A DNA stretch of 40,242 nucleotides from a virus. Shown piece by piece: positions 1 to 40,242 of the stretch. The stretch spans positions 1 through 40,242 of the IMG/VR virus record IMGVR_UViG_3300042564_001624. One strand, written 5' to 3'. Every line of letters begins with the position of its first letter. The first letter of the stretch is position 1. The position numbers and the translations under genes are program-made. Under the pieces are notes generated by a model. It did not search any database. It was not told the origin of the DNA and worked only from the letters and a program-made list of their open reading frames with translations.

Positions 1-246
1 TTCCGTAATAATGAACACAGGTAATATTTGTTTTTTCTGAGCATCAACCGCACATTTAACTAAAGCTGTGGTTTTACCTGTATCGGAGTGACCCAAGAAC
101 ATATTTAAATGTCCAATAGCCGGACCCGGAATACCAACAGCATCCAAAAAGTCAGGACCTAAATCAAAGAACCTTTGTGGTTTGTATTTTGCAGATGTAG
201 AGAATTTGTCCTTAATGGACTTGAAATCATGTTTTTTAATCGCCAT
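1..246 (-). CDS. uvsX: UvsX/RecA-like recombinase, N-terminal part (cut by window edge)
   Basis: The start codon is at 246 and 82 codons are visible before the gene runs off the left edge. The segment contains a P-loop, GHSDTGKT, at residues 52-59, within a context (LGPDFLDAVGIPGPAIGHLN) typical of phage UvsX proteins. The family forms ATP-dependent filaments on ssDNA for strand exchange in recombination-dependent replication and repair. The gene follows the gp32-like gene on the same strand, and in T4 UvsX and gp32 act on the same ssDNA. No Shine-Dalgarno is seen; the leader is A/T only. The catalytic Glu, L1/L2 loops and Walker B lie outside the window, so a DnaB-type or other P-loop ATPase cannot be strictly excluded, though the local sequence favours UvsX. 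Confidence 0.8.
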   Translation of the reverse strand, partial: MAIKKHDFKSIKDKFSTSAKYKPQRFFDLGPDFLDAVGIPGPAIGHLNMFLGHSDTGKTTALVKCAVDAQKKQILPVFIITE

Positions 247-286
247 ATCTCTAATTAATTTAATTTTTTTAGTTTTTTTAGACAAG

Positions 287-315
287 TTGGACACCAAGTA
301 AGACCTAGTGTCCAA
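287..315 (-). promoter_or_regulatory. stem-loop between gp32-like and uvsX-like genes
   Basis: The arms at 287-296 and 306-315 can form a 10-bp stem (one G-U pair) with a 9-nt loop. It lies in the 94-nt gap after the gp32-like stop and before the uvsX-like start. On the minus strand it is followed by A-rich rather than T-rich sequence, so it is not a classical intrinsic terminator. It may be an attenuator, processing site or mRNA stabiliser. Confidence 0.45.
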
Positions 316-340
316 GTAATATGTCTATATTTTTTTTTGA

Positions 341-1195
341 TTAGAAAGGCATATCATCTTCCGGTTCATCACCCGCTTGTGGGTCAATCGGAGCAGATGG
401 TTTAGAACCACCAAATGACATCTCATCAGAATCAGAGTTACCATAATCGTAACCACCTTTATCAGAGTTCCATTTTGGAGTCTCACCTCTTGCGATAGCT
501 TCTAAATACTCAACAGGTTTTTTAGAGTAAACATCTTCCCAAGATAACTCATCGTTAACCCATCCGTCAGCAGTTGCTTTGTCCTCATGAACAGGAGCCG
601 CGTCATCATACATAACTGTTTGGATTACTGTGTAAAATGCACCTTTTGGAGTTTTAGCTTTAGTCAATTCTAAAATGATATCTCTACCTGTTACCGGGTC
701 AGTAATATCACCTTTATTTCTCCAAATAGGAATAATTTTATCTAAAATTCCTTCATTTTTGTAGTTGTGTTTAAATCTCCAAAATTTAACACCGTCTGCC
801 TCGTTATCTCTATCAATAACTTTCACAATGTAAAATTTACGTGATAAATAATTTTTAGCTAACTCTTTGTCAGATTCTTTTCCGGTTGAACGAAGTTCTT
901 CGTAAACCTCATTTAAAGGTGAACGTTCGTTGTCGTTTTTTCCCGGGTCATAAAATTTTTGGAATTTTCCATCTACTTGAATCTCGTGATACCAAACTTC
1001 TTTAAATGGGGTTGAACCATCTGTAGTTGGTAAGATTCTTAATCTTCGTTGCCCTTGAGTTTCCTTGTCTTGAAGGATTGCCGCGAAGTATTTTTTCATT
1101 CTCTCTTCTTGTGTAAATTTTGAGGTAGAAGAAGAACTACCTTGTTTTGATTGCTCGTATTGAGCCAAAACTGCGTCTAATGAATTTGTCGCCAT
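341..1195 (-). CDS. 32: gp32-like single-stranded DNA-binding protein
   Basis: The 284-aa product has the layout of T4 gp32 (301 aa): a basic N-terminal segment, an OB-fold-like core rich in aromatic and basic residues (KVWYHEIQ-type strands, FYIVKVIDRDN, FWRFKHNY around residues 65-145), a Ser/Gly/Asp-rich linker and an acidic tail. The protein coats ssDNA at replication forks and recruits partners through its tail. Two features differ from T4. The protein has no cysteine, so the gp32 zinc site is missing. The last residues, EDDMPF, closely resemble the C-terminal tip of bacterial SSB (DDDIPF). A sigma70-type promoter lies just upstream and a uvsX-like gene follows, which fits an early replication/recombination unit. 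Confidence 0.8.
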   Translation of the reverse strand: MATNSLDAVLAQYEQSKQGSSSSTSKFTQEERMKKYFAAILQDKETQGQRRLRILPTTDGSTPFKEVWYHEIQVDGKFQKFYDPGKNDNERSPLNEVYEELRSTGKESDKELAKNYLSRKFYIVKVIDRDNEADGVKFWRFKHNYKNEGILDKIIPIWRNKGDITDPVTGRDIILELTKAKTPKGAFYTVIQTVMYDDAAPVHEDKATADGWVNDELSWEDVYSKKPVEYLEAIARGETPKWNSDKGGYDYGNSDSDEMSFGGSKPSAPIDPQAGDEPEDDMPF

Positions 1196-1224
1196 AGTGT
1201 TTAAAATATTTAAAGGTTTATTAA

Positions 1225-1253
1225 AGTATAAGTGTCAGCCGTGTGTTTGTCAA
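1225..1253 (-). promoter_or_regulatory. sigma70-type promoter for the gp32-like gene
   Basis: On the minus strand, TTGACA (1253-1248) is followed by a 17-nt spacer and TATACT (1230-1225). The start codon at 1195 leaves a leader of about 20-25 nt. The hexamers and spacing are near-perfect for a host housekeeping promoter. The site differs from the TATTTATA motif upstream of the structural genes and suggests early or constitutive expression. Confidence 0.65.
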
Positions 1254-1262
1254 ATTGTTTTG

Positions 1263-1287
1263 TAAAAAAAACGGTCCGAAGACCGTT
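1263..1287 (-). terminator. intrinsic terminator after the Pro/Ala-rich protein gene
   Basis: On the minus strand, AACGGTC and GACCGTT pair as a 7-bp stem closed by a TTCG tetraloop (1277-1280), and eight T residues follow from the end of the stem. It sits 4 nt after the stop of the 226-aa gene. It would insulate that unit from the gp32 promoter that follows at once. Confidence 0.85.
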
Positions 1288-1291
1288 AAAA

Positions 1292-1972
1292 TTATCTTAC
1301 TTGTCTAAATGGATTTACTTCGTCTTCAAAATTTCTGAAGGTTTTTTTAATCTCATTTGGTGAATAATCTTCAACTTCGTCTTGAGTTAAAACATATTCA
1401 TTTTTTCCTGTTTTTTCCATATCCTCCTCTTTATCATCAAAGAATTGACTTAATTTTTGATTGAAAGGACCTGAATCTAATGTTCTTAATTCTAATTTTT
1501 CTTGAGGAGTTTTTTCTCTGTATTTTTCAACTTTAGCTTCTAAATCATTTAATTTAGTCATGATACCATCCATTTCACCTAATTTAGTTTCTAAATTATC
1601 TAAATGTTGGAATAAGTTATTAAAATACTCTTCTTGTTTCTCTTCAACTTTTTTCTGTGATTTTACTAAATCAGTAATATCCATTTCTTCCGTTTTTGAT
1701 TCTGATTTTTCATCATCACCAATTTTTTCCACATCCGGGTCAGTCGCAACATCAACCGGTTGAGGTCCTGCCGGAGCCGGTGGGGCAATCGCAGCATTTG
1801 GGTCTGCCGGTGGAGCCGTTTCAGGAGCTAATCCTGCATCAGGAGCCGGAGCTGCGTTTGGGTCAACTTCACCAGGTGGAGGAGGTAACGTAGCATCTTG
1901 TTCAACAATATATTGATTGATAGAATTATATCTAGCAATTTCCTCTAAAATTTGATTGTCTATTTTTTTCAT
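1292..1972 (-). CDS. unknown protein: Pro/Ala-rich linker plus coiled coil
   Basis: I do not recognise this 226-aa protein. The N-terminus (MKKIDNQILEEIARYNSINQYI) is a short predicted helix. Residues of about 30-76 are a disordered Pro/Ala tract (PPPPGEVDPNAAPAPDAG and similar). Residues of about 95-155 are strongly heptad-like (KKVEEKQEEYFNNLFQHLDNLETKL) and should form a coiled coil. The C-terminus is charged. There is no signal peptide or catalytic motif. It starts 4 nt after the stop of the 74-aa gene, so both probably share the TATTTATAAATA promoter near 2209. The architecture suits a virion scaffold, linker or internal head protein, but that is inference. Confidence 0.7.
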   Translation of the reverse strand: MKKIDNQILEEIARYNSINQYIVEQDATLPPPPGEVDPNAAPAPDAGLAPETAPPADPNAAIAPPAPAGPQPVDVATDPDVEKIGDDEKSESKTEEMDITDLVKSQKKVEEKQEEYFNNLFQHLDNLETKLGEMDGIMTKLNDLEAKVEKYREKTPQEKLELRTLDSGPFNQKLSQFFDDKEEDMEKTGKNEYVLTQDEVEDYSPNEIKKTFRNFEDEVNPFRQVR

Positions 1973-1976
1973 GTTA

Positions 1977-2201
1977 TTAACCGTTTAATAGTTGTTTTAC
2001 ACCTGTTAAAGTTTCAACTTGAATTTTTTTATTTTTGTTTAATGTGTTATCAACTCTTTCAATTAAACCATCTTTCATTCTGATAGTATAACAATCTCCA
2101 GTGTCTAAATCACATACTTGTTTAGAACCATCCCCCAAATCTTTTTCGGTACTTCTGGTATTTTTACCTAAATAGTTGTCTAATATTAATTTTGTGTCCA
2201 T
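1977..2201 (-). CDS. unknown small protein, 74 aa
   Basis: I do not recognise this protein. It is hydrophilic, with a CDLDTGDC segment at about residues 30-37 carrying two closely spaced cysteines, followed by a beta-like stretch (YTIRMKDGLIERVD). The start at 2201 lies 7 nt after a perfect TATTTATAAATA motif. The next gene begins 4 nt after its stop, so the two are probably co-transcribed. The N-terminus (MDTKLILDNYLG) loosely resembles the MKxIITES-type starts of small genes near 24-25 kb. Confidence 0.65.
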   Translation of the reverse strand: MDTKLILDNYLGKNTRSTEKDLGDGSKQVCDLDTGDCYTIRMKDGLIERVDNTLNKNKKIQVETLTGVKQLLNG

Positions 2202-2208
2202 AATCTTT

Positions 2209-2220
2209 TATTTATAAATA
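2209..2220 (-). promoter_or_regulatory. late-promoter-like motif TATTTATAAATA
   Basis: This is a perfect copy of the recurrent motif and contains the T4 late core TATAAATA. It lies 7 nt upstream of the 74-aa gene start, in the short gap after the giant hub gene. Confidence 0.6.
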
Positions 2221-2244
2221 TCTTTTATTTTGAAAAAACTTAAT

Positions 2245-5200
2245 TTAACATGTTGTTCCGTTTCTAGAACATGGTTTACTATCCCAAATAATTTCAGAAC
2301 CTGTATATGGTTGACTATAACATTTACAACAAATATTATCCTTAACTTTTTTCCACAAATTGACTTCAATCACTTTACGAGCTCCAAAATCCTCATCAGG
2401 ACATTTTATTGGTGTGAAAACATATTGAAATGAATAACTAATATTTGGAAAAGCATTAACTTTTACAACCAAAGTAAATGTATATTCCTTATCATTTCGA
2501 GCTTCCTCTAAAATTGCTCTAATGTTAGGAACTGAAACAAATGCACCAATATTTTTATTTTTGTCTGGTTCTATGGTAAAACTACCAATTTCTACTTTAT
2601 CAATACCTCCCACAATATATAATTTAGCAGGATAGTTTTGTGTTAATAATTCATCTTCATAATCAATAACAAAATCACCCCTAAGTTGACTATTATATAT
2701 GTCAATATTTTCTATAGTCGCTTTACTAAATTTTTTACTATTTGCAAAAATTTCTTCATCAGTTGTGGCTTTTGGTGGTGTATTAGGTGGTGGAGTACCA
2801 CTTACATTTCCACTACCGGTTTTAAATAAATCAATAGATTTTTGAACACTAGTTTCCATTTGACTTAATTGACTAGGATTATCTTGAACCAATTTGTTAT
2901 AAACATCAATATTTTTTTGATTTGCCGAGAAATATAATGTATAAAATTTAACAATTTCTTTTGCGGTTATATCAGGTAATAAACTAATTTTACCACTAAA
3001 TCTCGCAATTAAAAATTCAACATGTTTAGACAAATCTGAAAAAATCGCATATGGTACATTACTTGAATTACAATAAAATTGTGGATTAAAATAAGAAACA
3101 CCTGTTTGACCCCAATTTTGTAATAAATCAACACCTGAATAGTTGTTTTCTTTTGTTTCCAATTCAGTTCCATTTGATGACCCCAAATAAATTGTTGCAA
3201 ACACTAAATACCTTAATTTTTGGTCAGCGGTTTGAGTAATAATTGTACTAATAGAGTCTTTATATTTAGATTTAGTTGTTGTTGGAGAATCAACTTTATC
3301 ATATTTTCCATAATTACTTATTGGTGTACAACTTGGGTAATCTGTTGAACTGTTTGCTGGTTTGTCTACCGCGTCTTTAACAGTATTATTAGTTTGACTA
3401 ATAACATTATCTTGTTTAGTACCACTTTCTTTAATTGCCGCTTGTTTGTCTTGTTTATTTTTCTCAATAATTGAAGTTAATAAATTAGTTTTTAAAGTTT
3501 GTATGTAACTATCTATTTCAGGTAAATTTGACACAGATTGTCTGATTCCCTTAAATATTGTTTCAAACGTGCCAGGCCCAATACTATGATTAACTTCTTG
3601 AATCATGTAAGCCCCACTAAACATTGGTACGTGTCTCAAATTAAAATACATAGTTGGTTGAATCATAGCGTTACCCATCATTGACACAGTACAAGCATAA
3701 CTTCTATTTTTATATAAATTATATAATGAAATATTTTGAGTTCCCGATGATTTACCTGAAGATTGTTTAACTAACTCATCTGTTTGTTGTAACGATTCTG
3801 CGGTTGCTTGTCCGGCACTTTGGTCTATTTGAAATCCATGAAAAATTGATTGACTTTGTGGGCCAACATCAACATTAAAACCAACAACTTTATTAGATTT
3901 ATCCCAATCTTGTTTACCTATTTGGTCTTCAATTAATGGGTTATCACTAGCACGTCTTAAATCAAAAGAATCACCTTTAAATCTTACATTAGCATTATTT
4001 TTAAAATCCGGTTGCTCACTTGGTTTACCGGCATAAAAACAAACCATTTTAGCTGAAGAATTTCTATAATCAACATTTAAAAATGTACCAAACATTGTAT
4101 TAGCAAATTCAAGAGACCCTTCCGGTTTTGGAACAGGATTTTTGACCGCATCTTGTACATTATAAAAGTTAACGTATGAAGGTATGTTCATAACAACAAA
4201 ATTATTTTCAACTAAAATTGTTTGAACAAAAGTCAACATACTTGTTTTAGGGTTTATATCTGTTAATCTAAATTTTAATTTATTAACATCAACTAATACT
4301 TTATCCCCAATGTTTCTGTTTGCTCTATCCATTAATAAAACATCTTCAAAAAGTGTTTTAGTTTTAAAGTCATTACCTGAAATCCATTTATCGTTTAACG
4401 CTTTAAACGCCTCCCAATATTCTAATTTTGTTTGAGGACCTTCTAATGCAGTTGCAAGTGCAGCATCAGGTGTACTCCCAACATCAGGTAATTGTTTACG
4501 TAATTTAGGCATTAATTTATTAATAATGATATTTTGAAAATTATCTGTACTAGTTATGTATTCATTCATTAAAGTAACAAATTTATTATAATTCAAAGTA
4601 CTATCATTTAATTTTTGTGTTGCGTATATTTTAATAATTGGTGCAAATATTTTAATATTATCCACACTAAAATCTATATTACAATCAACAAAGAAATCGG
4701 TTATATATGAACCATCATTTGTATATTGTAATTGAGGTATTTCGGAAAAACCAACATATACTTGTAACGCTTTCCATTCATTAGGATAATTTGTTATAGA
4801 TTGTGATAACGTTACCGTTCCACCTGATGTTGGTAATGGTGTTGGTGTTTGAAATGAATACTTACTCCATGTATATGGGTCAGCAAGTAATCTATTTGAA
4901 AAAGTGTAAAATAATCTCTTATCAAAGTTTGCCGGATTACCATATTTGAAAACAACATCGTAACTTAAAAATGATTGTAAAATATTTGTTAAAACACTTA
5001 GCTGCGAATCTTGTACCGCAGAAACTAATTCAGTATTAATGTTAGTACCACCTACTTTTGGAATTCTCATTAAACTTCTCATCAACATTTGGAAATTTTT
5101 AAATGATTTGGTTGTTTCGGTATCACTATTTGATATAAACTCATCATCAAAATCATATATAGATTTTGAAAAATTTAAAAATTCCGATTCAAAACTATCT

Positions 5201-8200
5201 AAAACTTCTTTTTCAAAAACTGAAAACATTTCACTTATTTCGGAATATTGGTCTTGTTTACCATTAATTGAGAAATTTTCTTGTTTGGTATCACCCGTAA
5301 TGTTAAAAACTTGTTTTAAATATTTTATAGGTGTTGGCTTAACAACTTTATTAATATCAAAATACCCATAATTAGGTGCAACCCAAAACATTCTAACCGA
5401 ACCATTATACATTGCAGTATTACCGGTGATTTCATATTTCAATTGATTAGTTTCTTCAGTTATACACTCATTACTTGTCTGATTTATTAACGCACCTTGT
5501 GATGGTACAATATATGACGAAATGTTATCTAATGTTGTAATGTAAACTGACCAAGGAATAACTCTCAAATCTCTTTTTGGATTATTTGGGTCAAACCCTT
5601 CAGGCATATTAATTATTGCTTCAGGCACATAATTTAATGTAACTCCTGAAGTAAATCCATTTTGAATGTCCGAATCAGTATAACCTGAATATATTTGGAA
5701 TCCTTGATAAAAAACATTAAAGTCATTAATTAATAATGGATAAAAACCTGTATTAATTAATGAAGATGTTTCAGCACCTAATGTTGTGTTTTTTTCTAAC
5801 ACAATATCCATTTGAGCCCCATTTATTATCAAATTATAGTTTCTTGTTGGTGAATTTGTTACCGGGTCATAGTTATGAACATAACTAAATCCTGACCATG
5901 ATGTGTCTAAAATATCTTTACCAGTTTCAACAAAATTTTTATATCTACTCCAAACAGAACCAATTTTTAATATCCAAGCGTATGGTAACTTATGAACCGC
6001 TCCAAATTTCTTAAGTGTAGCAAAAATATAATCTAAATCAGTTACTGAATTTGACGAATAAGTTTTATATTTTTCTCTAAGTGTAGATAATGGTAAACTA
6101 TTTAAAAACAGATATGCCGATGCAACGAATGGATATTCGTCACCATTTCTAAAATTCTTTACACCTTCTTGTATTGAATTAACAAAATATGGTGTGTTAA
6201 ACATTGAAACGGTTTGATTACTCGTAACTAACCCTGAATAGTCATTATATCTTAAATTACCTTCTGTCGGTAATTGTGAGTCAAAACTTCTATTTTCATA
6301 AAATAATTTTAAGTCAAAATAATAAATTGGTGATTTTATATTATTAAATAAGAAATTAGTAAATGGTCTTCTATCATTATTATTAGTAATATCTAAAAAA
6401 TTAGATATAATTTTCTTATTAGTATTATATGTTAATACTTTTGCTGTATTATATGATGATTTAATATCAGAAATTGAATTACCATTAGCCAATTCATTTT
6501 TAACCCAAGTAAAATTTGTAAATGGGTATGTATCAGTTAAATTAAAAATATTACTTGATGTTGAATTTGATATAAAATTAACAACATTATTTTCACCAGG
6601 TAACGAAACCAATGGTTGTGATTTATTTTCATTCAATAAGTTTTGACTTAAAAATTCAAAACTTGAATTATTAACTTTGTTTTTAATGTAAGATGTATTA
6701 AAAATACCTCTAATAAAATTTTGCCAACTTTCACCTGTACCATCATTAGATATATGTCTCATTAATATCTCAAAATTTCCGGCATTAACCCCAAACTCTT
6801 TTAATTTTTTAATAATAAAAGGATTATCATTAGATAAACTTTGAATAATATTAATACTTTCCGCCTCAGCAATAACATCTGTTACTTTATCTTGGTCTTG
6901 GGTGTTACCATTACTTCTTAATAAACCTGAATAATTTGATGTTAAAAATATTCTTTCAAATATTTCATAAAAATATTTAATTTCTTCCTTGTTATCATAA
7001 ACCGCATTACTAATTGGAAATTCTATAGCGTCTAACGATACTCGTTGAATATCAGTTAATGGATTTTCAGTTGTTAAAGGGTCAGCAGGTGGTTTTACCG
7101 TTTGAGTTGTCGCTCTAATAAACTCTTCTACAAACTCTACTTCTGGCCATAAATCTGTTAAATACGCTTTAGTTTGATTTATAACATTTTTATCTCCCGG
7201 ATAAGTTAATTCAAACATTTCACGACCATCTTTACCTGAAGTTGCCGTCAACATTTGAGGCCACGGATAAATAGGTAATGTTTCATTATCTCCTGATGAT
7301 ACGTTATCAACACACGCATTTGCTGTTTCCGGATTTAAAATCGAATTTCTTCTAGCTTTAATTTGTGTATCATTTAAATTCCAAGCTTGAACGTGAACGT
7401 CATCCATTAACCTTAAAAACGCCTCTCCGTTTGCAAAAATAACTGCAAGAACATTTCGGATATTTGGAACAAATCCAATACCATTATCTTTTTTTTGTAA
7501 TAAATTAGTTAAAGCCTCTGTTAATTCTTCTTGGATATTTTCTTTAGTTTTTTTTACATTAGTACCCATTTGATTGATTAAATCTTCAAATCGACCTTTA
7601 CCTTCAAAGGTATAAAATTGGAATTTTTTTTCTTCCGAACCTTTTTTATTTACAATGACTAATGAGTTAAAAATACCTTGTGTCGCTAATTCATTATCAA
7701 ATTGTTTAAGTTGCTCAGGACTTGGTGTTGTTGATAATTTTTTTCTTTGTCGATAAGTTTCTAAAAGATTTACATCACCATATTTTGGTTCAATTGGGAA
7801 AATATCTATTTTAATATCAAATGGTACACTTGAACTAGTATTTGTTTTACCGTCAATAGTGTATTTACCTTTTACACCACAAACAGGATTCTCATCCATT
7901 TTTTCTTTTGCCTTACTAATAATACCTTGTAGTTCACTTAATGCTGCGGTTCGTTTTGTTTGAGTATCTATTTCACGTTTAAATGTATAAACTTTACTAC
8001 CCTCTGTAAGACCATTAACCCCTTTCATAACCAAATAATTCTCAGTATCCATATATTTGAAAAACCAAGACGTTCCCGCCCCTGCGTAAACATCTTTATC
8101 CAAATTACCTAATAATCTTTGATATTCCTCAACATATGTTAATGGGTCTAAATTTTGTTGTGAGAATGAAGTTAAAATATTTTTAATAAAATTTTCAATT

Positions 8201-9135
8201 CTATCTCTCATTTGAACAACGGTTATTTCCGGAAAATCATCAGGTATCATTCCTTTTGATTTATATTCACTATATAACTCTCTAACCTTTTGATATCCTC
8301 TTGAAACTATTGAATTCTGAACATTTGAAAAGTTGGTTGCCCCACCTTTAGTCGTTTGTATATTAACTCTAGATTGGTACATATGTGGAACAGCCGTCAA
8401 CGCCGCCATAGGTACTTCACTCAATAATGTATATTTGTATGTGTAAAAATGTAGTTTGATTTTAAAATTACCATTAGACGTATCATATCTTGATGAAAAT
8501 GTTTGTAACATTAATTGTAATTTAACCGCTTTACCATAAAAACCTTTTATTGTTAATTGAAACATCGGGTAAGGTAAATTAAAAAATGCCGCGTATGGTG
8601 AATTATCACCGGCCTCAAACATAGCTCTACCTTTAACATCTTCTAAGTCAATAGTAATTGATGGTAAAAAATCTAATCCTTGTCTAATGTTAATTGACGT
8701 AATACCTAATAACCCATTATCAACAGATGCTTGTTTACCGCCCGAGTTAATTGTTTGTTTAATATAATAATCACTACTCTTATTTGAATTTGATACTGAT
8801 GTTAATTTTGGTTGATTTACACCGTTACCGGTGATTGTATCTTTACCTGTTATTTCATCAGTATATGAATTATCTAAAAATGTTTTATCACCCGGTTTTA
8901 AAAAATTAATACTGGCAATTGAAACTGTTTGTACTTGGTCGTTATTTGCAACACCAAGTGCTAATTTAGTACGTGGTAATACTTTACACTCTAAATTAGC
9001 ATACATCACTAAATTTTCTTGTTTAACATATCTTTCTTGTACTTTTCCGTCACTGTCTATGACTTTATTTGGGTCTATGATTGATATGTTATTATAATCA
9101 AACTCAACTAATATATTTTCCGATTTATCTACCAT
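2245..9135 (-). CDS. giant baseplate hub-like protein with possible lysozyme-like domain
   Basis: The product is 2296 aa, among the largest in the window. Near residues 150-240 there is a structural segment (LPYPMFQLTIKGFYGKAV) of the kind found in phage baseplate proteins. Around residues 1805-1880, MMGNAMIQPTMYFNLRHVP followed by FSGAYMIQEVNHSIGPGTFE resembles the gpD/gp27 hub fold region, where a G-Y-x-I-x-x-V-x-H strand is typical. Around residues 1960-2080, a helical segment with TKENNYSGVDLLQNWG and PYAIFSDLSKHVEFL recalls glucosaminidase/muramidase domains (an NNxxG-like turn, then a YAxF-S helix); this is tentative. A Pro-rich linker, an Ig-like beta domain (about 2130-2245) and a Cys-rich C-terminus (seven Cys in the last ~52 residues) follow. 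Its start overlaps the gp53-like stop by 11 nt. A T4-type hub would need gp27 plus gp5; one chain may do both here. Confidence 0.65.
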   Translation of the reverse strand: MVDKSENILVEFDYNNISIIDPNKVIDSDGKVQERYVKQENLVMYANLECKVLPRTKLALGVANNDQVQTVSIASINFLKPGDKTFLDNSYTDEITGKDTITGNGVNQPKLTSVSNSNKSSDYYIKQTINSGGKQASVDNGLLGITSINIRQGLDFLPSITIDLEDVKGRAMFEAGDNSPYAAFFNLPYPMFQLTIKGFYGKAVKLQLMLQTFSSRYDTSNGNFKIKLHFYTYKYTLLSEVPMAALTAVPHMYQSRVNIQTTKGGATNFSNVQNSIVSRGYQKVRELYSEYKSKGMIPDDFPEITVVQMRDRIENFIKNILTSFSQQNLDPLTYVEEYQRLLGNLDKDVYAGAGTSWFFKYMDTENYLVMKGVNGLTEGSKVYTFKREIDTQTKRTAALSELQGIISKAKEKMDENPVCGVKGKYTIDGKTNTSSSVPFDIKIDIFPIEPKYGDVNLLETYRQRKKLSTTPSPEQLKQFDNELATQGIFNSLVIVNKKGSEEKKFQFYTFEGKGRFEDLINQMGTNVKKTKENIQEELTEALTNLLQKKDNGIGFVPNIRNVLAVIFANGEAFLRLMDDVHVQAWNLNDTQIKARRNSILNPETANACVDNVSSGDNETLPIYPWPQMLTATSGKDGREMFELTYPGDKNVINQTKAYLTDLWPEVEFVEEFIRATTQTVKPPADPLTTENPLTDIQRVSLDAIEFPISNAVYDNKEEIKYFYEIFERIFLTSNYSGLLRSNGNTQDQDKVTDVIAEAESINIIQSLSNDNPFIIKKLKEFGVNAGNFEILMRHISNDGTGESWQNFIRGIFNTSYIKNKVNNSSFEFLSQNLLNENKSQPLVSLPGENNVVNFISNSTSSNIFNLTDTYPFTNFTWVKNELANGNSISDIKSSYNTAKVLTYNTNKKIISNFLDITNNNDRRPFTNFLFNNIKSPIYYFDLKLFYENRSFDSQLPTEGNLRYNDYSGLVTSNQTVSMFNTPYFVNSIQEGVKNFRNGDEYPFVASAYLFLNSLPLSTLREKYKTYSSNSVTDLDYIFATLKKFGAVHKLPYAWILKIGSVWSRYKNFVETGKDILDTSWSGFSYVHNYDPVTNSPTRNYNLIINGAQMDIVLEKNTTLGAETSSLINTGFYPLLINDFNVFYQGFQIYSGYTDSDIQNGFTSGVTLNYVPEAIINMPEGFDPNNPKRDLRVIPWSVYITTLDNISSYIVPSQGALINQTSNECITEETNQLKYEITGNTAMYNGSVRMFWVAPNYGYFDINKVVKPTPIKYLKQVFNITGDTKQENFSINGKQDQYSEISEMFSVFEKEVLDSFESEFLNFSKSIYDFDDEFISNSDTETTKSFKNFQMLMRSLMRIPKVGGTNINTELVSAVQDSQLSVLTNILQSFLSYDVVFKYGNPANFDKRLFYTFSNRLLADPYTWSKYSFQTPTPLPTSGGTVTLSQSITNYPNEWKALQVYVGFSEIPQLQYTNDGSYITDFFVDCNIDFSVDNIKIFAPIIKIYATQKLNDSTLNYNKFVTLMNEYITSTDNFQNIIINKLMPKLRKQLPDVGSTPDAALATALEGPQTKLEYWEAFKALNDKWISGNDFKTKTLFEDVLLMDRANRNIGDKVLVDVNKLKFRLTDINPKTSMLTFVQTILVENNFVVMNIPSYVNFYNVQDAVKNPVPKPEGSLEFANTMFGTFLNVDYRNSSAKMVCFYAGKPSEQPDFKNNANVRFKGDSFDLRRASDNPLIEDQIGKQDWDKSNKVVGFNVDVGPQSQSIFHGFQIDQSAGQATAESLQQTDELVKQSSGKSSGTQNISLYNLYKNRSYACTVSMMGNAMIQPTMYFNLRHVPMFSGAYMIQEVNHSIGPGTFETIFKGIRQSVSNLPEIDSYIQTLKTNLLTSIIEKNKQDKQAAIKESGTKQDNVISQTNNTVKDAVDKPANSSTDYPSCTPISNYGKYDKVDSPTTTKSKYKDSISTIITQTADQKLRYLVFATIYLGSSNGTELETKENNYSGVDLLQNWGQTGVSYFNPQFYCNSSNVPYAIFSDLSKHVEFLIARFSGKISLLPDITAKEIVKFYTLYFSANQKNIDVYNKLVQDNPSQLSQMETSVQKSIDLFKTGSGNVSGTPPPNTPPKATTDEEIFANSKKFSKATIENIDIYNSQLRGDFVIDYEDELLTQNYPAKLYIVGGIDKVEIGSFTIEPDKNKNIGAFVSVPNIRAILEEARNDKEYTFTLVVKVNAFPNISYSFQYVFTPIKCPDEDFGARKVIEVNLWKKVKDNICCKCYSQPYTGSEIIWDSKPCSRNGTTC

Positions 9136-9451
9136 AATAAAAGAAGTAATTTTCTAGGTCATTGTTGTAATCCTGTAATGATGCTATTAAAGGATAAGGG
9201 ATTGTCAAGATTGCCCCATCAGGGATATTCCATTCTTGGCCTGCGTATATTGGATTTGCTTGTAATATTAACCAACCAAAAAAAGGTGTCCCATAATATT
9301 GTTGTGAAACTTTGTCTAATCTAGATTGAGCAACTTTGAAAATATATTTTTTATCTGTGGATTTACTTGGCAGAGTAATATATGGAACAACGGTTTGTCG
9401 TCCATTAACAATAAAATTATTGTATCTATTATAATAATCTTTAGTACCCAT
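9125..9451 (-). CDS. 53: gp53-like baseplate wedge protein with LysM-like domain
   Basis: The product is 108 aa. Residues of about 33-88 form a LysM-like unit: YIFKVAQSRLDKVSQQYYG, then FFGWLILQANP, then a strand ending in DGAILTIPYP. T4 gp53 (196 aa) and the P2 gpX type of small tail proteins carry this fold and stitch baseplate parts together. The gene sits between the 1669-aa baseplate protein (stop 2 nt upstream of this start) and the giant hub gene (11-nt overlap), so the three appear translationally linked. This copy is little more than the LysM unit, with a short N-terminal arm (YYNRYNNFIVNGRQTVVPYI). Confidence 0.75.
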   Translation of the reverse strand: MGTKDYYNRYNNFIVNGRQTVVPYITLPSKSTDKKYIFKVAQSRLDKVSQQYYGTPFFGWLILQANPIYAGQEWNIPDGAILTIPYPLIASLQDYNNDLENYFFYYGR

Positions 9452-9453
9452 AA

Positions 9454-12400
9454 TTAATCAAATTTTATTTTGCCATCAAAAGTTAATTTATCATTATTTA
9501 CGTTAACCGTTTTATATAAATTAGCAATATCCGTTTTTTGTTGTGCTTCTGTTGCAGGGTCAGGAACTGTTGTATATGTAAATTTTCTTAACTTACCTTT
9601 AGGATAAGCAGGTTGGTTCACAAATTTTGAATATGATTCTTTATCCCTAATTGTTTTAATAAATTTTTGCTCAGCAACTAACTCTTTTTTAGTTAAATCC
9701 GCAAAATCATCACAAATATTATTAAATTTTCTAACCAATTTATTATCATTCTTTAACTCACCACTAATAATAGCGTTTATAAATTGTGTTAATTTATTTT
9801 TATCGTTAAATATTTGAGCCATTACCATGAATTGTCTTTTATCTTCAACTGATGCCGTTTCAAATTGTTTAGATTTTGGCTCAAATTCACCCGGACCTTC
9901 ATATGGTGATGTAACAGTTGTGATTATTTTTTCAGCATCCATTAAAAGATTAAACTCATCTAATCTAAGACCAACTAAACGATAATCATCACATAATTCC
10001 ACATACGTATCCAATGGAGACCCAAGACTAGCACTATTAACTTCAGTTGTACCTGATATAGTATAAACACGAGGAACACCCGTATCTAAAATCTTACCAT
10101 CAGTTTTAGTTGTAACTAAATTGATTTTTCTAATTATCTGAACCATGTTTTGTTCCAAGACAACTATTTCTTGAATTTTAGTAAATAAACCACTACTATA
10201 ATCACCTTTTAATGAGTTAATATATTGATTCATATTTGTTTTAACTCTTTGAATTGTTGCATCCGTAAATTTAAAACCAACTAATCGTGATATGATGTAA
10301 TTTTTATTTGTTGGATTATCCGCATTTATATCTGAAATAAACGTACTAAACAATGAATCCACTTTAGTTTCAACACCTTCCGGTTTCCCATAAATTGGCG
10401 CCAATATACTACTAGAATTTAAACTTATTTCTCCGGAAGTATATAATCTATCTTGAGTAATTAACTGCCAAACACCATAATTGTAAGATTTGACAATACT
10501 ATCACTTTGATTTAGTATGTTTGTATAATATTCTTGTGTTGAATCTAATATTTTATCCATTATAGTCATGTAGGTAATTTCACCTGTTTGACCACTTGTT
10601 ACAGGAATATTAGTTAAGATATCTCCAATCGTATTTCCACCATCATTAACCACACCATTTTGAACATTGTTAACTGTAACCGGTGGTTGTGCATCTAATA
10701 TTGACTGAACTAATTTAGCATCCAAAGCTGAAGTATCTTCAGTCCATGTCGCTCTTTCATCATAAATTTCAGTATTAGCGTAGAAATTAAATGATAACGC
10801 ATTTTGTAGTTGTTCCACAGGTCTAGCTAATCCCATACCACCAATCATATCAAAACTTAAATTAACATTTGCTATCATTGGTTGGATACCGATACCTTCA
10901 GGATTCATATCTAATATTAATGGCTCATATGAAAATGAAATTGTTTTTGGAATTATTTTACCATTATAAAAATCCCCAACTCTTAATACTAAAACCGGTG
11001 GTGCCCCAAAGGCAGTATTTACCGCGTCATTATATTTTGGTTTACCATCAACACCAATAACAGGTATGGTTTCACCAGGTCTAACACATTGATTTAAAAA
11101 AGTCAATCGGGCATTTAATCCTTCAGGTGTCATAGAGTGAAAAGCTGGATTAAAAAATCTAATTTTATCCGCTATAGAACCATACACCATAGGATTAGTT
11201 TCTTTAATAACGTCAAAATAATCACACTCTGTTAATAATTGTCTAATAATTCGTTTACCAATACCTTCTTTTAATTTTTGTTGTATTTCAACAGTTTGAA
11301 CCGGTTTAACTGTGTTAATTGTTGTACCACTAACATCAGGTGTTATAATTTCAACTTTTTGAGTTGTCGTAGTAGTTGTTACTGTTGGAGTAACAAGAAT
11401 ACTATTAATTTTAACCCTTCTACACGCCATAGCGTCAGTTGAAAATACTTGAGCCAAATTATTTGAAGTTTCTGTATTTGTATTTGATTTAATGTCTTTA
11501 CTACAATCAACTTGAGAACCACTACCTGACTCACCTTGAGGTATTACAATTTGTTCACCTTTACCACTTTGTAATGTAATTTGTAATGTTTTATCTTCAA
11601 AAAATGTTGATAAATTAGCGTCCCCAATTTTATATGTTTTTAAAAATTGAATTACTGAGTCATTTCTTCGTTTAGATAAATTTTCATTATATTTAACACT
11701 CGCAGTTGCAGATGCTGACCCAACCATTTGAATACTAATAGTCCCTTTTTTTTCTTTTAATATGTTATAAGCATCAACAATAAAATTGCTACTATTATTA
11801 GCTATTTTATTAAAATTTGATATTACAATATTATCAAAGAATTCTTTTACGTTTCTATTAACACTACCCGTATTAAATATTCCACTTGAGGTATCTACAT
11901 ATTTTGTAATGTTTGATGGTGCAGTATAAGCAGAATATGTTATATTATATGGTACTGAAGACACAACCCCATCTGATTTAGGGTCAGGAATGTCATTATC
12001 AAAATAAAATGCCAATTGAGAATAATTCTTTTTAAAGTCATCAATTGATGTATCAGGATTTGCCGTTTGAACCACAGCATCTGCAGGTGTTCCCGCACCC
12101 CCTTGAGGTACTGAATTTTCTCTTGGTATACTTGCACTAACATTCTTTAACTCTTCATCCGTTAATCTTGGATTACTTAAAATCTCTTGATACGTATATA
12201 AATCTTTTGTTGGTATAGTATTAAATTTTAACGCCAAATCGTAAATATCATATTTAACACATCCCGCAAAGAATGAATCAATTATAGAATTAATTCTTTC
12301 TTTACTCTGACCTTTTAATTGTTTTTCAACAATAGTATTCATAACCGAAGGACTATCCACAATAATCTTCCAACTTAATTGACCACTTCTACTTGTGTTT

Positions 12401-14463
12401 TTATATGTATAGATTGGCTCAGGTCTACCTAAAAATGAAGTATCATTCCAATTAGCGGTACTACTATCCGAGAATTTTAAATCATATGGTGGAAACCACA
12501 TAACTCTACCCCCATTTGGACCTTTTTCACAAACAGGTAATTCATCATAAGTAAATCCAGGTCTACTTGATGTTCTCCAAGCTAAGTTCTCAATTGAGAA
12601 CATATATTTTTTAGCATACCCCCCCGTTCCATTAACATTATTCGCAATGATGTTTGTTGACCCCGGATTTCTCAACGGAGCAATATTCAAATTATATGTG
12701 TTATCTAAAACGGAATGAGTAAATCTTCTACCCGCAGTAGTTATACCATCTGTTTTTTGTAAATCATTATATGCGTAATACGGATTATCTTTAGTAAAAA
12801 CCCTACAATATTCTATACCGGCATCACCACCTGTTGTATTATCCGTATATGATAAAACTTGAGAACCTTTAGTAATTTCTTTATAACCATCGTGGAATAC
12901 CTTACTAATTTGATTCATCGCATTACCAACGTGTTTTAAACGGGCTTCACCCGTAACACCATCAGCCGAGTCAATTAATCTTTGAGTTTGGTCTAATATG
13001 GAAGTTTCTTTGAACTCAATGTTTGTTGATTCATCTCTTGTAATGTTTCCACTAACCAATTGAAAATCCTCATCCATTGTTCCTGAACCACCACCCGGTA
13101 TTGCACGGAATCCGGCATTGGCTTTATATTTTGGAGACACCCAAACAAATCCACCATCAATACCACCACCATCACTATAAGACCTTCCTCCTAAACCAAA
13201 ATTACTAAGTGCAGATTCATTACCTTCATACAAAATACCCATCTCTGATGGACCGTATACAGGTGAAGGGTCTTGTTGACCAAAGGCGTTAACAGGTATT
13301 TGATTTGGGGGTGAAGTAATATAAGACGGCTCTGATGTTCTATTACCAACATAATAACCACCAACTAATGTACCATTACCCGGATTAATATTTGGAACTA
13401 ATAAGTTAACTAAACCTTGTGCAACTCCAAACAATAAACCATAATCTTTATCATACGATGGTTGATATCTGTTATAATTAATATTTGCAAATAAAACTGA
13501 CCTTTGTCCGTTACCGGTGTTTGCCAAGAATATTTGTGAACCACTTCTATTAAGATTTAATATTGGACCTAATAAACCACCTGTTAATTGATTTACGGTG
13601 TTTAATGCGTTTGATGTTTGTTGTGTTTGACTATTTTCGTTGTTATCGTTAAAATAATCACCAGGTATTAATGAAACAGGCCAATAAGCCCCCGCTAATC
13701 TTGTTAAGAAGTCGGCAGCTGCAACAACAGGATTTTCAGGTACGGTAATCTTCCAATTTTTATAAACTAAAGGTTGTTGACCTGACAACATCATACTAAT
13801 CTCAAACGGGTCTTGTAGAGATTGTAAATTGATTTGTCCTAATGTGTTTTGAAATAACTCAGCATCAATCCTTTTTTTCAATAAAGAATTTAATTCAGTC
13901 GCCCCAAATCTAGCAATAAATGAATCTTGAGACAATAATCCATTACTACCAATAGGATTTGGTGATAATAAAATATTATATGGTGAATATGATGACGGAG
14001 CAAAACTTGGCGGTTCCCAATAAGGTTGATAAATCTTATTGTTATTCTCAACATCAGTAATAATTACTAAATCATTAAAACTTCCCGGAGGACCATATCT
14101 GTTTTGAATATAAGCAGCATCAATGAAAAACTCATTTACTAAATCTAAAACAGTATCATTAGGATTATATTCTCCTTGATTTGAAGCAACAGGTAAAGGA
14201 GGTCCGTTGAAATTTATTTGAGTACTATAACCCCCATCAGGACCATATTCATTTAACGGATATAATAAATTTGAATAAGAGCCATTAGTAATTAACTCAC
14301 CCGGAGAATCAATAACATTACTAATACTTAAAATTGTTTCATAATTAACTTGACTCACAGGTGGGGTATACACTCCCTGAACACTGTAAGGTGCCAAGTT
14401 TTTAACCATTAGTGAATTTCTAAAGGAAGACGTGGATGCAAATGATAATGAACTCTCTGCCAT
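9454..14463 (-). CDS. giant baseplate/tail structural protein with OmpA-like domain
   Basis: The product is 1669 aa. The N-terminal ~450 residues are rich in Pro, Tyr, Asn and Gly (fibre or plate-like surface). Residues of about 865-960 contain an OmpA/MotB-like segment: VDAYNILKEKKGTISIQMVGSA, then a YNENLSKRRNDSVIQFL helix, matching the G-x-A-S ... N-xx-LS-xx-R-xx-x-V pattern of that family. A Thr6 tract follows (about residues 1026-1033). Around 1165-1225, ISFSYEPLILDMNPEGIG and NALSFNFYANTEIYDERA form a beta-rich structural block that I associate with T4-like tail proteins. The gene follows the tape measure gene, where T4 carries gp48/gp54, and begins 12 nt after a TATTTATAGATA motif. The exact T4 counterpart is not clear. 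Confidence 0.65.
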   Translation of the reverse strand: MAESSLSFASTSSFRNSLMVKNLAPYSVQGVYTPPVSQVNYETILSISNVIDSPGELITNGSYSNLLYPLNEYGPDGGYSTQINFNGPPLPVASNQGEYNPNDTVLDLVNEFFIDAAYIQNRYGPPGSFNDLVIITDVENNNKIYQPYWEPPSFAPSSYSPYNILLSPNPIGSNGLLSQDSFIARFGATELNSLLKKRIDAELFQNTLGQINLQSLQDPFEISMMLSGQQPLVYKNWKITVPENPVVAAADFLTRLAGAYWPVSLIPGDYFNDNNENSQTQQTSNALNTVNQLTGGLLGPILNLNRSGSQIFLANTGNGQRSVLFANINYNRYQPSYDKDYGLLFGVAQGLVNLLVPNINPGNGTLVGGYYVGNRTSEPSYITSPPNQIPVNAFGQQDPSPVYGPSEMGILYEGNESALSNFGLGGRSYSDGGGIDGGFVWVSPKYKANAGFRAIPGGGSGTMDEDFQLVSGNITRDESTNIEFKETSILDQTQRLIDSADGVTGEARLKHVGNAMNQISKVFHDGYKEITKGSQVLSYTDNTTGGDAGIEYCRVFTKDNPYYAYNDLQKTDGITTAGRRFTHSVLDNTYNLNIAPLRNPGSTNIIANNVNGTGGYAKKYMFSIENLAWRTSSRPGFTYDELPVCEKGPNGGRVMWFPPYDLKFSDSSTANWNDTSFLGRPEPIYTYKNTSRSGQLSWKIIVDSPSVMNTIVEKQLKGQSKERINSIIDSFFAGCVKYDIYDLALKFNTIPTKDLYTYQEILSNPRLTDEELKNVSASIPRENSVPQGGAGTPADAVVQTANPDTSIDDFKKNYSQLAFYFDNDIPDPKSDGVVSSVPYNITYSAYTAPSNITKYVDTSSGIFNTGSVNRNVKEFFDNIVISNFNKIANNSSNFIVDAYNILKEKKGTISIQMVGSASATASVKYNENLSKRRNDSVIQFLKTYKIGDANLSTFFEDKTLQITLQSGKGEQIVIPQGESGSGSQVDCSKDIKSNTNTETSNNLAQVFSTDAMACRRVKINSILVTPTVTTTTTTQKVEIITPDVSGTTINTVKPVQTVEIQQKLKEGIGKRIIRQLLTECDYFDVIKETNPMVYGSIADKIRFFNPAFHSMTPEGLNARLTFLNQCVRPGETIPVIGVDGKPKYNDAVNTAFGAPPVLVLRVGDFYNGKIIPKTISFSYEPLILDMNPEGIGIQPMIANVNLSFDMIGGMGLARPVEQLQNALSFNFYANTEIYDERATWTEDTSALDAKLVQSILDAQPPVTVNNVQNGVVNDGGNTIGDILTNIPVTSGQTGEITYMTIMDKILDSTQEYYTNILNQSDSIVKSYNYGVWQLITQDRLYTSGEISLNSSSILAPIYGKPEGVETKVDSLFSTFISDINADNPTNKNYIISRLVGFKFTDATIQRVKTNMNQYINSLKGDYSSGLFTKIQEIVVLEQNMVQIIRKINLVTTKTDGKILDTGVPRVYTISGTTEVNSASLGSPLDTYVELCDDYRLVGLRLDEFNLLMDAEKIITTVTSPYEGPGEFEPKSKQFETASVEDKRQFMVMAQIFNDKNKLTQFINAIISGELKNDNKLVRKFNNICDDFADLTKKELVAEQKFIKTIRDKESYSKFVNQPAYPKGKLRKFTYTTVPDPATEAQQKTDIANLYKTVNVNNDKLTFDGKIKFD

Positions 14464-14474
14464 ATATTCTGATT

Positions 14475-14486
14475 TATCTATAAATA
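14475..14486 (-). promoter_or_regulatory. late-promoter-like motif TATTTATAGATA
   Basis: This copy of the recurrent motif lies 11 nt upstream of the start of the 1669-aa gene, in the 37-nt gap after the tape measure gene. It probably drives the 1669-aa, gp53-like and giant hub genes as one 12-kb unit. Confidence 0.5.
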
Positions 14487-14500
14487 GATTGTACTTTATT

Positions 14501-16381
14501 TTATACTAATGAACTCGCGCTTATATTACTATTCATTAATTGTGTTTTGTTTGCCGTTGGAGCCATTAAACCATTACTATATATCGCCTCTTTTAACGCT
14601 CCGACCATACCTTGTTGAACGTCAGTATTTTTAAGAGCCATTACTATTTGGTTAGTATCAACATTACCTGTTGTTTTTAAATCTATATTGTGATTTAATG
14701 TTATTTCAATTGGTCTATCAGTAGATGGATTAGTTGTCGTTTGTGAGGTATTAGTAGGAATTGTTGAGGTATTTCTAACATTACTAATTTCTGTTTGAGT
14801 AATGTTTGTATTCTGTTTATTATTACTTTCCGCCTTAGTTATATCACCCGACATAAGTTTTTTAAGTTGGTCAAATATAGGATAATCGTCTTTTATTTTT
14901 TTAGATTCTTCTTCAGCATTTTTCATTCCGGTATCATAAGCTGAATTAAGTAATGACCCTAATTTTGATAAACTTTTCCCAATTTCTTGTCTTGCCTCTA
15001 ATTGACTTATTTCCCCATCTGTTAATCTTTTAAGAACATCTAAACTTTTATCTATACCTGAGTCAATTGATGATGCAAGATTTTTTGTACTCATCTCTTT
15101 TGGTGAAAGTGTTTTTCTAACAGCTGTAGAAGTATCCCTAAGAAGATTTATACCACTACCCATCGCTTTAGTTTTTGCAACACCTAAACCTGTTTGGTCC
15201 GCTAATGATTTTATATCAGCTGCCATTTTTTCCGTAACACTTAATTGACTAACAGCCAATTCCTCCATTGTTTTTGGAGCGGTGTTAGCCATTTTTTCAA
15301 GATTGGCGACATCTGTTGCATTTAATTCATCAATAGCTTTAGTAATTGTTTGTCCTGTTTGCTCATCTTTAACTTGAACTTCATATTTACCTCCCGCACC
15401 CATTTCAGCCATATTGGCTATCATTTTTTGCTTATCTTCATCTAATCCCGGTAAATCAGGAAAACGGATTTTACTCATTTTTAGTTCCAAATCAGCACTA
15501 CCTATCGCCATTTTAGTCAATTGTTCATAAGGTATACCCATCGCTTTGGATATCTCTCTCATTTGACGTTTCGCACCCGGCATAATTTCAAAATTACCAT
15601 CTTTACCTAATTGAACAAATTGTTTACTCATTTGAGCAATTTGATTTTGTAATTCCGCAGGGTCATTTTGAGCTAAATCCATCATTTTAAGTGGGTCAAG
15701 TAAACTACTTTGAGAAACACCTAATCTTTGCATTGCAGCCGCCATTTCAATAGCACCTTCCGGGTCAAATACTTTTTCCGCAAACGCCAATGTTTGACTC
15801 ATATCAATTCTTAACATACTCGCTTGAGCAGCCATTTTAGCCAAACCGGATACACCACCTTCAAAATTATATTTGTTAAGGGCATCCATATTTTGTAAAA
15901 CTTTTGCCGAAACATCCGAGGCATTTACACCTGACTGAGTAGCAATATCAACAACTTTTTTCATTTCACCGGCAACTCGTCCCGCACCAATTCCAACATC
16001 TTTAAATCCTGACACTAATGTACCAACTTCTTGTCCAGTCACTTTCATTGTTGCGTAAAGGTCTTTATTTACTTCCGCAGATAATATTACGTTTCGTTGT
16101 AACGCCTTTGAAGCGTCCTGTTGTGTTTTAATAACGTCCGCGATATCCCCACCTAAAGTTCTAACATCAGTAACCGCCTCAGCCATAGTGGCTCTTAATG
16201 TTTGAGCCATTTCTTGACCCATACCAAATTGTTTTAAAAGGGTACTAGCTCCTTTATCAAGTTCAGCAACGACTTTACCAACAGCCGCGGTACTAAAATT
16301 ACTCAATAAAGCTTCACCAAACGAATCAAGGATATCTTTACCTTTTTGTCCACTAGCATCTAAACTACTCGTATCTTGCAT
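14501..16381 (-). CDS. tail tape measure protein
   Basis: The product is 626 aa and almost entirely helical, with Ala/Met/Lys/Gln-rich amphipathic stretches throughout the first ~500 residues (FSTAAVGKVVAELDKGAST, GMGQEMAQTLRATMAEAV). A Thr/Asn/Ser-rich, probably extended C-terminal region follows (NTNITQTEISNVRNTSTIP). Its place right after the gp26-type chaperone and its frameshift extension is the standard tape-measure position. T4 gp29 is 590 aa for a ~100-nm tail, so a similar tail length is expected. The cytoplasmic precursor is the ruler around which the tube polymerises. A TATTTATAAAAC motif 9 nt upstream and a terminator before it indicate a separate promoter. Confidence 0.75.
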   Translation of the reverse strand: MQDTSSLDASGQKGKDILDSFGEALLSNFSTAAVGKVVAELDKGASTLLKQFGMGQEMAQTLRATMAEAVTDVRTLGGDIADVIKTQQDASKALQRNVILSAEVNKDLYATMKVTGQEVGTLVSGFKDVGIGAGRVAGEMKKVVDIATQSGVNASDVSAKVLQNMDALNKYNFEGGVSGLAKMAAQASMLRIDMSQTLAFAEKVFDPEGAIEMAAAMQRLGVSQSSLLDPLKMMDLAQNDPAELQNQIAQMSKQFVQLGKDGNFEIMPGAKRQMREISKAMGIPYEQLTKMAIGSADLELKMSKIRFPDLPGLDEDKQKMIANMAEMGAGGKYEVQVKDEQTGQTITKAIDELNATDVANLEKMANTAPKTMEELAVSQLSVTEKMAADIKSLADQTGLGVAKTKAMGSGINLLRDTSTAVRKTLSPKEMSTKNLASSIDSGIDKSLDVLKRLTDGEISQLEARQEIGKSLSKLGSLLNSAYDTGMKNAEEESKKIKDDYPIFDQLKKLMSGDITKAESNNKQNTNITQTEISNVRNTSTIPTNTSQTTTNPSTDRPIEITLNHNIDLKTTGNVDTNQIVMALKNTDVQQGMVGALKEAIYSNGLMAPTANKTQLMNSNISASSLV

Positions 16382-16390
16382 ATTAAATTT

Positions 16391-16402
16391 GTTTTATAAA
16401 TA
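16391..16402 (-). promoter_or_regulatory. late-promoter-like motif TATTTATAAAAC
   Basis: This motif lies 9 nt upstream of the tape measure start and directly abuts the 3' arm of the preceding terminator stem, a compact terminator-promoter junction. Confidence 0.5.
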
Positions 16403-16444
16403 AATACACCAAAGACACATTTTAATTTAGGTCTTTGGTGTATT
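16403..16444 (-). terminator. 14-bp stem-loop between chaperone and tape measure genes
   Basis: The arms at 16403-16416 and 16431-16444 are perfectly complementary over 14 bp with a 14-nt loop. The stop codon of the frameshift extension (16429-16427) lies inside the loop. The sequence after the 3' arm is TATTTATTTA rather than a clean T tract, so termination may be partial. The stem may instead protect or process the mRNA. Confidence 0.65.
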
Positions 16445-16570
16445 ATCTTCTAGAATTCTGTTTATTAAAAATTTCCTAACATAAGTAGGCATCTCGTTGA
16501 AGTCACTATACGATGTTCTAATAAATTTAGCCATCAAATAATATTCCTCAATTAGAAGTTGTCGATAGTT
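16427..16570 (-). CDS. +1-frame extension of the gp26-like tail assembly chaperone
   Basis: This reading frame continues from the end of the gp26-like gene in the +1 frame. It encodes 47 residues beginning NYRQLLIEEYYL and then MAKFIRTSYSDFNEMPTYV, ending in a helical RKFLINRILEDNTPKT. The part before the internal ATG (16534) reads as a convincing amphipathic helix, so it looks like genuine coding rather than leader. A +1 slip at TTT-TAA would fuse it to all 251 residues of the gp26-like protein, giving about 298 aa. The position before the tape measure matches the G/GT type of tail chaperones in many phages. An alternative is independent initiation at ATG 16534 (35 aa), which has GAGGA 10 nt upstream, although other genes here do not use such sites. 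Confidence 0.6.
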   Translation of the reverse strand, partial: NYRQLLIEEYYLMAKFIRTSYSDFNEMPTYVRKFLINRILEDNTPKT

Positions 16571-16583
16571 AAAAGAAAGGCCG
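16568..16583 (-). promoter_or_regulatory. candidate +1 programmed frameshift site
   Basis: On the minus strand the end of the gp26-like gene reads CGG CCT TTC TTT TAA C. A tRNA-Phe on TTT in the P site can re-pair with the overlapping TTT one base downstream, after which AAC is read in the new frame. This is the same geometry as the bacterial prfB site (CTT TGA C), where a slowly read stop codon promotes +1 slippage. No close upstream Shine-Dalgarno-like stimulator is seen. Confidence 0.55.
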
Positions 16584-17324
16584 AAAAAACTCAACCCCAA
16601 AGGTTATCTCGAAAGATACCAATTCTCCTGATGGGGCGGTTGCAGTTCTTTTAAGGTCTAATGACGGTTCATTTTCTCTTAAAAAAGTTCTTATGTATTT
16701 AGAGTCCATAATAGGTAACGTATCAACAAACATTGCAATTTTACCTCTATCGCTATCACCATCAATCTCAACAATTTGTTTTTGTAATTTCCATGTTACT
16801 CTTGGAGCTTGTCTTCCAACAGGATATTGTTCAACCATTTTATCCAACTCAATAGTATCATGAAAAGTGGTAGGTCTTAATTTAACCGTAACACCTGTTT
16901 TAGGTAATGTTGTAGTAAAAAAACCATTTTCATCAGGTTGATTTTTAGATTGTTTAATATTTAATTCATCCAACACAACAGTGTGTGAAAATGTTTTATT
17001 AGTACTTGGGTCAATTAAATTAATAATATATTCCGGGCCAAAAGAAGTATTTCTTAAAAAGATTAAAATTGCTTCAACATCACCATCCATTAATTCTTCA
17101 GGACGTAAATCATGTTCATACAATTTATTTCTTAATAAAGTAAATACAATATTTTCTTTACCAGCCATCGCTCCAATCAAATAATTTTCATCAGATGCTG
17201 TTAAATAACCTACTTTAACCGATTTTTTTTTGGATTTATAAAAAATTCCACCACTCGGTAATGATACCACATCATGCGGTAATGTGAAATTTTCTGTTGC
17301 TGCGTTAATTAAACTTTCGTCCAT
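16569..17324 (-). CDS. 26: gp26-like baseplate hub assembly / tail chaperone protein
   Basis: The 251-aa product has the pattern of the T4 gp26 family: SLPSGGIFY at residues 21-29, VGYLTASDE at 38-46, then LRNKLYEHDLRPEELMDGD and EAILIFLR at about 64-91, and a beta-rich C-terminal half ending VEFFRPFF. T4 gp26 (208 aa) is needed for baseplate hub assembly. The gene lies between the tail tube and tape measure genes, the site used by tail assembly chaperones. Its stop codon is embedded in a likely +1 slip site that would extend it by 47 residues. A weak TATTTTATAATA-type motif lies about 10 nt upstream, and a strong terminator separates it from the tube gene. Confidence 0.75.
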   Translation of the reverse strand: MDESLINAATENFTLPHDVVSLPSGGIFYKSKKKSVKVGYLTASDENYLIGAMAGKENIVFTLLRNKLYEHDLRPEELMDGDVEAILIFLRNTSFGPEYIINLIDPSTNKTFSHTVVLDELNIKQSKNQPDENGFFTTTLPKTGVTVKLRPTTFHDTIELDKMVEQYPVGRQAPRVTWKLQKQIVEIDGDSDRGKIAMFVDTLPIMDSKYIRTFLRENEPSLDLKRTATAPSGELVSFEITFGVEFFRPFF

Positions 17325-17332
17325 ATAAATTT

Positions 17333-17350
17333 GTTTTTATTATAAAATAT
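17333..17350 (-). promoter_or_regulatory. degenerate late-promoter-like motif
   Basis: ATATTTTATAATAAAAAC on the minus strand is a poorer match to the recurrent motif, 8 nt upstream of the gp26-like start. It is the only candidate between the tube terminator and this gene. Confidence 0.35.
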
Positions 17351-17380
17351 AATCGTATATGTTTTTTTATCAATAGTTAA

Positions 17381-17412
17381 TAAAAAATCCACATATCAAA
17401 AATATGTGGATT
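17381..17412 (-). terminator. intrinsic terminator after the tail tube gene
   Basis: The arms at 17386-17395 and 17403-17412 form a perfect 10-bp stem (AATCCACATA with its complement) with a 7-nt loop, followed on the minus strand by a T-rich run. It lies 26 nt after the tube gene stop. It should isolate abundant tube mRNA from the low-abundance chaperone gene. Confidence 0.85.
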
Positions 17413-17438
17413 CTTAATTTTAAATATAAAGTATTTTT

Positions 17439-17927
17439 TTAGTAAACTAATATACATCTATCCATACGTAATACCGCAGATATTGTTGCCAACGCGTCTG
17501 TATTATACGCTAATGAATCAAAGTTAACATCTGATAAGAAAGTTCCTTCTAATATCCATTTCTCAACAACTACACCCGTTGGGTCTAACATCTCAAGGTC
17601 AACATTCTTTTTATAACCCGCAGCATACCCCATACGTCCGGTAACTGATTCAGCACATAAACGTACCCATTCCATAAGTGCCTGAGACGCTGAAGGTCCA
17701 ATTGGGTCACGGAATTTAACATTTATTGTACCCCAAGTAAAACGACCGGCAACATATGTTTCAGTGTTTAAAAATGGAATCGCAACAGGATTAATTGTTA
17801 TTTTTGGTCTTGCTGCCGATTCTACGAACCATTCATTAATCCCTAATGTTGAAGGAAAACGTAATATAAACCTATTTTGTCTTTTAGGTTCGTAAGGTAT
17901 GGGCATTTTCATTAATAAATCAGCCAT
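17439..17927 (-). CDS. 19: tail tube protein (gp19-like)
   Basis: The 162-aa product matches T4 gp19 (163 aa) in length and layout: an N-terminal strand set with NRFILRFPSTLGI, then SAARPKITINP, a middle block FTWGTINVKFRDPIGPSASQ, a helix ALMEWVRLCAESVT and C-terminal strands VEKWILEGTFLSDVNF. The protein stacks as hexamers into the rigid inner tube of the contractile tail. It follows the sheath and HAD-like genes and is flanked by a TATTTATTAAATA-type motif upstream and an intrinsic terminator downstream, so it appears to form its own single-gene unit suited to high expression. Confidence 0.85.
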   Translation of the reverse strand: MADLLMKMPIPYEPKRQNRFILRFPSTLGINEWFVESAARPKITINPVAIPFLNTETYVAGRFTWGTINVKFRDPIGPSASQALMEWVRLCAESVTGRMGYAAGYKKNVDLEMLDPTGVVVEKWILEGTFLSDVNFDSLAYNTDALATISAVLRMDRCILVY

Positions 17928-17958
17928 TTCAATTTGTTTTTAATTTTATTTATTTTAT

Positions 17959-17976
17959 CTTTATTTAATAAATATC
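17959..17976 (-). promoter_or_regulatory. late-promoter-like motif upstream of the tail tube gene
   Basis: GATATTTATTAAATAAAG on the minus strand, 31 nt upstream of the start codon, is followed by an AT-only leader ending in AAAAACAAATTGAA. The rest of the 178-nt gap (17928-18105) is AT-rich. It holds a duplicated ACTAGT with T-runs near 18050-18080 and no gene that I can see. Confidence 0.45.
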
Positions 17977-18105
17977 ACTATTTAAAAAATATTTTAGTTG
18001 ACTTTTAGAATTTAATTTATTATCATTCTCTTCTAGTCCAGTTTATTTAATACTAGTTTTTTTATTTACTAGTTTTTTTTATTAATTCTTTTTAATTATA
18101 ACTAT

Positions 18106-18927
18106 TTAATATTCTTTTTTTATTCCTCCTGCTGTTGAATAAGTTTTAATAATATTTTCAGGGTCTTTCTCAAAATGTTTTTTAACTACATCCACATTTC
18201 TTATATCATCATCAGAAAAACCTACTTTAGGTACAAAATAATTACTAATTTTATTTTTAAAGTAAGCGTGTTTTTGAATATGGTTAGACATTTTCTTAAC
18301 GTATTCAACAAACTCATCTAAAGCTTTAATTTTTCCTTCTTCCGGATTTGTTGCAGAACCCTCACCAAAAGACACAGGATAAAAACGACACATATCTAAA
18401 TATTCTTTTATCATTTCTGATTTAGATAATTCTTCTTCATCCGCCAAATCTCGATACTTTTCTAAATTCTTAATTAATTCATTAGAATTTATACCGTTTG
18501 TGTTTGACACAATATAATTATAAACACCTTGTTTAAGTACATTCGGATTATGACCTCTTGCCGTTACTATAGAAAAAATTGACCCATTATTGATTGCCTC
18601 AACAAAATCACCCCAAGCCGGACCTGGTTTTGCTAACATAGCATCAACAATGAATTGTTTGTCACCTTTATCCCTAAAATATCTAAAAGGTTCATCAGCA
18701 AAACCAACAATAGTACGGTCATTATACTCAAATGGTTGATTACCAATTTCCGTTCTATAATCTGCAAAATCTTCAGTGGACATACCTACTTCACGACCTT
18801 CATCATCTTTTAAAATAATTTTTGTTGGCATTGTAACAATGTTATCATCCCAATCAAATGCGTAGTATTTTTCATCAGGTGCCCCTGCATCATCAATACC
18901 TTCTTTTAAAATTTTTTTATTAAACAT
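18106..18927 (-). CDS. HAD-like phosphatase/hydrolase
   Basis: The 273-aa product shows HAD-superfamily motifs in order: motif I FDWDDNIV with D25 and D27, motif II SIVTARG with T122, and a motif IV-like GFSDDD (236-241). Lysines near 199-201 (EEGKIKAL) could serve as motif III. A long insert between motifs I and II (residues 30-110) would be the cap. Members hydrolyse phosphoesters through an Asp-phosphate intermediate; the substrate here cannot be read. The FDWDDNIVTMPT form with an added D is seen in polynucleotide-phosphatase-like and other HAD enzymes. The gene stands between sheath and tube genes, where T4 has none, and a strong terminator separates it from the sheath gene. I see no clear TATTTATA motif upstream, so its promoter is uncertain. 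Confidence 0.7.
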   Translation of the reverse strand: MFNKKILKEGIDDAGAPDEKYYAFDWDDNIVTMPTKIILKDDEGREVGMSTEDFADYRTEIGNQPFEYNDRTIVGFADEPFRYFRDKGDKQFIVDAMLAKPGPAWGDFVEAINNGSIFSIVTARGHNPNVLKQGVYNYIVSNTNGINSNELIKNLEKYRDLADEEELSKSEMIKEYLDMCRFYPVSFGEGSATNPEEGKIKALDEFVEYVKKMSNHIQKHAYFKNKISNYFVPKVGFSDDDIRNVDVVKKHFEKDPENIIKTYSTAGGIKKEY

Positions 18928-18943
18928 AATTGTTATTTGGCTT

Positions 18944-18976
18944 AATTATGACCCACTATTACAATGGGCCATAATT
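18944..18976 (-). terminator. 12-bp stem-loop terminator after the tail sheath gene
   Basis: The arms at 18944-18955 and 18965-18976 form a 12-bp stem with one G-U pair and a 9-nt loop. It lies 8 nt beyond the sheath stop. The sequence after the 3' arm on the minus strand is not a pure T run, but the stem is strong. It separates the sheath gene from the HAD-like gene. Confidence 0.7.
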
Positions 18977-18983
18977 TTATTTA

Positions 18984-21900
18984 TTATATATTCTCGAAAG
19001 ATGCTCCTGTTGGAGTGATATAGAACGTAATGTCTATAAATTCTAACGATTTGGTTGGTTTGATGTAAATCTTACCTGTCATTTGATTTCTGTCTAAGTC
19101 AGCTGCGTCAGACGAAACTGTTACTCGGAAATCGTAAAGACCTCTATCTCTTCTAATCGAATCTAATATTGGATTAACAGAATCTAAGAAATCTTGTCTT
19201 ACTTTAGCATCGTTTTGTTCAAATAATAATCTAACAGAAACTGCGGATATTAATTTACGAGCTTGAAGTAATAATCTTCTTACGTTGATTCTATCAAGAG
19301 CCGATTGTCTAATTTGAAGAGTTTTATTACCCCAAATTACTGTTCCAACATCTGAAAACGTTGCGATTGGATTTAAACGACCTTGATATAGAGTATCTCT
19401 ATTCTCTTGAGTCAATTTAACTCTCGCTTTAACCGCATTTACAATACCTCTCGTGTAACCCGCAGCCGCGAACCAAGGATAAGCGATGTTGTCTGTTAAC
19501 GCTAAGTTTCTCGTTACCTCAGCAGTTGCTGGTAAGTAAATTTGTGTATTGTTAACCGTATCTCTCATTAATACCCAAGGGTAGTAAGTAGCCGTGTAGT
19601 TAGAGTCAATACCTGAATTTGCTAAATTATCTACTGCCTCTTGTGGGTAAATAAAATCAAATTGATTACCTGTCGAAGGAACATACATCTTGTAGTCAGG
19701 TGTTGTACAAACGTACAATGAATCCGCTCTACTATATTCTATCATATCGATAGCATTTTCAACTAAATTAGAGTTATTTACATAATCAATACCCGGTGTA
19801 ACAAACACGTTAATGTTTACCGCTTCAGGATTTGCAAATGTTTCTTGACCCAATAAATAAGCGTAATAATCGGTATTCGCAAAATCTTGAGTATTACCTG
19901 CAACACTAATTTGTTTGAATGCACCCCAACCTGTCGCGGAAGGGTATCTTGCGGTAGAACAAGCTCCTTTTAAGTAACCTCGTCTACCTAATACAAATTC
20001 ATCTTTATTTGTTCTAAATTCTCTATAAATGTCCCATCCATCAAAACCACCTTTAACAAGTAAAGTAAATTTACGAGCAAAAATTCTATAATAAGGATTT
20101 TCAGGGTCATCAGGGTCTGACGTAAATGGTGCATCACCACAGAAGAACGCCGGTGTACCACTAGTAACAAACACATTAGGAATTGTAATACCACTTGCGT
20201 TTTTATCCATATGGAATCCTTTTGTTCTAAAGTTCCAAGGTAAACCTTCAGTATTAAAACATACACTTGCTGGAATTCTTGTTCCTTTATATTGGAAGAA
20301 ATCAACGTCAATACCTTCAGTATCTGAAATACCTAAGTAAGTTCTTCTTACATTATCACCCGCACTTGTAGTTGTGTCGTCCGCACCTGATGCTAAACCA
20401 AATGGTGGGTTATAAACAACCTCACCAGGATAGTAGTATTTAGCTTTGATTAATGGGAATGGTGGTCTTACACCAGCATATTCTCTATAATCATATCCTA
20501 AGAATCCACAAGGAAGTGCGTCTATCGGAGCATCCTCGTTAATCTCAACCATAATATAACTTGATAATAAAGGATATTCCCCATCTAAACTACCAATTTT
20601 TTTACCAACAAATGAATTTTCTTGAGGATTCATTGTACAATCAGTATATTTTTCAAGAACAACCGGTGCAGAATCTGTATCAAAGAAATCTCTAACCAAT
20701 ACATCAAAAGTACCATTGTTAAATGACATATTAGCTAACGATATCTTAATATCAACGTTAGCAGAATCACCATCAGCAATTGTTGTAAATTTAAATAAGT
20801 TATAAACTTTATTACCTCTTAATTCAGAAACAACCCAAGGTGATACCGGAGATTGATATTTTTCTAAATAAAATGCTATTGATGTTGGGTTAGCCTCTTG
20901 ACGAGCATCAGGTAAAGCAGTTAATTCACAATTTAAACCTCTAATATAACCCATTCTCCAAGCATTTGTTAATAAAGCTTGGAATCTTTCTTCAACAAAT
21001 AACGGAACTACAGTTCTTGGTTTAGAGAAGTTAGACGCTCCAAATACTTTACTTACATATTTAGGGTCAGAGTTTGAAAAGGATGTTTCAAAGAAATATT
21101 GGTCACCATCTTTACTTGTGATGTTAACACCAAAAGTTGAAAATGGATTTTTAGTTACACCAGAATATGTTCCTGTACAATCTAAAGTAACATCAGTTAA
21201 TCCTGACACTTCATAAACCGGACCATCATCTAAACCATATGTTGAAAGACCTCTTGAACGTAACGTAGCGATTACTAAATCATCATAATCTGTATATGCT
21301 GTTCCCGAGTAGACATAAATAACACCTATCAATGTACCTGTATAACAATGAACCGGTTTTGCGGTTGTTGTTGAAGTAGTTGATGTTGATGTTGTAGTCG
21401 TACATGGGTCAGTCGTAGTAGTTGTTGTATGTGGGTCAGTCGTAGTTGTTGTTGTAATAATAGGTGTTAATGTTAATCCTGTTACAACAGACCAAAATGA
21501 AAACCCTGTATAAGCAGCATCACCAATATTATCAAATAATGAGTAATACCAAGGGTCATTTTGTGGTGCAGAATAATTACATAAATTAGCACTTACATTA
21601 TCAACTTCATAAACATTTGTTTCACCTGTATATACTTCACTTAATCCTGAATAAACACTAGTTGGTATTGCCCCATAGTAATAGATTGAAGTATCTTCTT
21701 TTTCCGGTTTTGAAACTATATCAAAAATTTGTTTAGAGAAATCAGTATACAATGTACTCATACTACCATCGAATTGTTCGTAAGGTTCGTACAATATTGA
21801 AGATATCTCAGGAGCTAAATTAGATGTGTTAGTAAACACTATACTATCAATACTGTTAGTACATGCTGAGAATTCAATAGAATAATTAATTGTTTTAAAG

Positions 21901-22316
21901 TCAATACATTCAGTTATACAACTAAACGTTGTTGCACTTTCACAAAAGAAATCAACCGTTGTTGGGTCAACATTAGCTTTTGTTGTTATAGACCAAGATG
22001 GTCCTGCATCATAACCAGATAATCCTAAAACTCTCGTTACGAATAATTGGTTAGATTGTTGTAAGTATGATTTAGCAATATAAGCTGCTTCGTACTTTGG
22101 AATTTGTGTATTTATAAATTTTTCTGGAGAAGTTCCACCGAAGAAATTTGTGAATTCATCAAAATTTCGTATAAAGATAGGTTCGAAAGCAGGACCTTTT
22201 AAGGTCTCACCCACAATACCCAACGTGGTAACCCCCACACTTTGTGCTACGAAACTTAAATCAACTTCAGAAGTATATACTCCGGGAGATACGAATACTT
22301 TTTGATTTGATGCCAT
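18984..22316 (-). CDS. 18: tail sheath protein (gp18-like) with large insertion and Thr tract
   Basis: The product is 1110 aa, much longer than T4 gp18 (659 aa). The N-terminus (VFVSPGVYTSEVDLSFVAQ, then TLGIVGETLKGPAF) and the C-terminal ~350 residues (YPWVLMRDTVNNTQIYLPAT, YPWFAAAGYTRGIV, ARKLISAVSVRLLFEQNDA) are classic contractile sheath sequences. Between residues of about 120 and 420 lies a large insert with seven or more Cys. It includes a Thr-rich segment at 288-320 (runs of T separated by DPH and DPC) flanked by C305 and C324. The insert is expected on the outer face of the tail. Its mixed ACA/ACT/ACC codons argue for selection on the protein. A TATTTATCAATA motif lies about 35 nt upstream and a terminator closes the unit. 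Confidence 0.9.
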   Translation of the reverse strand: MASNQKVFVSPGVYTSEVDLSFVAQSVGVTTLGIVGETLKGPAFEPIFIRNFDEFTNFFGGTSPEKFINTQIPKYEAAYIAKSYLQQSNQLFVTRVLGLSGYDAGPSWSITTKANVDPTTVDFFCESATTFSCITECIDFKTINYSIEFSACTNSIDSIVFTNTSNLAPEISSILYEPYEQFDGSMSTLYTDFSKQIFDIVSKPEKEDTSIYYYGAIPTSVYSGLSEVYTGETNVYEVDNVSANLCNYSAPQNDPWYYSLFDNIGDAAYTGFSFWSVVTGLTLTPIITTTTTTDPHTTTTTTDPCTTTTSTSTTSTTTAKPVHCYTGTLIGVIYVYSGTAYTDYDDLVIATLRSRGLSTYGLDDGPVYEVSGLTDVTLDCTGTYSGVTKNPFSTFGVNITSKDGDQYFFETSFSNSDPKYVSKVFGASNFSKPRTVVPLFVEERFQALLTNAWRMGYIRGLNCELTALPDARQEANPTSIAFYLEKYQSPVSPWVVSELRGNKVYNLFKFTTIADGDSANVDIKISLANMSFNNGTFDVLVRDFFDTDSAPVVLEKYTDCTMNPQENSFVGKKIGSLDGEYPLLSSYIMVEINEDAPIDALPCGFLGYDYREYAGVRPPFPLIKAKYYYPGEVVYNPPFGLASGADDTTTSAGDNVRRTYLGISDTEGIDVDFFQYKGTRIPASVCFNTEGLPWNFRTKGFHMDKNASGITIPNVFVTSGTPAFFCGDAPFTSDPDDPENPYYRIFARKFTLLVKGGFDGWDIYREFRTNKDEFVLGRRGYLKGACSTARYPSATGWGAFKQISVAGNTQDFANTDYYAYLLGQETFANPEAVNINVFVTPGIDYVNNSNLVENAIDMIEYSRADSLYVCTTPDYKMYVPSTGNQFDFIYPQEAVDNLANSGIDSNYTATYYPWVLMRDTVNNTQIYLPATAEVTRNLALTDNIAYPWFAAAGYTRGIVNAVKARVKLTQENRDTLYQGRLNPIATFSDVGTVIWGNKTLQIRQSALDRINVRRLLLQARKLISAVSVRLLFEQNDAKVRQDFLDSVNPILDSIRRDRGLYDFRVTVSSDAADLDRNQMTGKIYIKPTKSLEFIDITFYITPTGASFENI
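21357..21455 (-). repeat. Thr-tract coding repeat in the sheath gene
   Basis: This low-complexity stretch of Thr codons encodes residues 288-320, with TDPH and TDPC punctuation. Its codons are varied (ACA, ACT, ACC), unlike a simple triplet expansion. The same kind of tract occurs in the BppU-like gene at 33801-33881 and as a single Thr6 in the 1669-aa baseplate protein. Confidence 0.8.
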
Positions 22317-22350
22317 TAGTTTGTCTTTTTAATTTGTAAATTTATTTTTA

Positions 22351-22362
22351 TTGATAAATATT
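22351..22362 (-). promoter_or_regulatory. late-promoter-like motif upstream of the sheath gene
   Basis: AATATTTATCAA on the minus strand, 34 nt before the start codon, followed by a long A-rich leader. It sits inside a short palindrome, TGATAAATATTATCA. The divergent motif for the RHH gene lies about 40 bp away. Confidence 0.45.
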
Positions 22363-22397
22363 ATCAAAAAAACCAAAATACTTTACTTTGTTAGAAG

Positions 22398-22410
22398 TAT
22401 TTATAAATTA
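22398..22410 (+). promoter_or_regulatory. late-promoter-like motif for the RHH gene
   Basis: TATTTATAAATTA on the plus strand, 29 nt upstream of the RHH start codon and directly touching the inverted repeat that begins at 22411. A transcript from here would start within the repeat. Confidence 0.55.
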
Positions 22411-22439
22411 GGTAGAATAAATTCTGCCTTTATTCTACC
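22411..22439 (+). promoter_or_regulatory. 11-bp inverted repeat abutting the RHH start codon
   Basis: GGTAGAATAAA (22411-22421) and its exact complement TTTATTCTACC (22429-22439) flank a 7-nt loop, and the next base is the A of the ATG. It could be a DNA operator for the RHH protein it precedes, since it overlaps the expected transcription start. It could also be an RNA hairpin occluding initiation. Confidence 0.65.
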
Positions 22440-22604
22440 ATGGCAGATAACGAAAAAAAAATTAAGAACCTAAAGATATCAATCGAGGTTCACAACATCC
22501 TAAAGACCTATTGTGAAAAGAGGGGGATAAAAATGTATCGTTTTTTAGAAAGAATGATTGTAGACCAATGTAAGGAAAAGAAGGATATTTATGGTGAGAA
22601 CTAA
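22440..22604 (+). CDS. small ribbon-helix-helix (CopG/Arc-like) protein, 54 aa
   Basis: The ATG at 22440 opens a 54-codon frame ending at TAA 22602-22604. The product reads as a beta strand, KIKNLKISIEVH, followed by two helices, NILKTYCEKRG and MYRFLERMIVDQC. That is the strand-helix-helix layout and size of CopG/Arc-type repressors, which dimerise and place the strand in the DNA major groove. It is the only plus-strand gene between the tail module and the neck genes, and its stop overlaps the gp15-like stop by 3-4 nt in convergent fashion. A promoter-like motif and a perfect inverted repeat lie immediately upstream, which suits autoregulation. DNA-binding specificity cannot be read from sequence alone. 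Confidence 0.65.
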   Translation: MADNEKKIKNLKISIEVHNILKTYCEKRGIKMYRFLERMIVDQCKEKKDIYGEN

Positions 22605-23638
22605 AGTATTTGATTATCTAACTGAATAATACCTTCTTGTGAGTCATCATTTTTAACCACAATTATTTTTAAAACATCGTTGGTGTTTATCTGAATTTGA
22701 AGTAAATCAGACCCATAATATAGATTATTTAGATACACATCATACGACTCAATGTTGATTGTATCACCTAAATTTAAATCAACGGTATAATCAAAAATTT
22801 GTGATAAAATATTGTTCCCAGCAACAAATAAAAAATTAGTAATAGTAGATTCGTCTGTAATATTTTTTCTTCGACCACGAGTGAACGATTCTTTTTCAAA
22901 TTCAATAACGGTTAAAACTCTTGAAACTGCCGGTGCAACTTCAAATTCGTTTTCATCAATTAAGAATCCTAACATTGTAAAATCATAACTTTGAATATAA
23001 TATTTTCTTTTATCAATATTCATAACTGACTCATCAGTAATGTTATTCATAATGATTGGAATATAATGACCTTTGATAGTTGTATAAGCTTGACGAGATG
23101 CAAACATTTCAAGAATGTTTTTATTTAAAGCGTTTAATTCTCTCATTCTATTACAAATTATTTTAACACTATATGTAATATCAACAGGAACAGGTTGAGG
23201 TATTTTATATATATCCATACCATTTCTATTTCCATCCCAAGTTGGTACTTGAGCATAAAAATATTGTTTTCTATTTGGTATATTATAAATTGTTGCAGGA
23301 TTTGTTCCGAATTTAACTTCCGGGTTTCTTACAACAGTAATAAACGGAGGGGAAACGTTTGAGTCCAAATCTTGAAAATTCCAAGTTTCGGTAAATTGTG
23401 ACCAGTTCTGAGATGTAATTATGATATCAACCATTGGGATTACTTGACCATCCACAATTGTCTGTAATTCATTTTGAACAAAATTTAACATACCCCCATC
23501 CAAATCGGCGTGTAAAATTGATTTTGGTAAATAAGTTCCGTCTTTATTAATTTTTTCCAATAGTTGTTCTCTTCTTGGGTAAAGAGTTTTTGGAAAGGTT
23601 AACGGAATTGTTTTCTTTATTTTATTTGGTAATGGCAT
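22601..23638 (-). CDS. 15: gp15-like tail sheath stabiliser / tail terminator
   Basis: The product is 345 aa (T4 gp15 is 272). The middle block PQPVPVDITYSVKIIC, then a helix ending ILEMFASRQAY, then HYIPIIMNNITDES, then KRKYYIQSYDFTMLGFLIDE follows the order seen in T4 gp15 (P-x-P-xxxxY-x-x-x-I, a helix with IL-xx-F, and RR-x-x-x-S-xx-FT-x-x-G). T4 gp15 caps the finished tail and joins it to the neck. The N-terminal ~60 residues (FPKTLYPRREQLLEKINKDG) and a C-terminal beta domain of ~80 residues are additions. The position next to sheath and putative neck genes supports the call. A TATTTATAACAA motif is 9 nt upstream, inside the end of the preceding gene. Confidence 0.6.
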   Translation of the reverse strand: MPLPNKIKKTIPLTFPKTLYPRREQLLEKINKDGTYLPKSILHADLDGGMLNFVQNELQTIVDGQVIPMVDIIITSQNWSQFTETWNFQDLDSNVSPPFITVVRNPEVKFGTNPATIYNIPNRKQYFYAQVPTWDGNRNGMDIYKIPQPVPVDITYSVKIICNRMRELNALNKNILEMFASRQAYTTIKGHYIPIIMNNITDESVMNIDKRKYYIQSYDFTMLGFLIDENEFEVAPAVSRVLTVIEFEKESFTRGRRKNITDESTITNFLFVAGNNILSQIFDYTVDLNLGDTINIESYDVYLNNLYYGSDLLQIQINTNDVLKIIVVKNDDSQEGIIQLDNQIL

Positions 23639-23639
23639 G

Positions 23640-24176
23640 TTATTGTTTTGTTATAAATATTTTGTTTCTTAAGTTTATCATTTCAACTTCACCGGCACGG
23701 TATATTGGTTCTTCGGTGTCTTTTATAACATAAGAATTGTATTTATATGGATTATAGGTAACTACGTTATCATTTGGTTCACTTGGTAAATTTTCACAAG
23801 GATATTTACAATAATCCATTAATGTTCCAATTACAAATGAATGAACATTTTTACTTTTTTCTCTAACTACTTTTTCTCTTCCACCTTGTCTAACTCTAAA
23901 TTCAACATCTGATAATTTAACATAGTCGGCATGAGTAATAACTCTTCCACCATAGGTTACTGAAAAGGTGTGTTTGTGTAAGTTATAATAAACCATAACT
24001 TTATCACCTATATGTTTTTTCTCCTCATTATCGTGACCACACTTGTGACAGATATAAGGGTCGTTTCCACCATCGGCTAAAGCCCAAGACCAACCACACT
24101 CATCACAAATCACTTCTGTGTCGGTAATGGTTTCTAATAGTCTTCTATATTGACTTTCATTAATTTTAATTTTCAT
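23640..24176 (-). CDS. unknown phage protein with zinc ribbon and MKIKINES N-terminus
   Basis: A longer frame starts at 24227, but I prefer ATG 24176. It gives MKIKINESQYRRLLET, matching the starts of the two upstream genes, and overlaps the preceding stop by 11 nt. The resulting 178-aa protein has a zinc ribbon, C24-xx-C27 and C43-xx-C46 (ICDECGWSW and ICHKCGHDN). A domain with VYYNLHKHTFSV, VRQGGREKVVREK and KNVHSFV follows; I associate this pattern with a phage domain of unknown function. The C-terminus is uncharacterised. The zinc ribbon suggests nucleic-acid or protein binding. It is the last gene of a four-gene overlapping set and lies 1 nt before the gp15-like start. Confidence 0.65.
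   Translation of the reverse strand: MKIKINESQYRRLLETITDTEVICDECGWSWALADGGNDPYICHKCGHDNEEKKHIGDKVMVYYNLHKHTFSVTYGGRVITHADYVKLSDVEFRVRQGGREKVVREKSKNVHSFVIGTLMDYCKYPCENLPSEPNDNVVTYNPYKYNSYVIKDTEEPIYRAGEVEMINLRNKIFITKQ
23648..23659 (-). promoter_or_regulatory. late-promoter-like motif for the gp15-like gene
   Basis: TATTTATAACAA on the minus strand, 9 nt upstream of the gp15-like start and lying within the 3' end of the preceding gene. The leader AAACAATAAC matches those of other genes here. Confidence 0.5.
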
Positions 24177-24579
24177 AATCGTAATATGTGGATACTGATT
24201 TAACAGGTAAATTAAAATTATCTTCAAACCATTTTTTCATAGGTTCTTCCCAATGTCCTTCAAACATGTCATCTAAATGTTCCGCGTGCTTACCAATAAC
24301 TTCTAAAATTGGTGCTTTATCTCTAAAAGGTTTATGTGATGGTTCAGTATTATAATAATCAACATCAAAATAATAAAAAATAATATCAGTATCATAAATA
24401 CCTTGATAATCACCTTCAAAGAACATTAAAAAGTTTTCGTTTTCTCTATCAACATCAGGATATCCATCTTCATCTTCATCCATACCATAAACCCAATCCA
24501 TTTTACTTGAATTAAATGTTTTATCAATATAATTGTATATTGAATTGAATAGTTTATTTTCTGTTATTATTAGTTTCAT
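24166..24579 (-). CDS. unknown acidic protein, paralogue of its upstream neighbour
   Basis: An upstream in-frame start exists at 24612, but ATG 24579 gives MKLIITENKLFNSIYNYI, parallel to the neighbour's MKVIITESRLHNIVIKFL, and overlaps the neighbour's stop by 4 nt (ATGA). The 137-aa product is rich in Asp, Glu and Tyr (YGMDEDEDGYPDVDRENEN). The C-terminus, KKWFEDNFNLPVKSVSTYY, mirrors the neighbour's LWVEEYYNLPVKAVTTNND, so the pair are diverged tandem duplicates. I recognise no enzymatic motif. The Asp-rich segment might bind Ca2+ or simply be acidic surface. Confidence 0.6.
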   Translation of the reverse strand: MKLIITENKLFNSIYNYIDKTFNSSKMDWVYGMDEDEDGYPDVDRENENFLMFFEGDYQGIYDTDIIFYYFDVDYYNTEPSHKPFRDKAPILEVIGKHAEHLDDMFEGHWEEPMKKWFEDNFNLPVKSVSTYYDYEN

Positions 24580-24929
24580 ATTTTGTTGATTTGTTTTAAG
24601 ATGTCCCTCCACACAATATTTTCATGAAAATCGTTATTGGTAGTTACCGCCTTTACTGGTAAATTATAATACTCCTCCACCCATAACTTAATAACCTCAC
24701 CAATCTGTCTATTTCCCATACCGAAAAGACTTTCCAAATAATGTCCAATGTGTTTATATGAAATATGTACCACATTACTTTTTGTATTGTAATCAAATAT
24801 AATTTCACCATCTTTTATTAATAAAATGAGAAATTTATTATAATCATACAATTTCAAATCTCCATATTCGGAGTTTAGAAATTTAATTACAATGTTGTGT
24901 AATCTAGATTCTGTTATTATTACTTTCAT
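24576..24929 (-). CDS. unknown small protein with MKVIITES N-terminus
   Basis: The product is 117 aa, starting MKVIITESRLHNIVIKFLN. The start shares its A with the stop of the preceding gene (TAATG), which indicates translational coupling. The body is mixed alpha/beta with IIFDYNTKSNVVHISYKHIG and a C-terminal WVEEYYNLPVKAVTTNND that is shared with the next gene. I do not recognise the family. The common N-terminus of three consecutive, otherwise mostly different proteins suggests a functional tag rather than a catalytic domain. Confidence 0.6.
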   Translation of the reverse strand: MKVIITESRLHNIVIKFLNSEYGDLKLYDYNKFLILLIKDGEIIFDYNTKSNVVHISYKHIGHYLESLFGMGNRQIGEVIKLWVEEYYNLPVKAVTTNNDFHENIVWRDILKQINKI

Positions 24930-25444
24930 TATAATCCTCTAAATTCGTTTTCCGTTACCGGAGTTGCTACATATGATTTATAAAATGGTTTATAACCGGC
25001 ATATGTATGTTTATTATCTGAATTAATTCTTCCGTCATCGCTAACCACGTAATATCTAACTTTTGTTTCTGTTTCATAATAACCAATATAATCCCCATAA
25101 TTAATTTGAACCCCTAAATCGTTAAGTTGAGCGGCGTAAATCGCAAACTTCATATTACCAGGTTCTGATTGTGTAATTTTTGAATTACCCAAGTATTTGG
25201 TTTCAGGTGGAAGTATTTGAACATAAGCTTTAAACTCAATTGGTGGTAAATATTTTATACCATCAGTCATTACCTCACCATAAACATCATCTGTTTTGGT
25301 TTTCAATCTGTCTACCTTATACAGGACTAACGTAAAGTTCATATCACCATATAACCATTCCTCCCCCATAGAGATGTCTAAATTGTAATCCTCCGCTCCG
25401 AAGAATTTACCTATTCTTGTAATTGGTACTAAATTTCTACTCAT
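24929..25444 (-). CDS. putative neck / head-completion protein (gp14-like)
   Basis: The 171-aa product is beta-rich. Residues of about 90-165 carry AIYAAQLNDLGVQINYGDY, then YYETETKVRYYVVSDDG, then YAGYKPFYKSYVATPV. The order (short helix, G-x-x-x-x-x-GD-x-I, strand, aromatic loop near P-F-Y) resembles T4 gp14, which seals the portal vertex before tail joining, but this protein is shorter (gp14 is 256 aa). The gene begins the minus-strand unit that includes the gp15-like gene, and a gp13-like gene is nearby on the other strand; T4 clusters 13, 14 and 15. Other head-closure or connector proteins are possible. Confidence 0.45.
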   Translation of the reverse strand: MSRNLVPITRIGKFFGAEDYNLDISMGEEWLYGDMNFTLVLYKVDRLKTKTDDVYGEVMTDGIKYLPPIEFKAYVQILPPETKYLGNSKITQSEPGNMKFAIYAAQLNDLGVQINYGDYIGYYETETKVRYYVVSDDGRINSDNKHTYAGYKPFYKSYVATPVTENEFRGL

Positions 25445-25445
25445 A

Positions 25446-25457
25446 TTGATAAATATT
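25446..25457 (-). promoter_or_regulatory. late-promoter-like motif before the putative neck gene
   Basis: AATATTTATCAA on the minus strand ends only 1 nt before the start codon, so a transcript from it would be nearly leaderless unless the true start is downstream. It lies in the 48-nt divergent gap with the helicase gene. Confidence 0.35.
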
Positions 25458-25492
25458 AAATAATTTATTATATTTCTATTAAAAGATTAAAA

Positions 25493-27268
25493 TTGGAAAA
25501 CAATACATCAGAAAATTCTAATTTAACAATAGAACAGAAAGCAATATCTCTCCTTGATACTTACGAGGGGGCGAATAACTATATCCTTAAATTAAAACTA
25601 CAAAAGGACACCAATAAAAGATTTTACCCTACTCGGGCACAATCTGACTATATCATTAATTATTACGGAGTAACACCAAAGGTAGCCAAAAGATGGGTTG
25701 ATTTAGACCCTTACTTTGCTAAAAAGATTGCCGATGAAAAATTACTAACCACGATTCCTGAACAAATATGGGTTGAAAAGCTATTAGTTGAGAAAGACAA
25801 ATCCTATCATGTTTGGGGAAAAATTACGGAAGGTGAAACTATCCACGATTTTTGGCTACCAAAAGGTGCTTTAATTAAAACCCACGTTATTAAAGATGTG
25901 AAAATTGATTATAGTAAATATAGTCATAGACCACCTCTTGAACATCAACCAATTGCTATTGAAAAATTAGTTGGGTCAAAACGATTCATATTGGCGGATG
26001 ATATGGGTCTTGGTAAAACAACCATTACCGTTATCGCGGCTTTAGAGAGTGGTGCTAAAAAAATATTAATTGTTTGTCCGGCATCTCTGAAGATTAACTG
26101 GCAAAGAGAGATTGCAAATTATACAGATAGAAGTGTTTACATTGCTGAAGGTAAAAACTTTTCAATTGAACACGATTTTGTAATTGTTAATTACGATATT
26201 CTTAAAAACTTCTACGATTTAAAAGACAAAGAAAATTCATTAATAACTCAAGGAAATTTTGACCTTATTATTTTAGATGAGGCACATTATGTGAGTAATG
26301 GTCAAGCAGCAAGAACCAAATTGGTTAATAGTTTCTGTAAAAAAGTGGATAAACTTTGGTTATTAACCGGGACACCTATGACCAATAGACCAATGAACTA
26401 CTTTAATCTGTTGGCATTAATTGAAAGTCCTGTTGCTCAGAATTGGATGGCTTACGCTATTAGATATTGTCAAGGTTATCAATTCACTGCGGGAAGTCGT
26501 AAAATATGGAACGTTACCGGAGCATCAAATTTGGAAGAATTAAGAGACCGAACTTCAAGACAAGTTTTACGAAGATTAAAAACCGACGTATTAGATTTAC
26601 CTGAAAAAATTATCACTCCAATTTATTTGAGATTAAAATCTAAAATGTATGAAGGGTTAATGGGTGAGTATTATGATTGGTATGATAAGAATCCGGATGA
26701 AAGTACATCATTAACGGTTCAGTTCAGTAAACTAATGAAAGTTCGTCAAGTAATTGCTGAAGAAAAAATTAAAGACACAATCGAACTTGCTGAAAATATT
26801 ATAGAACAAGGTAAGAAAGTTATTATTTTTACTAACTTTACTGACACTCTAAATAAAATCTCCGAACACTTTGGTAAATCGGCGGTTAAATTAGATGGTT
26901 CAACGGCAAAACCTCAACGACAATACGCTGTTGACCAATTCCAAGAAAACGAAAAAATTAAAGTGTTCATTGGAAACGTGAAAGCTGCCGGTGTTGGAAT
27001 CACATTGACCGCCGCTGAAGCAGTTATTATGAATGACCTATCATTTGTTCCGGGAGATTTATCTCAAGCTGAAGATAGAGCATACAGATATGGTCAAAAA
27101 AATTCGGTATCAGTTTATTACCCAATCTTTGATAATACCATAGAAGGGATAATTTATGATATGGTTAATATGAAGAAACAAAACATCGGAACGGTTATGG
27201 GAGATAACATTGGTGAGAGTGGTGACTTCATTGAAGAACTTATGAATAAAATCAACACCCGAAGATAA
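25493..27268 (+). CDS. SNF2-family helicase/ATPase
   Basis: The product is 591 aa. Helicase motifs in order: Q-like region near P147-Q152, motif I DDMGLGKTT (about 169-177), motif II LDEAHYV (261-267), motif III LTGTPMTNRP (291-300), motif V GVGITLTAAEA (about 500) and motif VI QAEDRAYRYGQ (about 525-535). The DEAH box plus the LTGTPM and QAEDRxYRxGQ forms are SNF2-type, closest in style to SMARCAL1-like annealing helicases. A role in fork restart or recombination, like T4 UvsW, is plausible but inferred. The start is a TTG at 25493; the frame is open back to 25460 without an ATG, and the first in-frame ATG falls in motif I. No terminator separates it from the next gene. Confidence 0.85.
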   Translation: MENNTSENSNLTIEQKAISLLDTYEGANNYILKLKLQKDTNKRFYPTRAQSDYIINYYGVTPKVAKRWVDLDPYFAKKIADEKLLTTIPEQIWVEKLLVEKDKSYHVWGKITEGETIHDFWLPKGALIKTHVIKDVKIDYSKYSHRPPLEHQPIAIEKLVGSKRFILADDMGLGKTTITVIAALESGAKKILIVCPASLKINWQREIANYTDRSVYIAEGKNFSIEHDFVIVNYDILKNFYDLKDKENSLITQGNFDLIILDEAHYVSNGQAARTKLVNSFCKKVDKLWLLTGTPMTNRPMNYFNLLALIESPVAQNWMAYAIRYCQGYQFTAGSRKIWNVTGASNLEELRDRTSRQVLRRLKTDVLDLPEKIITPIYLRLKSKMYEGLMGEYYDWYDKNPDESTSLTVQFSKLMKVRQVIAEEKIKDTIELAENIIEQGKKVIIFTNFTDTLNKISEHFGKSAVKLDGSTAKPQRQYAVDQFQENEKIKVFIGNVKAAGVGITLTAAEAVIMNDLSFVPGDLSQAEDRAYRYGQKNSVSVYYPIFDNTIEGIIYDMVNMKKQNIGTVMGDNIGESGDFIEELMNKINTRR

Positions 27269-27282
27269 TCTATTTGTTGAGA

Positions 27283-27294
27283 TATTTATAAGAA
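27283..27294 (+). promoter_or_regulatory. late-promoter-like motif for the SOD-fusion gene
   Basis: TATTTATAAGAA on the plus strand, 16 nt upstream of the start codon, followed by AT-rich leader. It is one of the clearest plus-strand copies of the recurrent motif. Confidence 0.5.
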
Positions 27295-27310
27295 ATAAAT
27301 AACAAGCCGA

Positions 27311-28849
27311 ATGAAACATATTGAAAATAAAATCAAACTCATTACGGAAGAGATTCAAAATGTTGAAAAACAAGAAAATGAAACACTCTTTCTTAATGAG
27401 ATGAAAAAGATAGGAATCGATAAATTACCTTATTCCTATTCAGCACTAAAGCAATTTATTGATGCTGAAACAATGAACTACCATTATAACAAACATTATA
27501 AAGGTTACGTAGATAAACTAAACGCCGCTCTTAAAAACAAAGATTATGGTGATTTAGAACTTGAAGAAATAGTTAAATCTATCAGTAGATTTAATAAAAC
27601 TATAAGAAATAATGCAGGAGGAGCATTTAACCACGCATTATTTTGGAAAATGTTATCACCAAAAACTCAAACTCCAAATGGTGATGTAATCAAACAAATC
27701 AAAAAAGATTTTAATACATTTGCCAACTTCAAAAAAGAATTTGAAACTATTGCAAAAGATAGATTCGGTTCAGGATGGGTTTGGTTAGTCCTAACAAAAA
27801 GAAACACCTTAAAAATTGTATCTACCGCAAATCAAGACAATCCATTAATGAATGTAGTTGAAGATGGTGGATACCCAATTTTAGGATTAGATTTATGGGA
27901 ACACGCCTACTACCTAAAATACAGAAACAAAAAAGATGACTACATTAAAAACTTTTGGAAATGTGTAAATTGGGAATTTGTTAACAAATTATACACAATG
28001 AGAGTGGATAATAAATTAAATGAAAGTGCTGAATTAAAATCTGTTATTTCTGAAGGTAAATCTGAAAGATGTAGTAGAGAAATGAATGAGGCGATTCGTA
28101 TGGTATTCAACATCAATCCAAAAGTTAAAACAATCTTCAAAGACGGAATTAACAGAATGTTAAAAGAAGTTTTTCCCGACAACTATTATGGAAATAACGA
28201 ATATGCCGAAGGTGAAGTTGCCGGAGTATATGATTTAGAAACTCAAGGTCGTTCAGTTTTAAATAAACTAAACACAAACTATAGTTGTTTTTGTGTTTTA
28301 CTTAATGATGTTAATCAAGTTTTAATATCCAAACAATTACCTGAAATAAAAATGATTGGCCTAAAACCATTTGAACAAATAAGTGAAGTTCGAAAACTTG
28401 TTGACGTTTTAGACGAATACAAATTTAGAATATTCTCACAAAAATCATCCACATTCCAAAATCTTATGAAAGTTTTAACCCAAACTAATAGTTGGGGACA
28501 ATCAAGAGAAGATAAAACTATTGAAATATTAAAAAAACAATTTGGTAATGATAACGTTAATGCTATCGGTAAACTTGGGAGTAAAGAAGATATGATTGGT
28601 GGTGTTGATTGTGAAGTAATTGTTGATGGTGTTAAAAAAACTGCACAAATTAAACCATTTACCGGTGAAAAAGAAATTAAAGATTCAATAATGATTTTAG
28701 GAACAGGAAATGTTAAACGATACTCAACGGATTGGTTAATTTTTACTCGTAATAATAAAGAAGTTTTGGTCTTTGACAATAAACATTCAAAAATAATGGA
28801 CGGTCAGTTTATTTTCCCTAAAGAAGACCTGATTTATACATTAAGTTGA
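27311..28849 (+). CDS. Mn-type superoxide dismutase fused to a PD-(D/E)XK-like nuclease domain
   Basis: The product is 512 aa. Residues of about 38-229 are a full Fe/Mn-SOD domain with all four metal ligands: H58 (NYHYNKHY), H108 (GGAFNHALFW), D194 and H198 (GLDLWEHAYY). The Gly-Gly before AFNH and STANQDNPLM with Q175 are Mn-SOD-type rather than Fe-type. It also has FGSGWVWLV and YIKNFWKCVNWEFV. Such enzymes convert superoxide to O2 and H2O2. After a linker, residues of about 390-500 carry REDKTIEILKKQFG (E400), then GGVDCEVIVDG (D433) and TAQIKPF (Q446-I-K448), the spacing of a PD-(D/E)XK fold with a QxK motif. Residues 240-385 are unrecognised. The frame is intact and uses codons like its neighbours. 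The SOD call is firm; the nuclease call is tentative. Confidence 0.85.
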   Translation: MKHIENKIKLITEEIQNVEKQENETLFLNEMKKIGIDKLPYSYSALKQFIDAETMNYHYNKHYKGYVDKLNAALKNKDYGDLELEEIVKSISRFNKTIRNNAGGAFNHALFWKMLSPKTQTPNGDVIKQIKKDFNTFANFKKEFETIAKDRFGSGWVWLVLTKRNTLKIVSTANQDNPLMNVVEDGGYPILGLDLWEHAYYLKYRNKKDDYIKNFWKCVNWEFVNKLYTMRVDNKLNESAELKSVISEGKSERCSREMNEAIRMVFNINPKVKTIFKDGINRMLKEVFPDNYYGNNEYAEGEVAGVYDLETQGRSVLNKLNTNYSCFCVLLNDVNQVLISKQLPEIKMIGLKPFEQISEVRKLVDVLDEYKFRIFSQKSSTFQNLMKVLTQTNSWGQSREDKTIEILKKQFGNDNVNAIGKLGSKEDMIGGVDCEVIVDGVKKTAQIKPFTGEKEIKDSIMILGTGNVKRYSTDWLIFTRNNKEVLVFDNKHSKIMDGQFIFPKEDLIYTLS

Positions 28850-28861
28850 TATTTATAAAAT
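28850..28861 (+). promoter_or_regulatory. late-promoter-like motif for the gp13-like gene
   Basis: TATTTATAAAAT on the plus strand, 9 nt upstream of the start codon. It begins immediately after the stop codon of the SOD-fusion gene. Confidence 0.5.
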
Positions 28862-28870
28862 AAAAACGTT

Positions 28871-30013
28871 ATGGCAATATTAACTGGTGCAACATACCAA
28901 ACTGCAATTATACCGGAACCGGAAAGAACTAAATTATATACAAGAATTAAACACTTACTTGGTGCCCCATTAAGAAGTATTGAATTAGAAGACGAACAGA
29001 TGGATAGTTTATTAGAATTATCTATTGGTGACTATTCACAATATATCCAAGATTGGTTAATTGAATCTCAATGGACTTCTTTATACAACTTAAATTTAGA
29101 TACTGAATCATTATCAAGAGCATTCATCACTAAAAGTTTAGATTGGGAAACAAGATATACTTACGCATACTCTAAAATTGTTGGATTACAAGCCGGAGGT
29201 GATTGGGTATTAAAGAAAGATTTTGTTCAGTTAGTTCCAAACCAACAAATATATGAAATCCCTGCAAACCGAGAAATAAATGAAGTGTTATGGTTTACTC
29301 CATCAACATTAAACGGACTTCTATTTGACCCATGGACTTTTGGTGGTTTAGGTGGTGGTGGTTTTGGTGGACCGGGTGGTTTCGCTCAAATGGGTGCGTC
29401 AGGTTCATATTTTATGATGCCAGCATTTGATATGTTATTAAGAATGCAAGAGATTAATATCCAACGAAGAATTATCGCGGGGGATTTAACTTATACCATA
29501 ACAGCATTACCTGAAGGTAAAAAAGCCCTTCACTTAATGAACACACCTGGTGGTAAATTTGACTTTGGTAATCAAGAAATGACAAGAGGTAAAGTATGGT
29601 ATTGGTATTATGATGTTGGTCCTGCAGATAGAGATAATTGTTTAAAAAACAATCCGGATATTATTAAATTACCATCGGATGTTCCAATTGATTCAATGTC
29701 TTGGATTGATTTAAATAATCCTTCACAACAATTTGTTAGAAGATGGTTCACCGCTTATTGTAAAGAAACGTTATCGAGAGTTAGAGGTAAATTTAGTGGT
29801 AACATTAAAACACCTGATAGTGAGTTAACGATGGATTACGCCACTTTAGCAACTGAAGGTAAAGATGAGAAATCAAAACTTGAAGAAGAATTGAAATTAA
29901 GATTAGAAAGATTACGACCTGATAAAATGATGGAACGTGAAGCATTAATTGCGGAAAATTTAAACAAACAACTTAAATTCAGAGCAATGCCAAGACAAAT
30001 TTATGTAATATAA
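28871..30013 (+). CDS. 13: neck protein (gp13-like)
   Basis: The product is 380 aa (T4 gp13 is 309). The N-terminal helical part (YTRIKHLLGAPLRSIELED, then LLELSIGDYSQYIQDWLIE) leads to VLKKDFVQLVPNQQIYEIPA and NEVLWFTPS, then a Gly-rich loop (GGLGGGGFGGPGG). The C-terminal helices contain FTAYCKETLSRVRGKFSG, ELTMDYATLATEGKDE and a charged LEEELKLRLERL. This signature (W/F-x-x-x-YC-KE-xL-x-RVRGKFSG followed by T-x-EG-x-x-EK-xL) is what I associate with gp13-type neck proteins, which bind the portal after packaging. It lies 3 nt before the next gene. Portal-adjacent adaptor of another type is the alternative. Confidence 0.6.
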   Translation: MAILTGATYQTAIIPEPERTKLYTRIKHLLGAPLRSIELEDEQMDSLLELSIGDYSQYIQDWLIESQWTSLYNLNLDTESLSRAFITKSLDWETRYTYAYSKIVGLQAGGDWVLKKDFVQLVPNQQIYEIPANREINEVLWFTPSTLNGLLFDPWTFGGLGGGGFGGPGGFAQMGASGSYFMMPAFDMLLRMQEINIQRRIIAGDLTYTITALPEGKKALHLMNTPGGKFDFGNQEMTRGKVWYWYYDVGPADRDNCLKNNPDIIKLPSDVPIDSMSWIDLNNPSQQFVRRWFTAYCKETLSRVRGKFSGNIKTPDSELTMDYATLATEGKDEKSKLEEELKLRLERLRPDKMMEREALIAENLNKQLKFRAMPRQIYVI

Positions 30014-30016
30014 TTT

Positions 30017-30397
30017 ATGAATACCGTAACTCAAAGATTAACAAGAAAAACAATTAACGATAGACGATTTTTAGGTAATACTTTAATCGAGATAGACACT
30101 ACTGAAGAAACTGAATTAATACCAATGAAAAAAATTATTACCGAATCCGATTATAGAACAAATGGGGAAATTCTACTTGTAATTAAAGATGTTGAATCTT
30201 GTAATATAATATTAGATTCTAATACAACAGAACATATTATTATTAAAGCATTAACCAAAGTATTCATTAGACCAAGTTCTGGTAAAATTGATGAATACTA
30301 TGATGAAATATTTATTGATTGGGGAGCTTGTGTTGAATTTTATATGTTAGAAAATAATTGGTACATCGTCTCATCAGATGGTTTAAAATTAGAATAA
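30017..30397 (+). CDS. unknown small beta-rich protein, 126 aa
   Basis: I do not recognise this protein. It starts 3 nt after the gp13-like stop, so it is probably co-translated. The N-terminal ~36 residues are polar, and the rest looks like a small beta domain (EILLVIKDVESCNIILDS, then IDEYYDEIFIDWGACVEFY, then NNWYIVSSDG), as in phage tail or head-decoration folds. An internal ATG (codon 37) would give MKKIITESDYRTNGE, similar to the MKxIITES starts near 24-25 kb. The sequence does not decide between the two starts. A bidirectional terminator follows directly. Confidence 0.6.
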   Translation: MNTVTQRLTRKTINDRRFLGNTLIEIDTTEETELIPMKKIITESDYRTNGEILLVIKDVESCNIILDSNTTEHIIIKALTKVFIRPSSGKIDEYYDEIFIDWGACVEFYMLENNWYIVSSDGLKLE

Positions 30398-30426
30398 AAA
30401 AAGGTGTCGAATATGACACCTTTTTT
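30397..30426. terminator. bidirectional intrinsic terminator
   Basis: The arms 30397-30408 (AAAAAAGGTGTC) and 30415-30426 form a perfect 12-bp stem with a 6-nt loop. The stem is flanked by A-run and T-run so that it works on both strands. It lies between the convergent 126-aa and DNA polymerase genes, and the A-run overlaps the stop codon of the former. Confidence 0.9.
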
Positions 30427-30429
30427 GTT

Positions 30430-33363
30430 TTAATTAATAAACTCTTCCCATCCTTCAGACGCTAAGTCATAAATGTAATCAGGACTCATTCCTCGTTTTT
30501 CCCAATATTTAATCTCACCCTCACTAATATCTAACACATCCTCTTTTAATCTATCTTGGTCACCTTCTTTAAATGGAACACCATTTATAAGTTCAGATTG
30601 TTCTTTAGTGAAAAACCCTCTATCTTCAGGATTAACAACAATTAATTGTTCTCTAACTTCTTCTTTAAACACAACCAATAACGGACCAATTCGTTTATTA
30701 AATGTTGAGATGGCTCTCTCCACATTATAATCACCTCTCATATCCGGATTGTTTTCAATTTCAGTTTGGTCTAACATATAACAATTTAATTGTATCGCCG
30801 AATCAGTATTATCAGCATTTACAAGTCTATATGCAACATCCGTTGGAACACCATTCATCGCTTCTTTCATTGGCTCGTCAGAACGAACCCAATTATCGTC
30901 AGACCAAGATTTTTCCCAACCATTTTTTAATAAAAACTTTTCTTTTTCTTTATAATGTGTGGAATCATATGATGAAAAATATAATTCTATTTGTTTTTCA
31001 GACCAACCTTTTTTAGGTTTATTCACTTTTTGAACATCTCCGTGAGACGCTTTAATACCATTATTAACATAACTAATAACATCACCTAACGAAACTTTTA
31101 AATCGTGTTTAATCGCCAATTCCATATGAGCCATTCTACTCATTAAGGAACCCGCCTTAGTTTTCATACCACATCTTTTTTTATAGTCATCAATAGATAA
31201 CTTAACCTTAGCTCTCTGAGCAATCTTCATAAGAGGAATATCTTTATCATAGATTTTTTGTAGGTATTCATAATACCATTCAATAAATTCTTGACCTTTA
31301 CCTTCCAATAATAATTTTACACCTTTATCTAAAAAGTCCTCAATATATAGTGGAAGTTTTTTAGATTTAATAGTATTACCGGTAAGTTTAATTTTACCAC
31401 TCGCCTCCATAACCGCATAGTTCTTACGAGCCAAATTAATACAAGATGGCCAAGTACCATCGGTATCCAACGCCATCTCACCTCTCATAAACATATCGTT
31501 AAATTCCGCAACGTCGGCATCATCTCCGGTATATTCTTCACCTTCTTTAACTTTCCAATTCAAACCTTTACCAATGTAACGTCTATTCTCCCATCCTTCA
31601 GGTTTAGAGAAATTGACACCATCGGTATCCATTACTAGTGGTGTATATCCTTTCTTCATAAAGAACTTAATCATCTGACGGAGATATTGTCTTCCGGTGC
31701 AAGTAATCTGTTCACCCATAAACATATCCCCCCATTCATAAACGTGTGGTGCGGATAACGCCCCAAACATCGAGTTAATGAATATCTTAATCGGTAATTG
31801 TTTTCGGTCATATGATAAGGACTTTTTACGGTCAGTTTCATAGAACTCACCCGCCAAGTTTTTATACATAATACGAGCATTACGGAAGTAAGCTAACATA
31901 CCTTTCATTCCCCCCATAACATCACACTCGGGAAACACATCGTGAACCAACTGAATAGATGGGTATAGAGACGAGTAGTCAAGTTTAAGTACATTGGTAG
32001 AGTAACCAACTTTAAGTAGTCGTGAAAGTCCTCCTACGAAGTCGGTCTTATCTTCTTTTTGAGGTATTGCAAGTTTATTCTTATATGACCAAGCTAACAT
32101 AATCATTCTCCATAATGTGGCAGTTCCCATCGTGGAAACTCTTTCATATGTTGTTGGTACCATTGACGCTAATAGAAACGTTCCTTGGTTGAATTCATCA
32201 TCCACTGTCAGCGTTTCCTCCAAGTCATCGTCAAGATATCTCTCTACAATGTTATCACCTGTTACCTTTAAGTATTTACCCGGAAATCTTGTGTCCAAAT
32301 TATCAAAGGCGGGATTATCCGCTTTCTTGTATTTTCCATTCTCAACATTTAACCAATACTCCTCTTTTTTAGCATACATCGGACCAATATCTAAATGGTC
32401 AATATAAACTCGGTCAGGAGCTTCAGCTTTAATATATTGAGTAATGTACTTTAACCCTGCAGATTTAATACTTGAGTTGATTGCTTGTGCTCTACGAACA
32501 GAGTGAATAATATCAATGATATTATAACCCCATAATTGAGTTTGAGAATATCTCTCAACCTCATTCGCAAGTTTTAACATACCATCTTTTTGCCCGATAG
32601 GTCTTGCAGGATTTAAAGATTTTGCAATCTTTTTGATGTCCAAGTTAAGTGCTTTACATCTTTCAAATATCCAAAACCAGTCGAAGTTTGCTGAGTTGTA
32701 TCCACCAATGATTGAAGGTTTAAGTTCATCAATAATTTTGAAGAATTCTACCAACCCTCTACGTTCTTGGTCTTCATCAGCACACTCAATAACTTTTTGG
32801 TATCCTTTATTAGTTTTGATTCCAATCATAAATATACGACCATCTTTAGGTTCTAAAGCAGTCGTCTCCAAGTCAAATCCGAGTCTAGTTATGTCGTTAT
32901 ACTCTTCATATCCTTTGAATAATCTTTTCTCTCTTGAAATAAGGAATTGTTCTACCGGTGGAAGTACCGTTAATTTACCTTTTGTTTTTTCACCCCATGG
33001 GTCTACACCACCATCTCTAAAGAATTGAATAAGTGAACGATACCCTTTCATTGACTTAACCATAAACTTAAGACCTTTTTCTAATCTCTCATTACCTTTG
33101 GTTTCTAATTTATCAATGATAATACCATGTTTCTTCATCGCCTCTTTTTGTTGGTCTTTAGATTTTGAATAAAAATTCAAATCTCTTAAGTCCCCAACCC
33201 AAGCAAATGCCGTAAATGTGTCTTTTTTGATTATCTTTCCCTGACCAGGGATTTCTTTAATTTTGTAGATAGCATCCGATGCGTAATCATACTCGATTGC
33301 AACGATGTGCTCTTCAGGGTCATTCCCCTCAAGGAATGCTTTAATTTCTTCTTGTGTTACCAT
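30430..33363 (-). CDS. 43: family B DNA polymerase (gp43-like)
   Basis: The product is 977 aa (T4 gp43 is 898). The 3'-5' exonuclease motifs are ExoI FDLETTAL (D164, E166), ExoII GYNSANFDWFW (N223, D228) and an ExoIII-like tyrosine-aspartate region around residues 280-310. Polymerase motifs are A at KLDYSSLYPSI (D462), B at IKIFINSMFGALS (K526 to G534) and C at VMDTDGVNF (D579, D581). All catalytic aspartates are present, so the enzyme should be active in synthesis and proofreading. It is the replicative polymerase and would work with the gp32-like protein elsewhere in the window. The gene lies alone between structural genes, convergent with the neck genes. A TATTTATAGAAA motif lies about 55 nt upstream. 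Confidence 0.93.
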   Translation of the reverse strand: MVTQEEIKAFLEGNDPEEHIVAIEYDYASDAIYKIKEIPGQGKIIKKDTFTAFAWVGDLRDLNFYSKSKDQQKEAMKKHGIIIDKLETKGNERLEKGLKFMVKSMKGYRSLIQFFRDGGVDPWGEKTKGKLTVLPPVEQFLISREKRLFKGYEEYNDITRLGFDLETTALEPKDGRIFMIGIKTNKGYQKVIECADEDQERRGLVEFFKIIDELKPSIIGGYNSANFDWFWIFERCKALNLDIKKIAKSLNPARPIGQKDGMLKLANEVERYSQTQLWGYNIIDIIHSVRRAQAINSSIKSAGLKYITQYIKAEAPDRVYIDHLDIGPMYAKKEEYWLNVENGKYKKADNPAFDNLDTRFPGKYLKVTGDNIVERYLDDDLEETLTVDDEFNQGTFLLASMVPTTYERVSTMGTATLWRMIMLAWSYKNKLAIPQKEDKTDFVGGLSRLLKVGYSTNVLKLDYSSLYPSIQLVHDVFPECDVMGGMKGMLAYFRNARIMYKNLAGEFYETDRKKSLSYDRKQLPIKIFINSMFGALSAPHVYEWGDMFMGEQITCTGRQYLRQMIKFFMKKGYTPLVMDTDGVNFSKPEGWENRRYIGKGLNWKVKEGEEYTGDDADVAEFNDMFMRGEMALDTDGTWPSCINLARKNYAVMEASGKIKLTGNTIKSKKLPLYIEDFLDKGVKLLLEGKGQEFIEWYYEYLQKIYDKDIPLMKIAQRAKVKLSIDDYKKRCGMKTKAGSLMSRMAHMELAIKHDLKVSLGDVISYVNNGIKASHGDVQKVNKPKKGWSEKQIELYFSSYDSTHYKEKEKFLLKNGWEKSWSDDNWVRSDEPMKEAMNGVPTDVAYRLVNADNTDSAIQLNCYMLDQTEIENNPDMRGDYNVERAISTFNKRIGPLLVVFKEEVREQLIVVNPEDRGFFTKEQSELINGVPFKEGDQDRLKEDVLDISEGEIKYWEKRGMSPDYIYDLASEGWEEFIN

Positions 33364-33417
33364 TTTATATTTTTTAGAATGACATATTCGCTCCGATTTT
33401 AAATCAGGTTTGTCTTG

Positions 33418-33429
33418 TTTCTATAAATA
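33418..33429 (-). promoter_or_regulatory. late-promoter-like motif upstream of DNA polymerase
   Basis: TATTTATAGAAA on the minus strand, about 55 nt before the start codon, farther than at other genes. The leader between contains a short GATTTAAAATC palindrome. Late-type control of a polymerase gene would be unexpected, so an additional early promoter may exist. Confidence 0.35.
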
Positions 33430-33461
33430 TAAAAGATAATAATTAATAAATCAATTTTAGA

Positions 33462-34307
33462 TTAATGACATGGAAGTAAATTATTAAAATTAACAATTCC
33501 GGTGATTATAGAATTAAAAACGGTAATTACTTGATATCCGTTTACTTGAGTAACATAACTACCATCATTAATCAATGAAATTGTTTGTCCATTAGGGTCA
33601 CTATAAATTGTTCCACCTATTTGTAATGGGGTGTACATATAATAATTCTCACCACCAATAATATAAAAAGGAGGGGCTAATACATAATCTTCAACAATAC
33701 ATTTAATTAGTTGAGGTCCGTCAGCAATAAAATCAATAAATAAATGACCAATATCATCATAAATACCTGAACCCATATTAACTTCAGATAATACAGGAAC
33801 TGTTGTGGTTGTGGTTGTAGTATGATTAATTGTGGTAGTAGTTGTAGTACAAGGACAACATTCTGTAGTTGTTGTTGTAGTATAAGGTCCATTAATACAA
33901 CAAGGAAATTCTGACACGTAACAACTATCATAAACTAAATCATCCGCAATAAACGAATCTTGAACATTAATAAATAATTCTTCACGTATTGGTAATATAA
34001 GAACACCATCAGAATTTCTTAACATAAACTGACCGGCATATCTACCAACTCTATTAGTATCTCTTGGAGTAAATTGATAGTAAATGTAATATTCAGGACC
34101 GGAGTTTAAATCAACAAAAGTTTTTTCAACAAACCCTGCGGGTCTTGAACTTATTTTTGGAATACCGGTTTCTACGTCAACCATTGAGAAGAAAATGGCC
34201 GATTCTTCAATCATATCCATAAACTTATTATAGTCACTTCTTCCGTCTTTAACCACTTGTAACTTTAGTACCGGTAAGGTTGCGTTTTTCTTTATAAAAA
34301 AATCCAT
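33462..34307 (-). CDS. BppU-like baseplate/fibre adaptor with Thr tracts
   Basis: The product is 281 aa. The N-terminal ~120 residues (FFIKKNATLPVLKLQVVKDG, IFFSMVDVETG, YYIYYQFTPRDTNRVGRYAG, then LPIREELFINVQDS) look like the beta-sandwich N-domain of BppU-type baseplate proteins, with the F-S-M-x-D and DT-xx-x-G-x-Y-x-G-x-F pattern. Residues 143-169 are three Thr runs (six, six and seven) separated by ECCPC and INH, with C129, C136 and C137 just before. The C-terminal ~110 residues form a second beta-rich domain. A probable receptor-binding or decoration role fits the surface-exposed Thr linker. It lies just downstream of the glycosyltransferase operon but has its own TATTTATAAATA motif. 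Confidence 0.55.
   Translation of the reverse strand: MDFFIKKNATLPVLKLQVVKDGRSDYNKFMDMIEESAIFFSMVDVETGIPKISSRPAGFVEKTFVDLNSGPEYYIYYQFTPRDTNRVGRYAGQFMLRNSDGVLILPIREELFINVQDSFIADDLVYDSCYVSEFPCCINGPYTTTTTTECCPCTTTTTTINHTTTTTTTVPVLSEVNMGSGIYDDIGHLFIDFIADGPQLIKCIVEDYVLAPPFYIIGGENYYMYTPLQIGGTIYSDPNGQTISLINDGSYVTQVNGYQVITVFNSIITGIVNFNNLLPCH
33801..33881 (-). repeat. Thr-tract coding repeat in the BppU-like gene
   Basis: Three Thr runs are encoded with mixed ACA, ACT and ACC codons and separated by Cys-rich and INH spacers. The same sort of sequence occurs in the sheath gene (21357-21455). Confidence 0.8.
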
Positions 34308-34317
34308 CTATTGTTTT

Positions 34318-34329
34318 TATTTATAAATA
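34318..34329 (-). promoter_or_regulatory. late-promoter-like motif TATTTATAAATA
   Basis: This is a perfect copy of the recurrent motif, 10 nt upstream of the BppU-like start, with an AAAACAATAG leader. It lies in the 46-nt gap after the sugar operon and marks an independent unit for the virion gene. Confidence 0.65.
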
Positions 34330-34353
34330 CTTTGCTTTCCAAAAATAAACAAA

Positions 34354-36036
34354 TTAACTTTCTTTTCTTAACGAACCATCATAATGGTCAAATCTATCAT
34401 GTTCTGTTGGAGTTAATAATAATAACCCAGGTTTAATATTTCCCATAACAGTTTCTTGATAAACATAAGACATTAAAGTTTGCTCAAAAGGGTGAGCCCA
34501 TTTAGTTTCTAAAAAACATTTATAGTTTCCTTCTCTACTTACAACAATAGGCCAATTACATACATAAACTTCACCTGTCACGTATGGTAATCCATCGTAA
34601 GATTTAATATTTTCAAATTTTGTTTTAGGTGAATTAGGTTCTAACCCATGTTCAGGTAATCTCGGATTATCGGGCCAATGTCTTTGTCTAAAATCTTGTG
34701 GAACATTATACCAACTCCATTGAGTACCATTATCACCAAAAAATTCAGTAAAATTAAGTTTTAAAAAATCAAAATTTTCTTTTTTTACTATTTCTAAAGA
34801 TTTTTTATATAAATTGGATACCCATCTGTTAAACCCATTTTTACATGTTTCATTTTTGTTAGGATAAAATGCCATATCATCTTCAAACCAAAAATAATAA
34901 TCGTGATTTGTTTTATCAAAGTGGTCAGCAACAAAGATACGTCCACCAACTATACCGATATTATCTTTCTTAATATGTTCAAACCCATATTGTTCACATA
35001 ACTCAACATATCTTGGAGTTGTTGATAAATCGGTCGAATTATTTAATAAATATTTTTTAGGTTTTTCAACAAAATCTTTATCATAATCCAACATAGATTG
35101 AATTAACACTTCAAATTGTTTTGGAGAATTAAAAGTTATCACATATAAACCAACATTATCTGTATTGATTTGAGGTTTATTATTTTGTACAAAATCTTTT
35201 GTATATTTTTTTAACTCTTCAAAGAAAGGCCAAACTAAACCATTACCCTCAATTTCAAATCTATATATTAAATCTTTATGTTTATAAGAAAGTATTGTAA
35301 ATAAACATTCATCGGCACCCATTAACCCTTCTTTTAACGTATCGTGCATTACTGAATAATAATAGTCATTCATTTGGTGAATGTTATTTTTACTCCCACC
35401 AAAAAAACCGCCTCGACACACATAACTAACGTAATCGGTATTACAGTAACGAGCCATAGCTTTTCTTTCAAATCCATGAATCTCTTCATTACCATCATAA
35501 GGATATGATATTTGAATAAATTTATTATTGTTGAAACGAACATAATTTTCCAAATTATCCAAAACATTGTCATGACTGAAATAACCTTTATTAACGGTGT
35601 TAGTTAATCCACCATCAACCCAAAAGAAATAATCACTATTAAACGGATTTATAATTGCGGAGTCATTTAACATAAAAAATTTAGTAAACATCATTGGATT
35701 ATAATATTTTAATTCAGCTTGGGGAGATTCGGATAACCATCCCGCAAAATTTCTCCAATTATCTTGTGACCTAATTTTTTCAATATCGTCAAAAAAAGGA
35801 TTCCAAGATTCAAAATCCTCAACATTTTTAATAAAAATTTTAGTAGGTTTATTACCTCTAATTTTTAATACTTCATCTTCTAATTCTTGGGGAATCCAAA
35901 TACACATTTGAGCATTTGTCTCTAACATTTCAAAAAACTTTGTCTTGTAATTTGAAAAATCTCTCTTACCCCACCCATCAAGATTACCGCGACCTAAATC
36001 CCAAAGACCGGTAACTATTGTCACATTACTATTCAT
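34354..36036 (-). CDS. two-domain glycosyltransferase (HtrL/YibB-like plus GT-A)
   Basis: The product is 560 aa. The first ~285 residues (NVTIVTGLWDLGRGN, CIWIPQELE, YFFWVDGG at about 136-142, GGFFGGSKNNI, GADECLFTILSYKH) match the HtrL/YibB-type family, a group of putative glycosyltransferases in capsule and LPS loci. Residues of about 293-560 look like a GT-A fold: GLYVITFNSPKQFEVLIQSM, YYFWFEDDMAFYPN with an acidic EDD triad near 383-386, and VTGEVYVCNWPIVVSREG. Both halves keep a plausible nucleotide-sugar/metal site. The gene starts 1 nt after the stop of the upstream fusion gene, so it belongs to the same operon. Sugar and acceptor cannot be read. Confidence 0.7.
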   Translation of the reverse strand: MNSNVTIVTGLWDLGRGNLDGWGKRDFSNYKTKFFEMLETNAQMCIWIPQELEDEVLKIRGNKPTKIFIKNVEDFESWNPFFDDIEKIRSQDNWRNFAGWLSESPQAELKYYNPMMFTKFFMLNDSAIINPFNSDYFFWVDGGLTNTVNKGYFSHDNVLDNLENYVRFNNNKFIQISYPYDGNEEIHGFERKAMARYCNTDYVSYVCRGGFFGGSKNNIHQMNDYYYSVMHDTLKEGLMGADECLFTILSYKHKDLIYRFEIEGNGLVWPFFEELKKYTKDFVQNNKPQINTDNVGLYVITFNSPKQFEVLIQSMLDYDKDFVEKPKKYLLNNSTDLSTTPRYVELCEQYGFEHIKKDNIGIVGGRIFVADHFDKTNHDYYFWFEDDMAFYPNKNETCKNGFNRWVSNLYKKSLEIVKKENFDFLKLNFTEFFGDNGTQWSWYNVPQDFRQRHWPDNPRLPEHGLEPNSPKTKFENIKSYDGLPYVTGEVYVCNWPIVVSREGNYKCFLETKWAHPFEQTLMSYVYQETVMGNIKPGLLLLTPTEHDRFDHYDGSLRKES

Positions 36037-36037
36037 A

Positions 36038-38560
36038 TTATTTTTTTCTAATTATACTGGTATAACTCCATTCAGGTTTAAGTTTAAAAATTTCACACGA
36101 TTCAATATTTTTTTCAAGATAATCACATTCTTCATCTGTCATATAATCTGAAACTATTTTACCTGTTTTATTAAACATTTCTAACATATCAAGTGTTATC
36201 GTATTTTTTTCAGATTTCCATATTGAATTAACATCATTCTTTACACTAACACTTGTATGTAAATCCTCTAATATGTATATACCACCACTTTTTATACTTT
36301 TAAATAATTTAGCAAAAACAACTTGTTGGTCTTTCATTGCATGACTTCCATCGTCAATAAATAAATCTATATCCACATTATCATTTGAAAACTCGATTAA
36401 AGTATTACCAACATTAACATTAAATTCTAATAATTTAACTCGATTAAAATCATCAATATTAGCTCTATTCATTTCAAAATCAATACCTATTATTTCCGCA
36501 TTAGTGAAAAATTCTCTCCATATGTTAATTGATTGTCCTTCATGAACACCTAATTCAACAACTTTTTTTGCAGATTCTTTGATTTTATCAAATTCAAGTT
36601 GATAAACTTTATCAAAAAAATCATGTCCATAATGTTTATCTGTCGTATATTTTTCAGCTAAACCACTTAATTTTGAATAATCATAATTTTCATTTATATT
36701 AAAAATTTCATTATGAATCTTATCTATAGTTCTATTTTTAATACTACCATACGCATACGCATGAAAAATAAAATTATTATCGTTATATTGTTTCCAATTA
36801 AAACTTCTATTTGAAATAATTTTCATTTTACTAACGTACTCACCTCTATCTTTATATAAATGAGTTAATGCGGTTTGGTCCATCCATAATCTATTAGAAT
36901 AAAATCCTTCATGATTTAAATCATGTTCACCAACTTCAGGTCTTAATTCACAATCAATAGGTTTTAAGTTTTTACAACAAAGAGCCCAATCATTAAGAAA
37001 TTTTTTACCCCATTCATTATTTTTTATTAAAAATACTCCGGCGTTCATTAAACTATGAGTACTTTCATCTAATGAGGCGATAAAATAATAATCTTTATCA
37101 ATAAATTCTTCAATTCTAATATTAAAATCTGATACTATAGCATCCGTATCTAAAAATAGTATATATTCAGGGTCAAAATTTTCAATAACGTCTAATATTA
37201 ACTTTGGTTTGTACCAAGTAGGTGCCGCACCATTTATGTAATCCGTTATTGTTTGATTTGATTTTTCACAAAAATATCCATATCCATTTTCATCACAATA
37301 TTTTTTATTTATTTTTTCAGCAAATGGTCCATGAGTTAAATTACTTGTGTAATATTGTGCGATGTAAATTTTTTTAATTTTATTTGTTTTTAAAATTCTA
37401 ATAATTAATCCTTTTTCGTCCGGTTGGATATATTGCGCTTGAGTGTATTCTTTAAAATTCACATCATTTAAAATTTCATATTCATAATTTAAATTTTTAA
37501 TCATTTTTAAAATAATATTATAGGTATTTTCATTAATAATAACACCATCATTTAAACTAAAAAAGATATTAATTTCACCGTCTTTTACTATTGTTTTAAG
37601 TAAATTATTAAATGTGTTTTCAATTTTTAGGTCATGGGGATTTTTAAAATTAAAAACACATAGATTTTGTATAACTTCATCACCATATGTTATTGTTCTA
37701 TCATATATATCAGATATACTTCTAGCGTAACCACCATAGTATTCCCAATTATTGTTATCTCGGTCTAACCCATACCAGGCACCTGTCTTACCTTCTGTAC
37801 CGCTAACTCTATTAGTATTTAATTCAATACCTGAAGACCATTCATAATTTAGAATAACTTTTCTATTAGATTTTAAATTATTATAGTAATTACTAATAAT
37901 AAAATCACAATAATACATTCGTTTACCTGTTGAATAATGAATTGTTAAATTTTTTTCACCTAAATTATAAAAAGCAGACATGGTATCAATTGTATGAAAT
38001 TTAACTTCAGGTATTTTTGAAAAGTGTTGCATTAATGTAGCATCTTCCAAATGATTAGTTTCGTCATGTATATTTAAAATTTCTTCACATATTTTTTTAC
38101 TGAAGAACATTCCTCCACCACCACCTTGTCCGGACCATATAATGTCTTTATCAATAATTTCATTAAAATATTTCTCTAAAACAAATGAATTAACATAGGT
38201 GCCATCGTCAACTCTTAAAATATAATCAAATTCTCTATTTTTTAATAACCATGTTATGGCTCCTTGAAGTTTTTTAACCATATTAGATGGTTTTTTTTGA
38301 TGATGTAAATAATAATAGTCATATGTATCGGTTTCGGTTAGATGTAAAATTTGATTTTTTTCATCAAAAGATACTTCCGGATTGTCTCCATCAAAAAAAA
38401 TAACTTCAATATTTTTATCTTTTAATTTAGATACCCAAGTATCCATACATGGTAATTTTCTAGTTAAATCAGCTCTATCTGATTGTATTGGGTCAAATGG
38501 TATATATGACTTTTCACTCATATATTTTTTTGAAGTGTATGCCAGAACGATTAATTTCAT
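36038..38560 (-). CDS. glycosyltransferase-glycosyltransferase-methyltransferase fusion
   Basis: The product is 840 aa with three blocks. Residues 1-215 resemble GT31-type transferases: DYILRVDDGTYVN (D118/D119 as the DxD-like site) and SGQGGGGGMFFSKKICEEIL. Residues of about 395-610 resemble GT34-type enzymes: KIYIAQYYTSN, EYILFLDTDAIVSD (D471, D473), MNAGVFLIKNNEW and FIFHAYAYGS. Residues of about 630-840 are a class I SAM methyltransferase like macrocin/TylF O-methyltransferases: VVELGVHEGQSI (about 667-678), EIIGIDF, DLFIDDGSHAMKDQ (735-740 core) and GIYILEDLHTS. One protein may add two sugars and cap one by methylation. Its start overlaps the epimerase stop by 4 nt. Confidence 0.75.
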   Translation of the reverse strand: MKLIVLAYTSKKYMSEKSYIPFDPIQSDRADLTRKLPCMDTWVSKLKDKNIEVIFFDGDNPEVSFDEKNQILHLTETDTYDYYYLHHQKKPSNMVKKLQGAITWLLKNREFDYILRVDDGTYVNSFVLEKYFNEIIDKDIIWSGQGGGGGMFFSKKICEEILNIHDETNHLEDATLMQHFSKIPEVKFHTIDTMSAFYNLGEKNLTIHYSTGKRMYYCDFIISNYYNNLKSNRKVILNYEWSSGIELNTNRVSGTEGKTGAWYGLDRDNNNWEYYGGYARSISDIYDRTITYGDEVIQNLCVFNFKNPHDLKIENTFNNLLKTIVKDGEINIFFSLNDGVIINENTYNIILKMIKNLNYEYEILNDVNFKEYTQAQYIQPDEKGLIIRILKTNKIKKIYIAQYYTSNLTHGPFAEKINKKYCDENGYGYFCEKSNQTITDYINGAAPTWYKPKLILDVIENFDPEYILFLDTDAIVSDFNIRIEEFIDKDYYFIASLDESTHSLMNAGVFLIKNNEWGKKFLNDWALCCKNLKPIDCELRPEVGEHDLNHEGFYSNRLWMDQTALTHLYKDRGEYVSKMKIISNRSFNWKQYNDNNFIFHAYAYGSIKNRTIDKIHNEIFNINENYDYSKLSGLAEKYTTDKHYGHDFFDKVYQLEFDKIKESAKKVVELGVHEGQSINIWREFFTNAEIIGIDFEMNRANIDDFNRVKLLEFNVNVGNTLIEFSNDNVDIDLFIDDGSHAMKDQQVVFAKLFKSIKSGGIYILEDLHTSVSVKNDVNSIWKSEKNTITLDMLEMFNKTGKIVSDYMTDEECDYLEKNIESCEIFKLKPEWSYTSIIRKK

Positions 38561-39234
38561 TTTTTATAATATTTTTTTATAATTTGATATGGATTAGTAT
38601 TTAAATTTTTAATGTTTAAATCATTATAATATTTTGATATGTGGTTATCATATAAAATAGATTCGTTATCGTTTAATAATTCAATTTTATGGCCATTTAT
38701 TTTATTTATTTTAATTAGATAATTAACTATATCAATAACTTTAATTTTATTATCTAACGTAATATTAAGTTTACCATTTATTTTTTCATTAATTAAAAAA
38801 TTAACAATTTTTGGTAAATCATCAACATCAATTAAATCTCTATATGTACCATTTTTTACTTGTATAATATCATTATTTAATAAAGAGTTATACATAAATG
38901 GTAATAATTGTTTTTTGTTTTTTGTGTTACCAACAACATTAGGTAATCTTAATATTAAAAAATTAGTTGAGTTATTTTCAATATATGATTCCATAAATAA
39001 TTTATGTTTAACATAGTTGGTATAATCGTACCTTAACACACTTAATGTACTAAAATATACTATAATGTTATTTTTATTTTTTATTAAAACTTGTTTTAAT
39101 AAATCATATTCTTTTTTATATTTTAAAATATCGTTTTCTGTTGAATCGGCAACCCCGGAAGCAAAAACACACACAGATTTAAAATTATAAGTTTTAAAAG
39201 ATTCTGCAATCATTCCATTCCCTATAATTTTCAT
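38557..39234 (-). CDS. short NAD-dependent epimerase/dehydratase (SDR)
   Basis: The product is 225 aa, short for the extended SDR family (about 300). It starts with a trimmed Rossmann motif, IIGNGMIAES. The catalytic region has YFSTLSV (S62, T63) and YVKHK (Y74-xxx-K78), then LPNVVG (97-102) and YRDLIDVDDL (131-140), the usual order for nucleotide-sugar epimerases, reductases or dehydratases. It would supply an activated sugar for the neighbouring transferases. The reduced size, with small N- and C-terminal parts, is odd but the key residues are in place. It begins 1 nt after the upstream GlcNAc-transferase stop and overlaps the next gene by 4 nt. It is the most AT-rich and Asn/Ile/Lys-rich gene of the operon. 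Confidence 0.7.
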   Translation of the reverse strand: MKIIGNGMIAESFKTYNFKSVCVFASGVADSTENDILKYKKEYDLLKQVLIKNKNNIIVYFSTLSVLRYDYTNYVKHKLFMESYIENNSTNFLILRLPNVVGNTKNKKQLLPFMYNSLLNNDIIQVKNGTYRDLIDVDDLPKIVNFLINEKINGKLNITLDNKIKVIDIVNYLIKINKINGHKIELLNDNESILYDNHISKYYNDLNIKNLNTNPYQIIKKYYKK

Positions 39235-39235
39235 A

Positions 39236-40242
39236 TTATAAATTACCAGTTATCCTATCACACCACCCTTTTGATGTACTATATGGCCATACAACCCAAT
39301 ATTTTGGTTTTGATGTTGTTTGGAAATCTCTCCAAACTTTACAATATCCATCAGGGTCTCTCATCATATTATTAATCTCGTTAATGTCAGCGTCTTTTCT
39401 ATAAAGAGTTTCGTCTTTATCATCGTGGAACGCAACAACCCAAAATTCATAATCTTTTTCCGGTACTTGTTTAAATGATATATCAATACAATGTTTGAAA
39501 ATACTTGCAAAACTAGATAACCATTCTTCTTCTGTTTCGTAAATTGTCGGATTTGGTGCGTATTTTTTATCTAAAGTATATTGTTGAACAGCTCTATTTG
39601 AAAATTTAAGACCTGAATAAATTTCATAATCTTTTAATGTTCTTTCAGTTCCAAATCCGTACTTACTAAAATCCAATGTAATTTCCTCACCATCCATTCC
39701 AAAAAGTTGTCTATTCTTTTTGTGAGACAACTCATTCTTTTTACCCCACTCTTTATCGTCATCCCATTGTTTTACCCTACCTTTACGAGTGTATTCGTGC
39801 CAAATAACAGTTTTGTGTGGGTGGAATAAATCATATCCGTGAGTGAACGCTCTAACGGCAATAGAAATTTCTTCACCATGAAAATAAAATTCAGGGTCAT
39901 GTTGAACCTCAACACTAAATTGACCAACTGTGAAGGCCATATGTGCTGAATAAAAACGAGAGGTAATTGGTTGTTTAAGTTTTTCCCAACCAGGAATTGT
40001 TTCAGGTAAGAAGAATACCGCACCTTCAGGGATGAATCTATCAAACACCATTCTCCATGGTTCTTTAACTCTACCTGCCGGGTCATTGTCCGGGTCAAAT
40101 GAAGAAACATATCCTGTTAATAAAGGTTTCTCAAAACCTTTCTTTTGAAGTTGTTTAACCATTTTGATTAAGGTATCGTCCCAATCCTTTTCAAATCTCA
40201 TATGAGAATCTATTTGAAGAGTATATTCCTCACCATCATATA
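39236..40242 (-). CDS. polypeptide-type GlcNAc transferase, N-terminally cut by window edge
   Basis: The frame stays open upstream of ATG 40201 to the right edge, adding YDGEEYTLQIDSH before MRFEKDWDD, so the real start is outside the window. The visible 334 residues match the Skp1-type GlcNAc-transferase family: the QIDSHMRF metal/substrate motif, then SFDPDNDP, PITSRFYSAHMAFTVGQF, FYFHGEEISIAVRAFTHGYD and HKTVIWHEYTR. In that family the sugar goes from UDP-GlcNAc to a protein hydroxyl group, but bacterial and phage relatives may use other acceptors. It is the first visible gene of the sugar operon, 1 nt before the epimerase. The C-terminal ~120 residues, including FWVVAFHDDKDETLYRKD, form an extra domain. 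Confidence 0.75.
   Translation of the reverse strand, partial: YDGEEYTLQIDSHMRFEKDWDDTLIKMVKQLQKKGFEKPLLTGYVSSFDPDNDPAGRVKEPWRMVFDRFIPEGAVFFLPETIPGWEKLKQPITSRFYSAHMAFTVGQFSVEVQHDPEFYFHGEEISIAVRAFTHGYDLFHPHKTVIWHEYTRKGRVKQWDDDKEWGKKNELSHKKNRQLFGMDGEEITLDFSKYGFGTERTLKDYEIYSGLKFSNRAVQQYTLDKKYAPNPTIYETEEEWLSSFASIFKHCIDISFKQVPEKDYEFWVVAFHDDKDETLYRKDADINEINNMMRDPDGYCKVWRDFQTTSKPKYWVVWPYSTSKGWCDRITGNL

Follow-up and report, generated by a model that had tools for sequence, protein, structure and literature searches.

A phage gene joining an Mn-type superoxide dismutase to a predicted PD-(D/E)XK nuclease, with conserved candidate prohead-protease sites around the dismutase

Introduction

What might a superoxide dismutase (SOD) do in the same polypeptide as a nuclease, next to a neck gene of a phage? 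The question is raised by a 40,242-nucleotide stretch of viral DNA (IMG/VR record IMGVR_UViG_3300042564_001624; hereinafter the window), in which one gene encodes both. Free-standing phage SOD genes and the capsid-targeted cargo of T4 are known; an SOD-nuclease precursor with internal protease sites would be new. Below we describe the two domains, the motifs that flank the SOD and the locus, and lean toward a reading in which the protein is a precursor that is packed in the head and cut by the prohead protease into a free SOD and a free nuclease, both of them probably ejected with the genome. If this is true, the phage particle brings its own superoxide defense and a nuclease, freed from one precursor by head maturation, and oxidative stress at infection becomes tied to the contents of the virion.

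Results and Discussion

A single frame that recurs across viral contigs

The frame at 27311-28849 on the plus strand is open from an ATG start through 512 codons with no internal stop, and encodes an Mn-type SOD (residues 36-229), followed by a helical domain and then by a PD-(D/E)XK-type nuclease domain (residues 392-512) (Table 1). A sequence-only reading of the window had described one uninterrupted frame joining the SOD to a C-terminal domain; neither a stop nor a frameshift, the finding that it had named as contrary, lies between residues 230 and 390. The residues it had singled out in the SOD (H58, H108, Q175, D194 and H198) and in the C-terminal domain (E400, D433, Q446 and K448) are all where it placed them, and each is invariant in the 83 distinct fused proteins from the fetched IMG/VR loci, as are H62, Y66, W156, W158, W196 and E197. 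Scanning of viral contigs (viral_contigs) with the fused protein recovered at least 599 stretches that encode relatives, of which 80, ranging from 56 to 100% identity, were kept; 79 of these match from residue 1 to at least residue 508, and the other (L053) ends at a contig edge, at residue 337. The search for the same fusion in other phages that had been suggested thus found it to be common in IMG/VR. Because it recurs in 83 distinct proteins with invariant residues, the fusion is no product of chance or misassembly, and a sequencing or assembly artefact is ruled out.

Table 1. Features of the fused gene and its surroundings in the window
Feature	Positions	Strand	Basis or remark
SOD-helical domain-PD-(D/E)XK nuclease gene	27311..28849	+	512 aa; sequence and fold
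N-terminal leader, residues 1-35	27311..27415	+	mostly predicted helix; similar leader on SOD-less relatives
Candidate site 1, I-T-E, residues 11-13	27341..27349	+	[LI]xE within 8-16 in 64/83
Candidate site 2, L-N-E, residues 28-30, directly before SOD	27392..27400	+	83/83 within 26-32
Mn-type SOD domain, residues 36-229	27416..27997	+	Pfam, PDB sequences, fold, invariant ligands
Linker, residues 230-249	27998..28057	+	low-confidence, likely disordered
Candidate site 3, L-N-E, residues 236-238, directly after SOD	28016..28024	+	76/83 within 234-240
Candidate site 4, I-S-E, residues 246-248, before nuclease half	28046..28054	+	82/83 within 244-250
Helical domain (MID), residues 250-391	28058..28483	+	model; no fold match
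PD-(D/E)XK-type nuclease domain, residues 392-512	28484..28846	+	model and structural comparison
E400, predicted catalytic	28508..28510	+	83/83
D433, predicted catalytic	28607..28609	+	83/83
Q446-x-K448, predicted catalytic	28646..28654	+	83/83
SNF2-type helicase, conserved upstream neighbor	25493..27268	+	Pfam/PHROG scans
Head-tail adaptor (neck) gene, 21 bp downstream	28871..30013	+	PHROG 211 (Ad2), E 8.9e-11
Small ORF, 90 aa, leader MKKIITES, next after neck gene	30125..30397	+	start chosen inside longer frame
Small ORF, 117 aa, leader MKVIITES	24576..24929	-	leader scan
Small ORF, 137 aa, leader MKLIITEN	24166..24579	-	start chosen inside longer frame
ORF, 178 aa, leader MKIKINES	23640..24176	-	start chosen inside longer frame

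The SOD domain

The SOD is complete, as had been claimed: both Pfam domains, Sod_Fe_N (residues 36-116, E 2.9e-23) and Sod_Fe_C (residues 122-226, E 1.7e-39), score above their cut-offs with the ligands in place, phmmer against PDB sequences recovers solved Mn-SODs (8kb3, E 6e-58; 5n56, E 9e-58), and SOD structures align with residues 48-234 of the whole-protein model at Z up to 18.1. The two Pfam domains, together with the three His and one Asp ligands and the outer-sphere Gln in 83 of 83 proteins, place it among the Fe/Mn SODs. The Gln lies on the C-terminal side, as in Mn enzymes; the domain is of the Mn type and predicted to be active, its use of the metal likewise being a prediction. It shares its whole fold, its sequence family and all ligands with bacterial Mn-type SODs (PDB 5n56, 8kb3 and 4yio), but differs from them in sitting inside a longer protein with a leader and a nuclease half.

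The helical and nuclease domains

A model of residues 230-512, built from 32 aligned relatives (mean pLDDT, 85.4; pTM, 0.78), was searched against 998 solved chains. Nucleases or nuclease-bearing complexes fill the first 29 rows, with Z from 8.6 to 4.8, values near the level at which the tool cautions about common arrangements. They include archaeal Hjc, RecU, NhoI, HhaI, DpnI, I-Ssp6803I, two SPARDA entries and one tRNA-splicing endonuclease, and most of them we presume to be members of the PD-(D/E)XK superfamily. The nuclease rows align with model residues 156-283, about residues 392-512 of the protein; the best is Hjc 2wcw (Z 8.6 over 100 residues, 3.4 Å), and identity in the leading alignments is 5-18%. 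Foldseek alone is weaker, its best solved match being I-Ssp6803I (E 0.02, probability 0.99). In the whole-protein model, E400 lies in a long helix (380-411), D433 before a strand (434-438) and Q446-x-K448 within another (441-449), a placement that is as the superfamily expects. The fold and the invariance rule out a chance E-D-QxK pattern, and the prediction that residues 392-512 form a PD-(D/E)XK metal-dependent nuclease is supported. The earlier proposal of a nuclease-like C-terminal domain is thereby borne out, fold prediction having yielded no non-nuclease family for this half. The domain shares its predicted fold and the E-D-QxK pattern with its nearest PD-(D/E)XK nucleases, archaeal Hjc and I-Ssp6803I, but unlike them it is preceded by an extra helical domain.

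For that helical domain (residues ~250-391) no fold was found among the 998 chains, the rows confined to it having Z of at most 3.5. No convincing Pfam or PHROG family was recovered for the C-terminal half: scans with the nuclease and with the helical-nuclease half gave scattered weak matches to single members (best E values, 0.0012 and 0.0028), and a profile of the nuclease alignment against PDB sequences gave a best E of 0.32.

Candidate prohead-protease sites around the SOD

The prohead protease of T4, gp21, is described as cleaving after L/I-X-E (PMC9026906). Four such motifs stand outside the folded domains of the fused protein, two in the leader, one directly after the SOD and one before the nuclease half. 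All 83 leaders hold an [L/I]-x-E at residues 26-32 and could end there, 19 lack the first site, and a single row (L059) lacks the fourth. The linker is otherwise variable across relatives and mostly below pLDDT 50 in both models (residues 233-244 and 246-249 in the whole-protein model; 230-249 in that of residues 230-512). In rows only 53-60% identical to a divergent member used as query, the motifs flanking the SOD are kept though the neighboring residues change. When the leader and linker columns of a set thinned at 90% identity (n = 27) were reordered in 20,000 trials, the observed number of conserved motifs was reached 14 times at the 75% level of conservation and 11 times at the 90% level. 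The linker taken by itself gave P values of 0.008 and 0.003, respectively. Because the motif was chosen after it had been noticed, all of these values are optimistic. [L/I]-x-E is a loose motif: it is also conserved within folded parts (84-86, 195-197 in the SOD signature, and 357-359), and over the whole protein, conserved instances between two large relatives, G001 and G002, number only 0.98 per 100 residues, the median over 158 orthologue pairs being 0.54. The conserved sites around the SOD argue that the halves are cut apart rather than kept joined. The joint functions suggested in the sequence-only reading, such as a nuclease tied to redox state, presuppose joined halves, and the sites speak against that assumption.

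The 40-kb window holds no head cluster, and we therefore turned to relatives for the protease and the capsid protein. In the 322-kb relative G002, Pfam identifies Peptidase_S77 (E 1.2e-24), Gp23 (E 2e-73) and Portal_T4, and the genes run terminase, portal, core-like protein, a 154-aa ORF, protease, a nuclease paralogue, scaffold-like protein and capsid protein (L178), an order that is T4-type. The G002 protease shares 34% identity with T4 gp21 (E 1.4e-22) and 81% with the protease of G001. The capsid protein, which of the two was read whole in G002 only, has a site INE60|A that aligns with LTE65|A of T4 gp23, whose propeptide is given as 65 residues (PMC9026906); the equivalent site reads V-S-E in the cultured relative immuto (by eye) and I-S-E in another, Mel-JY01. 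Seven [LI]xE motifs are conserved in the core-like protein encoded between portal and protease, the second-highest density of the 158 pairs. The paralogue in this cluster, a helical-nuclease protein (L178:10105-11061), has the prohead protease gene and the scaffold-like gene as its immediate neighbors, one on each side.

Internal proteins of T4 are reported to bear short N-terminal capsid-targeting propeptides (PMC9026906), and Alt is recorded as cleaved at ITE-6 and LTE-619 (PMC5694885). The fused protein resembles these capsid-targeted, gp21-cut and ejected proteins in its leader and [L/I]-x-E sites, and the relative G002 has a gp21-type protease and a gp23-type capsid protein; it differs from them in that a single precursor joins two predicted enzymes, with candidate sites separating them, and its packaging is a prediction. 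We propose that a late-expressed precursor is carried into the prohead core by its N-terminal leader, where a gp21-type protease would cleave after [L/I]-x-E at the sites flanking the SOD and before the nuclease half. This would yield the leader, an active Mn-type SOD on its own and, as another protein, a metal-dependent PD-(D/E)XK DNase that retains the helical domain. The two enzymes would stay beside the packaged DNA and probably be ejected with it. The nuclease half, as the constant part, might process genome ends or host DNA, at packaging or at entry, and the SOD, as an optional rider, might clear superoxide near the DNA or in the newly infected cell. An SOD-like protein in a virus particle has a precedent in A45 of vaccinia, described as Cu-Zn-SOD-like and packed in the virion (PMC9282662), though as an analogy only, A45 belonging to an unrelated SOD family and virus and having no nuclease.

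Alternatively, the protein could act uncut in the cytoplasm during infection as a bifunctional enzyme, whose SOD shields replicating phage DNA while the joined nuclease takes part in recombination or in breaking down host DNA; the [LI]xE motifs would then be incidental features of the linker. Other large phages do have SODs: those of the Pseudomonas phages Callisto and PA5oct and of Vibrio phage 2.275.O are Fe/Mn SODs about 28-30% identical to that of the window, those of Callisto and 2.275.O being free-standing small genes which, unlike the fusion, have no nuclease attached. The nearness of the nuclease fold to Holliday-junction resolvases and the SNF2 helicase gene upstream would also suit such an enzyme. 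We regard it as unlikely, given the persistence of the motifs on both sides of the SOD at 53-60% identity while their neighbors change, and the retention of the site before the nuclease half in all 13 distinct relatives that have no SOD.

A conserved locus in which the SOD is optional

The set was extended by two more scans. One used the nuclease alignment and gave 333 relatives, the other used a divergent member as query and gave 190; 80 were kept from each. Altogether 227 loci with the nuclease, several of which share a contig, reduce to 103 distinct 1-kb cores, 88 with the SOD and 15 without. The SOD-less relatives are ORFs of 298-322 aa at the same locus that keep the N-terminal leader and the helical-nuclease half, and since the nuclease is kept in them, we take it to hold the primary function. 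Upstream, the SNF2 helicase is present in 162 of 162 fused and 28 of 28 SOD-less loci (counting those with more than 3.5 kb upstream of the nuclease, repeats of one contig included); downstream, the neck gene adjoins in 163 of 174 fused and 28 of 30 SOD-less loci (those with more than 1.3 kb downstream, repeats again included). The neck-gene context noted earlier also stands, with a match of the downstream gene to the PHROG 211 head-tail adaptor Ad2 whose best stretch covers its residues 285-346 only. As the fused gene ends just 21 bp before it, late coexpression of the two is likely, judged by this spacing.

On a tree of 101 rows (83 with SOD, 13 SOD-less and 5 outgroup), the presence of the SOD needs at least two changes, with bootstrap support not fully settled and some outgroup branches very long. 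One SOD-less protein (L102) falls inside the clade of the window protein and still has residues from the two margins of the SOD insert; hence, the SOD was most likely lost in-frame in this lineage. The remaining SOD-less rows form one 12-row clade. Ten large contigs of relatives all hold the nuclease, which is no evidence because they were chosen for holding it; the SOD scores above the Pfam cut-off in seven of them, once in each, in an open frame of 516-540 aa that is the fused gene, and no second SOD above that cut-off was found in the ten, nor any SOD in the three SOD-less ones.

A scan of genome_contigs with the nuclease alignment, limited by its two short peptide patterns, gave 589 pattern matches and no relatives, so that within these limits the family looks viral. 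A 735-kb megaphage has an SOD-less homologue of 290 aa, with which a scan gave 15 pattern matches and again no relatives. With the helical-nuclease profile at E 1, no match was found in two cultured relatives over the parts read, 150 of 160 kb of immuto and 50 of 190 kb of Mel-JY01. Elsewhere, L173:1306-2433 (G004) encodes a 375-aa helical-nuclease homologue far from the main locus, and at eight loci, some sharing a contig (L029, L033, L045, L046, L057, L058, L124 and L150), minus-strand proteins of 496-499 aa with a Cys-x-x-Cys-rich start end in a nuclease-domain paralogue.

This locus bears on three other explanations. The SOD could serve for structure or targeting, its catalysis being secondary: as a stable dimer it would hold the nuclease in position at the portal or neck. 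The conserved locus and the neck gene 21 bp away might suggest this. Such a role seems improbable, however, since a purely structural use would not need the catalytic and outer-sphere residues examined to be invariant in 83 of 83 proteins, and the SOD is absent from 15 of the 103 distinct loci with the neighbors mostly unchanged.

It has also to be considered whether the nuclease takes the place, in this lineage, of the T4 head-completion nuclease gp4, working on packaged DNA before tail joining with the SOD as a passenger. T4 gp4 is a predicted PD-(D/E)XK protein (PMC1189080), and its DNase activity is reported as needed for packaging (PMC7824862). The neck neighborhood fits, and so does the count of matches to the gp4 family, PHROG 218, which is found in only one of the ten large contigs (E 3e-11, L155), in an unrelated-looking endonuclease ORF. 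We rejected that lone match as a gp4, the ORF lying in what, judged by its sequence, reads as a dUTPase gene split by an intein-like insert (G003:16638-16955). The fused protein itself has no match to PHROG 218, to which T4 gp4 matches at 1.5e-62, so that membership by sequence is rejected, and the T4 order gp2-gp4-gp53 is not seen at the locus; the absence of PHROG 218 counts for little in contigs of uncertain completeness from distant phages. We give this explanation a low probability as a rival, and it can be compatible with the packaged precursor that we favor. Finally, a homing-endonuclease-type mobile gene that acquired an SOD, to which the Foldseek match to I-Ssp6803I and the paralogues at other places might point, is very unlikely given the fixed neighbors in nearly all fetched loci with room for them and a fused SOD with invariant residues.

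A short leader shared among other proteins

The packaged-precursor reading assigns the leader a role in targeting, and short leaders with an [L/I]-x-E motif occur on other proteins. Among ORFs of at least 80 aa in 320 of the 322 kb of each of G001 and G002 (pieces L257-L288), a start of MK, one to five residues and [IL][TSKN]E[SQNK] is found in 27 of 318 and 21 of 313 ORFs, respectively. After shuffling, the means are 0.44 and 0.36, and none of 200 shuffles gave more than 2; part of the excess is due to paralogues and orthologue pairs. A slightly looser form gathers 58 proteins, which, after removal of the first 30 residues, fall into 46 BLAST clusters (E 1e-3), the largest of 10. The leaders, of the type MK..ITES or MKK..RLTESDL..IINE, stand on mostly unrelated small proteins and so behave as a transferable signal would; by analogy with T4, we infer that they may be capsid-targeting signals. 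The fused protein's own leader is not of the common MK..ITES form, its first [LI]xE lying at residues 11-13. In the parts of the cultured relatives that were examined, three ORFs fit the looser form, all in immuto and none in Mel-JY01. No description of the common leader was found in the open-license literature searched.

Taking these findings together, a broader proposal is that phages of this kind pack an active antioxidant enzyme and a DNase as one precursor cut by their own prohead protease, as part of a large leader-borne cargo system in which dozens of unrelated proteins are delivered with the genome; we offer it tentatively, as a proposal that falls a little short of being probable. If it is true, what a group of uncultured large phages packs could be predicted from their sequences alone, by way of the shared leader.

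Four ORFs close to the fused gene in the window have such leaders (Table 1), and a fifth match, at an internal Met of a 2296-aa ORF, was dropped. The 178-aa ORF has two Cys-x-x-Cys motifs and a Phage_L5_gp82 domain (Pfam), and its N-terminal part resembles the Cys-x-x-Cys-rich start of the L029-type paralogues, without the nuclease.

Related records

The sequence-only reading knew of no phage protein with this pairing; that it has no precedent in phages is not supported. Besides being common in IMG/VR, the fusion is probably already in sequence databases under the name superoxide dismutase: the BFVD entry A0A6J5L953, a 501-aa protein of an uncultured phage so named, has the same C-terminal half (E 1.6e-25; TMq, 0.84; 36% identity), and its name and length fit the same fusion, the comparison covering the C-terminal half only. 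Among the matches listed from the open-license literature, judged by titles and the openings of abstracts, none describes an SOD-nuclease fusion; nor was any paper on the virion proteome of immuto among the matches listed.

The same helical-nuclease fold recurs (TMq, 0.75) within a further BFVD entry, A0A8D9CCA0, which is 1113 aa long and comes from an uncultured marine phage. Several of the matches H1-H9 from a phages collection are short or host-labeled records with bacterial-type SODs 44-51% identical to that of the window, and look like host DNA. In the window itself, the tail sheath gene (18984-22316, minus strand; 1110 aa) has its best PHROG 23 stretch at residues 818-1108, with some 800 residues before it.
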